Below are positions 1-64,000 of a stretch of DNA of 64,000 bases, in pieces (position 1 is the stretch's first letter; each line of letters starts with the position of its first letter). The position numbers were made by a program, and so were the translations under genes. The DNA comes from Gammaproteobacteria bacterium (lineage in GTDB: Bacteria > Pseudomonadota > Gammaproteobacteria > Pseudomonadales > Cellvibrionaceae). The stretch lies in the NCBI GenBank assembly GCA_004172865.1, contig SEBV01000018.1:1-64000 (forward strand), written 5' to 3'. The notes beneath the pieces were generated by a model. That model was not told the DNA's origin. It was given only the letters and a program-made list of their open reading frames with translations, and ran no database searches.

Positions 1-75
1 TTAGTCTGTGTTACGGCTCCCAGCGCTGCCCACTTAACGGCTAGGCTTAGCGCGATTTATTAATGAGGCAATAGA

Positions 76-312
76 ATGTCTAGAGTATGTCAAGTTACCG
101 GCAAGCGTCCAATTACCGGTAACAATGTTTCTCACGCAAAAAACCACACTAAACGTCGTTTTTTGCCAAATCTTCACACTCACCGTTTCTGGGTTGAGGC
201 TGAAAAGCGCTTTGTTTCTCTGCGTGTTTCTGCGAAAGGTATGCGCGTAATTGACAAGCGTGGTATCGAAGCAGTTTTAGCTGACGTCCGTGCAAACGGC
301 GAAAAAGTTTAA
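76..312 (+). CDS. rpmB: 50S ribosomal protein L28
   Basis: This encodes ribosomal protein L28, a structural component of the large ribosomal subunit. The 78-residue product begins [12 protein letters not shown], the conserved opening of the family, and carries the basic stretch around residues 20-35 ([13 protein letters not shown]) expected for rRNA contact. Its length matches the proteobacterial family. A purine-rich GAGGCAA precedes the ATG by about 6 bases. It lies 13 bp upstream of rpmG, the usual two-gene operon in gammaproteobacteria, and the pair ends at a strong terminator at about 503-531. Identification is secure. Confidence 0.97.
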
Positions 313-325
313 TTAGGAGCTCGTC

Positions 326-481
326 ATGCGCGATAAAATTCGTCTTAACTCAAGCGCCGGTACTGGTCACTTTTACACTACTGACAAGAACAAGCGCACC
401 ATGCCAGAAAAAATGGAAATCAAAAAATACGATCCCGTTGTTCGCAAGCATGTTGTCTATAAAGAAGGCAAAATCAAGTAA
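326..481 (+). CDS. rpmG: 50S ribosomal protein L33
   Basis: A 51-residue product beginning [19 protein letters not shown] is ribosomal protein L33 of the large subunit. The conserved core [12 protein letters not shown] and the C-terminal [15 protein letters not shown] segment are present. There is no Cys-x2-Cys pair, so this is the zinc-independent form and the pair is not visibly a zinc-regulated paralogue. The start is preceded by TAGGAGCTCGTC, a strong ribosome binding site. It is co-transcribed with rpmB. Confidence 0.96.
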
Positions 482-502
482 TTATTATTTGATGAGCTTT
501 TG

Positions 503-531
503 AAAAAACCCGGCCTTGGTCGGGTTTTTTT
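503..531 (+). terminator. Rho-independent terminator of rpmB-rpmG
   Basis: The GC stem AACCCGG / TCGGGTT with a short CTTGG-type loop is followed by a T run and preceded by an A run, about 20 bases after the rpmG stop codon. It closes the two-gene ribosomal protein operon. Confidence 0.9.
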
Positions 532-619
532 ATGTCCGTAATTTACCCATAGCACTGTAAAAACCTGAAATAGTCTTACGTGCCAGACAAGCTGTTCTAG
601 ACTCAGGTTACGAGCAACT

Positions 620-2047
620 ATGCAGATAACATTTATGAGTGAATTGCGCGGTTTAACAGCATGGATGCGCACGCTGGCCGATCAGGAAATGCCCACCCTG
701 AATGCAGTGGTACGCGCTATTTGCGAACTCAGCGAGCATGACGAATGCCGCACCGATGACTTGACCAAGATAATCCTGCGCGATGCCAACCTCACCTCCA
801 AAGTCCTGAAAATCGCTAACTCGATTCACTACAACCGCTCCTTTATGCCGATCAAAACTGTATCGCGCGGAATCGTACAGTTGGGTTTCGATAACCTGAA
901 AAATATCACCCTCGCCAGCAGCCTGATCGACAGCTTTTTAAAAGGTAAGCCGAAAGCATTGCTAATCGAAAGCCTGGCAAAGTCTTTTCATGCCGCCGTG
1001 CAAGCTCGCGCGCTTGTACCTTACTTGACCGGCGAACACAAAGAACAGGTCTTTATCGCTGCGCTTTTGCGTAATATCGGCGAACTTGCGCTCTTATCGA
1101 CTGGGCGTGAAGCGGCGGAGAATTTTGTTACTGAGCGCAATCTGCATCCTGAAAAAGAGGCGAGTATTTCCCGTGAGTATCTCGGGGTCGATATTAACCA
1201 AATAAATCGCGGACTGATTAAAGAGTGGGCCTTAGGCGATTTGGTGCGGGAATCCAGCGAGGATTCGGTACGGCCGACGACCATGGCTTGCGCTGTAAAT
1301 CTCGGCAACGATTTGAGTAAATACATCCACAAAGGTATTAACTCGCCTGAGATGGAAAAGATTTATGTGCAGATGGCCAGCCTCTGCAATATCACTCCTG
1401 CCGCCGCTAAAGCGCAGGTGATAGAAGTGGCGGAAGAGGCAGCCGTAATTGCCAAGAGTTACGGCGTGGAGGTGTTGTTGCAAGCCTTACCGGATACCCA
1501 GGCAATCGAGGCGCAAGTTCAAGAAGAACCGCGCGTACAAACCGGCTACGAGTTTCAGCAACACATAAACCAAATCCACAAAACCATGTTTGAGGGCGGC
1601 GACATTTCTAAAATAATGCAGCTTTCAGTGGCTGCACTTTATGAAGGTTCGGGTATACCGCGCGTCACGATTTCCATGCTGGATTACAAGGCCAAGTCGT
1701 TGGACATTCGTTACGTAGCCGGCAAGGGCACGCAGCTGTGGCGGCAAACCGTGCGCATCGAATTGGATAAACTGCACAAAGGCGAGCTGCTGCACGATTT
1801 TTTGCGAGTACAACAAGCCGTATGGTATCAATCCAACGAAGGCCTTAAACCACTCGGTGCGCTTGAGCCGCTCGCGCCTAAGGGTGACATCATGCTCGCG
1901 CCGCTAAAAATCGATAAACGCCTGGTCGCGATTTTTTACGCTGATGGTGCAGGTCATAAATTATCTGCACGCCAATTTGAGGATTTTCAATTGATCGCCA
2001 ATCAACTCAATTTAATCCTGCGGGTCAATGCGAGCCAAGCGCATTGA
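620..2047 (+). CDS. HDOD domain protein with C-terminal GAF-like domain
   Basis: A 475-residue cytoplasmic signalling-type protein. Residues about 15-215 read as an HDOD domain, a catalytically dead HD-like fold: note NAVVRAICELSEH, the TSKVLKIANSIHY segment and the VSRGIVQLGFDNLKNITLA helix. Residues about 320-470 resemble a GAF domain. HDOD-GAF proteins are common regulators of motility, biofilm and cyclic-di-GMP output in gammaproteobacteria; the specific partner cannot be told from sequence. The ATG at 620 has GAG 8 bases upstream; an in-frame ATG at 635 is a possible alternative. It is monocistronic, bounded by terminators on both sides. Confidence 0.8.
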   Translation: MQITFMSELRGLTAWMRTLADQEMPTLNAVVRAICELSEHDECRTDDLTKIILRDANLTSKVLKIANSIHYNRSFMPIKTVSRGIVQLGFDNLKNITLASSLIDSFLKGKPKALLIESLAKSFHAAVQARALVPYLTGEHKEQVFIAALLRNIGELALLSTGREAAENFVTERNLHPEKEASISREYLGVDINQINRGLIKEWALGDLVRESSEDSVRPTTMACAVNLGNDLSKYIHKGINSPEMEKIYVQMASLCNITPAAAKAQVIEVAEEAAVIAKSYGVEVLLQALPDTQAIEAQVQEEPRVQTGYEFQQHINQIHKTMFEGGDISKIMQLSVAALYEGSGIPRVTISMLDYKAKSLDIRYVAGKGTQLWRQTVRIELDKLHKGELLHDFLRVQQAVWYQSNEGLKPLGALEPLAPKGDIMLAPLKIDKRLVAIFYADGAGHKLSARQFEDFQLIANQLNLILRVNASQAH

Positions 2048-2065
2048 TTTATCAAATCGCCGGCA

Positions 2066-2096
2066 ATAAAAAACCCGCCGAAGCGGGTTTTTTTAA
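2066..2096. terminator. Bidirectional terminator between convergent genes
   Basis: The stem AAACCCGC / GCGGGTTT with a CGAA loop is flanked by an A run and a T run. It lies between the HDOD gene (plus strand) and the PEP-CTERM gene (minus strand) and can serve both. Confidence 0.85.
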
Positions 2097-2108
2097 TCAT
2101 TCACATCA

Positions 2109-2747
2109 TTAACCGCGATTAAAACGACGTGCGATGACCAAACCGAACAAACCTAAAGCCATCAGCATCATATTCATCGGCTCAGGAACTGAAGCACTGC
2201 GGTAAGCGTGGTTATCGCTTTCAAATGCAAAACCACTGCTAATCAATTTCACGCTGTCGAAACTGGCTGGGCCAAAATCGAAGTTAATGTAGCGGTTGGA
2301 TGACCATTCGCTTTGGTTTCCGCTAGCGCTCAAACTTGGCAAATCTGCGCCGGAAAAGCTACCTATCTGCGTATCGCCAGAGAAGAAGCTGATGATGTTG
2401 TAGGTATCGATGGAACCCCAGAACAAGCCAAAATAATTAGCTTGAAGACCCAAATTCATAACTGCAGTGTGAGTGGTGTCAGATGGGTTTGGAACTGATA
2501 TAAAAGTAGAGTTGGTACCGAAGGGCTGGGCGTACAATCCAGAAGCGCTGCCAGAAACGAGGGCGAAGTCACCTGTGCAAGACGCATAACCAGCGCAGTT
2601 TCCTGCATTAAAATCAACGGTAGTCACACCAGCAACAGTGCTGGCAGTCTGGCCTGCTTCAGAAGCAGTAACAGAAATAGGAGTCGCATTGGCACTTGCT
2701 GCAAAACATAAGGAAACAATCGCAACACTTCTAAAAAGCCCAATCAT
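2109..2747 (-). CDS. PEP-CTERM sorting-signal protein
   Basis: A 212-residue exported protein of unknown function. Residues 1-21 form a signal peptide (hydrophobic core, ASANA-TP cleavage site). The C-terminus has the tripartite PEP-CTERM signal: VPEP at about 187-190, a hydrophobic helix MMLMALGLFGLVIA, and a final basic cluster RRFNRG. Such tails are recognised by an exosortase (EpsH/XrtA) that processes and anchors proteins linked to exopolysaccharide. The central domain is rich in Ser, Gly and aromatic residues and looks beta-stranded. No exosortase gene is in the window, so the sorting enzyme must be elsewhere. Transcription is leftward and ends at the shared terminator. Confidence 0.82.
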   Translation of the reverse strand: MIGLFRSVAIVSLCFAASANATPISVTASEAGQTASTVAGVTTVDFNAGNCAGYASCTGDFALVSGSASGLYAQPFGTNSTFISVPNPSDTTHTAVMNLGLQANYFGLFWGSIDTYNIISFFSGDTQIGSFSGADLPSLSASGNQSEWSSNRYINFDFGPASFDSVKLISSGFAFESDNHAYRSASVPEPMNMMLMALGLFGLVIARRFNRG

Positions 2748-2993
2748 TTACTAAAACCTCTAAAATTACCCGATTATGCGACTGCTTTCAGTATCACGAA
2801 TCAGCTCATTTAATGATCTAAAACCGCGATTAACATCACACAGTTATCGCAAGTTGTGTGATGTATGTCACATTTATAGCCCCTTATTCCCAATTGCGCA
2901 AACTCAAAGCACGTTTTTATTTCGATTAGATCTTTTTAATTAGCAACTTCAATTTCTTATAAACTATGGTTTACCAAATTTGGATTTATCCGC

Positions 2994-3806
2994 ATGCCTG
3001 AACTGCCCGAAGTTGAAACTACCCTGCGCGGAATTGCTCCGCACACGCTCAATCGCATTGTTTCCAAAGTGATTATTCGCCAGCCGCGTCTGCGTTGGCC
3101 GATTCCTGTAGAATTTGAATCGCTACTTACCCAGCAGAAACTGCTCGGGATAACACGTCGCGGCAAATACCTGCTTTTTCAATTCGACCATGGCCACGCC
3201 CTGATCCATCTCGGTATGTCCGGCAGTTTGCGTATTGTGGATGCAGACACGCCGCCCAATACCCACGATCACTTCGATTGGGTGTTCGACAAGCTTGTGC
3301 TGCGCTACCACGACCCGCGCCGGTTCGGTTGCTTACTCTGGGTGGAAGGTGAACCGCAAGATCACAAATTGCTCGCCATGCTCGGTCCTGAGCCCTTAAC
3401 TGATGAGTTCACGGCCGACTATCTTTTTAAGCGCAGCCGCAAACGCACCCAGGCAGTGAAGCAATTTCTTATGGATAGCCATGTAGTGGTTGGCGTGGGC
3501 AATATCTACGCAAACGAATCACTATTTATGTCGCGCATCAAACCCATTCGCAAAGCGGGCACACTCACGCGCAAAAATTGTGAAGATTTGGTGAGGGATA
3601 TTAAATTTGTGCTCGCGCGTTCGATTGAACAAGGCGGAACAACCTTGCGCGATTTTGTCGGCGGCGATGGCAAACCAGGCTACTTCAAACAACAACTTCT
3701 GGTCTACGGGCGCGGCGGCGAAGCGTGCAACGAATGCGGGAAAATGTTAAAAGAAGTTCGCATGATGGATCGCACTACGGTTTATTGTGTGGATTGCCAA
3801 AAATAA
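2994..3806 (+). CDS. mutM: Formamidopyrimidine-DNA glycosylase (Fpg/MutM)
   Basis: A DNA repair enzyme that excises 8-oxoguanine and ring-opened purines and cleaves the abasic site. The start MPELPEVETTLRGI is diagnostic: after removal of Met, Pro2 is the Schiff-base nucleophile and Glu3 the acid. The ARP-type zinc finger at the C-terminus has Cys245, Cys248, Cys265 and Cys268. The helix-two-turn-helix segment VGVGNIYANESLF is intact. The 270-residue length is typical. It is monocistronic. Confidence 0.97.
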   Translation: MPELPEVETTLRGIAPHTLNRIVSKVIIRQPRLRWPIPVEFESLLTQQKLLGITRRGKYLLFQFDHGHALIHLGMSGSLRIVDADTPPNTHDHFDWVFDKLVLRYHDPRRFGCLLWVEGEPQDHKLLAMLGPEPLTDEFTADYLFKRSRKRTQAVKQFLMDSHVVVGVGNIYANESLFMSRIKPIRKAGTLTRKNCEDLVRDIKFVLARSIEQGGTTLRDFVGGDGKPGYFKQQLLVYGRGGEACNECGKMLKEVRMMDRTTVYCVDCQK

Positions 3807-3858
3807 AAATTCAATTTCAAATCTGGCGATGATTTTTTCATCGCCAGAATTCAAAATA

Positions 3859-4071
3859 TTAATCGAAGATAAATAAATTTTTTACCGCAACATTCAAAGC
3901 GCTGGCGATTTTTTCCAAATTATCAAACGACGGACCGTGGATTCCCCGCTCAATATTACTGATCGATTCAATAGTTACGCCCACCTCATTTGCAAGTTGT
4001 TCCTGTGTCAATTTTGCGGCAAGTCGCAAGGTTTGTACGCGCTTACCAAATTGCTTTTTTAGTTGTGACAT
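3859..4071 (-). CDS. Small Xre-family helix-turn-helix regulator
   Basis: A 70-residue protein that is almost entirely one HTH_3 domain: QLKKQFGKRVQTLRLAAKLTQEQLANEVG, with recognition helix region TIESISNIERG. Such minimal Xre proteins act as dimeric repressors. I chose the ATG at 4071 because the longer open frame to 4218 adds residues unrelated to the family. Upstream, between this gene and the divergent small gene at 4205, is an inverted repeat (4112-4132) suited to an operator. The role is unknown; it could be an orphan antitoxin-like or housekeeping repressor. Confidence 0.75.
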   Translation of the reverse strand: MSQLKKQFGKRVQTLRLAAKLTQEQLANEVGVTIESISNIERGIHGPSFDNLEKIASALNVAVKNLFIFD

Positions 4072-4111
4072 ACCTGACCCCATAAGATGAGCGAGCATAT
4101 TATTGAGGTTG

Positions 4112-4140
4112 AACTTCGGCCGTAACGAAGTTAAACTTCG
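4112..4140. promoter_or_regulatory. Inverted plus direct repeat, probable operator
   Basis: AACTTCG at 4112-4118 is inverted as CGAAGTT at 4126-4132 with a 7-base spacer, and repeated directly as AACTTCG at 4134-4140. It lies in the divergent intergenic region between the Xre gene (start 4071) and the small gene at 4205, so autoregulation by the Xre protein is a reasonable inference. Confidence 0.55.
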
Positions 4141-4204
4141 CCATGCAGTTATTTTAATACCAGCTGAAACGGAAAACCTATTTGTAATTGCCAAGGAGCA
4201 CAGA

Positions 4205-4432
4205 ATGAATAAACGCACTGATGCAACATTGAATTTAAATTTTTTAAATAATTATGTATTGGAGGACGAGATTTATCTGCGGATGGATAAGCTGCAAGCA
4301 CTTTGCGCCGCACAAATTGTGTTGGATGCGAGCGATACGGCTACGGCGCGTTATGTACGCACTCACTACTCGATGGTGATTGAAGAACAGGTCACTGAAT
4401 TACGTAATTTGCTTAATCAATTATTTCCGTAA
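4205..4432 (+). CDS. Small protein of unknown function (75 aa)
   Basis: I do not recognise this gene. The ATG at 4205 is chosen because AAGGAG lies 8 bases upstream; the open frame runs further 5' but without a binding site. The product is acidic to neutral and predicted helical (YLRMDKLQALCAAQIVLDAS; IEEQVTELRNLLNQL). It is divergent from a minimal Xre regulator across an inverted repeat, and its 3' end faces the 86-residue gene at 4441-4701, which has a similar layout (a helix with QA-x-CA, a central Asp/Thr turn, a C-terminal amphipathic helix). The two may be distant relatives. No signal peptide or membrane segment. Confidence 0.6.
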   Translation: MNKRTDATLNLNFLNNYVLEDEIYLRMDKLQALCAAQIVLDASDTATARYVRTHYSMVIEEQVTELRNLLNQLFP

Positions 4433-4440
4433 AAATATCG

Positions 4441-4701
4441 CTAATTTTCCTCACAGGATTTTTCCTGAATTTTCTTCAAAGAAATTTTTAAGTCTTCTAC
4501 ACGACGTTTTAAACATCCCGAAAAAGCAGTCACGCCCCGCTGAGTTGCATCATCTAATCCCATCTCCGTTACCGCCATACAACTCAATGCATCACACAAG
4601 AGTGCGCAGTAAGCCTGAAACTCAACAAACTCATCGTAAAACACCACCAAATTTTCAGCTAAAGAACCGCTTTCATTAAAGGGTATTAAAGGATCATGCA
4701 T
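4441..4701 (-). CDS. Small protein of unknown function (86 aa)
   Basis: An unrecognised 86-residue protein. The start at 4701 follows AGGAAGC about 5 bases upstream on the minus strand; upstream in-frame residues are Phe/Tyr-rich and unlikely to be translated. It contains four cysteines (including AYCALLCDALSC) and a lysine-rich amphipathic C-terminal helix (RRVEDLKISLKKIQEK). It is convergent with the 75-residue gene (8 bp apart) and divergent from the Xre gene at 4873, separated by palindromic DNA at 4747-4774. Helical content and gene context suggest a partner of the neighbouring regulators, but nothing proves it. Confidence 0.55.
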   Translation of the reverse strand: MHDPLIPFNESGSLAENLVVFYDEFVEFQAYCALLCDALSCMAVTEMGLDDATQRGVTAFSGCLKRRVEDLKISLKKIQEKSCEEN

Positions 4702-4746
4702 ATAAGCTTCCTGCCAATACTTTAGAAAAATAAACTTATACCAAAT

Positions 4747-4774
4747 AAACGCGTTTAACACGTTTTTGAAAACG
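4747..4774. promoter_or_regulatory. Two adjacent palindromes, probable operator
   Basis: The perfect palindrome AAACGCGTTT (4747-4756) is followed by CGTTTT-TG-AAAACG (4761-4774). They sit between the divergent genes at 4701 (minus) and 4873 (plus). Further right TACCTGT occurs twice (4822-4828 and 4852-4858), 30 bp apart. This density of symmetry beside an Xre gene suggests a regulator binding region. Confidence 0.45.
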
Positions 4775-4872
4775 ATTTAACGCTTTTATGTTGCTGCCAG
4801 AATACTAAACACTGCGTAATATACCTGTCAAGCGTGTGAATAGTATCAATTTACCTGTTTTTGGATAATAAA

Positions 4873-5262
4873 ATGGCAAAACCAGTGGCAAACGACATTG
4901 ACCGTCAAATAGGACTTCGCCTTAAGAAATTGCGCCAGCAAGAAGGCGTAAGTGCAGCTACGCTGGCGGAAGCTATAGGCTCAACCCAGCAACAAATTTC
5001 GCGCTACGAAAATGCGCAAAATAAAATCAGTGCGTCGCAGTTATATTTACTCGCACAAAGTCTTTCAGTACCGCTCGCCTGGTTTTTTTTAGATACCGAA
5101 GCAATAGAACCCAGCCCATTACTCGTCAGCGAAAAATCGCCACCTCAATATGTACGCTCATCCGTTGCCGACGAAACTGCTACCCTGCAAGCCATATGGC
5201 CGCGTCTCAATGCAGCACAACGCAGTGCCACTTTAAAATTATTAGATTCGTTTCTCGAATAA
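4873..5262 (+). CDS. Xre-family regulator with C-terminal extension
   Basis: A 129-residue DNA-binding protein. Residues about 10-70 are an HTH_3 domain (QIGLRLKKLRQQEGVSAATL, then GSTQQQISRYENAQNKIS as the recognition region). The C-terminal half (about 75-129) is a Pro/Ser linker followed by a predicted helix QAIWPRLNAAQRSATLKLLDSF, resembling the oligomerisation tail of SinR/ImmR-like proteins. The ATG at 4873 has GGA about 8 bases upstream; an in-frame TTG at 4861 is possible. It is followed 49 bp later by the HNH gene. The target is probably its own divergent promoter region. Confidence 0.75.
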   Translation: MAKPVANDIDRQIGLRLKKLRQQEGVSAATLAEAIGSTQQQISRYENAQNKISASQLYLLAQSLSVPLAWFFLDTEAIEPSPLLVSEKSPPQYVRSSVADETATLQAIWPRLNAAQRSATLKLLDSFLE

Positions 5263-5311
5263 AATAGAAACCAACAAAATTTTGCTGACCAAACATAAAA
5301 ACAGGTAACTT

Positions 5312-5653
5312 ATGGCAATCAACAACCATGGCGCAAGCCAGAATTATTTGCAAAAAGAACAGGGTTACCGCGAAAAAGCGTTAAAAATGTATCCCTGGAT
5401 TTGCGGCCGCTGTGCGCGCGAATTTAATTCCAAAAATATTCGCGAACTCACTGTGCATCACCGCGATCACAATCACGACAATAATCCTTCTGATGGAAGC
5501 AATTGGGAGTTGCTATGTCTTTATTGCCACGACAATGAGCATACAAAATTCCACGAACACATTTTGTATGGCTCAACCAAAGCCAAAGAAATTGCGCCCG
5601 CGACATTCAATCCTTTTGCCCAATTAAAAGATTTGATGGATAAGAAAAATTAA
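5312..5653 (+). CDS. yajD: YajD-family HNH nuclease
   Basis: A 113-residue protein of the YajD/HNH family. Structural zinc ligands Cys31, Cys34, Cys69 and Cys72 frame the HNH core, which has His49-His50 at the start of the beta-beta-alpha metal motif, Asn64 in the middle and His73 after the last cysteine. YajD proteins are conserved in gammaproteobacteria; the cellular substrate is not established. The binding site AGGTAACTT directly precedes the ATG. No phage packaging genes flank it, so I read it as the chromosomal housekeeping form. Confidence 0.85.
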   Translation: MAINNHGASQNYLQKEQGYREKALKMYPWICGRCAREFNSKNIRELTVHHRDHNHDNNPSDGSNWELLCLYCHDNEHTKFHEHILYGSTKAKEIAPATFNPFAQLKDLMDKKN

Positions 5654-5663
5654 TGCGCGGCAA

Positions 5664-6353
5664 TTAAAACGGGCAAGGGCACACACCTGTTATTTTCTCG
5701 CCGGTAGCAGGGTGAACGAATTCAATCTCAGTCGCGTGTAACATTAACCGTTCTGCCATATCAAACGATTCTGCATTTCGATATAAATCACAACCCAAAA
5801 TCGGATGACTAATTTCACGACTATGAATACGCAATTGATGCGTGCGTCCTGTCAGTGGTGAAAATAAAACTCGTGTGCGTGGCGGATTTTCTAATCGCTC
5901 AATAACCTGATATTGAGTTACTGCTTTCTTACCGGCTTCATAACAGATTTTTTGTAGCGGAAAATTATCTACATCTTTCGAAATCGGGAATTCAATTAGG
6001 CCGTTATCTTCTTTTAAATGCCCGTTCAATATAGCGGTATACGTTTTTAAAACTGTACCTTCCTGAAATTGCTTACCAATAAAAGCATTTACCGTTTTAT
6101 TAAGTGCAACTACCATAATGCCGGATGTACCAAAATCTAACCGATGCGCTAAAGTTGCGGTAGGGAAATCTTGCACCAAACGATAATGTACAGAATCTTT
6201 ATTGAGCGGATTTTTACCAGACAAGCTCAGTAAGCCGCTAGGTTTATTGATAAGGAGAAGATGCTCGTCTTTAAATAAAATGCTTATGTTGGCGTGACAT
6301 TGAGGTGCAATAAAATGATCGATTTTAGATTGCATGCGGTTAATCAAATCCAA
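5664..6353 (-). CDS. RluA-family RNA pseudouridine synthase
   Basis: A 229-residue pseudouridine synthase converting specific uridines in tRNA or 23S rRNA. The catalytic motif HRLDFGTSG holds Asp73, and the family motif TGRTHQLRIH follows near residue 170. The C-terminal PATGEKITGVCPCPF end is also typical. There is no N-terminal S4 domain, so it resembles RluA or the TruC-like short forms rather than RluC/RluD. The first Met at 6353 is used; Met7 (6335) is a possible alternative. The precise target uridine cannot be assigned from sequence. Confidence 0.85.
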   Translation of the reverse strand: MDLINRMQSKIDHFIAPQCHANISILFKDEHLLLINKPSGLLSLSGKNPLNKDSVHYRLVQDFPTATLAHRLDFGTSGIMVVALNKTVNAFIGKQFQEGTVLKTYTAILNGHLKEDNGLIEFPISKDVDNFPLQKICYEAGKKAVTQYQVIERLENPPRTRVLFSPLTGRTHQLRIHSREISHPILGCDLYRNAESFDMAERLMLHATEIEFVHPATGEKITGVCPCPF

Positions 6354-6369
6354 TAAATATAACCCAAAT

Positions 6370-6398
6370 AAAAAAGCCCTGCACTGCAGGGCTTTTTA
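6370..6398 (-). terminator. Terminator of the sahR-metK-ahcY-metF operon
   Basis: The stem AAAGCCCTGCA / TGCAGGGCTTT is flanked by A and T runs, 15 bases downstream of the metF stop codon on the minus strand. Confidence 0.85.
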
Positions 6399-6412
6399 AC
6401 ATCGACACTACA

Positions 6413-7261
6413 TTATTCCGCTGGAACCAAGCCCAAATTTTTTACAATTTGCGCCGTGGGTTCAGTTTGGTTCATGGTATAAAAATGTAATCCTGGCGCT
6501 TCATTTTCTAGTAGCACTTCACATAGCTCTGTTACCAAATCAATACCGAAGGCTTTCAAGCTAACTTCGTCATCACCATAATTCTCTAACGCTTTTCGCA
6601 ACCAGCGCGGAATTTCTGCGCCGCAGGAATCGGAGAAGCGAGTGAGATTGCGGTAATTAATAATGGGCATTATGCCGGGGTAGATCGGTTGAGTAATTCC
6701 TGCTTTACGAGTTTGCTCAAGAAAATAAAAATAGGAATCCGGATTAAAAAAGTATTGCGTGATGGCGCTGTCGGCACCGGCATCGAATTTACCTTTCAAA
6801 AAATTAATATCATCCGCATAGCTTTTTGCTTGTGGATGAATTTCCGGATATGCCGCCACTTCCAAGTGAAATTGTTTGCCGAAATGTTTGCGAATAAATG
6901 CAACTAATTCGTTGGCGTAAACCAACTGTTGTTGCCCGCCCATACCCGATGGCAAATCGCCACGCAGAGCAACTATGCGATCAACACCTTCCGCTTTATA
7001 TTCGCCAAGCAATTGCAGAATTGTTGCTTCGTCATCACTGCCAAAAGATAAATGCGGGGCGATGCTAATGCCATCAGTTGCAAATTGCGTGACTATACCT
7101 TTGGTGTTGTCGCGCGTTGAACCGCCAGCACCGTAAGTCACGGAAAAAAAATCTGGCTCAAATTCATTGAGCTGGTCGCGCACCTTAATCAGTTTTTCTT
7201 TTCCTTCCGGCGTTTTTGTCGGAAAGAATTCAAAACTTAAACGCGGTTGTGAATCGGTCAT
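6413..7261 (-). CDS. metF: Methylenetetrahydrofolate reductase
   Basis: MetF is a flavoprotein that reduces 5,10-methylene-THF to 5-methyl-THF with NAD(P)H, supplying the methyl group for methionine synthesis. The 282-residue product opens with LSFEFFPTKTPEG (the conserved FEFFPPK-like motif) and contains VTYGAGGS and RGDLP motifs of the TIM barrel and FAD site. Length is typical. It is the last gene of the leftward methionine-cycle run and lies 115 bp after ahcY; that gap holds a REP-like palindrome. Confidence 0.96.
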   Translation of the reverse strand: MTDSQPRLSFEFFPTKTPEGKEKLIKVRDQLNEFEPDFFSVTYGAGGSTRDNTKGIVTQFATDGISIAPHLSFGSDDEATILQLLGEYKAEGVDRIVALRGDLPSGMGGQQQLVYANELVAFIRKHFGKQFHLEVAAYPEIHPQAKSYADDINFLKGKFDAGADSAITQYFFNPDSYFYFLEQTRKAGITQPIYPGIMPIINYRNLTRFSDSCGAEIPRWLRKALENYGDDEVSLKAFGIDLVTELCEVLLENEAPGLHFYTMNQTEPTAQIVKNLGLVPAE

Positions 7262-7322
7262 GATTTATACCCTGCATCTCAATCGAATTATTCAATTGAG
7301 TACCATTGATTAATTTATCCAT

Positions 7323-7349
7323 CGTCATCTTCGCGCAGCGGAGATGACG
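7323..7349. repeat. REP-like palindromic repeat, copy A
   Basis: CGTCATC at 7323-7329 pairs with GATGACG at 7343-7349 around a GC-rich core. Related copies occur at 8793-8819 and 27626-27650. It lies between ahcY and metF. Confidence 0.6.
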
Positions 7350-7376
7350 ATTCCCCGCTTAAAGGGGTTTAACAAA

Positions 7377-8747
7377 TTAGTATTTATAGGATTCTGGCTT
7401 AAATGGGCCCTCAACATCGAAGCCGATATATTCAGCTTGTTGTGCCGTTAATTTGGTGATCACGCCACCAAAACCTTCCACCATATCTTTCGCAACTTCT
7501 TCGTCCAACTTTTTCGGCAAAACGCGAACGTATAGATGCTCAGTTTTTTCGTTGGCTGGCAGATCAGCAAATTTGCGCTCGTACAAATAAATTTGTGCAA
7601 GAACCTGGTTTGCAAAAGAACCATCCATAATACGTGATGGGTGACCAGTTGCGTTGCCGAGATTTACCAAGCGGCCTTCAGACAAAATAATCAAATGATC
7701 GTTAGTAGCTTTATCGCGATAGACTTTATGCACTTGTGGTTTAACTTCTTCCCACTCCCAATTTTTGCGCATAAACGCTGTATCAATTTCGCTATCGAAG
7801 TGACCGATGTTACACACTACTGCACTACGCTTTAATGCGCGCAACATCGCAGAGTCGCACACATTTACGTTACCGGTTGTTGTTACAACCAAATCTGTTG
7901 TGCCGAGAACGATGTGATTAATATCTTCGTATTTGCCAGTGTTAATTCCGTCGTTGTATGGCGATACAACTTCGTAACCGTCCATACACGCTTGCATTGC
8001 ACAGATTGGATCGATCTCGGTAACTTTTACAATCATGCCTTCCTGACGCAATGATGCAGCAGAACCTTTACCTACATCACCGTAACCAATCACGAGCGCT
8101 TTTTTACCCGCGAGTAAATGGTCAGTGCCGCGTTTAATCGCATCGTTCAAGCTGTGACGGCAACCGTATTTGTTGTCGTTTTTACTTTTGGTAACCGCAT
8201 CGTTCACGTTGATTGCTGGAACTTTTAAAGTACCTTTTTTCAACATGTCTAACAGGCGATGTACACCGGTCGTTGTCTCTTCAGAAACGCCGTGAATGAT
8301 GTCGAGCATTTGCGGATATTTTTCGTGAATGATTTGCGTAACGTCGCCGCCGTCATCAAGAATCATATTCGCAGCCCATGGTTTACCATCGAGCAAAATT
8401 GTTTGCTCAATACACCACCAGAATTCTTCTTCAGTTTCACCTTTCCACGCGAACACAGGAATATTCGCAGCGGCAATTGCAGCAGCAGCGTGATCTTGTG
8501 TTGAGAAAATATTGCACGATGACCAACGCACTTCTGCACCAAGTTCAACCAGAGTTTCTATCAACACTGCAGTTTGAATCGTCATGTGAATACAGCCGAT
8601 AATTTTTGCATCGGCTAATGGTTTTGAACTTTTATATTTGCGACGCAACGCCATCAATGCTGGCATTTCGCCTTCGGCAATTTCAATTTCTTTACGGCCC
8701 CAATTGGCAAGGGACATGTCGGCAACTTTATAGTCAGTGAAGCTCAT
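7377..8747 (-). CDS. ahcY: S-adenosylhomocysteine hydrolase
   Basis: This NAD-dependent tetrameric enzyme splits S-adenosylhomocysteine into adenosine and homocysteine. The NAD-binding motif [12 protein letters not shown] is clear, along with the C-terminal PESYKY tail that reaches into the neighbouring subunit. The 456-residue length fits the family (430-470). It sits between metK and metF in one orientation, completing the activated methyl cycle. I looked for an SAH riboswitch in the short upstream region (8748-8857) and did not see the conserved GAGG-type core; control more likely comes from the SahR operator far upstream. Confidence 0.97.
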
Positions 8748-8792
8748 GATTTTTTCCTTTTTTCAACGAAATTATTCATTGATTTTTGTTTC

Positions 8793-8819
8793 CGTCATTC
8801 CCGCTGCGCGAGGATGACG
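8793..8819. repeat. REP-like palindromic repeat, copy B
   Basis: CGTCAT (8793-8798) pairs with ATGACG (8814-8819) around CCCGCTGCGCGAG. It is in the metK-ahcY gap, where it could form an mRNA hairpin that separates expression of the two genes. Confidence 0.6.
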
Positions 8820-8857
8820 ACGGATATATAAATATATTCTTGCGAAAGTTTTTAAAA

Positions 8858-10012
8858 TTAAAGCGCTTTCTTCAAAGCTTCAGCCTTATCTGTTTTCTCC
8901 CAGGTGAAATCAGGAAGCTCGCGACCGAAGTGGCCGTAGGCCGCGGTTTGACGATAAATAGGACGTTTCAAATTGAGCATTTGAATTAATCCGCGTGGAC
9001 GCAAATCAAAATGCTCGCGAATTAAGGTAACAATTTCTGCATCAGATAATTTGCCAGTGCCAAATGCATTAACAGAAATTGAGGTGGGTTCAGCAACCCC
9101 AATTGCGTAGCTCACTTGAATTTCCAGACGATCTGCAATGCCAGCGGCTACTAAATTTTTTGCAACGTAACGGCCAGCATAGGCTGCCGAGCGATCTACT
9201 TTTGATGGATCTTTACCCGAAAATGCGCCGCCGCCGTGACGAGCCATGCCGCCGTAAGAATCCACAATAATTTTACGGCCTGTTAAACCGCAATCGCCCA
9301 CTGGGCCGCCGATAATAAATTGGCCAGTCGGGTTGATGTGATATTGCGTACCTGCGTGCAACCATTCTTCTGGCAATACTTGGTTAATAATTAATTCGCG
9401 CACCGCTTCATGAATTTCCGATTGTGTAACATTTGGGCTGTGTTGCGTTGAAAGTACAACCGCATCTACCGCAACAGGTTTACCATTTTCATAACGCAAC
9501 GTTACTTGGCTTTTTGCATCAGGACGCAACCACGGCAATGCGCCGCTCTTACGCAATTGCGCTTGTTTTTCTACCAAACGGTGCGCGTAAAAAATTGGCG
9601 CTGGCATAAGCACTGCAGTTTCGTTTGTTGCATAACCAAACATTAAACCTTGGTCACCCGCACCCAAATCTTTATCATCAGCTTCATCAACACCCATGGC
9701 GATGTCAGAAGATTGTTTGCCGATTGCGTTTAACACTGCGCAAGACGCACCATCAAAACCAACATCACTTGAGTTGTAACCAATATCCAAAATTACCTGA
9801 CGAATTAAATCTTCGAGATCAACATAAGTTGATGTACGCACTTCACCGGCAACAATTGCCATACCGGTTTTTACTAAAGTTTCTACCGCAACGCGTGCGT
9901 TGGGATCATCTTTAATAATCGCATCAAGCACGGCATCAGAAATTTGATCCGCCATTTTATCGGGATGGCCTTCGGATACAGACTCAGAGGTAAATACGGA
10001 ATATTCAGACAT
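8858..10012 (-). CDS. metK: S-adenosylmethionine synthetase
   Basis: MetK makes S-adenosylmethionine from methionine and ATP. The 384-residue sequence has [19 protein letters not shown] near the N-terminus, the [12 protein letters not shown] hexapeptide region, and the phosphate loop [19 protein letters not shown]. Length matches bacterial MetK. The binding site AGGAAAA precedes the ATG. It is directly downstream of sahR (104 bp) and upstream of ahcY, consistent with SahR regulation of the methyl cycle. Confidence 0.97.
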
Positions 10013-10116
10013 GTTGTTTTCCTGTAGATATTAAAACTAAAAAAATAATTTGCTAAATTGCAGGACAGCAATTTTGCACAGCGAAGCTGCCCGCAGGGTG
10101 AAGCCATGGATAGCTT

Positions 10117-11247
10117 TCATGAATAATTGGTTGGCTTAAAAAATTGTCGCAATTGAATTTGAAATCCATTGCGCAGTGCAAAATAAACGCTTTGGCCTTC
10201 AATCAGGCCAGCGGCATTGCCCCAGCGCGAAAAATCTTGTGGCTCAAAACCTTGCCATAAATCGCCGCAGGCTTCGCGGGCCCAGGCTTGTTCGTGGCGA
10301 CATAAATCGCAAATTAATAGTGCACCACCGGGCGCGAGCGATTTGCTTAAATCCTGAAAAATATCCGCAGGCGAGGGCGTATGGTGCAACACCATATTCA
10401 CCACAATGCAATCCGCTAATACTTTTTTCCCGGCGAGCATATGGGTATCGCCGTGAATAAATTCCATGCTACGCAAATTGTGTTTTTGCGAATAATCACG
10501 CGATTTTTTTAGCATCTCCGCAGAACTATCGAGTGCAACCACTTGTGAAAATTTATGTGCAAGCACTGGCAAAAATTCGCCTTCGCCGGGGCCAACTTCA
10601 AGCGCGAGATTCCAGCTGCGCAAGGGCGTGTTGTTCAGCAATTGCGTCATGTGTTCTGCATATACGGGATAACTGGCAATAAGATCTTGCTGCTCGCGAA
10701 ATTTGTGCGCGTTCTCGGCAAAAAAATGTTGCGATGCAAGACTGCGTTCGCGCTCCAATTCCTGCAATTGCGTTTGCACCGCATCGGTTATCGGCAACTG
10801 ATCAACACTTGCAAACAACGCCTGCTGCAAGCTGGCGAGCGGGCTGTCGGGCACTAAATAGGCGCGGCGATAAAAAATGCTGTTACCTTCACGACGCGTA
10901 CTGAGCAATCCCGCGCTGGTGAGTACTTTTAAATGGTGGCTCATACCGGACTGCTTGGCGGCAAAGATGCGGCACAATTCCAGCACGCCAAACGAATCCT
11001 GCGCGAGCACGCGCAAAATCTCCAACCGGAATCCATCACCCGCCGCTTTCAATAAATTCGGTAAGGATTGCCCATCAACCACTGGCACCGGCGCAGGCTC
11101 AACAATATCGGTGAGTATGGGTGGTGCATCCAAAATTGAATCGGCAGGCGTTAGGGCTTCCATCACCAACGTCGGCGGCTCGGTTATAAGCACTTCATCG
11201 GTAAGTAAAGGCAGGTCAAGATTTTCAGGTTCGATTAAATCATTCAT
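10117..11247 (-). CDS. sahR: ArsR-family regulator fused to a methyltransferase domain (SahR-like)
   Basis: A 376-residue fusion. Residues 1-58 are an acidic, proline-rich extension; 60-130 are an ArsR winged helix (RLEILRVLAQDSFGVLELC, KQSGMSHHLKVLTSAGLL); 205-330 are a class I SAM methyltransferase fold with motif I ALEVGPGEGEF at about 216-225. This architecture directly upstream of metK is that of SahR, a repressor known to sense S-adenosylhomocysteine and control methionine-cycle genes in proteobacteria. The methyltransferase fold is thought to act as ligand sensor. The 28-bp palindrome just upstream is the likely operator for autoregulation and for the operon. The long acidic extension is unusual; no strong binding site marks the start. 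Confidence 0.85.
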   Translation of the reverse strand: MNDLIEPENLDLPLLTDEVLITEPPTLVMEALTPADSILDAPPILTDIVEPAPVPVVDGQSLPNLLKAAGDGFRLEILRVLAQDSFGVLELCRIFAAKQSGMSHHLKVLTSAGLLSTRREGNSIFYRRAYLVPDSPLASLQQALFASVDQLPITDAVQTQLQELERERSLASQHFFAENAHKFREQQDLIASYPVYAEHMTQLLNNTPLRSWNLALEVGPGEGEFLPVLAHKFSQVVALDSSAEMLKKSRDYSQKHNLRSMEFIHGDTHMLAGKKVLADCIVVNMVLHHTPSPADIFQDLSKSLAPGGALLICDLCRHEQAWAREACGDLWQGFEPQDFSRWGNAAGLIEGQSVYFALRNGFQIQLRQFFKPTNYS

Positions 11248-11272
11248 GGCGTGCAGTCTAGCAGGCGAAAAA

Positions 11273-11300
11273 ATCTATATCAAAATATTTTGATATAGAT
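11273..11300. promoter_or_regulatory. Perfect 28-bp palindrome, probable SahR operator
   Basis: The half-site ATCTATATCAAAAT is followed immediately by its exact reverse complement, giving a perfect 28-bp palindrome, 26 bp upstream of the sahR start. Its position and symmetry suit a dimeric ArsR-type repressor controlling the sahR-metK-ahcY-metF run. I saw no second copy before metK, ahcY or metF. Confidence 0.75.
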
Positions 11301-11740
11301 TCAATTATTTTTATCTCGATCACCTCAAAACGGAAAAATTGACCTTATAGTCTGTGTAACTATATTATGCGGCACCTGGTCGGTGGATTTTTCGTGAGAC
11401 TTTGCTTTACCCGTCGCCTTGGCTGAGCGAGAATGTGCGGCCCTGTTTGCCATACAATTTGATCTGGCGAGGGTTGTCTTCTGCTCCTCGGTTATAAGGC
11501 AACGCCCTTATTGGACATAAGATAGAAACGTTTTAGGCAAATCTACAAAGGTTTCAGGTAAAAAGTACAAGCGTTTTGAATAGAAAGTACAAGCGTTCTA
11601 TGAGAACCATCCAACGATATCAGCTGCACTGTGCCATCAAGAAGGCATAGGTGACGAAAAGATCCGCCAGAGGTCGCCTTAATAACCGCTAACCGCAATC
11701 AACTTTGCTAAATGCTATTAAACATTAGGAGCTTCTTACG
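11301..11740. other. 440-bp intergenic region between sahR and tkt
   Basis: No credible gene. It carries the divergent promoters for sahR and tkt. A small hairpin ATAAGG-CAACGC-CCTTAT lies at 11494-11511, and four phased repeats follow at 11518-11604 (separate entry). TAGGAG ahead of the tkt ATG is its ribosome binding site. Confidence 0.6.
11518..11604 (+). repeat. Four phased repeats of consensus TACAARCGTTT
   Basis: TAGAAACGTTT (11523-11533), TACAAAGGTTT (11544-11554), TACAAGCGTTT (11566-11576) and TACAAGCGTTC (11588-11598) lie at 21, 22 and 22-bp intervals, about two helical turns each. The last two share 14 identical bases (AAAGTACAAGCGTT). They are all in the same orientation upstream of tkt. 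This pattern suggests a cooperatively bound regulator array or an iteron-like element; the protein is unknown. Confidence 0.7.
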
Positions 11741-13744
11741 ATGCCTTCCCGTAAACAATTGGCTAACGCCATTCGCGTCCTCTCAATGGACGCAGTACAA
11801 AAAGCTAACTCTGGTCACCCAGGCGCACCAATGGGCATGGCCGATATCGCCGAAGTTCTGTGGAATGACTTTTTAAAACACAATCCAACTAATCCAAATT
11901 GGGCTGATCGCGACCGTTTTGTGCTGTCTAACGGCCACGGTTCAATGCTGATTTATTCTTTGTTGCACCTGACCGGTTATGACTTGGGGATCGAAGACCT
12001 CAAACAATTCCGTCAATTACACTCTAAAACCCCAGGTCACCCTGAGCGCGGCTACACCGTTGGTATCGAAACGACTACCGGTCCTTTGGGCCAAGGTATC
12101 GCTAACGGCGTGGGCATGGCTGTGGCTGAGAAGATTCTCGCTGCACAATTTAACCGCGACGGTCACACTGTCGTTGATCACCATACCTACGTTTTCCTCG
12201 GCGATGGCTGCATGATGGAAGGTGTTAGCCACGAATCTTGTTCATTGGCCGGCACCTTGGGCTTGGGCAAACTGATTGCTTTCTACGATGACAACGGTAT
12301 TTCAATCGACGGCCATGTTGAAGGCTGGTTTACCGACGACACCGCAAAACGATTTGAAGCTTATGGCTGGCATGTAATTCCAGCAATTGATGGTCACGAC
12401 TCAGCGGCCATCAAAGCAGCCGTTGAAGCTGCTCGCGCTGAAACCAGCAAGCCAACGTTGATCATCACCAAAACCATCATCGGTTTCGGTTCACCGAACA
12501 AACAAGGCTCACACGATTCACACGGCTCACCGCTCGGTGCTGACGAAGTGGCGTTGGTGCGCAAAACGCTCGGCTGGGAATCTGAGCCTTTTGTTATTCC
12601 TGCAGATATTTATGCCGGTTGGGATGCAAAAGCCAAAGGCGCTGCCGCTGAAAAATCCTGGGATGAGAAATTCGCTGCTTATAAAGCTGCGTACCCAGAA
12701 TTGGCTGCTGAGTTTGAACGCCGTGTAATTAAAGGCGAATTGCCTGCTGACTTCGCTGCAAAAGCGGAAGCCTTCATTCAAGAAAGCCAAGCGAAAGGCG
12801 AGAAAATTGCCAGCCGTAAAGCATCGCAAAACTCAATTGCTGCCTTCGTTCCTTTATTGCCAGAATTATTGGGCGGCTCTGCCGACTTGGCAGGTTCAAA
12901 CCTGACATTGGTGAAAACCTCTAGAGGTGTTGAAGCAGCTGATGCCAGCGGTAACTACATCTATTACGGTGTGCGCGAATTCGGTATGAGCGCCATCATG
13001 AACGGTATTTCTGCCCACGGCGGTTTCATCGCTTACGGCGCTACTTTCCTGATGTTCCAACAATACGCAGCCAACGCTGTACGTATGTCGGCGCTAATGA
13101 AACTGCAAAACATCTTCGTTTATACCCATGACTCCATCGGTCAAGGCGAAGACGGCCCAACGCATCAACCTATCGAAGTATTGGCAACGTTGCGTTTAAC
13201 TCCAAACCTCGACACATGGCGCACTGCGGATGCTGCTGAAACAGCCGTATCCTGGAAAGCTGCAATCGAGCGTAAAACCGGCCCAACCGCCTTGGTATTC
13301 AGCCGTCAAAACCTGGATGCGTTCGCACGTACGCCAGAACAAGTCGCCAATATCGCCAAAGGTGGTTATGTGTTGGTTGATTCAGTAGGCGAGCCAGAAG
13401 CGATTCTGATCTCAACCGGTTCTGAAGTTGGCGTGACTGTTAAAGCCGCTGAAGCTTTGAAAGCCAAAGGTCGCAATGTTCGCGTTGTGTCTTTGCCTTC
13501 AACTTCTGTGTTTGATCGTCAGGATGCTGCCTACAAAGAGTCTGTATTGCCATTAGGCGTAACCGCGCGCGTAGCCGTAGAAACTGCACACGTGGATTAC
13601 TGGGCGAAATATGTAGGCTTGGACGGGGCGGTCGTCGGCATGCACGGCTTCGGCGAATCTGCCCCCGGCCCAGCATTGCTTGAATACTTCGGTTTCACCG
13701 TCGACAACATCGTCAACACCGTTGAAGAATTGTTAGAAGACTAA
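11741..13744 (+). CDS. tkt: Transketolase
   Basis: Transketolase is a thiamine-diphosphate enzyme that moves two-carbon units between sugar phosphates in the pentose phosphate pathway. The 667-residue product shows the expected N-terminal [14 protein letters not shown], the ThDP motif GDGCMMEG with NDNG-like [10 protein letters not shown], and the pyrimidine domain segment [21 protein letters not shown] lies upstream of the ATG. Codon usage looks optimised, as for highly expressed genes. In many gammaproteobacteria tkt is followed by epd and pgk; here pgk follows directly after a terminator and epd is absent. Confidence 0.97.
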
Positions 13745-13760
13745 GTAGAAAATGCTTAAC

Positions 13761-13792
13761 AAACACCCGGCGCAAGTCGGGTGTTTTGTTTT
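13761..13792 (+). terminator. tkt terminator
   Basis: The stem AACACCCG / CGGGTGTT with a GCGCAAGT loop followed by a T-rich tail lies 20 bases after the tkt stop. It partly separates tkt from pgk. Confidence 0.8.
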
Positions 13793-13908
13793 GGGCAGCT
13801 TAATTTGTCGACGCGCCCACTTACTCAGCGCGGGATTTAGTCCCCCTAATTGTGTAAACTCACACCCCTTTCTAAAAATACATTTCGGCTTTTATTCGGA
13901 GCAACGCT

Positions 13909-15096
13909 ATGACTGTAAAACTCATGAAAGACCAAGACCTCGCGGGCAAACGCGTATTGATTCGTCAGGATTTAAACGTGCCGCTGGAAGATGGCCGCAT
14001 CACTTCTGCCGTGCGTATCGACGCATCCATTCCAACCATTAAAGCCGCGCTCGCAGCCGGCGCAAAAGTCATGGTGATGTCGCACTTGGGTCGTCCCGAT
14101 GAAGGCGTTTACGAAGAAGCTGCTTCACTCGCACCCGTTGCAAAATATTTGAGCGAAAAATTAGGCCGCAACGTTCCACTCGTAAAAGATTGGGTTGATG
14201 GTTTTGCCCTGCCTAGCACAGCAGAGGGAGGCGATTTAGTGTTGTTAGAAAACGTTCGCTTCAATGTGGGCGAAGGCAAAAACACTGACGAGCTTTCCAA
14301 AAAATTAGCCGCACTGTGCGACGTGTTTGTAATGGACGCATTCGGCACCGCGCACCGCGCTCAAGCATCAACTCACGGCGTTGCGAAATTCGCACCTATC
14401 GCTTGCGCAGGCCCATTGCTCGCTGGCGAATTAGAAGCCCTCGCAAAAGTATTGGATAACCCAGCACGTCCATTGGTAGCAATTGTTGGCGGATCAAAAG
14501 TTTCCACTAAATTGAGCGTGTTGGATTCCTTGTCGAAAATCGCCGATATTTTGGTAGTGGGCGGCGGCATTTCAAATACATTCGTTGCATCCGCAGGCAA
14601 CGAAGTTGGCAACTCACTTTACGAAAAAGATTTAATTCCAGAAGCACAACGTTTACGCGCAGCAACTGAAGTTGTATTCGCAACCGACGTACGCACCACC
14701 AAAGAAGGCTTCAAACAATGGAACCACAACTCAGTGGCAACCGTGAAAAAAGTTAACGAAATTCAAGCCGACGAAGAAATCATCGACTACGGCCCAGAAA
14801 CAACTGCACACGTTGCCGAGATCATCAAAAACGCAAAAACTATTTTGTGGAACGGCCCAGTAGGCGTATTTGAATTCGACGCCTTCGCAAAAGGCACCGA
14901 AGCAATCTCTCGCGCAATTGCCGATAGCGAAGCATTCTCAGTAGCAGGCGGCGGCGATACTTTAGCTGCAATCGACAAATGGAATTTGGCTGACAAAATT
15001 TCTTACGTTTCTACTGGCGGTGGCGCATTCCTTGAATTCGTAGAAGGAAAAGTTTTACCCGCGGTTGCGATTTTGGAAGAGCGTGCGAAGGGTTAA
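13909..15096 (+). CDS. pgk: Phosphoglycerate kinase
   Basis: This glycolytic enzyme transfers phosphate from 1,3-bisphosphoglycerate to ADP. The 395-residue sequence has the substrate motif [14 protein letters not shown] near residue 20, the basic HLGRPDEG segment, and the nucleotide-binding end WNGPVGVFE plus [11 protein letters not shown]. Length is typical. CGGAGCAACGCT gives the binding site. The usual downstream partner fba is not here; the next gene is a Nudix hydrolase after a strong terminator. Confidence 0.97.
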
Positions 15097-15116
15097 TTAA
15101 CTTCACTCGCTAGCTG

Positions 15117-15154
15117 AAAAGCCCGCACACAGAAATGTTTGCGGGCTTTTTTTC
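15117..15154 (+). terminator. pgk terminator
   Basis: AAAAGCCCGCA pairs with TGCGGGCTTTT across an approximately 14-base loop, with an extended T run, 20 bases after the pgk stop. Confidence 0.85.
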
Positions 15155-15177
15155 GAATAGCTTATTGGTAAGTCAAC

Positions 15178-15597
15178 ATGATAGAAAAATTCACCGCCTG
15201 CAAACTCGCCTACATTATTGATGGAAAACTCCTCGTTTATCTACGCGATGATTTCCCACATATTCCTTTTCCAAATATGTGGGATTTCCCCGGCGGTGTG
15301 CGCGAGGGCAATGAAACAGCAGAGCAATGTGTGTTGCGGGAATTGGAAGAAGAGTTTGGTCTAAAGCTGGATGAGTCGCGTTTAATCTACAAAAAGAAAG
15401 GCGTGAATTATAACAATACGGGGAATTCATTTTTTTTTGTTGCCGAAGGCAAGCGGGAAGAAATTGAAGCGATTGTTTTCAGTGAAGAAGGTCAATATTG
15501 GCAGCTTATGGATATCGCGGAGTTTATGGAGCATACATTAGCCATTACGAGACTTAAAACCAGATTGCAAGATTTTCTTAACACGAAAAAAGCTTGA
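15178..15597 (+). CDS. Nudix hydrolase
   Basis: A 139-residue hydrolase of nucleoside diphosphates linked to another moiety. The Nudix box is perfect: G40-x5-E46-x7-R54-E55-L56-x-E58-E59-x-G61-L62. The leading WDFPGG resembles the 8-oxo-dGTP diphosphatase/ADP-sugar hydrolase types, but the substrate cannot be assigned. Its ATG sits 24 bp beyond the pgk terminator, and it is followed by a bidirectional terminator. AT-rich relative to pgk, in keeping with lower expression. Confidence 0.85.
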   Translation: MIEKFTACKLAYIIDGKLLVYLRDDFPHIPFPNMWDFPGGVREGNETAEQCVLRELEEEFGLKLDESRLIYKKKGVNYNNTGNSFFFVAEGKREEIEAIVFSEEGQYWQLMDIAEFMEHTLAITRLKTRLQDFLNTKKA

Positions 15598-15635
15598 AAA
15601 ATATTTTCTGAAAGTTATTCGTATCGTGAGTTAAC

Positions 15636-15667
15636 TAAAAAAGACGACCTTATGTCGTCTTTTTTTA
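15636..15667. terminator. Bidirectional terminator
   Basis: AAAAAGACGAC pairs with GTCGTCTTTTT around a CTTAT loop. It lies between the Nudix gene (plus) and the esterase gene (minus). Confidence 0.88.
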
Positions 15668-15676
15668 TTTGTAAGG

Positions 15677-16711
15677 TTACTTCAGGGTTTTTTCTAAAAA
15701 TTGAAGGATGTCATTAAGCGCATCTGGCGCATCTTTATCAAAACAACTTTTTAGAAATTCATTGCAGCCACTATCTAAAAATGCGTGATTTTTTCCTTCA
15801 TATTGTTTGAATTCAACAGATTGGCCTGCCTGCTCCAACTTCTCTACATAATTCTTAACAGCAGACGGTGGTGTCGTATTGTCTATGCTACCTACATGGA
15901 TAAATTGTGGTGGTAACTTATAAGCAGAAACCGCAGGAATATTATAAATAGGAGACACGGCTTTGTAATAATTTGCATTGTCGATCACATTAATTGAGTT
16001 GCCAAAAATTCCACGAGCATCGGCTTTCCCAAGCGCCCAAAAAATGTTGGTTGATTTTTCAAAGCCGTTTTGTACTGAGCTGTGTAAATCAAACGCACCA
16101 TAACTGATAACTGCCGCTTGTACTTTTAAGCCATCTGTCTTTGCAACTTGCTCAGCCGTTTTACCTTTTGGGAGATAAGTCGGTTTAAAGCCGAGAGTTT
16201 TACCTGCAAAACCATCACTCTCCAAATTTCGGCCACTCAATAAAATCATCGACGCTAAATGCCCGCCCGCGCTATCACCGGTGACAGCGACATGAGTGGC
16301 GTCGCCACCATATTGAGCAATATTGTCTTTTACCCAAAGCAGCCCGCCAAATGCATCCTCAACAATTTCATTCATGGTTGTTGTATTTTTATTATCAGGT
16401 AATAACCGATAATTCATGTTAGCAACTATAAATTCACCATGCGAAGCGATATATTCCGACATGGAATTCATAATCGAATTACTATTTATAAGCCAGCCAC
16501 CACCGTGATAAATAACAAGAACGGGATATTTAGATTTACCTGTGGACGGGACATAAATATCTGTCGTTAGCGAAATATTTTTTGGCGATGCCCACACAAT
16601 ATTTTTATGTACTTTAAACTCGTGAACCTGTGCGGACGCTACAGAAGTGAATAGGGATAGGCACAAGAAAAATAATATCCCCGTTACGCTTTTTCGATCT
16701 ATGTTTCTCAT
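15677..16711 (-). CDS. Secreted alpha/beta-hydrolase (HSL/BD-FAE-like esterase)
   Basis: A 344-residue exported esterase. Residues 1-27 are a signal peptide ending ASVASA-Q. The oxyanion motif HGGGW is at 69-73 and the nucleophile elbow GDSAGG puts Ser147 as catalytic; an Asp near GSIDNTTPP and the His in NHAFLDSG complete the triad. This is the hormone-sensitive-lipase-like class that includes carboxylesterases and feruloyl/acetyl xylan esterases. In a polysaccharide degrader a role in removing acyl groups from hemicellulose is plausible, but no adjacent glycosidase supports it. Signal peptide places it in the periplasm or medium. Confidence 0.8.
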   Translation of the reverse strand: MRNIDRKSVTGILFFLCLSLFTSVASAQVHEFKVHKNIVWASPKNISLTTDIYVPSTGKSKYPVLVIYHGGGWLINSNSIMNSMSEYIASHGEFIVANMNYRLLPDNKNTTTMNEIVEDAFGGLLWVKDNIAQYGGDATHVAVTGDSAGGHLASMILLSGRNLESDGFAGKTLGFKPTYLPKGKTAEQVAKTDGLKVQAAVISYGAFDLHSSVQNGFEKSTNIFWALGKADARGIFGNSINVIDNANYYKAVSPIYNIPAVSAYKLPPQFIHVGSIDNTTPPSAVKNYVEKLEQAGQSVEFKQYEGKNHAFLDSGCNEFLKSCFDKDAPDALNDILQFLEKTLK

Positions 16712-16879
16712 AATATTTGCTCTTAGGTATGGAATGATTCGACAAGCTTAGTTGTAGATACCAAGTTTGAGAAGTTAAGCTTGGTTAAGTTGACCCTTGA
16801 GGTGAATCTTATTACTTTTGTAATACACACAAACCCAGTAGCTCTTAATTAACATCGATATACCACAAGGAAAATACTT

Positions 16880-18037
16880 TTGATAAAGGCAATTTTGATA
16901 CTCGGCGGTTACGGAAATTTCGGCAAGCGCATTACCGAATCCTTAGCTAAACAATCAAATATTTGTTTGCTTGTCGCTGGGCGTAGCATTGAGAAAGCAA
17001 ATCAGCTTTGTGAAAAATTGCGTGCTGAAAATTGCCTCGCTGAATTAAGACCAGTTGCGTTGAATATTTTTAGCGAAAGCTTTTCACAAGAATTGAAATC
17101 ACTGCATCCATTTTTAGTGATTCACACCAGCGGGCCTTTTCAGGGACAGGATTATCGTGTGCCTCAGGCTTGTATTGACGCCGATGCACATTACATTGAC
17201 TTGGCTGATGATCGCCGGTTTGTATGTGATATTTCAACACTAGATGCACAAGCCAAAGCGAAAAATTTAGTTGTGGTAAGCGGTGCGAGTTCAGTACCGG
17301 GATTGTCTTCAACCGTAATAGATCATTTCGCTAAAGAATTTTCGCGCATTGATGCCGTTGATATCGCTATTGCTCCGGGTAATCGCGCGGAGCGCGGTGA
17401 AGCAACAGTTAAAGCTATTCTTTCCTATACCGGCCACAAAATAAAAATATTTGAAAATGGTGAATGGATAGATAAATTTGGTTGGATGTCGCCACGCAAA
17501 ATTGACTTTGGAAAAATCGTAGGGAAACGTTTATTGGCTAATGTAGATGTTCCCGATTTGGAGTTATTCCCTAAACATTATGCTCCGGTGAAAACCGTAA
17601 ATTTTCAAGCAGGTTTGGAGTTGGCTTTTTTACATTGGGGAATGGTGAGCATGGCATGGTTAGCAAAAAATGGACTTGTGAAAAATTGGGCGCCTTTAGT
17701 GAAACCTATTGTGGCAACCAGCAATTGGTTTATTCGTTTGGGCTCCGATGTTGGCGGCATGATGATTAAAATCAGCGGCATCGATAATCAGCAAAAGCCA
17801 AAAGAAATTCTGTGGCGATTAACAGCTGAGCATGGCGTTGGCCCCTATATTCCCACGCTCTCCGCTATTATTCTTGCGCAAAAATTAATTGCTAATGATG
17901 TGTTTATAGCAGGAGCGATGCCTTGCCTGGGATTGTATCCGCTAACGGATTTTGATGCACATGCAAAAAAATTGGGCATATATCATCAAACATTTTGCAA
18001 TGGTGTTGAGGTTAATGGAGAGATAGTAAATGGATAA
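16880..18037 (+). CDS. Saccharopine dehydrogenase-like NAD(P)-binding protein
   Basis: A 385-residue oxidoreductase-like protein. The N-terminal Rossmann motif LGGYGNFGKRI binds NAD(P); the region around ASSVPGLSSTV and the following alpha/beta domain match the saccharopine dehydrogenase/trans-acting enoyl reductase-like family. Translation appears to start at TTG (16880) with AAGGAAA upstream. It overlaps the next gene by 8 bp, forming an operon with DUF2269 and DoxX-like membrane proteins. The substrate is unknown; it is not lysine biosynthesis by context. Confidence 0.75.
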   Translation: MIKAILILGGYGNFGKRITESLAKQSNICLLVAGRSIEKANQLCEKLRAENCLAELRPVALNIFSESFSQELKSLHPFLVIHTSGPFQGQDYRVPQACIDADAHYIDLADDRRFVCDISTLDAQAKAKNLVVVSGASSVPGLSSTVIDHFAKEFSRIDAVDIAIAPGNRAERGEATVKAILSYTGHKIKIFENGEWIDKFGWMSPRKIDFGKIVGKRLLANVDVPDLELFPKHYAPVKTVNFQAGLELAFLHWGMVSMAWLAKNGLVKNWAPLVKPIVATSNWFIRLGSDVGGMMIKISGIDNQQKPKEILWRLTAEHGVGPYIPTLSAIILAQKLIANDVFIAGAMPCLGLYPLTDFDAHAKKLGIYHQTFCNGVEVNGEIVNG

Positions 18038-18503
18038 TTATTTATTACTTAAATATATTCATATCCTGTGCGCATTTGTTTTAGCGGGAACCGGTGCAGG
18101 CATCGCATTTTTTATGCTGATGGCAAGCCGCACTAAAAATATTGCGGTTATTGCCAGCACAGCGCGCACTGTTATTTTAGCGGATTGGATTTTTACAACG
18201 CCCGCTATTGTTGGCCAATTGGTTACCGGCATATTGCTAATGAAAAGATTAGGCTATAGTTTTGAAGCTCCCTGGTTTATGTCGGTTATTAGTTTGTTTA
18301 TATTTATTGGATGTTGTTGGCTTCCAGTAGTCTTTCTTCAATACCGCCTGAAAAAATTGGCGATTGAAGCTGAAATAACTGGTGTGTTAGATGAAAGATT
18401 TTATCGTGCAATGAAATATTGGATAGCATTGGGAATTCCAGCCTTCTCAGGAATTTTAATTATGCTGTGGTTAATGGTATTTAAACCGCTGGATATTATC
18501 TAA
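18030..18503 (+). CDS. DUF2269 integral membrane protein
   Basis: A 157-residue inner-membrane protein with four predicted helices (about 8-30, 48-72, 84-105, 130-152). The opening LLLKYIHILCAFVLAGTGAGIAFFM, with its His in the first helix, matches the DUF2269 family. Function is unknown. It overlaps the upstream dehydrogenase gene by 8 bp and the downstream DoxX-like gene by 1 bp, so the three are translationally coupled. Confidence 0.78.
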   Translation: MDNYLLLKYIHILCAFVLAGTGAGIAFFMLMASRTKNIAVIASTARTVILADWIFTTPAIVGQLVTGILLMKRLGYSFEAPWFMSVISLFIFIGCCWLPVVFLQYRLKKLAIEAEITGVLDERFYRAMKYWIALGIPAFSGILIMLWLMVFKPLDII

Positions 18504-18880
18504 TGATAAAAATTCCACGTCATATAGAATTCATTGCGCGAGTTAGCTTGAGTTTTTTGTGGCTCTTTACTGCAGTAACATCTTTTTGGTGGGGCAGAGA
18601 TATTGGTTACCATGTTTTAGCCCAACAACATATACAAGGTCATTTTGCTGATCTCTGTATTAATGCGGGAAGTCTTATGGATGCAGCCATAGGATTTTGG
18701 TTGTTAACAGGCCGACAACTTAAATGGTGTTACGGATTACAAATTATTTTAATTACTAGTTACAGTATTTTACTGTCACTTATCGCACCGGAATTTTGGT
18801 TACATCCCTTTGGGCCAATGACAAAAAATATTCCGATTATCGTATTGATTTTTGTGTTGATGAAATCTGAAACTTATTAA
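18503..18880 (+). CDS. DoxX-like membrane protein
   Basis: A 125-residue protein with four predicted membrane helices and the DoxX-like family opening IEFIARVSLSFLWLFTAVTSFWW. The start codon overlaps the stop of the DUF2269 gene. DoxX relatives are linked to quinone or redox chemistry, but no specific role is known for this one. Third gene of the dehydrogenase-DUF2269-DoxX operon; it ends 2 bp from the convergent alkA gene. Confidence 0.75.
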   Translation: MIKIPRHIEFIARVSLSFLWLFTAVTSFWWGRDIGYHVLAQQHIQGHFADLCINAGSLMDAAIGFWLLTGRQLKWCYGLQIILITSYSILLSLIAPEFWLHPFGPMTKNIPIIVLIFVLMKSETY

Positions 18881-18882
18881 AT

Positions 18883-19533
18883 TTATTTTTTCTTTTTAGT
18901 ATTCAACAATTCCGAAGCCCGCCATAAATACCAAGCGGCAATGGTGCGATAAGGACTGCAGAGCAAACCGACTTCTTGCATAGCTTTGCGGTTGGGTTGT
19001 TGTTCCAATTTTTTTAATAGGCGATAACCTTCGCGCACACCGAAATCGTCTATCGGAAAAATATCTATGCGTTCCAAGGTGTAAATCAGCAGCATTTCAA
19101 CGGTCCAGCGACCAATGCCTGGGAGTTGCGTTAAGCGTGTAATTAATTCTTCTTCGGGCATTTGTTCGGCGAGTGTACGGTTTGGAATTAAGCCGCTGAC
19201 TGCTCCGGCGGCAATAGCTTTTAACGTTGCGGTTTTGCGTGTTGAGAATCCGCAGGTGCGTAAGATTGTGTCATCCATAGCCAATAAAGTTTCAGGTGTG
19301 AGCCATAAACCCTGTGGATGAAGCGCCAGCAATCGGCCCAATATAGCTTCTGCGGCGCGGGCGTGAATTTGTTGATAGGCGACTGTGCGCACTAAAGCTT
19401 CATAGGGTTCGCGCTCGGGTTTTGGTTGATGAGTACAATCGCCCACAGCGGCGATAAGCGCAGCCCAATCACCATCAATGGCGGCGAGATGTTGCCCGGC
19501 GATTGCTTTAATATCTGGCTTCTTTTTCTTCAT
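18883..19533 (-). CDS. alkA: DNA-3-methyladenine glycosylase II
   Basis: A base-excision glycosylase removing alkylated purines. The helix-hairpin-helix LPGIGRWTVEM and the following IFPIDDFGVREG (catalytic Asp) define the HhH-GPD family. At 216 residues it is shorter than E. coli AlkA because it lacks the N-terminal TBP-like domain, like the MAG/AlkA short forms. It is divergent from ada, with which it shares the upstream region 19534-19715, so induction by methylated Ada is likely. Confidence 0.88.
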   Translation of the reverse strand: MKKKKPDIKAIAGQHLAAIDGDWAALIAAVGDCTHQPKPEREPYEALVRTVAYQQIHARAAEAILGRLLALHPQGLWLTPETLLAMDDTILRTCGFSTRKTATLKAIAAGAVSGLIPNRTLAEQMPEEELITRLTQLPGIGRWTVEMLLIYTLERIDIFPIDDFGVREGYRLLKKLEQQPNRKAMQEVGLLCSPYRTIAAWYLWRASELLNTKKKK

Positions 19534-19715
19534 CGAATATCGTATCCAGCATCAGAAAATTAAATGGCCGAAAGATTAACAAGCGCGCTCTGGATTTAAC
19601 ACTCTGTTTATTGCGCCCATCAACAAATTTGAACGCAAGATTCGGGGTGCGGCCATTGAACTCAACGCCTATAGTCACAATTCAAACTCCTGATGCTTAA
19701 GCGAACAAGACAGCT

Positions 19716-20804
19716 ATGAAAACATCCGAAAAACCAAGCGCTGTAAAAACTCTTGATGACCCGCGCTGGCAACGTGTGTTGGCGCGCGATATTTCGGCCG
19801 ATGGTACTTTCGTTTATGCGGTGGCGACTACAGGAATTTATTGTCGACCGTCGTGCGCGGCGCGTTTGGCTCGGCCCGAAAATGTTAGTTTTTATCTATC
19901 GCCAAATGAAGCCGAGTCAGCGGGTTTTCGTGCATGCAAACGTTGTAAGCCTGATCAGGCGCGTTCGCTGGATATTAATACCGAAAAAGTTGCGCACGCT
20001 TGCCGACTATTGGAAGCCTCCGAGTCAATTCCGAATTTGGAAACACTGGCTGAAAATGCTGAGCTGAGTAAATATCACTTCCAACGCCTGTTTAAAAGTA
20101 TCACTGGCGTAACGCCAAAAGCTTACGCGCAGGCGCATCGCGCACAAAAATTGCGCGAACAACTTAGTGAGGGTAATGCAGTGACCGACGCTATTTATGC
20201 CGCAGGCTATAATGCTAACAGCCGATTTTATGCAGAGGCCGATAAAGTGTTGGGAATGACAGCCAGTGAATTTCGCAAAGGTGGCGTAAATGCCGTGATT
20301 AAATTTGCGCTGGGTGAATGCTCGCTGGGAAGTATTTTGGTTGCGCAAAGTGATCGTGGAATTTGTGCGATTCAATTGGGTGATGATCCGCAAGTTTTAT
20401 TGCAAGAATTACAGGATCGTTTTCCAAAAGCTGAACTCATCGGGGCAGATATAGATTTTGAAAAAACAGTAGCGCAAGTTGTAGGTTTTATTGAAACACC
20501 GACGCGTGGGTTAGATTTACCTTTGGATATTCGCGGCACCGCTTTCCAGCAGCGAGTATGGCAAGCGCTCACAGAAATTCCATTAGGCACAACAGCGAGC
20601 TACACTGAAATTGCACAGCGCATTGGTGCGCCTAAAGCATTTCGTGCGGTGGCAATGGCGTGCGGCGCGAATAGTTTGGCGGTTGTAATTCCCTGCCATC
20701 GCGTTGTACGCAACGATGGTAATCTCTCTGGCTATCGCTGGGGAGTCGAACGTAAACAAACCTTGCTGAATAACGAATCTCGGTATGCAAAAAACAATGT
20801 GTAA
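19716..20804 (+). CDS. ada: Ada: adaptive-response regulator and methyltransferase
   Basis: A 362-residue three-part protein. The N-terminal zinc domain has Cys43, Cys47, Cys74 and Cys77 (first is the phosphotriester methyl acceptor); an AraC-type HTH follows (LETLAENAELSKYHFQRLFKSITG); the C-terminal O6-methylguanine transferase has the active-site PCHRVV near residue 328. Methylated Ada activates ada, alkA and alkB. It lies divergent from alkA and 27 bp before alkB. A sequence GATTAACAAGCGCGC about 135 bp upstream recalls an Ada box but is not a firm match. Confidence 0.95.
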   Translation: MKTSEKPSAVKTLDDPRWQRVLARDISADGTFVYAVATTGIYCRPSCAARLARPENVSFYLSPNEAESAGFRACKRCKPDQARSLDINTEKVAHACRLLEASESIPNLETLAENAELSKYHFQRLFKSITGVTPKAYAQAHRAQKLREQLSEGNAVTDAIYAAGYNANSRFYAEADKVLGMTASEFRKGGVNAVIKFALGECSLGSILVAQSDRGICAIQLGDDPQVLLQELQDRFPKAELIGADIDFEKTVAQVVGFIETPTRGLDLPLDIRGTAFQQRVWQALTEIPLGTTASYTEIAQRIGAPKAFRAVAMACGANSLAVVIPCHRVVRNDGNLSGYRWGVERKQTLLNNESRYAKNNV

Positions 20805-20831
20805 TTTAATAGTTCAATGAATTTGGTTTAA

Positions 20832-21479
20832 ATGAATCTCGATTTATTTGCTGATAACAAAACGCAAACACGCGAAAAAATTTGCGAAGGCGCAATGCTG
20901 CTTCATGGTTTTGCGTTGCCGCAGGAAAGCGAATTATTACGCGATATTAACACCGTTATTTTGATCATGCCGCCGCGCCAAATGTTTACACCAAGTGGTT
21001 TACCTATGTCGGTTACTACGACAAGTTGTGGTGATGCTGGTTGGGTGAGTGATGCAAGAGGCTATCGCTATTCAAAACGCGATGCACAATCACAACAACG
21101 TTGGCCCGCGATGCCGAAGAGTTTTTTTACGCTTGCCACACAAGCCGCGCGTGAAGCAGGTTTTGAAAATTTTTTGCCAGATTCCTGTTTAATAAATCGT
21201 TATACAGTGGGTGCGAAGATGTCGTTGCATCAAGATAAAGATGAGAAGGATTTTTCGCAGCCGATTGTTTCAGTATCTTTAGGTTTACCGGCGACGTTTT
21301 TATTGGGCGGGTTAGCGCGTACCGATAAAACGACTAAAATTCCACTGACTCATGGCGATGTGATTGTATGGGGCGCACGTGCGCGCTTATTTTTTCACGG
21401 AGTATTGCCGATTAAAGCTGGCTCTCATCCAATCCTGGGTGAACAACGAATTAATTTAACTTTTCGCAAAGCGCTGTAA
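20832..21479 (+). CDS. alkB: AlkB alpha-ketoglutarate-dependent DNA repair dioxygenase
   Basis: AlkB oxidatively removes methyl groups from 1-methyladenine and 3-methylcytosine in DNA using Fe(II) and 2-oxoglutarate. The 215-residue product has the iron ligands His133, Asp135 and His189, and the 2-oxoglutarate arginines Arg206 and Arg212. The conserved MSLHQDKDE motif is intact. It follows ada by 27 bp in the same operon. Confidence 0.95.
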   Translation: MNLDLFADNKTQTREKICEGAMLLHGFALPQESELLRDINTVILIMPPRQMFTPSGLPMSVTTTSCGDAGWVSDARGYRYSKRDAQSQQRWPAMPKSFFTLATQAAREAGFENFLPDSCLINRYTVGAKMSLHQDKDEKDFSQPIVSVSLGLPATFLLGGLARTDKTTKIPLTHGDVIVWGARARLFFHGVLPIKAGSHPILGEQRINLTFRKAL

Positions 21480-21525
21480 TTTTTAAAGCCCTGTGATTTC
21501 AAAACAGCCAGGACACACTATAAAA

Positions 21526-22287
21526 ATGATAATTACTTGCCCAAAATGCCATTACCAGCGTCAAACTATAGATACGCAAGTCAACGCGGCTATTTGCCCA
21601 GCTTGCGGGATTGTGTATGAAAAATGGTTGGCTCGCCAAGCTGGTGTTAAAACAGCGCCGGAAAATAAATTAGAAGCTGATGCCACAGAATTCGACGAAG
21701 TTGAAAAACGCGAAAGCTTTCGAGAATTTATTTCATATGTTCCAGAAAGTATTGATCCCGCAGTTTTTTGGACACGCGCTATCACACTCGCTGGATTTGC
21801 GCTCTGGGGATTTTATTTTATAAGCGCTGGTGTAGATTGGGAAAAAATTGGCGGTTCATTTTTACACGGGGTCAATTTAGCCTTTCACGAATTTGGTCAT
21901 ATCTTTTTTTCGCCCCTCGGTCATTTTATGATGATTCTTGGCGGCAGCTTGTTTCAAATATTGTTGCCGTTCTGCCTGATGGGCGTATTTATGATTAAGC
22001 AAAGGGATAACTTCGCAGCGAGTATTATGCTGTGGTGGTGCGGACAAAACTTTATTGACGTGTCGCCTTATATTGACGACGCGCAATATCGTGCTTTGCC
22101 TTTAGTGGGCGGCGGCGGTGAAGAATCCCACGATTGGGGTAATTTATTGACCATAATGAACTTGCTTGAAAAAACCCACAAAATTTCCCATGCGTGTTTT
22201 TATATTGGCTGCGCGATAATTATCGTTGCATTAGCCTGGGGGTTTACTATTTTGCGGTTGCAGAAGAAAAATTTAATGGCTCACTAA
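21526..22287 (+). CDS. Zinc-ribbon membrane protein with intramembrane HEFGH motif
   Basis: A 253-residue protein I do not recognise by name. From the ATG at 21526, an N-terminal zinc ribbon has Cys5, Cys8, Cys24 and Cys27. After a charged linker there are four predicted membrane helices; the second contains HEFGH at 121-125, a zinc-metalloprotease signature of the kind found in M50-like intramembrane proteins, followed by another His-containing helix. A GTG 33 bases upstream is in frame, but the ribbon at the extreme N-terminus favours 21526. It follows alkB by 46 bp and may share its transcript. Function unknown; protease activity is inferred only from HExxH. Confidence 0.6.
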   Translation: MIITCPKCHYQRQTIDTQVNAAICPACGIVYEKWLARQAGVKTAPENKLEADATEFDEVEKRESFREFISYVPESIDPAVFWTRAITLAGFALWGFYFISAGVDWEKIGGSFLHGVNLAFHEFGHIFFSPLGHFMMILGGSLFQILLPFCLMGVFMIKQRDNFAASIMLWWCGQNFIDVSPYIDDAQYRALPLVGGGGEESHDWGNLLTIMNLLEKTHKISHACFYIGCAIIIVALAWGFTILRLQKKNLMAH

Positions 22288-22321
22288 TGATAGTGAGCCA
22301 TTAATTTATTTGCTCGTAAAC

Positions 22322-23542
22322 TTATTGCCTTAAAAAATATTTTTCGGTGCTGTTGGGTTCACTTTTGCGAATAAATAATCGCCGCTCAGCTTCGATACCT
22401 AATAAGACTTGAAACACATCGCCCAGGATTGCTCGGGAAGAATAATAGCCATGGCCTAATCCTAATGATGGCGCGTCCACCAAACTCACATTAATAGAAT
22501 CGATTTTTTCGGAAAACGCGCAAGCGCCAAAACGTGGGTTTTTGTTGTAAAACTCGGATGCAGTCATAGCTCTGTCATTGTAAGAACAATAAATAGTAAT
22601 GCGCTTGCTATTGTCTTTCACCATATCTGCAATATTAATAAACTCATCGGCCGCAAAATCCGGCGCATTTAAAATTAGCTCGTTGATGATTTTTGCATCC
22701 GGGTTGAGCGTAGAGAAATCTCGCAAGGCAGGCAATACGATTTGATGACCCATTGAATGAACAACGAGATTCACTTTTAAATTATTTAACTTCAGTTGAT
22801 TTAAAAAGTCTTTAAACGCACCTATAGATTCTTTGGCATTTTTTAAATTGCTGTCGTAAGTGCGCGTAATCATTTGCTCATCCAAAAAGCCATCGCCAGC
22901 GCCCGCAGGCCATGAGAATAAAACGATAGGGCCCTGGTATTTTAAATCGTAGGCAATTTGCGACGCTCTCAACACCGCATCTTCATAACGCAAATTAAAA
23001 CCGTGAACAAATACCAGTGGGTAACGATCGGTTTTTTTCAGGTATTCAAACATAGCCGCTTGCGTCAACGTTCTTGAATTCAGGATTTTAAAAAATTCGT
23101 GAGAAGATTGCCGGCCATCTTTCGCGAGCGGAATTTGCCCAGTGCTATGATTTTTCGGTACATTTATTTTGCAAACACCAAAATGCGCCGAGGTGTCTGG
23201 CGTTACGCCGAGTTGATCATTGGTGCAACCAAAGTTTTCAGTTTTTAGTTTGCGGTTAGTGATCACCAAAACATCAATGGCGCGAGTATCAGAATAATTT
23301 TCGATAAAATAATTGCCCCAAATTTTGCTCAGGCTTTTTTGAAATTCATCGTCAAAATTTGGTGGTGGCGTAGGGTCAACTGGTGGAGCGAGAGGCGGCT
23401 TTGCTTCAGCGACTGTTTTGTCAGATAAGGAAAACGGTGATTTAATTTTTGCCGGTAAACCACCACACCCGCTTAACACGATTACAAAAGCCATCAACGA
23501 CGCTAATTTCATAAAGCCCTGTTTCATAAAGCCCTTTCTCAT
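22322..23542 (-). CDS. Lipoprotein alpha/beta-hydrolase (DUF900 family)
   Basis: A lipoprotein of up to 406 residues. The lipobox LSGC places lipidated Cys at residue 26 from the longest start. The hydrolase domain shows VHGFNLRYEDAVLRA (oxyanion region), FSWPAG and the nucleophile elbow VHSMGH, matching the DUF900 esterase-like family. Three in-frame ATGs (23542, 23527, 23512) each follow an AGGGCTT binding site, created by tandem duplication; the third gives the most ordinary signal peptide. Substrate unknown. It is convergent with the zinc-ribbon membrane gene. Confidence 0.75.
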   Translation of the reverse strand: MRKGFMKQGFMKLASLMAFVIVLSGCGGLPAKIKSPFSLSDKTVAEAKPPLAPPVDPTPPPNFDDEFQKSLSKIWGNYFIENYSDTRAIDVLVITNRKLKTENFGCTNDQLGVTPDTSAHFGVCKINVPKNHSTGQIPLAKDGRQSSHEFFKILNSRTLTQAAMFEYLKKTDRYPLVFVHGFNLRYEDAVLRASQIAYDLKYQGPIVLFSWPAGAGDGFLDEQMITRTYDSNLKNAKESIGAFKDFLNQLKLNNLKVNLVVHSMGHQIVLPALRDFSTLNPDAKIINELILNAPDFAADEFINIADMVKDNSKRITIYCSYNDRAMTASEFYNKNPRFGACAFSEKIDSINVSLVDAPSLGLGHGYYSSRAILGDVFQVLLGIEAERRLFIRKSEPNSTEKYFLRQ

Positions 23543-23551
23543 AAAAGCCCT
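23510..23551 (-). repeat. Triplicated ribosome-binding-site/start-codon unit
   Basis: On the minus strand the unit AGGGCTTTATGA (first copy AGGGCTTTTATGA) occurs three times at 15-bp spacing. Each has its own Shine-Dalgarno-like AGGG and an in-frame ATG (23542, 23527, 23512). Confidence 0.8.
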
Positions 23552-23719
23552 GCCTTTAAGTTAATGCGCGCAATCATATTACCTGGCAAAAAATATAACC
23601 AGCACATGCCCAAGATTCGATTTAGAAGTCGATACCTAGATGTGAATGTTTGCGTGGAATTTGCGGCTGGGTTGGATGCTTTAGAAATCTATTGCTTGTG
23701 GAATTTTTATCCACACCCC

Positions 23720-23756
23720 AAAAAGCCGCCGTGCATTTTGTGCAGCGGCGGCTTTA
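23720..23756 (-). terminator. Terminator downstream of the GH9 gene
   Basis: AAAGCCGCCG pairs with CGGCGGCTTT (one-base register shift tolerated) around a TGCATTTTGTGCA-type loop, with a T run on the minus strand, just after the GH9 stop codon. Confidence 0.75.
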
Positions 23757-23770
23757 CGAGAGCTGAATCA

Positions 23771-25606
23771 TTAATGCGTTAAGACTTGTAGCGCGGCGCT
23801 CACATAAACTAGCGGCGCATTCCAGTTGATGGCGATTTCATTGCTGGCGTAGCTGCAGGTGTCGTCCAGATAAGATTTCGCCGGAAGGTTTGATGGATAA
23901 GGTGCAGTGCAACCCGCTTTATCCTGTTGGCCGGGATTGGGGCCGCCCGCTAAAAAGCCGGGAATTGAACCTGGCACTGTGTCCGCCACTGAGGGACGAT
24001 GATGAATATTTTGCGGTGTGCGCACGCCAAAACCGGTGACGAAAGAATAATCGGTAGCATTACGACCGAGTATATAATCCAGCAAAGATTGCGCAGCTTT
24101 CAGGTAATCGGTTTTGGTGTTATCCAGCTCGTAAGCCACGGTCAGCATCATGGCTTTATTGAGTGCGCCCGAGTTGCTGCCCCAGTTAAAATCGCCGTTG
24201 ACCAGCGGCACACCATAACCAGAAGCCGGTTTTTGAGCTGCGATACCGGACGCGAGCCCATCCAAACGACTTTTGATAAGCGCTTTATCGGCAGCGCTGG
24301 TAAGCGAGTTGATGTTATGCGCGAGTGATATCCACCCCAGCGACTTCACACCGCCCCAAGAAGGCACGTCTGCCGTAACCGAAGTTGGATTAAGCGCGGT
24401 GTAGTAAGCGTTATCTTTGGTGGTGATATAGAGTTCCGCCGCTGCCCAAGCGAATTCATCGGTCGCATCCATATCACCGTAACCGCCGGTGGAAATATCG
24501 GCAGGCTGATCATAATAAATCGCCGGATTAGCTTTCGCCCAAGCCCAAGCCGCCTTGGCCGCATTTAGCATTTTGGCGGAAACACCGGGGTAAGTTGATT
24601 CGTAGGGAGCGTAAATACGACTTGCCGCTGCCATGACGGCTGCAAAGTCCAGCGTCGCTGCGGTTGCTTTTTGCACGACGTAACGATCTGCGGTATCCGC
24701 ATTTGGCATAACGAATCCGCTAAAGGCTTTGCTGGTGAGCTTGTGATAAACGCCACCGTCGTTAGGATCTTGCATCGCCAACATCCACTCCAAATTCCAC
24801 ATGGCTTCGTTGAGCACATCGGGAACAGCATCGTTACTTTCGGGGATGTTGAGATTTTGCGCGTTGAAATAAGTCGGGTAAGCCTCATAGGCCGCAAGCA
24901 AGCTGTAGGTGCTGATGCCTGAGTTCACGATATAAAGATTGTAATCGCCAGCGTCGTACCAGCCTTTGGGTGCAGAGATAACCGTGTTTTCGGGGCGCAA
25001 GCTTGTGGCGGCGGATTTGTGGATGTAAACCTTGGTATCTGCATGGCCAGCAGCGCGTTTGTAAACGCCTGCGTTAGCTTCCAATAATTCAGCGCTTGCG
25101 CGGTTAAAGTAGAAGGCTTTGATAGCGCCCGCATTAAGCGCATCGTAAGCATTGGCGGCGATTTTAAAACTGGCAGGGTTCTGGACTCCAGCGACTGACA
25201 GTGAGTAATCCCCTGCTGCAGTAATTGATGAGAAATCTGCAAGCTTTACCGATTCCGCCGACGGCGCCCAGGTTTGTGCCTCGCTGAGATTACCCGTGAG
25301 CACCACTGAGTTATCGCTCACTTTAGTCACGGTGAAACTGGTTGCGGCTACCGCAGGCACAACCGCAAGCTTCTCGGCGTTAGGTTTGTAACCAATCTGG
25401 TTCAGTTTGATAAGTGCTGCCACGCCCGCTGCGCTCGAACTTGCGCCAGCGGAACTGTTGCTTGAACTCCCCAGAGAGATAGTCGAACTGGCAGCGATAG
25501 AACTTGGCGTGGATGGCTTTGAAGATCCACCGCTACTGCCACACGCGGCTAAAAGTGAACTCAGGGTTAAAAGACTCACATATTGAAAAGCAGATTGTCT
25601 GAACAT
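23771..25606 (-). CDS. GH9 endoglucanase, lipoprotein
   Basis: A 611-residue cellulase anchored by lipidation at Cys22 (LLAAC). A Ser-rich linker (about 24-60) leads to an N-terminal Ig-like CelD_N domain (about 65-150, starting LIKLNQIGYKPNAEKLAVV), then the (alpha/alpha)6 GH9 catalytic domain. The GWYDAGDYN motif holds the two general-base aspartates, and Glu590 in NEIAINWNAP is the catalytic acid. HHRP near residue 530 is the substrate-binding His region. GH9 enzymes of this layout cut beta-1,4-glucan; lipidation suggests an outer-membrane enzyme acting on imported oligosaccharides. Monocistronic. Confidence 0.92.
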   Translation of the reverse strand: MFRQSAFQYVSLLTLSSLLAACGSSGGSSKPSTPSSIAASSTISLGSSSNSSAGASSSAAGVAALIKLNQIGYKPNAEKLAVVPAVAATSFTVTKVSDNSVVLTGNLSEAQTWAPSAESVKLADFSSITAAGDYSLSVAGVQNPASFKIAANAYDALNAGAIKAFYFNRASAELLEANAGVYKRAAGHADTKVYIHKSAATSLRPENTVISAPKGWYDAGDYNLYIVNSGISTYSLLAAYEAYPTYFNAQNLNIPESNDAVPDVLNEAMWNLEWMLAMQDPNDGGVYHKLTSKAFSGFVMPNADTADRYVVQKATAATLDFAAVMAAASRIYAPYESTYPGVSAKMLNAAKAAWAWAKANPAIYYDQPADISTGGYGDMDATDEFAWAAAELYITTKDNAYYTALNPTSVTADVPSWGGVKSLGWISLAHNINSLTSAADKALIKSRLDGLASGIAAQKPASGYGVPLVNGDFNWGSNSGALNKAMMLTVAYELDNTKTDYLKAAQSLLDYILGRNATDYSFVTGFGVRTPQNIHHRPSVADTVPGSIPGFLAGGPNPGQQDKAGCTAPYPSNLPAKSYLDDTCSYASNEIAINWNAPLVYVSAALQVLTH

Positions 25607-25823
25607 AATTATTCTCGTTGTTGTGTCATGTTGGTTTATCGAAAAGGCTCATTGAAAAGCGCTGTCGAAAAAGAGCTGCGTTCAGGTCAGTGCTAAATCG
25701 CAGGAAATAGATGCTAGTAATCTGCCACCCAAGTAGCAATTCACTTTAGGTTAAAAGCATGTAAAGAAACGCAATTGCACCTACTCGTGTTCGGCTCGTT
25801 TCGCTTCCCGTATACTCGCGCCC

Positions 25824-27623
25824 ATGACGCACTCTCCCCATTCCATTCTCAAAGATGTCTTCGGTTACCACGAATTTCGCGGGCCACAAGAAGCGGTTAT
25901 TTCGGCGCTAGTTGCTGGCGAAGACGCTTTAGTCTTGATGCCCACCGGCGGCGGTAAATCGCTCTGTTACCAAATTCCATCGTTAGTGCGCGACGGTGTT
26001 GGCGTAGTTGTTTCGCCGTTAATTGCCTTGATGCAAGATCAAGTCAGCGCTCTGCATGAACTGGGTGTGCGCGCCGGATTTTTAAATTCGTCGATGACTG
26101 CGCAAGAAGCCTGGCAAACCGAATTAGCCATGAAAAATGGCGAGCTGGATATGCTCTACGTTGCGCCCGAACGTTTAATTCAGCCGCGCACCCTGGAAAT
26201 GTTGCATCAAGTAAAAATTGCACTCTTTGCGATAGATGAAGCGCACTGCGTGTCGCAGTGGGGCCACGATTTTCGCGCGGATTATTTAAAGCTGGATATG
26301 TTGCAGCGCGAATTTCCCCGCGTGCCGCGCATCGCCCTAACGGCTACGGCAGACGTGCGCACCCGCGAAGAAATTATTTCGCGTTTGCAATTAGAAAATG
26401 CGCAGCAATTTGTTAACGGATTTGATCGCCCGAATATTCAATATCGCATCCAACAAAAAAATACTCCCAAGGTTCAGCTGCTACGTTTTCTGCGCGACGA
26501 ACACGCCAATCATTCCGGCATTGTGTATTGCCTATCGCGCAACAAAGTTGAACAAACTGCCGAGTGGTTGAGCGCAGAAGGTTTTAACGCGCTGCCTTAT
26601 CACGCCGGTTTAACGCCGCAAGTTCGCCAAAAAAATCAAAGCCGTTTTTTGCGCGAAGACCAAATCATTATGGTCGCTACCATCGCGTTTGGAATGGGTA
26701 TTGATAAACCCGATGTGCGTTTTGTTGCGCATCTGGATTTGCCAAAAAGTATTGAAGCTTATTATCAGGAAACAGGCCGTGCGGGCCGTGACGGCGAACC
26801 GGCAACAACACTTTTGTTGTATGGTTTGGAGGACGTTGTAAAGCTGCGCCAAATGATGAGCAACTCTGAAGGCAGCGAAGAATTTAAACGCAACGAACAA
26901 CAGCGTTTAAACGCGATGTTAGGTTTGTGTGAAATTACCAGCTGCCGCCGCCAAACTTTGTTGCGTTATTTTGGCGATACATTGATACAACCCTGCGGCA
27001 ATTGCGATTCCTGTTTAACGCCCGCACAAACCTGGGACGCAACTGAACCTGTACGCATGGCGCTCTCGTGTGTGTATCGTACCGGGCAAAGATTTGGCGC
27101 CGGTCACGTGATCGATGTATTGCGCGGCAGCAGTAACGAAAAAATAACTTCGTTCGGCCATCAAACACTTTCAACTTACGGTATCGGAAAACATTTAGGC
27201 GCAGATGAATGGAAAGCCATTTTCCGCCAATTAGTTGCGCGTGGTTTGTTGGATGTGGATGCACAAGCCTACGGCGGTTTGAAATTAAATGACGCATGCC
27301 GCGCAATTTTGCGCGGCGAAGAAACGATTAAATTACGCCGCGATATTAAAACCACCGCCGCTGCAGTTGCGCGCAAACAAGGCGTTGCAGTCGACGCCGA
27401 AGACCAGGGTTTGTGGAACGCATTGCGCGCCTGCCGCAAACGTTTGGCAGACGAACACGGTGTTCCGCCTTACGTTATTTTTCACGACGCAACATTACGC
27501 GAAATGTTGGAGTTCCGCCCAACCACCGCGAGCCAGTTATTAAGTATCACTGGCGTCGGGCAAAGTAAACTGGAACGCTTTGGCGACGAATTTTTAGAAG
27601 TCATTCGCGAAGCAGAATATTAA
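25824..27623 (+). CDS. recQ: ATP-dependent DNA helicase RecQ
   Basis: A 3'-5' DNA helicase for recombination and fork repair. The 599-residue product has Walker [11 protein letters not shown], the DEAH box [16 protein letters not shown], helicase motif [12 protein letters not shown], the RecQ zinc site ([18 protein letters not shown]) and a C-terminal HRDC domain (about 525-599). Length is typical for gammaproteobacterial RecQ. A REP-like palindrome starts 3 bp after its stop codon. Confidence 0.97.
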
Positions 27624-27625
27624 AT

Positions 27626-27650
27626 GTCATCCTCGCGTAGCGGGGATGAC
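27626..27650. repeat. REP-like palindromic repeat, copy C
   Basis: GTCATCC (27626-27632) pairs with GGATGAC (27644-27650) around TCGCGTAGCGG. It is the best-conserved of the three copies, immediately after recQ, and might also stabilise or terminate its transcript. Confidence 0.6.
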
Positions 27651-27694
27651 GACTCCTAAATAAAATTTATTCTTCAATGCAGCCGAGATCATTT

Positions 27695-28504
27695 ATGAAA
27701 ATCGTTTCGTTGCTCGCTTTATTTATCATGCTGACCGGTTGCGCAACAGAACCACGTATTGATAAGTCATTTAGCTCGCGCAGTCAAAGCGACCGTACTA
27801 AATTTATTATTATTCACTACACCTTTGGCGATCAACCAACTTCTCTTGAAACCTTAACGCAAGCGGATGTTAGTGCGCATTATTTATTAACTAATTCGGA
27901 AAAGCCGTTTTTCTATCAATTGGTGGATGAGTCGCGGCAAGCAAATCATGCGGGGTTAAGCAGCTGGAAAATTTATAATCAACTTAATGCCGCATCTATC
28001 GGAATTGAAGTTGTTAATTTAGGTTATGTGGAAACCTCAGAAGGTCGCGCATGGTATCCGTATCCGCAAGCGCAAATTGATCAACTGATTTTATTGTTGA
28101 AACAGATTGTAGCGCGCCACAATATCAATCCAGAAAATATTCTGGGTCACAGCGACGTAGCACCACAACGCAAACAAGATCCTGGCCCAATGTTTCCGTG
28201 GAAACAATTGGCAGACGCTGGTTTAATTCCGTGGCCAGATCAAAACCGCGTGTTTGCACTTATTCCGCAATATCAATTGCAGTTGCCAGACATTGCATGG
28301 TTTCAAAAAAAATTATCACAACATGGTTATGCCGTACCACAAACCGGCGTGTTGGATAAGGAAACTCAAAATGTCATTGTGGTGTTTCAATCCAAATATC
28401 GCCAATCGCTATTTAACGGAATTCCCGATGCGGAAACGGCAGCGATTTTGGATGTGCTTACAACCCCAGAGCAAACTTCGCCTCATATGCCACTGGTGCA
28501 GTGA
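27695..28504 (+). CDS. AmiD-like N-acetylmuramoyl-L-alanine amidase, lipoprotein
   Basis: A peptidoglycan amidase that cleaves between MurNAc and the peptide, probably outer-membrane anchored. From the ATG at 27695 the lipobox MLTGC lipidates Cys16. The Amidase_2 domain has zinc ligands in IIHYT, NHAG and LGHSDVAPQRKQDPG. A C-terminal PG_binding_1 domain follows (about 205-260), the same layout as E. coli AmiD. GAGAT lies about 9 bases before 27695; an in-frame ATG at 27677 is less likely. AmpD differs by lacking the signal peptide and the binding domain. Confidence 0.88.
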   Translation: MKIVSLLALFIMLTGCATEPRIDKSFSSRSQSDRTKFIIIHYTFGDQPTSLETLTQADVSAHYLLTNSEKPFFYQLVDESRQANHAGLSSWKIYNQLNAASIGIEVVNLGYVETSEGRAWYPYPQAQIDQLILLLKQIVARHNINPENILGHSDVAPQRKQDPGPMFPWKQLADAGLIPWPDQNRVFALIPQYQLQLPDIAWFQKKLSQHGYAVPQTGVLDKETQNVIVVFQSKYRQSLFNGIPDAETAAILDVLTTPEQTSPHMPLVQ

Positions 28505-28559
28505 CAAAAAATTAACCTGTAATAATCTGTGCAGGCATTGCAAAAATATTAGTAGCCAA

Positions 28560-30710
28560 TTATTTTTTTACGGCAATTTCCGTCAGTTTCTCTTGCAATA
28601 CACCATTTTTATAAACGCAGTAATCCGTTAAACGTTTATCGGAAAAATTACAAATACCAAAACCATTGCGTTTGCCTTCATCATCAACTAAGCCGAAAAA
28701 CTTAACGCCATCTTGTTCGGGCCATTCGTAACGCCATTGGTACCAATTGCCTTGTAGTTTGGTTTTATTATCCGCGCTTGTATAGGTACCTTGTCCTTGC
28801 GGCCAGCTGTACCAAAAATCGCCTTCGTATTTTCCTTTGTCAGTTATGCTTACGCCTTTTCCAAAAGGGACAGCGTAAAAAACATCACCTTCGTAGGTAT
28901 TTGTGAAAGGTTGCGTTGGATAAGTTATTTTACCTTTACCACGCACTATACCTTTTTGGAAATCACCCTCGTATTTAAAACCGCCTAAGGTGATTAAGGT
29001 GCCTTTGCCTTGAATAAAGCCTTGCTCATAAGTACCTTCTTGATAACTACCGTTGGGCCTTATAAATTTTCCTGCACCATTTGGTTTATTATTTTGGTGC
29101 GCGCCGATATAAATACTGCCATCCTTATAATGCAATTCGTTGTTGACGATTTCGACTTTGTCTTCGGTTGCCGTTAATAAAATTTCCAGATTTTCGCGCG
29201 TTAATGAATAGAAAGATTTTTCTTTATCTTCCGAAAAGGCGATGGCATTACGAACAGAATCCAGCGCGCCTATACCTTTGTCCAAGCGAATATTAATATC
29301 AGCTAAATCTGAAAACTGGTGAAAATCTCTTGAGTAAAGCGATGCGGTATCAAACCCAACTGCACCTTCCTGCAAAGGTTCAGTGTTGGGCAGCCAATTG
29401 TAAACATCGCCCAAACCAAAATATGGTAAGGGATAAAACCTGTCAGTTTTAATCGCACGACGATAAAGAGTGCGTGCCTGTTTCATAGTGTCTTGCCAAT
29501 TTGCAAAACCAGATTGGCGTTGTAAGTTCGCTGCATAACGCAAATTATCCGCTTTGTAGTTTATAAAAATAACATTCTGCGGATTTTGTACTTCCAATTC
29601 TTTTTGCAGTTTTTCTGCATCACTAGCCAAACCTGCACGCAACAACATGGCTTTAAAATCGGAATTTTCGGGATTTAATTCGGCCGCTTTTTTTAATAAA
29701 TTCGCTTTTTCTTCGTGTTCAAAAAAATCAAATAACGAAAGTGTATAGCCCATGTAACTATAAAATTCAGGCTTGGAAAGTTGACTGGTCTTAATGTCAA
29801 ACGCTGGAAATTGAATACCTTTTTCGGTGCTGATAACGCGCATTTGAATACGTCCACCATTCAGGTATTTTTTTGAGGCCTTGCTTAACTCTTCATAAGT
29901 CATGTTAAAGGCTTTTTTAAAGGCCTGATCTTCAGATAAGCCTTCATTTAAATAGGCAATATATTTAAATAAATTTGCACGCATATCGACTGAAGCATTC
30001 ATGTAATGAATGAGAAAAAACGCCTGGGCATAAAATTTTGAAACGGCGGTTTTATCTTTTTCTTTTTTTGAAGCGAGCGGCAGGCTGCGGGTTTTAATTA
30101 ATTTTTCTACATCCATTACTATATCGCCAGCAGGACTTAACAGATCTTCGGCGCGACCCAAAACCGCTGAGGGATCACCCAGATAAATTTTTTGGCCGTC
30201 GTATTTAAAGGTGCCCATATATTCGGCCATACCTTCGTCATACCACATGGGGAAATTAATAGTGCGCTCAGAGAAGCGAATCAAAAAATGGTTGTATTCG
30301 TGAAATAAAACCTGCCGCGCAAAGGTTTGCGTTTTAAGATTGGTACGGTAATTTGAAACGTTGGCGATGGCGGCGTAGCCTTCTGCATCCAAATTAAAAA
30401 CACCTGCCCAATTTTCAGGTAGTTCCAAACGCTTAAAGTTGGAACTGCTGCTTATCGCTAAAACGGTGAGGGGCTTGGCAACGTTTAATAATTTCAGCCC
30501 TATCATGTCGATAGAAAAATGCCGGTAAGATTCCAGATCGCGCGCAAGCGATGCGCCTTTTTCCGCGTCGAGGTCAGTAATAATGGTGAAGTTAGGCGAT
30601 TTGACCAGTAGCCAATCGTCATCGGCCAGCTTTTCAATTTCCAGCGCATGAAGCTGCTGTGAGATAAGGCTAAATGTGAAAATGATAATAATGGAAATGA
30701 ATTTTTTCAT
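28560..30710 (-). CDS. Secreted metallopeptidase-like protein with TPR-like and MORN repeats
   Basis: A 716-residue exported protein. Residues 1-22 are a signal peptide. A gluzincin-type zinc site is clear: HEYNH at 137-141 and Glu159 in WYDEGMAEYM. The middle (about 300-520) is helical and TPR-like (LLKKAAELNPENSDF). Residues about 530-690 hold five or six MORN repeats, seen as repeated YEG-x-F/W and G-x-G-x-x-x-x motifs. MORN repeats bind lipids or act as scaffolds and are often near peptidases of this MA-clan type. Function unknown. Convergent with the amidase gene. I did not recognise a named family. Confidence 0.7.
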   Translation of the reverse strand: MKKFISIIIIFTFSLISQQLHALEIEKLADDDWLLVKSPNFTIITDLDAEKGASLARDLESYRHFSIDMIGLKLLNVAKPLTVLAISSSSNFKRLELPENWAGVFNLDAEGYAAIANVSNYRTNLKTQTFARQVLFHEYNHFLIRFSERTINFPMWYDEGMAEYMGTFKYDGQKIYLGDPSAVLGRAEDLLSPAGDIVMDVEKLIKTRSLPLASKKEKDKTAVSKFYAQAFFLIHYMNASVDMRANLFKYIAYLNEGLSEDQAFKKAFNMTYEELSKASKKYLNGGRIQMRVISTEKGIQFPAFDIKTSQLSKPEFYSYMGYTLSLFDFFEHEEKANLLKKAAELNPENSDFKAMLLRAGLASDAEKLQKELEVQNPQNVIFINYKADNLRYAANLQRQSGFANWQDTMKQARTLYRRAIKTDRFYPLPYFGLGDVYNWLPNTEPLQEGAVGFDTASLYSRDFHQFSDLADINIRLDKGIGALDSVRNAIAFSEDKEKSFYSLTRENLEILLTATEDKVEIVNNELHYKDGSIYIGAHQNNKPNGAGKFIRPNGSYQEGTYEQGFIQGKGTLITLGGFKYEGDFQKGIVRGKGKITYPTQPFTNTYEGDVFYAVPFGKGVSITDKGKYEGDFWYSWPQGQGTYTSADNKTKLQGNWYQWRYEWPEQDGVKFFGLVDDEGKRNGFGICNFSDKRLTDYCVYKNGVLQEKLTEIAVKK

Positions 30711-31026
30711 GAGGAATCCCGATATCGTCCTTGTTTAAGGATGCAGATTGTTGCTAGGTACACTAGTTATGTTTATGTAGGCGCAACTCTACACCGTTTT
30801 ATTGGTGGGCGACAATGTGCACTATTAGTTTGGAGAGTTTTTTGAGAGCTATTTTTTGGGAAAGTATTTAACAGAAACTTAGAGCTTTCTTTTTACTAAA
30901 AGCTGCGGGTATGATTCACGCATAATTATTCTAAGCGCTATTCAATTATTTCATCGGCAATCAAATATTCAACTCTGTCACGTGGTGATGGAGCTTTTGT
31001 TGTTTAGGTATCTCACAGGTATTGCG
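30711..31026. other. Intergenic region before the GH43 gene
   Basis: About 315 AT-rich bases between divergent genes. It should carry both promoters, but I see no repeat, terminator or conserved RNA in it. Confidence 0.5.
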
Positions 31027-32682
31027 ATGAAATTTTTAAAACATATTTTTCACTACTCAGCGGTTTTAATTCTACTTTCTAACTGCAGCACACCTTCATC
31101 ATCACTGACAAATAATATTCCCTGGCAACCTGACCTCGGCAATGGTTTTTACAAAAACCCGATCATTCACGCTGATTATTCTGATCCGGACGCTATTCGC
31201 GTTGGTGACACTTATTACATGACCTCATCGAGCTTTAACAACGCGCCGGGTTTGCCGCTGTTGCAATCCAGGGATATGGTGAATTGGAAATTGGTTGGCC
31301 ACGCGCTAGCGCAACAAATACCACTCGATGTATTTGCCACACCGCAACATGGGAAAGGTGTGTGGGCGCCGTGTTTGCGTTTTCACGATAATAAATTCTG
31401 GATTTTTTATCCTGATCCTGATTTTGGGATTTATGTTATTACCGCTGGGAAATTTACCGGCCCATGGAGCGCGCCGCATTTATTGTTAGCAGGGAAAGGC
31501 ATCATCGACCCAACGCCGTTTTGGGACGATGATGGCCAAGCCTATTTACTACATGCCTGGGCAAAAAGCCGCGCCGGTATAAATAATTTGTTGACCTTGC
31601 GGCGCATGTCGCCCGATGCCAAAACAATTCTGGATGTTGAAGGCAAGATTACTATTGATGGCAATAAAATTCCAAATTATAAAACCCTGGAAGGACCAAA
31701 ATTTTATAAACACAATAATTACTACTATGTATTTGCGCCTGCGGGCGGAGTGGAAACTGGCTGGCAATCTGTATTTCGCTCCAAAACAATTGCAGGACCT
31801 TACGAGGATAAAATTGTAATGGAGCAAGGCAAGTCGCCCATCAACGGACCGCATCAAGGCGCGTGGGTACAAGCCCAAGATGGCAGTGATTGGTTTTTTC
31901 ATTTTCAGGATAAATATGCTTACGGCCGCATCGTTCACTTGCAACCTATGCATTGGCTAAATGATTGGCCGGTGATTGGCGATGATAAAAATAATACCGG
32001 CACCGGCGCGCCGGTGTTGCAGCATGCGAAACCCGTTGCGGGAAAATTTGCGCTGAAAGCACCTGCAACTAGCGATGAGTTTTCGTCGGCTAATTTAGGT
32101 TTTCAGTGGCAGTGGAACGCAAATTGGAAAGCAGACTGGTTTTCATTGAGCGCGCGAAAAAATTATCTCCGTTTATTTACTATCAACGATGAAAGCCAAT
32201 TACAGGAAAAAAATGGTCAGAAGAAAAATCTTTGGGACGTGCCATCGCTTTTATTGCAAAAACTACCGGCAGAAAAATTTGTCGTTACCACAGAATTTGA
32301 TGTGAGCAATCTGCTGCAAGTTGGTGATACAGCAGGTTTGATAATGTACGGGTACGATTATCAATGGATAGGAGTAAAAACTACTGCACAAGGGCGTGAA
32401 TTAATTCTGGTTAATTGTGAAAAAACTGAGAGCAATTGCGAAGAGAAAACGCTGACAAGTGTTGCATTACACCAAACCAAAGTTGTTCTGCGAATGACGG
32501 TGCGCGAAGAAGCGAAAACGCAATTTTCTTATAGCTTGGATGGCAGGAAATTTATCGATACAGGCGCAGTTTTTACTGCAAGTGTAGGCCGTTGGGTGGG
32601 CGCGCAGATGGGATTGTTCAGTATCGGGAGCACAAATATATCTTATGTCGATGTGGATTACTTCAGAGTGTCTGCGCCTTAA
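31027..32682 (+). CDS. GH43 beta-xylosidase/arabinofuranosidase, lipoprotein
   Basis: A 551-residue glycoside hydrolase family 43 enzyme. The ATG at 31027 gives a lipoprotein signal with Cys20 (LLSNC). The five-bladed propeller starts at ADYSDPDAIRVGDTYYMTSSSF with the catalytic-base Asp, DPTPFWDDDGQAYLLHAW carries the pKa-modulating Asp, and LEGPKFYK carries the acid Glu. Residues about 350-551 are the C-terminal beta-sandwich common in xylan-active GH43 members. It likely trims xylo- or arabino-oligosaccharides at the outer membrane. A longer in-frame start at 30982 is possible but would spoil the signal. Confidence 0.9.
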   Translation: MKFLKHIFHYSAVLILLSNCSTPSSSLTNNIPWQPDLGNGFYKNPIIHADYSDPDAIRVGDTYYMTSSSFNNAPGLPLLQSRDMVNWKLVGHALAQQIPLDVFATPQHGKGVWAPCLRFHDNKFWIFYPDPDFGIYVITAGKFTGPWSAPHLLLAGKGIIDPTPFWDDDGQAYLLHAWAKSRAGINNLLTLRRMSPDAKTILDVEGKITIDGNKIPNYKTLEGPKFYKHNNYYYVFAPAGGVETGWQSVFRSKTIAGPYEDKIVMEQGKSPINGPHQGAWVQAQDGSDWFFHFQDKYAYGRIVHLQPMHWLNDWPVIGDDKNNTGTGAPVLQHAKPVAGKFALKAPATSDEFSSANLGFQWQWNANWKADWFSLSARKNYLRLFTINDESQLQEKNGQKKNLWDVPSLLLQKLPAEKFVVTTEFDVSNLLQVGDTAGLIMYGYDYQWIGVKTTAQGRELILVNCEKTESNCEEKTLTSVALHQTKVVLRMTVREEAKTQFSYSLDGRKFIDTGAVFTASVGRWVGAQMGLFSIGSTNISYVDVDYFRVSAP

Positions 32683-32710
32683 GTTGATTCCATGAGAGTA
32701 AAAAATCCAC

Positions 32711-32744
32711 GCAATAAAAAACCCGGCAGAAGCCGGGTTTTTTG
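32711..32744. terminator. Bidirectional terminator between GH43 and oprF-like genes
   Basis: AAAAACCCGGC pairs with GCCGGGTTTTTT around AGAA. It lies between convergent genes and can serve both. Confidence 0.88.
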
Positions 32745-32757
32745 TACAAGCTACTTA

Positions 32758-33798
32758 TTACTTAACTTGTTTCTTTTTCACGTCAGTAGAAACAGCACCT
32801 ACTACGCGACGGTTTTCTTCACGACCTGTTGCAGTGGCGTTGTCGCCAACTGGTTTGGATTCGCCAAAACCTTTAGCAGTAACGCGATCAGCAGCGATGC
32901 CGAACTTGGTGATCAATACTTGCTTAACAGCTTCAGCACGTTGTTGTGACAACTTCTCGTTGTAAGCGTCTGAACCTTGGCTATCGGTGTGGCCTTCTAC
33001 GGTCACAACAGTGTTCGCGTATTGGTTCATGAATTTGGCGAGGTTGCCAATATCATCAACATATTCTTCTTTTACGATGGATTTAGCGGTATCGAATTTA
33101 ACAGCCAATTTAACCGCAACAGTTTCGGTCAATTCCATTGGGCAACCAACAGCGTCAACTTTGTATTGCTTTGGAGTGTCAGGGCATTGATCTTTAGAAT
33201 CAAACACGCCATCGCCATCACTATCAACTTCTGGTTTTGGAGCGGGTGCAGGAGCAGCAACTACTGGCGCAGCTTTAACTGGCTCTGCGCCGAACAAGTA
33301 GCTGATGCCAGCATTTACGGCCAAATCGGTATATTCACGATCAAGGCTGTTGAAGGCGCGGATGTCACTGCGGAATTCCCAGTTACCGCCAAGGCTGTGT
33401 TTCAAACCAGCACCCAGGTTAACGAGTGTGTCGCGGTTGTTAGGCAAACCTTTTACTTTCAAAGATTGGTCGCCTACACCGAAGGCAACATAGGGACGCC
33501 ACAAGCTGGTGGTGTCGATGTTATAGAGAGCATCCAAACGATATTGACGACCGTCAATATCAACACCCGTGTTTGAGTCTTCAGTATTAAAGTCGCTAGC
33601 GATAGCTTCCAAGGTCCAATTTTTGTTCAGCACGTAGCCGAAACCTAAATTGCCAACGGTGGCGTCATCTCTTGATTCTTCAAAAAATTCGCGGCCTACG
33701 CCAACTTGAACTTCAAATTTGTGATTGTCTGCCAAAACGCCTGATGAAATCAGAGTGGCAACTAAGGCTGATAAGAGTTTTACACGAGTGTGTGCCAT
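32758..33798 (-). CDS. OmpA/OprF-family outer membrane porin
   Basis: A 346-residue outer-membrane protein that ties the membrane to peptidoglycan. The ATG at 33798 (GGAGA upstream) gives a signal peptide ending GVLA-D. Residues about 25-185 form an eight-stranded beta barrel; a Pro/Ala hinge is followed by a thrombospondin type-3-like calcium repeat (DSDGDGVFDSKDQCPDTP); residues about 235-346 are an OmpA_C peptidoglycan-binding domain with TVEGHTDSQG and GFGESKPV. The order matches Pseudomonas OprF. The gene looks highly expressed from its codon use. Confidence 0.9.
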   Translation of the reverse strand: MAHTRVKLLSALVATLISSGVLADNHKFEVQVGVGREFFEESRDDATVGNLGFGYVLNKNWTLEAIASDFNTEDSNTGVDIDGRQYRLDALYNIDTTSLWRPYVAFGVGDQSLKVKGLPNNRDTLVNLGAGLKHSLGGNWEFRSDIRAFNSLDREYTDLAVNAGISYLFGAEPVKAAPVVAAPAPAPKPEVDSDGDGVFDSKDQCPDTPKQYKVDAVGCPMELTETVAVKLAVKFDTAKSIVKEEYVDDIGNLAKFMNQYANTVVTVEGHTDSQGSDAYNEKLSQQRAEAVKQVLITKFGIAADRVTAKGFGESKPVGDNATATGREENRRVVGAVSTDVKKKQVK

Positions 33799-33967
33799 TT
33801 TAATGAGTCTCCATAAATAGCTTATTTTATAACGATGATCATCCGGTAACTGCTTGTCCGTCGATCCCAAAATGTTTCTAATTAGTTGGCTTTTGCCGTT
33901 TTTTTGCTAATTAAAGCAGTCTTAAAATCCTTCTTCTCGTTATTGTCAGGGGCGGTACCTTAACAAA

Positions 33968-34714
33968 TTATGGGCGATGTTGGAACAGTAAATCCCAAAC
34001 GCCATGTCCCAAGCGCTCGCCGCGCTTCTCAAATTTGGTAATTGGTCGATACTCGGGTCTTGCGCTGTAACCGTTCTCAGGCGAAAGATTAGCATAGTTT
34101 TCGGCGACATTCATAACCTCAAGCATATGCTCAGCGTAAGCCTGCCAATCAGTTGCCATGTGGAAAACACCGCCAGATTTAAGTTTTGGGCGTAGTTTTT
34201 GTACGAAAGCTGGCTGCAAAATACGACGCTTATTGTGCTTTTTCTTGTGCCATGGATCGGGGAAATAGAGCTGCAGACGGTCAATGCTGGCATCGGGAAT
34301 ACAATCTTCCAATACGTCCATCGCATCGGCCATATAGACCCGCAGGTTTTTAACGCCTTCTTTACCAGCCGTATTGATCAACTTGCCAACACCGGGCGGA
34401 TGCACTTCGATGCCGATAAAATCTTTATCAGGTTCGTTTTTCGCCATCTCCAACAGCGAATCGCCCATTCCAAAACCTATCTCCAACACTAGCGGCGCGG
34501 CGCGTCCGAAAATAACTTGGGGATCAATAGCGCCGTTATAAAGACTTAAGCCGTAGCTTGGCCACCAGGTATCAAAAGCGGCTTTTTGGCCGACGGTGAT
34601 ACGACCGGCGCGAATCACAAAACTGCGAATGGATTTGGGCTTGAATTCGGGTTTGATTAAAAACCCTTCCTCGCCATTTTCAACAGGGGCGATAAAATCG
34701 AGAGAATCGGACAT
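33968..34714 (-). CDS. trmB: tRNA (guanine-N7)-methyltransferase
   Basis: TrmB methylates G46 of tRNA with S-adenosylmethionine. The 248-residue product from ATG 34714 shows [16 protein letters not shown] (SAM motif I), the acidic IGIEVHPPG, and the family signature [18 protein letters not shown] 9 bases further out was not used since the ATG MSDSLDF is more ordinary. It is followed (upstream in transcription) by DUF423 at a 33-bp gap, probably one transcript. Confidence 0.95.
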
Positions 34715-34747
34715 AGATACCAAACTGAAACGGACATCAAAAAGGAG

Positions 34748-35125
34748 TTAGCGACGCAAAGCGTAAACCACTAAGGCCGCCCAGCCGAATAAAAAACTTA
34801 ATCCACCAAAAGGTGTAATCAAACCAATAATGCTGGGGGCACCGAGCGCGAGTGCGTATAAGCTGCCACTAAATAAAAAGCTGCCCAGTATAAAGGCTAA
34901 ACCGCTCAGCTTTAAGGCTTTTGATGCGTGGGTTTGATAAAGCAGGCCGATCACCAGCAAGGCGAGGGCGTGATACATCTGGTATTGCACACCGGTTTGC
35001 CAGATGGCGAGTGCTTCAGGGGTGATTTGGTGCTTCAATCCGTGAGCGGCAAATGCGCCAAGCGAAACGGCCAAAAAGCCACTTACGGCGGCACTGACCA
35101 AAAAAAATCTAGAGAAATTTGTCAT
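34748..35125 (-). CDS. DUF423 membrane protein
   Basis: A 125-residue inner-membrane protein of the DUF423 (YgdD/YwdK) family with four helices. The signature LGAFAAHGLK at about 22-31 is present. Function unknown. Its start codon overlaps the stop of the upstream binding-protein-like gene by 4 bp, and trmB follows 33 bp later, forming a three-gene leftward operon. Confidence 0.85.
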   Translation of the reverse strand: MTNFSRFFLVSAAVSGFLAVSLGAFAAHGLKHQITPEALAIWQTGVQYQMYHALALLVIGLLYQTHASKALKLSGLAFILGSFLFSGSLYALALGAPSIIGLITPFGGLSFLFGWAALVVYALRR

Positions 35126-36003
35126 TGAGAGGTTTTACATCCTAACTCTTGCCAGTTTTTGACGTGGGGATTAAAAAAGCCAATTTGTTCGTAAACGTAA
35201 TGAATAGTTCCTCTAGCATGGAGTTGTGCCAATCCCTTTTGCAAAGCTGCGTACACCATCGCGCCCTGAGGATTTTTTTTACTCACAATAAAATGCAGGG
35301 AATCATTGAACGCTACTTTAACACCCATGAGCGGTGTTAGCTGTACATCGCCCAAAGTACCTTTTAGACCTGCCGTTTTAAAAAACGGATACAACAAAAA
35401 ATCCGCTCGCTCGGCCGCAACCATTCGCGCCATAGAAATAGGATTAAATGGTCCGGTGATAGGTTTTAATTCGAGGCACTTAATCTCGGCAGCGTCATGC
35501 TCCCAGTTGGGGTTGGCTGCTATCGAATGACTTTTGAGTGCGTTGGCAGTACGCACTTGTAGTAAATCCTTACGATTGGACAAGGTGTAAATTCCCTTGG
35601 TGTATTCTTTCTTTTTTAATACAGGTTCGGATACATAAAACAATTCGCTGTTGATGTCCTGCTGCCAGACTACAAAGCCGGGCATCACCGTTTGGCCATC
35701 GCTTGAGTTGGTGATAATTCGTAAATAGTCAGGGGTATTTTTAAAATCCAGCTTCGGATTTAGTCCACCCGCTTTTAACGCATTGCAGAGTAAAACCAAC
35801 TCCGCAACGACTTGATTATTATCGTAATCAAACCGGCGTGGGTTAGGACAATCGCTTATCTTTGCGGCTAAGGCGGACGGTAGAACCTGGGTATCGTAAA
35901 TTCCTATAGGCAAAATCACGAATTCAGCCTGTGCTGCGCTTGATGCTTGGCCCGCTTCGAGAAATAGGAATGCAGCCAAGGTTAATACGCGTATGCGTGA
36001 CAT
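35122..36003 (-). CDS. Periplasmic substrate-binding-like protein
   Basis: A 293-residue exported protein. Residues 1-25 are a signal peptide (cleavage near SSAAQA). The rest has the features of the periplasmic binding protein type 2 fold seen in stand-alone 'transporter substrate-binding' proteins: FVVWQQDINSELFYVSEPVLKKKEYTKGIYTL in the first lobe and VAAERADFLLYPFFKT in the second. No transporter permease is adjacent, and two Cys residues (32 and about 72) might form a disulfide. It may sense a ligand rather than transport it. Weakly recognised. Confidence 0.6.
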   Translation of the reverse strand: MSRIRVLTLAAFLFLEAGQASSAAQAEFVILPIGIYDTQVLPSALAAKISDCPNPRRFDYDNNQVVAELVLLCNALKAGGLNPKLDFKNTPDYLRIITNSSDGQTVMPGFVVWQQDINSELFYVSEPVLKKKEYTKGIYTLSNRKDLLQVRTANALKSHSIAANPNWEHDAAEIKCLELKPITGPFNPISMARMVAAERADFLLYPFFKTAGLKGTLGDVQLTPLMGVKVAFNDSLHFIVSKKNPQGAMVYAALQKGLAQLHARGTIHYVYEQIGFFNPHVKNWQELGCKTSQ

Positions 36004-36120
36004 AGTGATCCATTAAATTGATGTAGTGCCTAAAAGGATTTCTTAACTGCTCCGCGGCAGCGGGGCATCGCTTACCTAAATTATGTGCTGGTTATGGTTT
36101 TTTAGCGAAGAGACAGAAAC

Positions 36121-36150
36121 AAAAAAGCCGCGCTAGGCGCGGCTTTTTTT
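36121..36150 (-). terminator. rpoH terminator
   Basis: GCCGCGC and GCGCGGC form a perfect stem around TAG, flanked by A and T runs, 16 bases beyond the rpoH stop. Confidence 0.9.
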
Positions 36151-36165
36151 ACTGATCTGTAAAGC

Positions 36166-37026
36166 TTAAGCTTCCATCATCATGGTTTTGACTTTGTTCA
36201 TGGCATTCTTTTCAAGCTGACGGATACGCTCAGCAGAAACACCATATTCCGCCGCCAAGTCATGCAAAGTAGCCTTGTCATCGTTTAACCAGCGACGCTG
36301 CAGTATTGTACGGCTGCGATCATCCAACTTTTGCATCGCAGATTCCAAACCATTTACATTGGATTCTTCCCAATTAGACTCTTCCAAGCGTACCGCTGGA
36401 TCGTAACGGTTATCTTCCAAATAGTGAGCTGGAGCCACGTAGCTGCTGTCTTCGTCATCTTCATCCGCATCAAAACCAGCATCATAGGATGCTAAACGGC
36501 CTTCCATTTCGCGAACCTGTTTAACTTCTACGCCTAGATCTTGTGCTACGGCTGCGGCTTCATCGTTGCTCAACCATGCCAAACGCTTTTTAGCGCCGCG
36601 CAGATTGAAGAACAACTTACGCTGTGCTTTAGTGGTCGCAATTTTTACGATGCGCCAGTTTTTCAAAATAAATTCGTGGATTTCAGCTTTGATCCAATGC
36701 ACGGCAAAAGACACCAAGCGCACACCTTTCTCAGGATTGAAGCGTTTTACCGCCTTCATCAAGCCAACATTACCTTCCTGAACTAAATCGCCAAGTGGCA
36801 AACCGTAGCCATTATAAGAGCGTGCAATATGTACCACGAAGCGTAGGTGAGCCATAACCAGCTTACGCGCAGCGTCGAGGTTGCCGTTGAAGTAAAGATC
36901 ATTTGCCAACTTCTGCTCTTGCTCAACGGTCAGAATAGAAAATGCGCTTACCGCTTGAACATAGGCGTTCAGGTTTGCACCGGGGGCTAATACACCGATT
37001 GGCTGCAGACTTGTGCTTGTGCTCAT
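36166..37026 (-). CDS. rpoH: RNA polymerase heat-shock sigma factor (sigma-32)
   Basis: Sigma-32 directs RNA polymerase to heat-shock promoters. The 286-residue product has region 2 ([22 protein letters not shown], then [21 protein letters not shown]), the RpoH box QRKLFFNLR that FtsH and chaperones act on, and region 4 HTH ([20 protein letters not shown]). CTGGAGA lies upstream of the ATG. It follows ftsY-ftsE-ftsX, the conserved gammaproteobacterial order, with 136 bp for its own promoter. Confidence 0.97.
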
Positions 37027-37162
37027 TTAATTTCTCCAGTGGACTAACAAATATAGCTAATTCAAACTCATTCGATTTAGAGTCTAGCACTTGTTATTTT
37101 AGAGTGCTATCTAGCGAAAAGTTTCACAAGTGATGCTTGTCATGCATTTTAATTGTTTTACG

Positions 37163-38236
37163 TCACCTAGGCTGGATTTGGATCAGATGCCTTACTACAG
37201 CAATCCATGCACCCAACAAGCCGGTCAAACCCGCTAGCAACACCAATTGCATACTGCCAAAAAATCCCAAACCTTGCAGACGGAAGTTGCTTTGGTAAAG
37301 CGCCGCCAATTGCTCTGCTGTGCTCGATACCCAATAAAAACCGATACCTAAAACTATCAACGCGAGCAGCCCGCCCCCAATCCCGTACCACAGCCCGGTA
37401 TATAAAAAGGGACGGGCAACGTAGGAATCTGTACCGCCAACCAGTTTCACCACCAGAATTTCATCGCGGCGATTCTCTATCGACAGTCGAATAGTGTTGC
37501 CGATGACCAGCAAGACGCCCAAGGCAAGCAAGCCGCCTAGGCCGAAAACCATCTTTTTACCCAGCATCATTAACTGCTGCAAACGTTTTACCCATTGCAT
37601 ATCCAGACGCACATCTGCCACAGCGGGATCAGCGAGCAACGACTGTTCGAGCGAAGTAATGGCGGCATCGCTGCCGTTTTGCAAGCGCGGGGTCACTAAC
37701 AAGGTACCTGGAAGCGGATTTTTCTCCAGACTATCGACTACTTCACCTAAACCTGACTGGGCTTTAAATTCAGCAAGACCTTGGGCGGGAGAAACGTAGA
37801 CTACCTTCGCAATATCCGCACGAGCAGCGAGCTTGGTACGCATATCTTCGGCCTTGGCATCGCCGGTTTCGGGTCGTAAAAATACAGACACTTGGCTTGA
37901 GCCTTCCCAGTTTTCGCCCAACTGCTGCAAGTTTGCGAAGCCAATATATAAAGCAGCAGGAATTGCGACTGCAATAGCGATCACCAGCCAGGTCATCAAA
38001 CTCTGGAAGGGTGTTGCCAACAGGCGCAGCAAACTGTCGATAGCCGAAGTACTGTGATGTGCCATGTAGGCATCGAATTTATCCGTAAAGCCTCGTTTGC
38101 GTTGTACTGCGCCCTGCTGACGGTTTGCATCGGGTTCGGGTGGACGTTCCGGGCGGCGCGTTACGCTGGCGCCGCGCGTTGCACCGGTTGAAGGACGAGT
38201 ACGATTTTGAGTCACGGAAGGTCGTTTTGATTTCAC
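37163..38236 (-). CDS. ftsX: Cell division protein FtsX
   Basis: FtsX is the membrane partner of the FtsE ATPase and activates cell-wall hydrolysis at the septum. The 357-residue product has a long positively charged cytoplasmic N-terminus (1-75), TM1 near 80-100, a large periplasmic loop, and three further helices at the C-terminus (FtsX permease domain, IENRRDEILVVKLVGGTD). Its start overlaps the ftsE stop by 4 bp. Confidence 0.95.
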   Translation of the reverse strand: MKSKRPSVTQNRTRPSTGATRGASVTRRPERPPEPDANRQQGAVQRKRGFTDKFDAYMAHHSTSAIDSLLRLLATPFQSLMTWLVIAIAVAIPAALYIGFANLQQLGENWEGSSQVSVFLRPETGDAKAEDMRTKLAARADIAKVVYVSPAQGLAEFKAQSGLGEVVDSLEKNPLPGTLLVTPRLQNGSDAAITSLEQSLLADPAVADVRLDMQWVKRLQQLMMLGKKMVFGLGGLLALGVLLVIGNTIRLSIENRRDEILVVKLVGGTDSYVARPFLYTGLWYGIGGGLLALIVLGIGFYWVSSTAEQLAALYQSNFRLQGLGFFGSMQLVLLAGLTGLLGAWIAVVRHLIQIQPR

Positions 38237-38901
38237 CAGAGGACTCCATCGTGTACGAGTTTGCCTTCCACCAAGCCCAAAATACGCTTATTCATACGTT
38301 TTAGGAGTTCAACATCATGACTGGCGATCAGAATTGTTACGCCCACTTCGTTAAATTGGCGAAACAAGGTCATTATCTCCTCCGATAACTCGGGATCGAG
38401 ATTTCCTGTTGGCTCATCCGCAAGCAACATCGTTGGCTTGTTAACAACGGCTCGCGCTATACCGACACGTTGCTGCTCGCCGCCCGATAAAACAATAGGA
38501 TTCAAACGCTCTTTTTCGAGCAAGCTGACCTTGTCTAGCGCGGCGCGCACGCGACGGCCGATTTCGTGATGTGGCAAACCCGCGATTTGCAGCGGAAGGG
38601 CGACATTATCGAAAACGCTGCGGTCAAATAAGAGTTGGTGATTTTGGAAAACTACGCCGATGTTGCGGCGATAGTAGGGAACCTGGCTTGAGGGCATGCG
38701 ATTGAGATCTTGCCCATCCACCGTGATTTGCCCGTTGCTGGGCTTTTCCATTTGCATGATCAATTTCATCAGCGTGCTTTTCCCGGCGCCGGAGTGGCCT
38801 GTTAAAAACAGCATCTCGCCCGGTTCCACTAAAAAGTTGATGCGCGACAGCGCTTCAAAGCCGTTATCGTAGCGTTTGCTGACGTTGTCAAAACGTATCA
38901 C
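38233..38901 (-). CDS. ftsE: Cell division ATP-binding protein FtsE
   Basis: The ABC ATPase of the FtsEX complex. From a GTG start at 38901 (AAGGAG 6 bases upstream), the 222-residue product has Walker A GHSGAGKST, signature LSGGEQQRVGIARA, Walker B MLLADEPTG and the H-loop. GTG is preferred over longer ATG starts, which would add residues outside the family and overlap ftsY. Order ftsY-ftsE-ftsX-rpoH is conserved. Confidence 0.95.
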   Translation of the reverse strand: MIRFDNVSKRYDNGFEALSRINFLVEPGEMLFLTGHSGAGKSTLMKLIMQMEKPSNGQITVDGQDLNRMPSSQVPYYRRNIGVVFQNHQLLFDRSVFDNVALPLQIAGLPHHEIGRRVRAALDKVSLLEKERLNPIVLSGGEQQRVGIARAVVNKPTMLLADEPTGNLDPELSEEIMTLFRQFNEVGVTILIASHDVELLKRMNKRILGLVEGKLVHDGVLW

Positions 38902-38926
38902 GCATGCTCCTTGAATAATTCTTAAA

Positions 38927-40051
38927 TTAGGATTCTTGAGTGTTAAACAGTGCCTGAATAAAAGGCTCAGCCGCAAAAGGTTGAAGATCGTCAATACCTT
39001 CGCCGACGCCGATAAATCGCACCGGCAGGCCGAATTTCTTACTCAGCGCGAAAATTACTCCGCCCTTCGCGGTGCCATCTAGTTTGGTCAATGCCAAGCC
39101 AGTCACGCCCGCCGCTTCAATAAATTGTTGCGCCTGATTAACCGCATTTTGGCCGGTGCCAGCATCCAGCACCAATAAAACCTCGTCTGGCGCGCCAGCA
39201 TCCAGCTTAGCCAAGACACGTTTCACTTTGGCAAGTTCATCCATAAGGTGATCTTTGTTGTGCAAACGGCCTGCGGTATCAGCGATCAATACATCCAAAC
39301 CACGCGCTTGTGCGGCTTGTAGGGCATCGTAAATGACCGACGCTGAATCTGCGCCGGTGTGCTGGGCGATAACCGGAACTTGATTGCGCTCACCCCAAAC
39401 TTGCAATTGCTCAACTGCCGCTGCACGGAAAGTATCGCCCGCCGCTAACATGACTTTTTTGCCTTCATTTTGTAGGCGCTTGGCGAGCTTGCCGATGGTG
39501 GTGGTTTTGCCCACACCGTTTACACCAACAACCAGAATGACGTAAGGCTTTTTGGTGCCATCGACAATGCGATTTTCAACCACTAAAGGTTTTTCAACCG
39601 GACGTAATAAAATCGCGAGTTGTTCACGCAGCGCAGCGTAAAGCGCATCGCCATCGGTCAATTGTTTACGGGCGACGGCTTTGGTGAGGTTATCGATAAT
39701 TTCGGTGGTTGCATCCAGACCGACATCAGCCACCAGTAGTTGCGATTCCAACTCTTCAAACAAATCGTCGTCGATAGTTTTACGGCCGAGAATTAAATTA
39801 CCCAAGCCTTGCGCAAAATTGCTGCTGGTACGGCTTAAGCCTTGCTTGATACGCGCAAAAAAGCCTAGTTTTTGCTCTGGCTCTGCTGGCGCTTTTGTAG
39901 CGCTCGGCTCAACGATAGAGTTCGTGGTTTGTGGATTAGTTGGAGAATCAGGTACTGAAGTCGGCTCTGAGCTGGAAGCAGGCTCAATGGCTTCAACCGG
40001 TTTCGGTTCAGCGGGAGTTGGTTCAGACTTCTTAAAAAACTTGGAAAACAT
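38927..40051 (-). CDS. ftsY: Signal recognition particle receptor FtsY
   Basis: FtsY is the SRP receptor GTPase that docks ribosomes at the inner membrane. Residues 1-70 are the acidic, Pro/Glu-rich A domain (PTPAEPKPVEAIEP); the N and G domains follow, with Walker A GVNGVGKTTTIGKLA, DTAGRL and TKLDGTAKGG. The 374-residue length is usual. It is divergent from rsmD, as in other gammaproteobacteria. Confidence 0.97.
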   Translation of the reverse strand: MFSKFFKKSEPTPAEPKPVEAIEPASSSEPTSVPDSPTNPQTTNSIVEPSATKAPAEPEQKLGFFARIKQGLSRTSSNFAQGLGNLILGRKTIDDDLFEELESQLLVADVGLDATTEIIDNLTKAVARKQLTDGDALYAALREQLAILLRPVEKPLVVENRIVDGTKKPYVILVVGVNGVGKTTTIGKLAKRLQNEGKKVMLAAGDTFRAAAVEQLQVWGERNQVPVIAQHTGADSASVIYDALQAAQARGLDVLIADTAGRLHNKDHLMDELAKVKRVLAKLDAGAPDEVLLVLDAGTGQNAVNQAQQFIEAAGVTGLALTKLDGTAKGGVIFALSKKFGLPVRFIGVGEGIDDLQPFAAEPFIQALFNTQES

Positions 40052-40156
40052 AATTAGCAGATTCTTGATTAACGTCTTAATTAACAGGGATTATTGAAAA
40101 ACCGTTATCCTATCATTAATCCCCACACTTCTATTTTGAAATTTGAGAATTACACC

Positions 40157-40756
40157 GTGAAACCCGAGCGACAGTCGCCCAAAACCACGCACAGCAATCA
40201 ATTACGTATTATCGCCGGACTTTGGCGCGGCCGAAAATTGAATTTCCCGGAGGTAGAAGGCTTGCGCCCTACGGGTGATCGGATTCGCGAAACCCTATTT
40301 AATTGGTTAGCGCCAGAAATTCAAGGCGCGCGTTGTCTGGATTTATTTGCCGGATCGGGCGCATTGGGAATAGAGGCTTTGTCGCGCGGTGCAAGTATTA
40401 GCGTGATGGTAGAACGCGATACTAAAGCTGCAACTCAACTTAGGGATAATCTTGATTTATTACATGCAGAGGCAGGTCGCATAATTCGCGATGATGCTTT
40501 GTGTCTGTTAAAAAAGGGAAATCAGGATGAGCCTTATCACATCGTTTTTATTGACCCGCCATTTCAATTGAATCTCTGGCAAGCCGTAATTGATGCTTTG
40601 GAGATGGGTAATTGGTTAGCGGATAACGCGACTATTTATATTGAATCCGGCCGAGATAATGATTTTCAGCCGCCGATAAATTGGCAATTGCATCGCGATA
40701 AACATGCCGGTGCGGTGAGCTACCGGCTGTTTTATCGCGAGCAGTTGAACAACTAA
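40157..40756 (+). CDS. rsmD: 16S rRNA (guanine966-N2)-methyltransferase
   Basis: RsmD methylates G966 of 16S rRNA in the assembled 30S subunit. From GTG 40157 the product is 199 residues, the family length. It has LRIIAGLWRGRKL, motif I LDLFAGSGALGIEALSRGA and the catalytic motif FIDPPF. A longer open frame from a TTG at 40094 has no support. It is divergent from ftsY and its stop codon abuts the stop of the convergent CBM gene with no terminator between. Confidence 0.93.
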   Translation: MKPERQSPKTTHSNQLRIIAGLWRGRKLNFPEVEGLRPTGDRIRETLFNWLAPEIQGARCLDLFAGSGALGIEALSRGASISVMVERDTKAATQLRDNLDLLHAEAGRIIRDDALCLLKKGNQDEPYHIVFIDPPFQLNLWQAVIDALEMGNWLADNATIYIESGRDNDFQPPINWQLHRDKHAGAVSYRLFYREQLNN

Positions 40757-42499
40757 TTATTGAACATCCACAAAACTACTATAAACCCCGTTCTTATCAA
40801 AAGCCGCCACCTGGAAAACGTAATTTCCTTCGAGCCAAGCAAAGTTGTATTGCGTAGTCCAAGCATCGTTGATTGAAATGTGGGTGTAGTTGGCATCGGT
40901 CGCTAACTTGTAACGAATTTCATAACCACCAATTTCGGTGATGTCTAAAACGGTACCATCCAAACGTCCAGAAGGCGCTGTCCAACTCATTCCCACTGGG
41001 CCTGCAACAGCAGTTACAACTCCGCCTCCAAATGATGTACTTGCGGCAGAACTACTCGACTTGGACGAACTAGATAAACTAGACGAAGTCGTCGTAGCAG
41101 GTTTGGATGAGCTGGAGCTACTGGTTGTGGTCGGCGTTGAACTGGGTGTACCAGAGTTTGCTGTTCCCTCAATACGGAACCAATTGACATTAAAGCCACC
41201 GACGACAGCGAGAATACGGAAATTATGCGTGCCTGCAGTCAACCTTACTGTAGTAGTAACATCAACCCACTTCTGCCAACCTCCAGTAACAGGTACTGCA
41301 ACTGTACTTAGCACTTCCCCAGTGGAAAGTTCATTCAAGTTAAACGAGCCCGCAGCACTCAAACTGGCAACTCGATAAGTAATTTTATAATTACCTGTAA
41401 CAGGAATGATCACATTGGAATTGGCATAAGCCATCCAGTCACCGGCATCTATATTTCCAGTATCTTGTCCGCCACCGGTGTCGCTAGTTGGTTCGTTCCA
41501 GACACCGCCCATGGCCGAATAATTTTCTGCTTGGATAGTTACTGGGCTAAGCACCGTAGATGTAGTGGATGATGCCACTGAAGACGCTGCAGATGATTTT
41601 GACGAAGAAGTTGTAGTAGGAATCGAGGACGCTGCAGATGAAACAGCAGCCGGTGCTGATGAAGCCGCGGCTGATGACTTGGAGGACGATACCGCTGTAG
41701 ACGAAACCGCCGCAGATGATTTGGAAGAAGAAGTTACAGCCGCAGGCGTACTACTGGCACTGGAGGGCACTGGACTGCTGGCCGCTTTCACCGCATCAAC
41801 TTTAAACCAGTTAACGTTAAAGCCACCGGTAACTGCACCAATTTTAAAATAATGCGCGCCCGCCTTCATGGTCACGGTTTTTTCAACCGTCACCCATTTT
41901 TGCAATCCGCCCGTGTTTGGTACATTGACCGTGCAAATTTTTGTCTCACTACCGCCCACGTTATAAAACGAAAAACTCGCTCCATCTACATTACTGGCAA
42001 CTCGAAAAGTAATTACATAGTCACCTGTGGTGGGAAGATTAACGCCAGTATTGGTGTAGGACATCCAATCACTGGTATCGATCCAGCCCACATTTAAGCC
42101 GCCACCGGTATCGGTAGTTGTCTCGGTGCTAACACCAAGCATAGTAGTGTAATTTTCTGCTTCGATTGTGATGGGGGTCGGCGACATTGTTTTTGCAACG
42201 GCCGCTGCCGCACCCGTACTTAAGCTCATGAAAGGTGCACACAAGGCCATAGCGATGGTCATCTTGCGTAGCTTTAATTGCCAATTCAAACCGCGTTGTA
42301 ACTGCAAGCGATCTATATAACCAAGATCAATTAATATTTCACCGATTGAAGTTGCCTGCAGTGCAGACTCGTCGGTTCGATCTACTGCTTTTCTGCGGTT
42401 GGCTTGCTCCTTAATTGCATGACTCAACTGTTCAGACGTAATTAAACCCTTATTAAGTAATACCTCCCCTAATCGAGTCGCTTCATTTTTTTTAAACAT
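40757..42499 (-). CDS. MshEN-like/transmembrane/CBM6 protein without catalytic domain
   Basis: A 580-residue protein of unusual design. Residues 7-75 contain two copies of the MshEN/GspE-N type half-repeat (LGEVLLNKGLITSEQLSHAI and IGEILIDLGYIDRLQL), a fold normally at the cytoplasmic N-terminus of type II secretion or pilus ATPases, where some bind c-di-GMP. One hydrophobic segment follows (about 80-102, ending AAAAVA). Two CBM6 modules come next (about 109-235 and 318-445, each opening I-x-AENY), separated by long poly-Ser linkers, and a fibronectin-III-like domain ends the protein (about 495-580). CBM6 binds xylan or beta-glucan chains. No catalytic domain is visible. Likely an anchored adhesin or sensor; function is inferred. 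Confidence 0.75.
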   Translation of the reverse strand: MFKKNEATRLGEVLLNKGLITSEQLSHAIKEQANRRKAVDRTDESALQATSIGEILIDLGYIDRLQLQRGLNWQLKLRKMTIAMALCAPFMSLSTGAAAAVAKTMSPTPITIEAENYTTMLGVSTETTTDTGGGLNVGWIDTSDWMSYTNTGVNLPTTGDYVITFRVASNVDGASFSFYNVGGSETKICTVNVPNTGGLQKWVTVEKTVTMKAGAHYFKIGAVTGGFNVNWFKVDAVKAASSPVPSSASSTPAAVTSSSKSSAAVSSTAVSSSKSSAAASSAPAAVSSAASSIPTTTSSSKSSAASSVASSTTSTVLSPVTIQAENYSAMGGVWNEPTSDTGGGQDTGNIDAGDWMAYANSNVIIPVTGNYKITYRVASLSAAGSFNLNELSTGEVLSTVAVPVTGGWQKWVDVTTTVRLTAGTHNFRILAVVGGFNVNWFRIEGTANSGTPSSTPTTTSSSSSSKPATTTSSSLSSSSKSSSSAASTSFGGGVVTAVAGPVGMSWTAPSGRLDGTVLDITEIGGYEIRYKLATDANYTHISINDAWTTQYNFAWLEGNYVFQVAAFDKNGVYSSFVDVQ

Positions 42500-43388
<889 letters not shown>

Positions 43389-43455
43389 TTGTTGATGACT
43401 AAATAGAAATGCAAAGAAAAAGTTTAAACGATTAACTATTAAATCGGTTAAAGAT

Positions 43456-44202
43456 ATGTCCAATCCCGTTATTGTTATCACTGGCGGAAGTAGCGGAATC
43501 GGTGCTGCAACAGCACTGCTGGCTGCGCAGCAAGGTTACGATGTTTGTTTTAGTTATCACTCCAATGAAACAAATGCGCAACAGGTTGTGAGCGACATTT
43601 TAGCCTTGGGTAGACGTGCTGTTTATACGCAAGCAGATGTTAGCAACGAAGCCGATATCTTAAATTTATTTACCCTCGTTGACACTCATTTTGGTCGCAT
43701 TGATGCGTTAGTTAACAACGCCGGCATTTTGCAAAAAAAATTATTCAGCGATATAAAAATTGATGAGCTGGAAAAATTATTTTCCGTCAATGTGATTGGC
43801 AGTTTTATTTGCGCACGCGAAGCGATTAAACGCATGGCGAAATCCAAAGGCGGCAAAGGCGGCGCGATTGTTAATGTATCATCTATCGCAGCACGTGTTG
43901 GTTCGCCGTTTGAATATATTGATTACGCTGCAACTAAAGGCGCTATTGATACTTTTACTTTTGGTCTAGCCAAGGAAGTTGCCGACGATGGCATTCGTGT
44001 TAATGCGGTACGCCCCGGTGTTATTGACACGGACATTCATGCGAAGGGCGGTGAGCCTGACAGAGCTGAACGTATTGCACCTATGATTCCCATGAAACGC
44101 GCTGGCACTGCCGAAGAAGTTGCGAAAAGTATTTTGTGGTTGCTGTCCGATGAAGCTTCTTACATCACCGGGACTTTATTAGATGTTGGCGGTGGGCGCT
44201 AA
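43456..44202 (+). CDS. Short-chain dehydrogenase/reductase
   Basis: A 248-residue NAD(P)-dependent oxidoreductase. The cofactor motif TGGSSGIG (9-16), NNAG (87-90) and the catalytic Ser143, Tyr157, Lys161 are all in place. It resembles YgfF/glucose-1-dehydrogenase-like SDRs, but the substrate cannot be named. It ends at a strong terminator shared with the Yip1 gene. Confidence 0.85.
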   Translation: MSNPVIVITGGSSGIGAATALLAAQQGYDVCFSYHSNETNAQQVVSDILALGRRAVYTQADVSNEADILNLFTLVDTHFGRIDALVNNAGILQKKLFSDIKIDELEKLFSVNVIGSFICAREAIKRMAKSKGGKGGAIVNVSSIAARVGSPFEYIDYAATKGAIDTFTFGLAKEVADDGIRVNAVRPGVIDTDIHAKGGEPDRAERIAPMIPMKRAGTAEEVAKSILWLLSDEASYITGTLLDVGGGR

Positions 44203-44217
44203 CGTTAAAATATCAAT

Positions 44218-44248
44218 AAAAAAAGAGCCACTCGTGGCTCTTTTTTTT
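44218..44248. terminator. Bidirectional terminator
   Basis: AAAAAGAGCCAC pairs with GTGGCTCTTTTT around TC, with long A and T runs, between convergent genes. Confidence 0.88.
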
Positions 44249-44270
44249 CGCGCGATATAAGTCGTATAAA

Positions 44271-45503
44271 TTATTTAACACCTTCACTTTTCAGCGCTTC
44301 AATTTTATCCAGATCAACTGTGTTAATAACGGATTTTAATTTATCGACACTTGTATTTTGTCCAATGGATTCCACTACAAATCGATTCGCCACTACAACG
44401 CTGTATTCACTTAGTGAATTATTTTTTGACGACGTTTCACGGGTTTGACGACCGTCCACTACGCCCGTTTTTTCATAGCCAACTTCAGATTCGTTATCTT
44501 GTTCGGCATCAATCCAGGTAAAAAATCCGCCATTAATATTGCTGCCGTAATCGCCAACACTCAAGCTAATAATAAGCTTGTCGCCATCACTATATTTCGC
44601 TTGAGCTTTGGAAATTTCATAACCGGATGCTGACGATTTTTCGCTGGAAATACTAATACGTTTTAAACCTTCAACAGACTCCGGTAATAGAGATTTTATT
44701 TGCGCCGCACTCAACACTGAAATTTGTGGCGCTTCTGCTGCTTCAGAATTCGCAACTTCTGATTCTTTAGCTGCGGCAGGATTTTTTGCATCCTGTGCGG
44801 CTTCCATTTTTCCTGCGAGTTTAGATAATTCTTTTATAGCTGCGGTTGCTGCCAGAGTTTTTTCTTGCAGTTTTGCATCGTCATTCGCTTCATGTTGTGC
44901 GATTGAATTTAAATTGGTGGCGCTCGCCGTGGTGAGCGCCACGATTGATGACACCACTGCCGCCAAAATAAAACTCACCACAATTGCGCACACGACTGAA
45001 ACAATCGTGTAGCCAAGCGCTTTATCTTTTGGAGCTTTCATTAACACGGGCAATCCAAGATAGAGAACGTAAACGGCATAAAAGCTTGCGAAGATTCCCA
45101 GCATGCCCAACATGGGAACAATATTTAAAACGCCGGCTAACCAGATCGGCGTAAAACTATAAGCCGTGACTTTTAACGCTTGTGTAGCATTTTTTTCGCC
45201 ACCAAAGCTGGGCGCGAGGGCATTGATAATTTGCGCCACCAAAAAAGTACTTAGCACACTCATCAGCAAACCTAGAACCAGAGTTGTTAATCCGGCAACG
45301 AGTGGTGTGCGAATATGTCCGGCAAAAGGAACGTTAATACCGAGTAAGGTCATGCCTAAAAAACTGGCCACCAATGGTATGGCAGCGAGCGGAATAATGT
45401 AGGTTTTGTAGAGGTCTGCCGTGGTAGTGGCTTCCGGCGCTATAACGTCCCATTCGGTTGCTGGTTTGAGGGTAATATCGGTAGCACGTTGGATAAGGGT
45501 CAT
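44271..45503 (-). CDS. Yip1-family membrane protein
   Basis: A 410-residue membrane protein. Residues 1-195 form a Yip1 domain with five predicted helices (opening ATDITLKPATEWDVIAPE, then TYIIPLAAIPLVASFLG). A coiled, Ala/Lys-rich region (about 195-265) leads to a C-terminal beta-rich domain (about 265-410). Yip1 proteins in bacteria have no firm role; the family is common in this group. The C-terminal domain may be periplasmic or cytoplasmic depending on helix count. Transcribed alone. Confidence 0.7.
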   Translation of the reverse strand: MTLIQRATDITLKPATEWDVIAPEATTTADLYKTYIIPLAAIPLVASFLGMTLLGINVPFAGHIRTPLVAGLTTLVLGLLMSVLSTFLVAQIINALAPSFGGEKNATQALKVTAYSFTPIWLAGVLNIVPMLGMLGIFASFYAVYVLYLGLPVLMKAPKDKALGYTIVSVVCAIVVSFILAAVVSSIVALTTASATNLNSIAQHEANDDAKLQEKTLAATAAIKELSKLAGKMEAAQDAKNPAAAKESEVANSEAAEAPQISVLSAAQIKSLLPESVEGLKRISISSEKSSASGYEISKAQAKYSDGDKLIISLSVGDYGSNINGGFFTWIDAEQDNESEVGYEKTGVVDGRQTRETSSKNNSLSEYSVVVANRFVVESIGQNTSVDKLKSVINTVDLDKIEALKSEGVK

Positions 45504-45868
45504 AGCGTAATTCCTTGTTGAAGTGAGTAAGTGTTGGCGTCTAGCCGAATGGCGAGTTTGAAAAGTCTCTTGACCACTTTATTTTTGCTCGCCAAGTAAT
45601 ATACCTAGGCTTTTTTTGATGCAATGCCGGATAGCGAACACTCTTTACACTAAATCGTGCCTATAGTCCCAATTATCCCAACACTTGCTGCGCTTTTTTG
45701 GACAGTTTTTTCCTGATTGCGAAAATACTTGGCGTATTCAAACAAACGGCTAACACCAAGTCCTGTAACAATCACAGGCTAGTCAAATTACAGCTGAGGC
45801 CAATCACTGTAATTTACTGTTGCCTCTTCGGCGTGTAGTTGTCGCGCTATCCTTGATCGGTATCCCTC
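45504..45868. other. Intergenic region between Yip1 and RND genes
   Basis: About 365 bp with divergent promoters. It contains the inverted repeat at 45785-45815 (separate entry) and a nearby TGTAA-caat-CACAG motif (about 45764). No gene. Confidence 0.5.
45785..45815. promoter_or_regulatory. Inverted repeat upstream of the RND pump
   Basis: AAATTACAG (45785-45793) and CTGTAATTT (45807-45815) form a perfect 9-bp inverted repeat with a 13-base spacer, 54 bp before the RND permease start. Suitable as a dimer operator; the regulator is unidentified. Confidence 0.55.
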
Positions 45869-48800
45869 ATGTTTGGAATTGTAAAAATCGCCCTGAAACG
45901 GCCGTATACCTTCGTGGTATTGGCTATTTTATTGTTAATTGTAGGAACACTCTCGGCATTGCGTATGCCGACCGACATTTTCCCGAATATTCGTATTCCC
46001 GTAATCGCCGTTGCCTGGCAATACACCGGTATGCCGCCAGATCAAATGTCTGGGCGCATTACCACACCATTCCAGCGTGTACTCACCACGACTGTAAATG
46101 ATATTGAGCATATCGAAGCCAACTCTTACACCGGCTTCGGGATTGTGAAAATTTTCTTTCAGCCAGGTGTAGATATAGCGACAGCGAACGCGCAGGTGAC
46201 GGCAGTATCGCAAACCATGCTGCGTCAGTTGCCGGCGGGCATTACGCCGCCGTTAATCCTTAACTACAACGCATCTACCGTACCGATTTTGCAAATTGCT
46301 TTATCGGGTCAGGGATTATCGGAACAGCAGTTAGGCGATTTGGGGTTAAACGTTATACGGACCCGTTTGGTTACCGTACCCGGTGCTGCGATTCCGTTTC
46401 CGTTCGGCGGAAAAAGTCGTCAGGTGCAAATCGATTTAAATCCTGATGCAATTCAGGCACGTGGTTTGTCGTCGATTGATGTTGCTAACGCCTTGGCTGC
46501 ACAAAACCTGATTACGCCTGTGGGCACCCAAAAAATTGGCGACCGCGAATACACTTTGCAGCTGAATAATGCCGCTGCTACCTTGGATGAGCTTGCGAAT
46601 TTGCCGATTAAGGTTGTCAACGGCGCAACCGTTTATATTCGCGATGTAGCCACAGTTCGCGACGGCAACCCTCCGCAAAACAATATAGTGCATGTGGATG
46701 GTTCCAAGTCAGTGTTGATGTCTGTTCTTAAAAACGGTGCTACCTCGACGCTCGACATAGTCGCGGGCGCCAAAGCAAAACTTGCTGAAATCAAACCGAC
46801 TTTGCCAGACACATTGGATGCTGTGCCGATCAATGATCAATCCATATTTGTGCGCGCCGCCGTAAAAGGCGTTGCGTTTGAAGGGGCGATTGCGGCGATC
46901 TTAACCAGCTTGATGATTTTGCTGTTCCTCGGCAGCTGGCGCTCCACGGTAATCATTGCCATTTCAATTCCACTCTCTATTCTCGGTGCGATTGCCGCGC
47001 TTTACGCCACTGGCGAAACCCTGAACATCATGACCTTGGGCGGCTTGGCCTTGGCGGTGGGAATTTTGGTGGATGATGCGACTGTAACTATCGAAAACAT
47101 CAACTGGCATCTCGAACACGGCAAAGATGTTGAAACCTCGATTCTGGATGGCGCGGCGCAAATCGTGACCCCCGCCTTCGTATCATTATTGTGTATTTGT
47201 ATCGTATTCGTTCCCATGTTTTTCCTTGAGGGCGTATCGCGCTTCTTGTTCGTGCCTATGGCCGAAGCGGTGATGTTCGCGATGGTTACCTCGTTTATTT
47301 TGTCGCGTACGCTGGTGCCGACTATGGCGAATTACTTGCTAAAACCGCATACCTCTCATTTGGAAGAGGACGGTGCTGCCAAAACATCAAGCAATCCGCT
47401 TGTGCGTTTTCAGCGTCGGTTTGAATCGCGTTTTGAAAATTTCCGTCACGGCTACCGCAACATATTGGTGGTGGCGCTGGTACACAGAAAAGTCTTTGTT
47501 ACCGGGTTTATGGGCTTTGTGGTGCTATCGTTTGCATTGGTGCCATTTTTAGGCCGTAACTTTTTCCCAGCTGTGGATGGTGGACAAATTTTAATGCATG
47601 TTCGTCTACCCATAGGGGTTCGGCTTGAAGATGCGGCAATTCGCTTTGCGGAAATTCAGGATTCGATTCGCAAAGTTATTCCATCAGAAGAAATAGTGAC
47701 CTTGGTGGACAACATCGGCCTGCCAAGCAGTTCGATTAACCTGACGTATAACAATACTGGTGTGATCGGCTCGCAGGATGGCGATGTGCAAATCGCCTTG
47801 ACTGAAGATCACAAACCCACTGCCGAATACGTAAAACGTTTGCGCGAAGAATTGCCAAAACAATTCCCCGGTGTGACTTTTACCTTCCCGCCAGCAGATA
47901 TTGTGAGCCAGATTCTTAACTTCGGTTCGCCAGCGCCTATCGATATTCAGGTTCGCGGCAACAACCTGACCGCAAATTATGAATACGCGAACATGTTGTT
48001 AAAACGTATTCGCGAGGTTTCCGGCGTGACCGACGCACGCATTCAGCAATCGCGCCAGAACCCGGTGTTGAAAGTGGATGTAGACCGTGTACGGGCGCAG
48101 GACGTGGGCCTCACCATGCGCGATGTTACCAACAACATGATTGTGAACCTCACTGGTAGCAGCCAATCGGCACCCACTTTCTGGCTGAACCCGGCAAACG
48201 GTGTTTCTTACCCAGTGGTAATGCAAACTCCCCAATATCTGCTGGATTCGCTACCCACACTGGAAACTTTGCCCATCAATAGCACCACCAGTTCAGGTAT
48301 GCAGCTGGGCGGTATCGCGACCTTTGATCGAGGTGTGTCGGCCGGAGTAGTGAGCCAATATGACATTCAGCCTATGGTACAAATCCACACCGCTACCCAG
48401 GGTCGCGATTTGGGTGCCGTGGCGGCGGATATCCGCAAAATTTTAGACGAAACCGAAGCCCAAGTTCCTAAAGGTTCAAAAGTCGCGTTAATGGGCCAGG
48501 TGTCGACCATGGAAAAATCCTTTAGCGGGTTGCTCTTCGGTTTGCTCGGCGCGATTGTGCTTATTTACCTTTTAATCGTGGTCAACTTCCAATCCTGGAG
48601 CGATCCGTTCGTTATCGTCAGCGCCTTACCAGCGGCAATCGCAGGCATTATCTGGATGTTATTCGCCACCTTTACCCCGCTCTCGGTACCGGCGTTGACC
48701 GGGGCGATTATGTGTATGGGTGTGGCGACGGCTAACAGCGTGTTGGTTATCAGCTTTGCCCGTGAAAAACTTGAAGAGCTGCAAGATGCCACCGCCGCAG

Positions 48801-49057
48801 CACTTGAGGCCGGTTACGTCCGTTTTCGCCCAGTATTGATGACTGCGCTAGCCATGATGATTGGTATGGCGCCCATGGCCCTCGGCCTAGGCGAAGGCGG
48901 CGAGCAAAACGCACCGCTGGGCCGCGCCGTAATCGGCGGATTGTTATTCGCTACCGTGACCACATTAATTTTTGTGCCGGTGGTGTTCAGTATTATTCAT
49001 GCTCGCTATGGCAAACACAGCGCGCAACCTGTTATGAGTGGAGAAGTACGTGTCTAA
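45869..49057 (+). CDS. RND efflux transporter permease
   Basis: A 1062-residue inner-membrane RND pump subunit. It begins with TM1 (KRPYTFVVLAILLLIVGTLSALRMPTDIFP), has twin porter-domain halves and twelve helices. The proton-relay TM4 motif LAVGILVDDATVTIEN (double Asp) is intact, and GRAVIGGLLFATVTTLIFVPVVF is the last helix. Residues match the HAE-1/AcrB-like subgroup; the missing TolC-type outer-membrane channel must be encoded elsewhere. It precedes its adaptor gene, an inverted order to the usual adaptor-first operons. Substrates unknown. Confidence 0.92.
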   Translation: MFGIVKIALKRPYTFVVLAILLLIVGTLSALRMPTDIFPNIRIPVIAVAWQYTGMPPDQMSGRITTPFQRVLTTTVNDIEHIEANSYTGFGIVKIFFQPGVDIATANAQVTAVSQTMLRQLPAGITPPLILNYNASTVPILQIALSGQGLSEQQLGDLGLNVIRTRLVTVPGAAIPFPFGGKSRQVQIDLNPDAIQARGLSSIDVANALAAQNLITPVGTQKIGDREYTLQLNNAAATLDELANLPIKVVNGATVYIRDVATVRDGNPPQNNIVHVDGSKSVLMSVLKNGATSTLDIVAGAKAKLAEIKPTLPDTLDAVPINDQSIFVRAAVKGVAFEGAIAAILTSLMILLFLGSWRSTVIIAISIPLSILGAIAALYATGETLNIMTLGGLALAVGILVDDATVTIENINWHLEHGKDVETSILDGAAQIVTPAFVSLLCICIVFVPMFFLEGVSRFLFVPMAEAVMFAMVTSFILSRTLVPTMANYLLKPHTSHLEEDGAAKTSSNPLVRFQRRFESRFENFRHGYRNILVVALVHRKVFVTGFMGFVVLSFALVPFLGRNFFPAVDGGQILMHVRLPIGVRLEDAAIRFAEIQDSIRKVIPSEEIVTLVDNIGLPSSSINLTYNNTGVIGSQDGDVQIALTEDHKPTAEYVKRLREELPKQFPGVTFTFPPADIVSQILNFGSPAPIDIQVRGNNLTANYEYANMLLKRIREVSGVTDARIQQSRQNPVLKVDVDRVRAQDVGLTMRDVTNNMIVNLTGSSQSAPTFWLNPANGVSYPVVMQTPQYLLDSLPTLETLPINSTTSSGMQLGGIATFDRGVSAGVVSQYDIQPMVQIHTATQGRDLGAVAADIRKILDETEAQVPKGSKVALMGQVSTMEKSFSGLLFGLLGAIVLIYLLIVVNFQSWSDPFVIVSALPAAIAGIIWMLFATFTPLSVPALTGAIMCMGVATANSVLVISFAREKLEELQDATAAALEAGYVRFRPVLMTALAMMIGMAPMALGLGEGGEQNAPLGRAVIGGLLFATVTTLIFVPVVFSIIHARYGKHSAQPVMSGEVRV

Positions 49058-50288
49058 CCCATCTAAAGACTTGCCTAATTCGAACCCGGCCGCCCATCCG
49101 GATATGACCATAACTCCTGCTACTAGGCGTCAATTGCGTCTGGGCGGAATCGTTGCAGGCGTTATTGCCATTGTGTTGGTAGTATTTGGGCTGGCGGCAC
49201 GCGCTGCCAGCGGTAAAAACCTCGATCAATGGACGGCAGATCAAGCGGTCACTACAGTCGCGGTGATCACGCCGGCTAAAAATGCCGCTAGTCGCACTCT
49301 CGAACTACCGGGACGCTTCGAAGCTTTTGCAACTGCACCGATTTATGCGCGAGTGCCCGGTTATTTGAAAAGCTGGAAAGTTGATATAGGCGCGCAAGTG
49401 AAAGCAGGCGAATTACTGGGCGAAATCGAAACGCCAGATCTCGACCAGCAATTGCTGCAAGCTCGCGCGGATATGGAAAGTGCCAAAGCGAACGTCAATT
49501 TGTCTGAACTAACCTTCAAACGCATGAAATCACTGCTCGAAACCAAAGTCGTTTCGCAACAGGAATTTGATGATCGCGCCGGCGACTTTGCAGCCAAACA
49601 AGCACAGTATCAGTCTGCAAAAGCGAATCTTGAACGCTTGCAAGTCAACAAAGGTTTTACCCGTATAGTCGCTCCTTTCGCTGGCATAGTAACAGCGCGT
49701 AATACTGACGTAGGGGCTTTGATCAATGTAGGCAGCAGCACCAGCCCAGCGTTATTTACGGTGTCGGACGCCACTAAATTGCGTCTTTACGTTAGTGTCC
49801 CGCAAAGCTATTCATCGAGTGTAAAACTAGGAGATGAGGCCCAAATCACCGTACCGGAACGCCAGGGGAAAACCTATAAAGCGACGGTCGCAGGATCATC
49901 TGGCGCTATCGACTCAGGCACCAGTACAACCCGCATTCAACTCGCTATCGACAATGCAAGTGGTGAGCTTTTACCTGGTAGTTACGCGCGGGTAATTTTC
50001 GCATTGCACGGCGGCTCGGATGCCTTGAGCATTCCTGCCAGCGCATTGATTTTTGATGCTGCAGGCTTACGCGTAGCAACTGTTGGTGCAGATAATAAAG
50101 TCGCGCTCAAACCAATTACTATTGGACGCGACCTTGGTAAGGAATTGGAAATTAGCGGAATTAACGCGCAGGATAAAGTGATCGATAACCCGCCTGATGG
50201 ACTTAGCAACGGCGACGTGGTGCGGGTAAAAGTTGATGCGCCTAAGAAAGACGATCAACCCAAACCAGCGGAAAAAGCCAAGTCTTAA
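49050..50288 (+). CDS. RND membrane fusion (adaptor) protein
   Basis: A 412-residue periplasmic adaptor of the HlyD/AcrA family. The GTG at 49050 with GGAGAA before it overlaps the permease stop by 8 bp. One membrane helix (about 32-52) anchors it. LELPGRFEAFATAPIYARVPGYLKSWKVDIGAQVKAGELLGEIETPD marks the biotinyl-lipoyl region (shown here only by its start LELPGRFEA), followed by the alpha-hairpin (about 125-185) and beta-barrel. It ends in a short Lys/Pro tail. Works with the upstream permease. Confidence 0.9.
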   Translation: MSNPSKDLPNSNPAAHPDMTITPATRRQLRLGGIVAGVIAIVLVVFGLAARAASGKNLDQWTADQAVTTVAVITPAKNAASRTLELPGRFEAFATAPIYARVPGYLKSWKVDIGAQVKAGELLGEIETPDLDQQLLQARADMESAKANVNLSELTFKRMKSLLETKVVSQQEFDDRAGDFAAKQAQYQSAKANLERLQVNKGFTRIVAPFAGIVTARNTDVGALINVGSSTSPALFTVSDATKLRLYVSVPQSYSSSVKLGDEAQITVPERQGKTYKATVAGSSGAIDSGTSTTRIQLAIDNASGELLPGSYARVIFALHGGSDALSIPASALIFDAAGLRVATVGADNKVALKPITIGRDLGKELEISGINAQDKVIDNPPDGLSNGDVVRVKVDAPKKDDQPKPAEKAKS

Positions 50289-50313
50289 CATTTTGACAGC
50301 AGCTGCAACGAGC

Positions 50314-51111
50314 CTAAATACTGTGCTCGTGGCGGCTGACATAGGTGGTAGGCGGTTCGCCCATAGCGCGGGTGAACATAGTGCTAAAACTACTGGTGCT
50401 ACCGTAACCCAAGGCAAACGCAATTTGGGTTACGCTCTGGCCATCTTCCATCATCTCCAGCGCACGAATCAGGCACAACTGCTGCCGCCAGGCCGAAAAG
50501 GTCATCCCCGTTTCATTTAAAAACAGTCGCGTTAAGGTCCGCGCGCTTGCGCCTACCAACTGACACCATTCATCTAGCGAGCGAGTATCGCCGGGGTTTT
50601 CATAGAGTAATGCGGTTAAGCGACGCAGGCGATGATCTTTGCCTTCGGGCAGGAATACCGGTGTTTCCACTTGTCCGCCGATTTGGTCGATCAAGACTTG
50701 CATCAGGCGTCCGGCCTGGCCGTTTTCATCGTAACTGTGGCCGAGATCTACCGCGGCAATCACCAATTCCCGCAACAAGGCCGAGAGCTGCAAGACACAA
50801 CATTTGTTGGGCAATCGCCCCAGATAACTTTCGTGGATATAAGCGGCGCGTGCTCTGGACGCTTTGGTGTAAACAACTTTGTGGACAACGCCACCGGGAA
50901 TCCAGCAGGCGCGACCAGGTGTAGTGATCCAAATGCCGCCTTCGGTTTCCACGCGCATACTGCCGGACACGACAAAAATAAGCTGCCCGCGCTTGTGACT
51001 GTGCGCTGACATAGGCACGCGGTTCGCGTAATCCGCCGCAATCGCCACGACTGACTGCACCGAATCGTCAGGGTCGACACCACGCATGGCTTCTAAAATA
51101 TCGTCTGGCAA
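50314..51111 (-). CDS. AraC-family transcriptional regulator
   Basis: A 265-residue regulator. The N-terminal cupin-like sensor (about 35-110, HSHKRGQLIFVVSGSMRVE, then CWIPGGVVHKVV) binds a small ligand. The C-terminal HTH_18/AraC domain (about 165-262) has two helix-turn-helix units, the second ALGYGSTSSFSTMFTRAMG. It is convergent with the RND adaptor gene, so it may regulate the pump or the operon on its other side; the inverted repeat before the RND permease is one candidate site. Confidence 0.85.
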   Translation of the reverse strand: MPDDILEAMRGVDPDDSVQSVVAIAADYANRVPMSAHSHKRGQLIFVVSGSMRVETEGGIWITTPGRACWIPGGVVHKVVYTKASRARAAYIHESYLGRLPNKCCVLQLSALLRELVIAAVDLGHSYDENGQAGRLMQVLIDQIGGQVETPVFLPEGKDHRLRRLTALLYENPGDTRSLDEWCQLVGASARTLTRLFLNETGMTFSAWRQQLCLIRALEMMEDGQSVTQIAFALGYGSTSSFSTMFTRAMGEPPTTYVSRHEHSI

Positions 51112-51444
51112 GCTAATGGCAGTTCTCTCTTACTTTTGATAGGTGTGTAGCTCGATAGATGTTTCGCAGTGCGTATCTCACAGTGATTTTTCAATGAGAT
51201 TTTCAACCTGAAGATCATACGAGCAGTATCCGTGAAAAAACAAATGACAAAACGCCAAATAACAAAGGTTAACAAGCGATGCTAATTAAAAAACAGCCAA
51301 TAACGGCTAATAAAAAGGCCGCACAATAAAATGGGCGGCCTTTTTCTGCGAACAGACATTATTCGTGCAGGAATTTAACCGGTGAACCTATCCTGCTGGT
51401 TCAGTGTTGCATTCCCTTTAAAATCGTTTAAATCCCGTTCGATA
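51112..51444. other. Intergenic region with terminator
   Basis: About 330 bp. Contains the AraC gene promoter side and the terminator at 51312-51345; otherwise nothing recognisable. Confidence 0.5.
51312..51345 (-). terminator. Terminator of the PepSY/cupin operon
   Basis: AAAAAGGCCGC pairs with GCGGCCTTTTT across a 12-base loop, about 100 bases past the last gene of the leftward operon. Confidence 0.85.
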
Positions 51445-52434
51445 TTACTTCGCAGGGCCACTTGCCGCCGCGCGAGCAAAGCCACCATTGTTTTCGGTAC
51501 AAATGCGTTCGTAATTATCCAATGACACTTGGCCTTTAGGATGATTCGCGCGTTCAACCTCAAAATGCCAGCCGTTAGGCTCGTCCTTCTCAGTCCATTT
51601 TTTGGCGGGAATGGTCACACTGAATGGGCGCGTGTAAACCGTAGGATCGGTAAACGTTGCCACATAGTTGTAGCGACTGCCATCAGCATTAAAAATGTAG
51701 CGCTCCTCGATCACACCTTCTTCACTGATAAATTCGCCCGAGCGACCAAAAAGTGCTTTACCGTTTTGGTTGCGAACATCCACGACCAAAGTATTGCCTT
51801 CCCAATGTCCACGCGAATCGCCGTTCCAGAGTTTGATGTTTTCTGGCAAATGCGGCTTGTTATCCAGGTGAATAATACGCGTACCAGAATTGAACTGGAA
51901 CAATACATAATCAGGGTATTGGCTAATTTCGTAACCGTGCCAGTAAAGCGACTTAGGAATGCCCGCCGGTGCGCAGCGCGCTAATGGCTCTACGTATTCG
52001 GGTTTGATCGGGTTGTTAAAGTACTGTTGAAATTCTTTAACTTTCGCTTGTGCCCAAGGTTGGAAGGGGACTTGGCCATCAGCTGGATCAGTCACACGGC
52101 TGGGCGCGCGATTTTCCCGGGGTGACTGGGCAATACGACGTGCCGAAGCACCCGGATCGTTGATCACACCGCCTTGAGGATCGGTAAAGTTGTTGTGGTT
52201 GGCGATAGTGTTGGACCAGTGACCGGAAATATCCGGTTGGCCGTCCGCCGTGCGCTTGCCAGTCCATTTACCGGAATTGATCACCGAAACGGTTTTTTCA
52301 ATTTGAATCCCGCCACCGCCACCACCTTGTTGCGCTTGAGGTTTCTTGGCTTCGGACTCCTGCGCCTGACTGGTTAAACTCAGGCTGCAAATGGCTGCCG
52401 TAATACACATCGCTAAATAATGTTTTCTGTTCAT
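51445..52434 (-). CDS. Secreted protein of an uncharacterised family (329 aa)
   Basis: An exported protein with signal peptide 1-24 (LSLTSQA-QE) and a Gly-rich tract (GGGGGG) soon after. It shares with the neighbouring 256-residue protein the pattern PDISGHW near the N-terminus, WNGDSRGHWEGNTLVVDVRN in the middle and a following ERYIF and TRPFSV stretch, so the two are paralogues. Proteins with the GHWEGDTLVVDV signature are widespread in Acidobacteria and Proteobacteria but have no known activity that I can name. Last gene of the operon. Confidence 0.65.
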   Translation of the reverse strand: MNRKHYLAMCITAAICSLSLTSQAQESEAKKPQAQQGGGGGGIQIEKTVSVINSGKWTGKRTADGQPDISGHWSNTIANHNNFTDPQGGVINDPGASARRIAQSPRENRAPSRVTDPADGQVPFQPWAQAKVKEFQQYFNNPIKPEYVEPLARCAPAGIPKSLYWHGYEISQYPDYVLFQFNSGTRIIHLDNKPHLPENIKLWNGDSRGHWEGNTLVVDVRNQNGKALFGRSGEFISEEGVIEERYIFNADGSRYNYVATFTDPTVYTRPFSVTIPAKKWTEKDEPNGWHFEVERANHPKGQVSLDNYERICTENNGGFARAAASGPAK

Positions 52435-52451
52435 AAAAATGCCTCCGCCGA

Positions 52452-53222
52452 CTATGGCTGCGCTGCCGGCTTACGCGGCGGATAGTATTGGTCGTAGTCC
52501 AGAGTGAAACGGTAGTCTTCAATCAGCTGGAAGTTTTTCTCGCGGTGGCGATACAAGATGACGTTAATAGTCCACGGGCGACTGAAGACGTTTTTATCTT
52601 CAATAGTTGCGCTGTAATCAATCGTGTTGTTGTCCAAAAAGCGATAGCGCTCGACCACATGCAAGGCCTCGCTGTGGTAATTACCGGCACGGTCAAACCA
52701 GGTGCCATCGGTGAAATTGTTGACATCAACTACCAAGGTATCGCCATCCCAATGACCGCGCGAATCGCCCAGCCACCAATCGTAAGGATCGGTCGGGTGA
52801 TCAGTGCCGTTGGTGTAAATAGTGCGCACCGAATGGCCGAACTGGTGAACGATAAAAAGATCTTTTTCACGCTGGAAAATCTGGAAGGGTTCAGGGTAAT
52901 AAGTCGCCCGTGGCACCCCCAGGGTAAAGCCTTTTAAGGCTGGATCTTCAGTGGCGCGCGCAGCGAAATTTTTCTGCTTTTGCGCCAGCGCCGAAGGCAA
53001 ATAGGGGATGACATTGCCTTCCACCACGCCCGCACTCGGCGGTGCATCGACACGATTGGAGTGGGGCTCCAGGTCATAATCAGCAGCGCTGGTGGTCTGC
53101 CAAATACCGGAAAAATCCGGCTTGCCGTTCGCCAACTTGGGCATGCCGCTTTTACTTGCAGCAAATGCATCTAGGGCGCAGCAACTCACGAGTGTGAGCG
53201 CCGCTAAAAATTTCTTGTTCAA
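52452..53222 (-). CDS. Secreted protein of an uncharacterised family (256 aa)
   Basis: A 256-residue exported protein with signal peptide 1-22 (DAFA-AS). Shared signature with the next gene: PDFSGIW, GDSRGHWDGDTLVVDVNNF, HVVERYRFLD and FSRPWTINV. It is the shorter, more typical family member. No catalytic motif is apparent. It lies 17 bp upstream of its paralogue and 50 bp after the cupin gene, in one operon. Confidence 0.65.
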   Translation of the reverse strand: MNKKFLAALTLVSCCALDAFAASKSGMPKLANGKPDFSGIWQTTSAADYDLEPHSNRVDAPPSAGVVEGNVIPYLPSALAQKQKNFAARATEDPALKGFTLGVPRATYYPEPFQIFQREKDLFIVHQFGHSVRTIYTNGTDHPTDPYDWWLGDSRGHWDGDTLVVDVNNFTDGTWFDRAGNYHSEALHVVERYRFLDNNTIDYSATIEDKNVFSRPWTINVILYRHREKNFQLIEDYRFTLDYDQYYPPRKPAAQP

Positions 53223-53272
53223 CTAACTTCTCCCAACCTAAAAATGGATTAACACACCTGCAACAGTGCTGT

Positions 53273-53728
53273 TTACTTTTTCTCTGCCGACGTGGAAGTA
53301 GCCGGGCCTATACCGACTATTTGCAGAATTACCTCTTCGTCCTTGGCACCGTCGTAATGAACTTCATTTGCGTAATGGGTCACAAAACTCCCGGCTGGCG
53401 CGGGTTTGAGTAGATCAGGGTTGTAATCTGAACCCGTGCTGATCCACCAGGTGCCCGACAAAACCGTGATATAGCGGTCGTTAGGATGCGAATGCGGGCG
53501 GCTGTTTTTATGGGGATGCCACTTGGTCAGGACCACATAAAGACCGGGTTTGGCAGGGTCGCCCACCAATATCGCCGTCTCGGAACCGCTCGGATTGGCG
53601 ACCCATTTAATATCTTTCGGCAGATCAATCTTTACCGCTTTGGGGTTCAACTCCGCGGCAGAAGCGGCCACACCCACACAGCACAATAAGGCCAGGGCTG
53701 CACCGCGTAAAAAATGGTTTGTCTTCAT
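53273..53728 (-). CDS. Secreted cupin-domain protein
   Basis: A 151-residue protein exported by a signal peptide (1-24, AASA-AE). The single cupin has the motif WHPHKNSRPHSHPNDRYITVLSG with three His and, in the second half, a His in FVTHYANEVHYDG, consistent with a metal-binding beta-barrel. The ATG at 53728 is supported by GGGGGAT upstream; a longer open frame to 53782 is not. It links the DUF3325 gene to the two secreted paralogues. Substrate unknown. Confidence 0.72.
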   Translation of the reverse strand: MKTNHFLRGAALALLCCVGVAASAAELNPKAVKIDLPKDIKWVANPSGSETAILVGDPAKPGLYVVLTKWHPHKNSRPHSHPNDRYITVLSGTWWISTGSDYNPDLLKPAPAGSFVTHYANEVHYDGAKDEEVILQIVGIGPATSTSAEKK

Positions 53729-53774
53729 GATTAATCCCCCTTTTCCCAATCCGTTATAAATCAGCCAGTTAAAA

Positions 53775-54128
53775 TCAGTCATCTACTTGCAATTGCGATG
53801 TTGAAGTCGACACTGGCGCACTTTGCCCGCGCAATCTCGCAACCAACCCAATCGCCGCCACCGAGCGCGGCGCGTAGGAAAATTGCAGGATCAACGTTAG
53901 CGCTGCCAAGGACAACACAGCGAATAAATCCGTAAAGCCCAAACCCAAACCTTTGAGCTGAATCAAGTAAACGGTCGCGACCGAGATAAAAAACCAACCA
54001 ACTGTTTTCAGCAAATACAAGGCTTGCGGTCTAGCGCTGCGCTGCGGCCACACCTGCTGATAATGGCGCGCCTTGGTGAGGCTCAGCGCCGCAAATCCGA
54101 AATACGCAAATACAAAACTAACCAGCAC
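53775..54128 (-). CDS. DUF3325 membrane protein
   Basis: A 117-residue protein with three predicted helices. The GTG at 54128 follows GGAGGTG and lies 2 bp after the PepSY gene stop. Family DUF3325 is usually found with PepSY and DUF3649 genes beside TonB siderophore receptors, suggesting a role in iron uptake. The residues upstream of this GTG in the same frame belong to the PepSY gene region and are not translated. Confidence 0.7.
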   Translation of the reverse strand: MLVSFVFAYFGFAALSLTKARHYQQVWPQRSARPQALYLLKTVGWFFISVATVYLIQLKGLGLGFTDLFAVLSLAALTLILQFSYAPRSVAAIGLVARLRGQSAPVSTSTSQLQVDD

Positions 54129-54130
54129 AG

Positions 54131-55753
54131 TTACACCTCCTGCGCAGAAGGCAGGTGGCTCGCATTGCGACGGCGAGCTGACAAAGGCGCTTGTTGGGCG
54201 CGACGACTCAGACGAATAGCGACCCAGGCAAGGAGTAAACCGGTGACGATTACGGTGAGATCGAAACCAGCGAAAATCCAATCCTGCACTTGCAAGCTGT
54301 GCAGTAAATGACGGCCAGTGGTCGCTGCATTCACAATCGGCAAGAGTAAAAACACCGTTGCCGCCACCCAAAATTGTTCGATCCACGCGCGGCCAATAGG
54401 GCGCACAATTGGGTACAACAAGGCCAGTAACCACACGATAAAGAAGCTGTTCGCCTCCCAGTTACCACGCCCCGCTAAGTCCAGCGGCAGCAGGCGGTTA
54501 GCCAAGAAATAAGCGGCAATAGCGATAGGCAAACCAGCGGTGGTACCCACGTTCAAAGCTTCCACTAAACGATGACCAAAATCCGGCCCGTCTTCCTGCT
54601 TGAGTTGCTTGGGGCTACGTTTGACCACCCACAGCACCAGCCCCGACGCGATAATAATTGCGCCCGCGATACCCGATAAAAAATACAGCCAACGCAACAC
54701 CCAACCGGCGAACAAGCCGCGGTGCAGACCGAGTAAATGATCGTAAAAACCGCGTGCGTTGCTTTGATTACTGAACTCTCCCAACAACGCGCCGTTAGCA
54801 CCGTCAAATACCAACTCTTGATTGGTACGCGAAGTGTCGTCCAGCAAATGGGTAACGCGCACCCGCGCATTGGAATCGCCGGGATTTTCCACTTCGATAG
54901 TGCGCACTTGCCCCGAACCCCATTTTTGCTCCGCTACCGCCGTCAAACTACTCAGGTTTACCAGAGGTGCGGCTTGATCGGCGCGCTCTACTTCGTAAGG
55001 CGTCGCATTGAGTTCATGGTTGTAAGTCGTGCGCATGTCATTGCTCAAACCGTAGTTGGCAGCGACGTTACTGGGGAAAAGCGTGAGGACTAAAAACACC
55101 AAGCCGCTATAGGTCATCATCAGGAAAAACGGCAGAACGATAGTCGCGAGCGCTGCGTGTAAATCCAGCCATGAACGCTGGCCTTTACCGGGGCGAAAGG
55201 TGAAGAAGTCCGCGAAGATTTTTTTATGGGTGATGATGCCGCTAATAATGGCGACCAACATAAACATGCTGCAGATGCCGATCAGCCAATCGCTCACAGT
55301 GCGCGGCAGGTAGTGCAATTCATAATGCATTTTGTAGAGCAACTGGCCGCCGCCGGTCGCACGGGTTTCTACCGGCTTGGCAGTTTCAGGATCGAGATAT
55401 TCTTCAGTGCGTTTGCGATTTTGGTTTTGCGTCATACCGCTATGTTCGGCGGATGCTTGGGTCACTGGTTGTTCCCAACGCACGCGCAGATTGGGGTAAT
55501 CGCGATTGGTAGCCGGCCAGATCGTCCAGGATTCTGCATTAGCAGCGCGGCTTTGCAGGCGTTGTTGCGCGGCATCTACCGATTGTGTGAGGCTGGCAGT
55601 TTCGGGCTTGAGTTCCGGCTTCATCCAGCGGTCGATTTCGGTATCAAAGCGGCCCAGATTGCCGGTCACAAAGACGAAGAAAAGTATCCAGCCAACCACC
55701 AATCCGGTCCAGGTATGCAGCCACGCCATGGACTGACGAAAACCATTTTTCAT
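54131..55753 (-). CDS. PepSY-associated TM protein (iron-regulated, PiuB-like)
   Basis: A 540-residue inner-membrane protein of the PepSY-TM family. TM1 (WLHTWTGLVVGWILFFVFVTGNLG, the first His likely haem- or metal-related) is followed by a periplasmic PepSY-type loop, further helices and His residues in TM segments (HDLHAAL-like RSWLDLHAALATIV). Such proteins are implicated in ferric-siderophore reduction, but no direct evidence exists here. AAGGAGCTTGGA precedes the ATG. Middle gene of the DUF3649-PepSY-DUF3325 set. Confidence 0.82.
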   Translation of the reverse strand: MKNGFRQSMAWLHTWTGLVVGWILFFVFVTGNLGRFDTEIDRWMKPELKPETASLTQSVDAAQQRLQSRAANAESWTIWPATNRDYPNLRVRWEQPVTQASAEHSGMTQNQNRKRTEEYLDPETAKPVETRATGGGQLLYKMHYELHYLPRTVSDWLIGICSMFMLVAIISGIITHKKIFADFFTFRPGKGQRSWLDLHAALATIVLPFFLMMTYSGLVFLVLTLFPSNVAANYGLSNDMRTTYNHELNATPYEVERADQAAPLVNLSSLTAVAEQKWGSGQVRTIEVENPGDSNARVRVTHLLDDTSRTNQELVFDGANGALLGEFSNQSNARGFYDHLLGLHRGLFAGWVLRWLYFLSGIAGAIIIASGLVLWVVKRSPKQLKQEDGPDFGHRLVEALNVGTTAGLPIAIAAYFLANRLLPLDLAGRGNWEANSFFIVWLLALLYPIVRPIGRAWIEQFWVAATVFLLLPIVNAATTGRHLLHSLQVQDWIFAGFDLTVIVTGLLLAWVAIRLSRRAQQAPLSARRRNASHLPSAQEV

Positions 55754-55790
55754 TCCAAGCTCCTTCGTTAAACCCGCGCGCGCAGGCTAA

Positions 55791-56105
55791 TCAAAATGCG
55801 TGACCGCCAGTTAAAGCGATTAAGGCGATAAGCGCTGCCAGTACCAGACTCGGTATTACCAATCCCAACCAGGCGCGCCATACGGTCGCTACCGAAAACA
55901 CCCAGATTATGGCGCCCGTATAAAACGCAAAGCCAAGCGTATTGGCGATGGTGACTGAATCGCTGCGCGACAAGGGCAGGGAGAGACTGAAGAAAATACC
56001 TATGAGGGATGTCAACACATAACCGCCTAGCACCGCTGCCAATACCCGGCTCGCTACATGCCAGCGGTAAAGGGATAGTTCTGCAGCGGATGCTTTGGGG
56101 GCCAT
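55791..56105 (-). CDS. DUF3649 membrane protein
   Basis: A 104-residue protein with three predicted membrane helices. The ATG at 56105 with GGAAT upstream defines the start (MAPKASAAELSLYRWHVASR). It belongs to the DUF3649 family, usually first in the DUF3649-PepSY-DUF3325 iron-associated operon. No TonB receptor or Fur box is visible upstream in the window. Confidence 0.7.
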   Translation of the reverse strand: MAPKASAAELSLYRWHVASRVLAAVLGGYVLTSLIGIFFSLSLPLSRSDSVTIANTLGFAFYTGAIIWVFSVATVWRAWLGLVIPSLVLAALIALIALTGGHAF

Positions 56106-56379
56106 GACAAATTCCTGAATTATTGGGCACTGGATAAGCGCGTAGGGCCTTGGGCTTCGCAACTTTCATGCCACGCAAATTGCTGCTGGAAAGCTCGAAT
56201 TTGTAGGTTTTCATGGCTTTAAAAGCCATCTACTGAGTGATTTTGTACAGTTCAATCAACAGCTGTTGGAAATTGGCCACTTGCAGTTCATCCAATAAAC
56301 CATAGGTTTGCTGATGGCCGCAGCCGCCACTTTGATAGCGGGAACCTGTTTATAATCGCGATTTTTTCGGTTGCCCTTC

Positions 56380-58113
56380 ATGCGTCTTCCTTCAACAAAA
56401 TCCAGTAGCTATTCCCGTCTACTTATCGATAGTTTTTGCCTGCTGTTATTGCTTGTCATGCTGCTGCTTCCCAATCAGCGCGCCGATGTCACCCTGGACG
56501 CTTTTGTGTATCTTCCACTGGAAGCCGTCGCGCTTGGCTGGATATTGCTGGTGCGTGGACGAATCGGTTGGGCGCTGCGACTTATCGCCTCCACCGCGCT
56601 TGCGCTTGGTCTATTGGTGAAAACCGCCGACATGGCCTGCTTTGAAATTTACGCCCGTCCCTTTAACCCGATTTTCGATGCCTACCTGCTGCGCAATGGC
56701 CTGCATTTACTGGAGGGAGTTTTAGGTTACGTCGGTGCTATTTTGGTAGCGGTGTTTCTAGCGGCATTTGCACTGGGGCTAATCTGGCTCGCGTTCTGGT
56801 TGTTGGGGCGCTTGGCACAACGCCTCGATATCGCCAGACAAGAACTCAAACAATCCTACCGTTTTGCCACCGCGATTTTATTGACCGCAATTCCGGCAGG
56901 ATTATGGCTGGGCGACCGCGCCGCAACGCCGTTTTATGACCTGCTCGCCAGCCATTGGATCGACACCAACGCCAGCATCCAGGAGCTAGCCAATTTCAAA
57001 CATGAGATTGCCGCCAACCGCGACCTGCAAGCAGACTTGCCGGGGCAGCAGCTGTTCAATCGCCTAAAAGGCAAAGATTTTTTGCTCGTATTTATCGAAT
57101 CCTATGGCCGCAGCGCACTGGATAATCCCGAATTTGGGGACCAGTTGCGGCCGCTGCTGCAACAAGGCGGCGAGCAACTTGAAAAAGCGGGTTTGCATAG
57201 CCGCAGCGCTTATCTCACATCGCCCACCATGGGCGGTTTGAGTTGGCTGGCGCAGGGCACAGCGCTATCAGGATTGTGGATCAACAGCCAAGTGCGTTAC
57301 GACAGTTTGGTGATGAGCCAGCGCGCGAGCCTGAACCAACTATTCCGCCGCGCCGGTTGGCGCATGGTTGCGGTCAAACCAGCGATTACCCTGGATTGGC
57401 CGGAAGGTACTTATTTTGGCTACGATCAGGTCTACACCGCGCCCGATCTCGGCTACCAGGGCAAACCTTTCGACTGGGTAACCATGCCCGATCAATACAC
57501 GTTATCCGCGTTCGAAGCGCTCGAACGCAAACCGGGCCAGCGCCCAAATGACAAGCCGGTGATGGCGGAAGTCGCGTTGATTTCATCCCACGCGCCCTGG
57601 ACTCCTGTCCCCAAATTGGTGAGCTGGCAGGACGTGAAAAACGGGAAAATTTTTGATAGCCAGGCAACCAGCGGCGACAGTGCGGAATATGTGTGGCAAG
57701 ACGACGAGCGCATTCGCAGCCAATATCGCCAAGCCGTCGCCTACAGTCTCGAAACGGTTATGTCCTATGCACAGACCTATGGCGACGACAATCTGGTGAT
57801 ACTCGCGTTTGGCGATCACCAACCCGCGCCGCTGGTAACCGGCGACACCCCCAGCCGAGATGTGCCTGTGCATTTAATTGCGCGCGACCCGGCCGTGTTG
57901 GACGCCATCGCCGATTGGCAATGGACACGGGGAATGCTGCCCGACGACCACGCGCCGCAATGGCCGATGAGCGACTTGCGGGATCAGCTGGTCGGTGCAT
58001 TTTCCAATGCCGCACCGGCATTGACGGCTATCCATACGCCTGAACGCGCTGGCATAGAATCTGCTCCGGGCAAGGCTGACACTACTCATCAGCCCCAAAA
58101 GGAACAGCTATGA
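56380..58113 (+). CDS. Membrane sulfatase-fold (LtaS/phosphoethanolamine-transferase-like) protein
   Basis: A 577-residue protein with four to five N-terminal helices (about 10-195) and a large periplasmic sulfatase/alkaline-phosphatase-fold domain. The metal site shows DFLLVFIESYGRSAL (metal Glu), SPTMGGLSWLAQGT with a likely Thr nucleophile, and AFGDHQPAPLV near the C-terminus. This matches the LtaS/OpgB class transferring phosphoglycerol or phosphoethanolamine to glycans or lipids; the exact substrate is not clear. A TTG at 56371 is in frame but the ATG at 56380 is preferred. It overlaps the peroxiredoxin gene by 4 bp. Confidence 0.78.
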   Translation: MRLPSTKSSSYSRLLIDSFCLLLLLVMLLLPNQRADVTLDAFVYLPLEAVALGWILLVRGRIGWALRLIASTALALGLLVKTADMACFEIYARPFNPIFDAYLLRNGLHLLEGVLGYVGAILVAVFLAAFALGLIWLAFWLLGRLAQRLDIARQELKQSYRFATAILLTAIPAGLWLGDRAATPFYDLLASHWIDTNASIQELANFKHEIAANRDLQADLPGQQLFNRLKGKDFLLVFIESYGRSALDNPEFGDQLRPLLQQGGEQLEKAGLHSRSAYLTSPTMGGLSWLAQGTALSGLWINSQVRYDSLVMSQRASLNQLFRRAGWRMVAVKPAITLDWPEGTYFGYDQVYTAPDLGYQGKPFDWVTMPDQYTLSAFEALERKPGQRPNDKPVMAEVALISSHAPWTPVPKLVSWQDVKNGKIFDSQATSGDSAEYVWQDDERIRSQYRQAVAYSLETVMSYAQTYGDDNLVILAFGDHQPAPLVTGDTPSRDVPVHLIARDPAVLDAIADWQWTRGMLPDDHAPQWPMSDLRDQLVGAFSNAAPALTAIHTPERAGIESAPGKADTTHQPQKEQL

Positions 58114-58697
58114 AAATTTACGCCAGCCTCGTCGCACTACTAACTTCGCTCATCTTATCGCTACCCGCATTCGCTGAACCCAAGCTCGGCGAAGCCGTGC
58201 CCCTATTCACTACCCAGGCGTCTTTTGCCGGTAAAGCGCTGGAGTATTCTTTGAAGGATGCCCTCCATAAAGGCCCGGTCGTGGTCTACTTTTACCCCAC
58301 CGCGTTTGGCGGCGGCTGCAGTATTCAGGCGCGCGCGTTCGCGCAAAGCTATGATCAGTTTGTAGCAACAGGAGCGACCATTGTTGGCGTTTCGCTGGAT
58401 GATATTGGCCGTCTCAATAAATTTTCTGCCGACCCGGAATTTTGCGCGAGCCGCTTCCCGGTAGCCTCAGATCCTGATGGCAAAATCGTGACCGCTTACG
58501 GTCTGAAGATCAATGAATCTACCCGTGGCCGCAAAGATATTCGCGGCGAGACGGTAGACCACGGTTCGATTGATCGCTCCACGTTTATTATCGATAGCGA
58601 TGGCAAGTTGATAGCGACTCTGGACGGCCTCAAACCTGCCGACAATGTTGCCAAATCGCTGGAAGCTATCCAACACTTAAGAGCGCACAAAGGCTAG
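58110..58697 (+). CDS. Periplasmic peroxiredoxin with altered active-site motif
   Basis: A 195-residue AhpC/TSA-family protein exported by a signal peptide (1-22, PAFA-EP). The thioredoxin fold is clear: YFYPTAFGGGCSIQARAF with peroxidatic Cys70 after Pro63, and VSLDD and the C-terminal IDRSTFIIDSDG. The usual Thr three residues before the Cys is replaced by Gly (GGGC), which would change peroxide activation. A resolving Cys is possibly that in EFCASRF. It overlaps the sulfatase-fold gene, suggesting linked function or co-regulation. Confidence 0.75.
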   Translation: MKIYASLVALLTSLILSLPAFAEPKLGEAVPLFTTQASFAGKALEYSLKDALHKGPVVVYFYPTAFGGGCSIQARAFAQSYDQFVATGATIVGVSLDDIGRLNKFSADPEFCASRFPVASDPDGKIVTAYGLKINESTRGRKDIRGETVDHGSIDRSTFIIDSDGKLIATLDGLKPADNVAKSLEAIQHLRAHKG

Positions 58698-58794
58698 TTG
58701 CACTGGGCAAGGATGCCCGCAGATGTATCTTAGGGAGGATAAAAAATAGGAAAGGGTTTAAAAAGTTAACTGGAAGCGAGTACTAAACGGAAAG

Positions 58795-59901
58795 TTAGCC
58801 CCGCAAACGCGCGATCAGCGCCGCCACTTTACCCGCTGTATGATGCCAACGCGGCAATAGCGCTCCTGCAGTTCGCGCGCCCTCTTGCAACTTATGTCGC
58901 GCACCCGGTGCAGCCAGCACGCCCGCCAATACTGTAGCCAGACTTTGCACATCCGCCGGGGGCACCAATATGCCCGCATTGGCCGGCACCAATTGCGGAA
59001 CCGCTCCGGCACGGGCCGCGACTATCGGCAAACCAAACGCCAGAGCTTCAGCGAATGCCATACCGTAGCCTTCATAGAGCGATGGCAATACAAACAAATC
59101 CGCATGTCTGAAAGCATCGCTCACATCACCTTCATCTACCGCGCCCGTAACCTCAACGCGATCCTGTAAACCTAAATGTTGAACTTGCGCGCGAATTTGC
59201 GCGGCCCATTCAGGGTCAAGTTCATCACTCCCTACAAAGCGAGCGCTCCAGGGCAATTCGGTGATTTGCGCCAAGGCTTCCAGCAAATAATTATGGCCTT
59301 TACGGCGCGTTAAACTGGCAAGAGTGAGCAAAATTGGCGGATGACCATCGCAGGGCGCGAACACTTGCGGATCTGTGCCTGGCTCGGCAACGGTGATTTT
59401 ATCGGCCGGTACATTGAGCTGGGAACGCAAGCTGTCTGCCGTATCCCGACTGGTTACGACTACTGCCTCGACGGCGGCCAGCGCGCGTTTTTCGCTTTGC
59501 CAAAAATGCGTGCGCTGGGCGGAATTTAAGCCCGTCTCCAAGGCGAGCGGGTGATGGCACAGCGCAATCAATCGCAAGCGTTGCGCCGCACGTTCAGCCA
59601 AGTCGGGCAGAGCGCCCAACGCAAGACCATCCACAATAACCAATGCGCCTGCGGGTAAGTCAGCGAAAACCTGTTGTGCATGTTCGAGTGCGGTCGAATC
59701 CGGGAAGGGAAAACCGGCAGTCAATTGAATCACGTCTACTTTTAATCCCAACACTCCAAGCTCGGCAATCAAGCGACGGTCATAACCGTAACCGCCGGTG
59801 GGCGTCGCCAAATCGCCAGGAACAACAAAAAATACATCGGCAAAACCAACTGTTGGTTCTGCGGGTGGATTATCTGAAACTTCAACAGAGAGCTGTGACA
59901 T
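58795..59901 (-). CDS. Glycosyltransferase family 4
   Basis: A 368-residue GT-B retaining glycosyltransferase. The N-terminal acceptor domain shows DLATPTGGYGYDRRLIAEL, and the donor domain LLTLASLTRRKGHNYLLEAL and LPSLYEGYGMAFAEALAFGLPIVA with the E-x7-E pair. It has no signal peptide. It is divergent from ribA across 278 bp, and the GT4 class is common in antibiotic or glycolipid gene sets. Donor and acceptor unknown. A GTG start at 59910 is an alternative. Confidence 0.85.
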   Translation of the reverse strand: MSQLSVEVSDNPPAEPTVGFADVFFVVPGDLATPTGGYGYDRRLIAELGVLGLKVDVIQLTAGFPFPDSTALEHAQQVFADLPAGALVIVDGLALGALPDLAERAAQRLRLIALCHHPLALETGLNSAQRTHFWQSEKRALAAVEAVVVTSRDTADSLRSQLNVPADKITVAEPGTDPQVFAPCDGHPPILLTLASLTRRKGHNYLLEALAQITELPWSARFVGSDELDPEWAAQIRAQVQHLGLQDRVEVTGAVDEGDVSDAFRHADLFVLPSLYEGYGMAFAEALAFGLPIVAARAGAVPQLVPANAGILVPPADVQSLATVLAGVLAAPGARHKLQEGARTAGALLPRWHHTAGKVAALIARLRG

Positions 59902-60179
59902 GACCAACACCAGACAGTTTAAAAACGCCTATTCTGTGCGCTCCCGACTTGGTTTGCCAGATTTTTCGATGCTTTGAAATCCACAGTTTTTGAATAGAAA
60001 CAAGCAGTTAGCTGATCAATAGCCAACAAATCGACGCAAGTTCACGCATTTACATAACTAATCGCGCCCGCGCCTTGCAGGGTCATCATGAAGGTTTTAA
60101 GATCGTGGCCTGTCATTTGCTGCTACAAAGTTCCACGCTGCGTTAAAGCGATCTATCTCCTACTTCGGTTATCTGCATT

Positions 60180-60905
60180 ATGTCTACGATCCCGGTCTTG
60201 TCTAACATCTCACGCGTCTCTGAACTTCAGAATGAACTTCCCGCAAATGACGAGCGCCCCAAAACGACGGTAATCCGTCAGGCTTCAGCGCGCATCCCGA
60301 CTCGCCACGGCGATTTTCAGTTGGGTTTTTACAGCAACAACATCGACCAGAAAGAACATTTGGCGTTTTTTCGCGGCGATATTGATGGCCAGACGGCGGT
60401 ATTGGCGCGCGTCCATTCCGAATGTTTTACCGGCGATGTGATGGGTTCGCTGCGCTGCGATTGCGGCGAGCAACTGGATCGTTCATTGGCGTTAATCGCT
60501 AAAGAAGGTTCCGGTGTGGTGGTCTACTTGCGTCAGGAAGGTCGCGGTATTGGATTATTGCAAAAACTGCGCGCCTACAATCTGCAAGATCAAGGTTACG
60601 ACACAGTGGATGCCAATCTGATGCTCGGCCACGGCGCCGATGAGCGCGATTATTCGCTGGCAGCTGCCATGTTGGCCGATTTAGGCATAGAATCAGTTCG
60701 GCTGATGACCAACAACCCGTTGAAAATTCAAGCGCTGGAAGCCGAGGGCGTGCAAGTTGTTGAGCGCGTACCTCTGGAACCAAGCCCTAATAATGAAAAT
60801 CGCGGTTACTTGCTCACCAAGGCCAAACGCATGGACCATCTGTTCTTGAACAGCAATTTCGCACCTAATTCAAACCAGTCTCATGACGCCCAATCAAAAA
60901 ATTGA
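60180..60905 (+). CDS. ribA: GTP cyclohydrolase II
   Basis: This zinc enzyme opens GTP to 2,5-diamino-6-ribosylamino-pyrimidinone phosphate, formate and pyrophosphate. Zinc ligands Cys82, Cys93 and Cys95 are present, with RQEGRGIGLLQKL for catalysis. At 241 residues it has a 30-residue N-terminal and a 30-residue C-terminal extension over classic RibA (about 200). The housekeeping copy is probably elsewhere, because this one sits beside a stand-alone RibD reductase, an MDR dehydrogenase and a PTPS homologue. No FMN riboswitch precedes it. Its 3' end overlaps the next gene by 23 bp. Confidence 0.9.
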   Translation: MSTIPVLSNISRVSELQNELPANDERPKTTVIRQASARIPTRHGDFQLGFYSNNIDQKEHLAFFRGDIDGQTAVLARVHSECFTGDVMGSLRCDCGEQLDRSLALIAKEGSGVVVYLRQEGRGIGLLQKLRAYNLQDQGYDTVDANLMLGHGADERDYSLAAAMLADLGIESVRLMTNNPLKIQALEAEGVQVVERVPLEPSPNNENRGYLLTKAKRMDHLFLNSNFAPNSNQSHDAQSKN

Positions 60906-61620
60906 ACAATGGCTGACAACTGCCAAACACAGTTTCAGCACCGCCGAGCGACCCTTCGTCACCCTTAGCTATGCCCAGAGTTTGGACGGCAGCATAGCCT
61001 TGCGTTGTGATGAACCCCTGGCACTCAGCGGACGTCAATCCTTGCAACTCACCCACCAGCTGCGCAGTTTGCACGATGGCATTTTGGTGGGCATAGGCAC
61101 GGTAATAAGCGATAACCCGCAACTCACGGTGCGTCATTGGGAAGGTGTAAATCCGCAACCTATAGTGCTCGACAGCAAATTGCGCATGCCGATCACCGCG
61201 CGCCTGCGCCATTCGCCCGATAAAACCTGCTGGGTCTTAACAACCTGCGAAGGCGAAAATGCACGCGAGAGTGAATCCGACCTAGACCACAGCCAAGGCC
61301 TTGAAATCACTGCCTTGGAAGGCAATGCCGATGGTCGCGTTTGCCTTGAAGGCGCGCTTAAATTGCTGCGTCAAAAAGGCATTACCAGTTTGATGGTTGA
61401 AGGGGGAGCCGCCGTTATTACAGCATTCCTTAAAGCACAACTGGCAGATGCAATCGTCATCACATTGGTGCCTAAGCTTGTCGGCGGCTACAAAGCCGTT
61501 AATGATCTCGGCGTAAGTAGCAAAGCGGCTTTGCCCGCGATATCACCCTTATTCAGCTCGCCGCTTGGCGACGATCTGGTCGTTTGGGGCCAGCTTAGTT
61601 ACGGCGACGGCCTGCAATGA
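60883..61620 (+). CDS. RibD C-terminal-like reductase (stand-alone)
   Basis: A 245-residue protein matching only the reductase half of bifunctional RibD. It shows RPFVTLSYAQSLDGSIA, DGILVGIGTVISDNPQLTVR and LMVEGGAAVI, all in the dihydrofolate-reductase-like fold. No cytidine-deaminase-like half is present, so it reduces but does not deaminate. Known relatives reduce the ribosylamino-pyrimidine made by RibA, or act on pterins. Overlap of 23 bp with ribA and 4 bp with the MDR gene shows tight coupling. Confidence 0.85.
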   Translation: MTPNQKIEQWLTTAKHSFSTAERPFVTLSYAQSLDGSIALRCDEPLALSGRQSLQLTHQLRSLHDGILVGIGTVISDNPQLTVRHWEGVNPQPIVLDSKLRMPITARLRHSPDKTCWVLTTCEGENARESESDLDHSQGLEITALEGNADGRVCLEGALKLLRQKGITSLMVEGGAAVITAFLKAQLADAIVITLVPKLVGGYKAVNDLGVSSKAALPAISPLFSSPLGDDLVVWGQLSYGDGLQ

Positions 61621-62660
61621 CTCATCCCACTGCAACACCGATTACCGCCAGCCAACTCTGGTTTACCCAACTGCGTCAGGTAGAAATCCGTCCGCAAATG
61701 CTTAGCCCGGCTGCTGGCGAAGTGCTGGTGCAAACTTCTTGTTCGGCCGTTAGCGCAGGCACTGAATTGTTGGTGTATCGCGGCCAGCTGCCAGACAATC
61801 TCGCACTCGACGCCACTATCGCCAGCCTGCAGCAAGCGCCGCAATACCCGCTGCAATATGGTTACGCGGCCGTCGGTAAAGTGTCTCAAGTTGGCGACGG
61901 TGTTGATGCGCAGTGGCAGGGGAAACGTGTATTTTCCTTCGCGCCCCACGCCAGTCATTTTGTAAGCCAGCCGCAAGATTTGATTCCCGTACCGGATGAT
62001 ATCGACGATGAAGCCGCGATTTTCCTCGCCAATATGGAAACTGCCGTTAACCTCGTACAAGACGGCAAACCCGCCTTGGCAGAGCGCGTGGTTGTTCTGG
62101 GCCAAGGTATTGTGGGCTTACTGCTCACCGCCGTGCTCGCGCGATTTCCTCTTAAGCAATTGCTAGCGGTGGATAAAGTGCCGGAGCGTCGTGCCCTGGC
62201 GCAGCAACTGGGTGCTCATCTAGCGCTTGACCCTGATGCTGTTGCGCAAAAGCAAAAATCCGAGTTTGTAGACGGTGCCGATTTGATTTACGAAGTCAGC
62301 GGCGTGCCGCAAGCGCTCAACCTTGCGATTGATCTCAGTGGTTTTGCGAGCCGGTTGGTGATTGGCAGCTGGTACGGCAACAAATCCGCGCCCATCGTTT
62401 TAGGCGGCGCGGCGCATCGCAACCGCCTGCAGATTATTACCAGCCAAGTCAGTAGTATTGCGCCCGAACTCAGTGGACGCTGGAACAAAGCGCGTCGTTT
62501 CGATGTGGCTTGGCAGCTGATTCGCGACTTACGACCCGAGCGTTTAATCAGCCATCGTCTCAAGATTACTGACGCGGCTGGGCTATATGAACGGCTGGAT
62601 AAACAACTGGATGAAACCCCGCAAGCCATGGTGCAAGCGGTGTTTGTTTATCCATCCTAA
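61617..62660 (+). CDS. Zinc-less medium-chain dehydrogenase (MDR superfamily)
   Basis: A 347-residue MDR-superfamily protein. The cofactor-binding VVLGQGIVGLLLTAVLA and DKVPERRALAQQLGA match NAD(P)-dependent family members. The catalytic zinc site is lost: the region that usually holds C-G-x-C-G-x-D reads AVSAGTELLVYRG, and the GHE motif is replaced by YGYAA. Substrate unknown. It overlaps the RibD-like gene by 4 bp and is followed 45 bp later by the PTPS homologue, in one operon. Confidence 0.8.
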   Translation: MTHPTATPITASQLWFTQLRQVEIRPQMLSPAAGEVLVQTSCSAVSAGTELLVYRGQLPDNLALDATIASLQQAPQYPLQYGYAAVGKVSQVGDGVDAQWQGKRVFSFAPHASHFVSQPQDLIPVPDDIDDEAAIFLANMETAVNLVQDGKPALAERVVVLGQGIVGLLLTAVLARFPLKQLLAVDKVPERRALAQQLGAHLALDPDAVAQKQKSEFVDGADLIYEVSGVPQALNLAIDLSGFASRLVIGSWYGNKSAPIVLGGAAHRNRLQIITSQVSSIAPELSGRWNKARRFDVAWQLIRDLRPERLISHRLKITDAAGLYERLDKQLDETPQAMVQAVFVYPS

Positions 62661-62705
62661 CCCTACTTTTATCTAATTGCCTCAACCGAATAAGCAGGAA
62701 ATTCT

Positions 62706-63095
62706 ATGTACACACTTGCGGTAACTCGCGATTTTATTGCCAACCATTACCTTATTGGCGGCGACTGGGGACCAGAAAATAACCCACATGCACATCACTA
62801 CGTGGCCGAAATCAGCATAGAAGCCCAGCAGTTGGATCGCCACGGTTATCTGGTGGATATCGTCGATGTTGAAGCTGCGCTCGATGAAATCATCGGCTAC
62901 TTCAATAACAGCACACTCAACGAAAAAGTGGAATTTACGGGCCTGAATCCCAGCATCGAACATTTCAGCCGCATTCTGAACGAACAATTATTGGGCCGCA
63001 TCAAGCCGCCGGGTTCGGGTGTGTTTACCGTTAAATTGTGGGAAAACGCGACTTGCTGGGCGGCCTTTCGGCAGGCATTTCCCGTCGCAGGCTAA
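62706..63095 (+). CDS. PTPS/QueD-family protein with Cys-to-Glu active site
   Basis: A 129-residue 6-pyruvoyltetrahydropterin synthase/6-carboxytetrahydropterin synthase homologue. Zinc ligands His14, His28 and His30 are in place. The residue four before the HxH pair, normally the catalytic Cys, is Glu24 (PENNPHAHH). In the known PTPS-III variants the same replacement is linked to making 6-hydroxymethyl-dihydropterin. So this is not an ordinary QueD. It closes the ribA-led operon. Confidence 0.82.
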   Translation: MYTLAVTRDFIANHYLIGGDWGPENNPHAHHYVAEISIEAQQLDRHGYLVDIVDVEAALDEIIGYFNNSTLNEKVEFTGLNPSIEHFSRILNEQLLGRIKPPGSGVFTVKLWENATCWAAFRQAFPVAG

Positions 63096-63100
63096 AAAAC

Positions 63101-64000
63101 TCAGGTAGATTGCGCAAGGCCGTTTGGCGTGCGCTCTACCCATCGCAGACAGATAAAACCGCCGAGGATTAACGCCAGATCGCGGCAGCGCATTAGCAAG
63201 ATCAAACTCCCCGCAGTGGCAGCGGATAAATCGAGCAAGGTGCAAGCGCCAAATACCGCCGCTTCCAGCGCACCCAAGCCAGCAGGCACAGGCACAAATT
63301 GCGCGAGCCGCAGCGCCAGTGCCAGTAACACAAACTCATCCACCGTCAGCTGCACGTTTACCATAGTTAACAGCAACGCCAACTCTGACAGCACCAGCAC
63401 CCAAACCCCGAGCGACAAGCCAATTCCAGCCAGCCATAATCCGGGCGTTTGCAGCAGGCTACGCAAGCTCGCCAACGGACTTTGATCCGATGAATTGATA
63501 TAAGCCGCCAAACGCGGATGCGCTCGCCATTTCGCCATCAAAGGTGCGCAACGGTCCGCTAGCCAGCCCGGCTGCCAGCGCCACCATAATAATAAAACCG
63601 CGACGGGAATAATTAACAACCAACTCGCGCCCGGCAAAACCGGAGACACTAACTGGTTAAACCGCGAATCCAGTAAGAGCACTAATCCTAAAGCCAATAC
63701 TGAAAGATTGATCCCCAATTCCAACAACCGATCCAACCCCAAGGCGACCAGACATTTACTGAGGGATAAGTTTTGGCGCGCGAGCCAATACAGCTGTAGC
63801 GGTTCACCGCCCACTTGCGGGCCGGGCGTAAGCATATTCACCACTTGCCCGGCTTGGCGAATCACCAATAAACGATAGAAAGAAAAAGGCGCGAAATGCG
63901 TTAGAAACAGCCACCACCGCAAAGTCGCGAGGTGAAGCAGTAACAGATTCAGCCCCAACCATAGCGGCCATTGCCACCATGCAAGATCGCCGAGGCGTTG
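63101..64000 (-). CDS. Lysylphosphatidylglycerol synthase-type membrane protein (partial)
   Basis: The open frame continues beyond the window's right edge, so the N-terminus is missing. The visible 300 residues have seven to eight predicted membrane helices and the UPF0104/LPG_synthase_TM features: RLLVIRQAGQVVNMLTPGPQVGGEPLQLYWL (gate region, seen here in part as TPGPQVGGEP) and PVPAGLGALEAAVFG. These proteins flip lipids or lipid-linked compounds. It is convergent with the PTPS gene (5 bp gap), and lies next to a GT4 and pteridine-type enzymes. Confidence 0.75.
   Translation of the reverse strand, partial: QRLGDLAWWQWPLWLGLNLLLLHLATLRWWLFLTHFAPFSFYRLLVIRQAGQVVNMLTPGPQVGGEPLQLYWLARQNLSLSKCLVALGLDRLLELGINLSVLALGLVLLLDSRFNQLVSPVLPGASWLLIIPVAVLLLWWRWQPGWLADRCAPLMAKWRAHPRLAAYINSSDQSPLASLRSLLQTPGLWLAGIGLSLGVWVLVLSELALLLTMVNVQLTVDEFVLLALALRLAQFVPVPAGLGALEAAVFGACTLLDLSAATAGSLILLMRCRDLALILGGFICLRWVERTPNGLAQST

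Follow-up and report, generated by a model that had tools for sequence, protein, structure and literature searches.

The window, a stretch of 64,000 nucleotides of gammaproteobacterial DNA, ends in six genes verified by open reading frame calls and Pfam, which encode a GT4 glycosyltransferase, RibA, a reductase-only RibD, a zinc-less MDR dehydrogenase, a PTPS homologue and an LPG_synthase_TM protein (Table 1). The gene set and tight operon of the original prediction agree with both analyses: RibA and RibD overlap by 23 bp (60883-60905), RibD and MDR overlap by 4 bp (61617-61620), and a gap of 45 bp lies between MDR and PTPS. The divergent GT4 gene and the convergent UPF0104-type gene were also found as described, and the assignments of RibA (NCBIfam TIGR00505, 270.4 vs a cut-off of 205.85) and the flippase-like protein (PF03706, 100.2 vs 33.4; TIGR00374, 58.8 vs 43.2) exceeded their thresholds. 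The sulfatase/alkaline-phosphatase-type gene is a common neighbour in Gammaproteobacteria and lies within 8 kb of MDR in 21 of the 105 loci compared below. No riboswitch or other Rfam family reached its gathering score in the window, as expected from the predicted lack of an FMN riboswitch, and none was found in two further loci (L004 and L005). Scanning this part of the window for promoters and terminators gave matches at chance level only. A defence system was considered and rejected, with no PADLOC match among seven proteins.

Table 1. Genes of the cluster and its flanks, with positions in the window unless a contig is given.
Gene	Position	Strand	Evidence and remarks
Membrane sulfatase/alkaline-phosphatase-type gene	56371-58113	+	PF00884, 26.8 bits; membership in the set uncertain
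GT4 glycosyltransferase	58795-59910	-	Glycos_transf_1 PF00534, 112.3 bits, 2.3e-32; divergent from RibA
RibA, GTP cyclohydrolase II	60180-60905	+	GTP_cyclohydro2 PF00925, 232.7 bits, 2.1e-69
Reductase-only RibD	60883-61620	+	RibD_C PF01872, 135.5 bits, 2.6e-39; without deaminase domain
MDR dehydrogenase	61617-62660	+	ADH_zinc_N, 41.3 bits, 1.8e-10
PTPS homologue	62706-63095	+	PTPS PF01242, 85.3 bits, 4.1e-24; signature WGxENxxHAH
LPG_synthase_TM (flippase-like) gene	63101-64000, extending to C192:64090 past the window edge	-	PF03706, 1.9e-28
CDP-alcohol phosphatidyltransferase (CDPOH)	C192:64094-65236, just outside the window, next after the LPG_synthase_TM gene	-	PF01066, 47.2 bits, over cut-off

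To compare the locus across genomes, we used the MDR subfamily as a marker. A first search gave 55 loci, 43 of them close relatives, and the 12 weak matches L049-L060 were left out of the tally. The MDR profile matched 69/116 Halobacteria, 46/197 Actinomycetes, 38/201 Chloroflexota, 12/247 Desulfobacterota and 21/369 Gammaproteobacteria, and the window's own genome is included both in the last count and in the 27 matches of a further Pseudomonadota search. Loci were picked by hand for inspection, namely 18 of the 69 in Halobacteria, 15 of the 21 in Gammaproteobacteria, 9 of the 27 in the further Pseudomonadota search, 12 of the 46 in Actinomycetes plus one from Amycolatopsis, 20 of the 38 in Chloroflexota and one of the 12 in Desulfobacterota (L040); four of the 12 actinomycete and five of the 20 Chloroflexota matches inspected were sister MDRs. 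Group labels follow record titles or the clade searched, and L012, titled Rhodoferax, was tallied under Gammaproteobacteria.

The neighbourhood proved to be conserved, as the original prediction had anticipated. Among 105 MDR-subfamily loci from five bacterial groups and archaea, PTPS was present within 8 kb in 100, GT4 in 90, a methyltransferase (MT) in 63, RibD_C in 62 and CDPOH in 53, while RibA or GTP cyclohydrolase (GCH) III was present in 63 and neither in 42; these counts lean towards detection because the 340-bit threshold was set after the scores had been seen and the same loci had served to rebuild the profiles once. An LPG_synthase_TM gene was near 45/106 MDR loci. Some partner counts are depressed by contig ends, and one locus split over two contigs of one MAG (L029 and L030) was counted twice. 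A PTPS match was absent at Methanohalarchaeum (L042), L108 and L155, and the contigs of L028 and L146 end too near. Loci scoring below 340 bits were excluded; of these, L111, L039 and L046 have partners, and the nine lower-scoring sister MDR loci have no tallied partner at all. Against a null of label shuffling, which ignores relatedness, MDR distances correlated with those of PTPS, RibD_C, CDPOH and RibA (rho of 0.88, 0.89, 0.86 and 0.77, respectively), but only weakly with those of GT4 and MT (rho of 0.39).

The Cys and His that hold the catalytic zinc in zinc-dependent MDR alcohol dehydrogenases are replaced by Ala and Tyr in the window MDR, as read from a weak stretch (6.0 bits) of its alignment with the zinc enzyme RspB (4ilk). 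Foldseek matches of the predicted model (pLDDT of 89.7) were RspB and butanediol, idonate and galactitol-1-phosphate dehydrogenases. Because the closest relatives of known structure are for the most part dehydrogenases of polyols and secondary alcohols, the MDR more probably oxidises the ribityl chain made by the RibD-type reductase than acts as a reductase itself, and the reducing step originally proposed for it became less likely.

The predicted model of the PTPS homologue (pLDDT of 91.5) has 3d7j as its best solved relative by both sequence and fold. In the window protein, Glu occupies the place of the catalytic Cys and all three zinc-binding His are present. Across 104 PTPS sequences the pterin-anchoring Glu113 is kept in 103 and the catalytic Cys is found in none. 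The catalytic Asp-His pair is also replaced. Compared with the motifs given in excerpts of PMC5041015, the window sequence ExxxHAH departs from CxxxHGH of PTPS-I/QueD and, with its Glu one residue further off, from ExxHGH of PTPS-III, and CxxxxxHGH of PTPS-II does not occur in it. The excerpted text of PMC5445326 describes PTPS-IV of COG0720 (Streptomyces SCO6650, the protein of 3d7j) with RibA and RibD_C nearby, and the window locus has the same PF00925 and PF01872 neighbours. The PTPS-IV signature FGPAQ..HGA is WGPEN..HAH in the window protein, whereas FGPAQ itself occurs in relatives with the same partners, and MDR, GT4 and MT recur at these FGPAQ loci as in the window set. The pathway appears separate from riboflavin synthesis, as was proposed, but its claimed novelty holds only in part, given that PTPS-IV beside PF00925 and PF01872 is already published, with no demonstrated product in the excerpts of PMC5445326.

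Based on these families, we propose that the set is dedicated to converting GTP into a glycosylated, methylated pterin-type head group on a membrane phospholipid, a scheme that we hold tentatively, at somewhat below even likelihood. RibA, or GCH III in many haloarchaea, would open GTP to 2,5-diamino-6-ribosylamino-pyrimidinone phosphate, and the deaminase-less RibD reductase (best solved match 2azn, 1.1e-25) would reduce its ribosyl to a ribityl group. By homology, these two steps and retention of the 2-amino group are very probable; the amino group should stay because the inspected loci lack a RibD-type deaminase, one 24-bit match excepted. The zinc-less MDR would then oxidise one of the secondary alcohols on the ribityl phosphate, in the simplest case the 2'-OH, and the 5-amino group could close on the resulting ketone to give a 6-substituted 7,8-dihydropterin, e.g., dihydroneopterin 3'-phosphate, independently of GCH I. 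The PTPS-like enzyme, with its anchoring Glu kept and its catalytic residues lost, might assist this closure or reshape the side chain, although we place these middle steps, from the MDR onwards, a little short of an even chance. GT4 and MT would attach a sugar and a methyl group, respectively, CDPOH could couple CDP-diacylglycerol or CDP-archaeol with the head group, and outward flipping of the product may fall to the LPG_synthase_TM protein; we lean slightly towards these later steps.

Several known pathways share parts of this scheme and were weighed against it. As RibA and RibD_C are riboflavin families, the genes could be a scattered riboflavin group without a pathway of their own, and the first two steps are, by family, the same as the archaeal/fungal start with GCH II or III and 2,5-diamino-6-ribosylamino-pyrimidinone reductase. 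GCH III, unrelated to RibA, takes its place in 10/18 haloarchaeal loci and may be shared with riboflavin synthesis in haloarchaea, since the GCH III gene arfA of Haloferax is required for riboflavin according to excerpts of PMC8305020. However, the archaeal/fungal route proceeds via a deaminase, lumazine synthase and riboflavin synthase, where this set has MDR and PTPS instead. Pfam found no RibB, RibH or RibE among the eight proteins between 56371 and 64000, in line with the original prediction; these enzymes and the deaminase are encoded in a complete separate riboflavin operon on contig C30, and the genome holds two further GTP_cyclohydro2 genes. The original prediction would have been reduced to scattered riboflavin genes by a genome with no other ribA and neighbours not conserved together, and neither was found. 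With the C30 operon and conservation across phyla, this explanation was rejected as extremely improbable, and the set is not riboflavin synthesis. The dihydropterin at which the predicted route ends would fit an alternative way into folate, or into a different known pterin, and tetrahydrobiopterin/folate synthesis likewise uses a PTPS-fold enzyme. Yet that synthesis starts with GCH I rather than GCH II or III, the PTPS catalytic residues are replaced here, and GT4, MT and CDPOH would stand idle. Four of 15 cluster genomes gave no FolE match, whereas FolE is present elsewhere in 11, the window's included; a sole folate entry was thus rejected, and a folate or known-pterin role in general is improbable. 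The same 11/15 bears on our scheme, in that the detour needs a reason because FolE is another possible source of dihydroneopterin phosphate. A role for PTPS-IV in making a coenzyme F420 precursor is given as unpublished work, with no data in the excerpts of PMC5041015. CofD (TIGR01819) is present in 13/31 cluster genomes, haloarchaea and Actinomycetes among them, but absent from the other 18, which are 17 of the 18 Pseudomonadota, including the window genome, and Desulfofustis. None of nine well-completed Pseudomonadota has CofD, and one gammaproteobacterial MAG does. GT4, MT and CDPOH are not known to take part in the synthesis of F420. F420 was therefore rejected for the Pseudomonadota tested and seems highly improbable overall.

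The remaining alternative concerns the lipid. The product could be a glycosylated pterin or pyrimidine that stays soluble, in the manner of cyanopterin, with the CDP-alcohol transferase and flippase-like genes belonging to a neighbouring envelope pathway. CDPOH is indeed near only 53/105 loci, 0/18 in Chloroflexota (a truncated locus outside the count, L039, has it) and 1/9 of those inspected in the further Pseudomonadota search, and GT4, MT and PTPS are more constant. On the other hand, CDPOH is a repeated neighbour of the set in haloarchaea, Actinomycetes, Desulfobacterota and Gammaproteobacteria. All eight haloarchaea whose MDR has no MT or CDPOH linked to it carry both elsewhere in the genome (8/8), whereas neither is found in any of nine haloarchaea lacking MDR (0/9), whose completeness is not given and three of which have genomes of 1.9-2.5 Mb; in the window genome, MT is on a different contig. 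CDP-alcohol phosphatidyltransferases share the motif DxxDGxxAR...GxxxDxxxD, and its residues are invariant in 11/11 aligned CDPOH sequences. A soluble product is thus unlikely, although less so than the other alternatives, and the originally suggested lipid link is strengthened by the recurring CDPOH, while a dedicated GTP-derived pathway with glycosylation is likewise supported. Phosphatidylinositol/PIM-type glycophospholipid synthesis also combines a CDP-alcohol transferase of intact motif with GT4, but a GTP-derived head group is predicted here, and no NCBIfam equivalog exceeded its cut-off for the CDPOH, GT4 and MT proteins tested among the matches listed (the best 25 for GT4).

The set, common to several bacterial groups and haloarchaea, probably makes a sugar-bearing, pterin-like, lipid-attached compound from GTP. 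More speculatively than the scheme itself, this compound might represent a novel membrane lipid class, a glycosylated, methylated pterin phospholipid made by a GCH I-free route and placed in the outer leaflet, possibly as a membrane redox cofactor, in haloarchaea, Actinomycetes, Desulfobacterota, Pseudomonadota (including genomes of ~1 Mb) and perhaps Chloroflexota. We found no isolated product of this pathway in openly licensed PMC literature, and no product appears to be known for a pathway that is common to both bacteria and archaea. Knowing the product would establish what PTPS-IV does and account for many genes whose present annotations are, presumably, 6-carboxytetrahydropterin synthase, zinc-binding dehydrogenase or riboflavin enzymes. 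As a separate observation, YceI lies near 7/106 and cytochrome b561 near 9/106 MDR loci, which would fit a redox role.

ORF calls and domain searches returned the six genes with the positions, families and overlaps (23 and 4 bp) of the original prediction, namely those for a GT4 glycosyltransferase, RibA, a RibD homologue that by Pfam is the reductase domain alone (RibD_C), a zinc-less MDR dehydrogenase, a PTPS homologue and a flippase-like membrane protein (LPG_synthase_TM). The membrane gene extends beyond the window edge. No methyltransferase (MT) gene was found beside the window's own cluster, and whole-genome search placed the MT of this genome on another contig. A peroxiredoxin-like gene occupies in the window the place of the MT in other Cellvibrio-type loci. 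The two further GTP_cyclohydro2 matches in the genome both lie on contig C30, where the separate, complete riboflavin operon anticipated for this genome was found. Pfam searches of nine ORFs there identified a RibD with both deaminase and reductase domains, a lumazine-binding protein (riboflavin synthase), a fusion of DHBP synthase to GTP_cyclohydro2, DMRL synthase, NusB, PgpA, NrdR and a stand-alone RibA. Considering these genes and FolE, located on contig C38, entry to riboflavin and folate is supplied elsewhere.

Features in and around the gene set and at related loci (C192, contig of the window; C227, another contig of the same genome; L-numbers, MDR loci inspected)
Feature	Location	Remark
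AhpC-TSA (peroxiredoxin-like) gene	window 58110-58697	between sulfatase-type gene and GT4
LPG_synthase_TM gene, end	C192:64090
CDP-alcohol phosphatidyltransferase (CDPOH) gene	C192:64094-65236	same strand as membrane gene, directly after it; outside window
MT gene	C227:348063-348854
Small membrane protein gene	L084 6536-6937	near CDPOH
YceI gene	L112 6089-6730
Cytochrome b561 gene	L123 4467-5087
Creatininase-family gene	L102 13765-14538	beside RibA
MdoG and MdoH genes	L018 13464-16951	after the set
RibA-fused part	L042 8793-9986	Methanohalarchaeum

A pattern scan for the MDR gave 55 loci, with L006-L048 as close relatives, in Gammaproteobacteria, Chloroflexota, Desulfofustis, Methanohalarchaeum and one haloarchaeon, and ORF clustering added MT, CDPOH and a membrane sulfatase-type protein as recurring partners. 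Profile matches, at differing thresholds (1e-35 to 1e-60) and with sister MDRs among the weaker ones, occurred in Halobacteria (69/116), Gammaproteobacteria (21/369), Pseudomonadota (27/398), Actinomycetes (46/197), Chloroflexota (38/201) and Desulfobacterota (12/247). Partners were counted within 8 kb at 105 MDR-subfamily loci, from stretches around part of these matches, and the predicted conservation of the neighbourhood held, with PTPS at 100 and GT4 at 90 loci, followed by MT (63), RibD_C (62), RibA and CDPOH (53 each), a first flippase profile (28), the sulfatase-type gene (21), and creatininase and GTP cyclohydrolase III (GCH III; 10 each). Neither RibA nor GCH III was in reach at 42. 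Adding a second flippase profile brought LPG_synthase_TM to 45/106 loci, eight of them in Actinomycetes. CDPOH was uneven (25/35 and 11/14 in two gammaproteobacterial sets, 9/18 in Halobacteria, 6/9 in Actinomycetes, 1/9 in other Pseudomonadota and 0/18 near the MDR in Chloroflexota). Gene order and strand vary. RibD_C is often inverted and in some loci fused to RibA, and CDPOH can lie adjacent, in divergent orientation or at a distance. Most of the set is retained in three genomes of 1.0-1.1 Mb. None of the tallied partners accompanied nine lower-scoring loci (L130, L132, L135, L136, L149-L153), which belong to a sister MDR subfamily of Actinomycetes and Chloroflexota.

In haloarchaea, where HVO_1282 and HVO_1283 are presumably the PTPS and MDR, one layout is GCH III-MDR-PTPS, mostly with GT4 next, and the other is CDPOH-MDR-PTPS-GT4-MT; L086 unites all components of both. 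GCH III (PF05165) is a Pfam family distinct from RibA, and since these unrelated enzymes lead to the same kind of pyrimidine, the substrate route is the constant element. When whole genomes were searched, MT and CDPOH were present away from the MDR locus in all eight haloarchaea of the first layout, whereas none of nine haloarchaea without the MDR had either, a split with a chance of 1 in 24310 if genomes were independent, which, being related, they are not. The distant pair is mutually adjacent in seven of the eight; in the genome G088 the two are separate and CDPOH adjoins a GT4, the gene missing from its MDR locus. Pairwise distances correlated with those of the MDR for RibD_C (rho 0.89), PTPS (0.88), CDPOH (0.86) and RibA (0.77). 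The correlation was weaker for GT4 and MT (rho 0.39 for both), and shuffling the labels gave maxima of 0.09-0.22. The gammaproteobacterial MT group is homologous to the other MT groups (hhalign, 99.5 per cent). A small membrane protein family lies near CDPOH in 8 haloarchaeal loci, with DUF7475 in L095.

The PTPS model (pLDDT 91.5) matched best the fold of the Streptomyces protein SCO6650 (3d7j), then QueD. Among 104 sequences, three residues never vary (His14, Asp51 and Glu85), and Glu113, by its position presumably the pterin anchor, is present in 103. The place of the catalytic Cys is taken by Glu (68 sequences) or Ala (36). When the Asp-His pair is located by alignment to 2dj6, its Asp is retained in one sequence and its His in none. 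Of the two main signatures, WGxENxxH[AS]H is that of the window protein and its relatives, and FGPAQxxHGA, known from the published PTPS-IV subfamily, is found in Actinomycetes and most loci of the Gammaproteobacteria and Pseudomonadota profile searches; because both classes have partners in common, PTPS-IV is tied to the pathway. Some Chloroflexota carry a signature unlike either. The MDR model (pLDDT 89.7) matched mostly polyol and secondary-alcohol dehydrogenases, and several of its Arg, His and Lys residues, which vary little or not at all, would suit a phosphate. The CDP-alcohol motif was intact in 11/11 CDPOH sequences. The nearest solved relative of the reductase is 2azn, which we take to be an archaeal enzyme working ahead of deamination, and a search of the loci with the deaminase region of RibD from contig C30 gave a single 24-bit match (L131); judged from these sequence relationships, the ring should retain its 2-amino group, like pterins.

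Taken together, the gene set is a real and widely conserved pathway, of which PTPS-IV is a part already glimpsed in print, and it is almost certainly a dedicated GTP-derived pathway distinct from riboflavin. The one reading that fits best is a lipid-linked pterin, with a probability somewhat short of even. RibA and the reductase would give a ribitylamino-pyrimidine phosphate, whose 2'-OH would be oxidized to a ketone, the same one that GTP cyclohydrolase I reaches via Amadori rearrangement. Closure, which PTPS may aid unless it trims, would yield dihydroneopterin 3'-phosphate; GT4, MT and CDPOH would assemble a glycosylated, methylated phospholipid head group, and LPG_synthase_TM may flip the finished lipid. 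A redox role is hinted at by nearby genes for YceI (7/106 loci) and cytochrome b561 (9/106), but the cases are few and some of them come from genomes related to each other. Creatininase-family genes, presumably ArfB-like by family, recur beside RibA (also at L126-L128 and L133), as if a formyl intermediate needed opening. As to a role in F420 synthesis, PMC5041015 assigns PTPS-IV to the F420 pathway, citing unpublished work. CofD was present in 13/31 cluster genomes, and the F420 role does not fit most bacteria, with CofD in 1/18 Pseudomonadota (the MAG G010) and 0/9 of the well-completed ones. In two further papers, PF00925, labelled FolE2 there but GTP cyclohydrolase II in Pfam, and PF01872 lie near a PTPS-IV cluster of 561 sequences (PMC5445326), and deletion of arfA (HVO_1284) causes riboflavin auxotrophy (PMC8305020). 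Searches of a library of CC-licensed papers gave no report of the full gene set or a pterin lipid.

Methanohalarchaeum L042 gave no PTPS match, and its RibA-fused part makes a poor alignment to RibD_C; an ORF resembling creatininase is close by. In Saccharospirillum and one MAG (L018, L031, L032 and L036), the set is followed by the periplasmic glucan genes MdoG and MdoH, identified by Pfam for L018 and by clustering for the other three.
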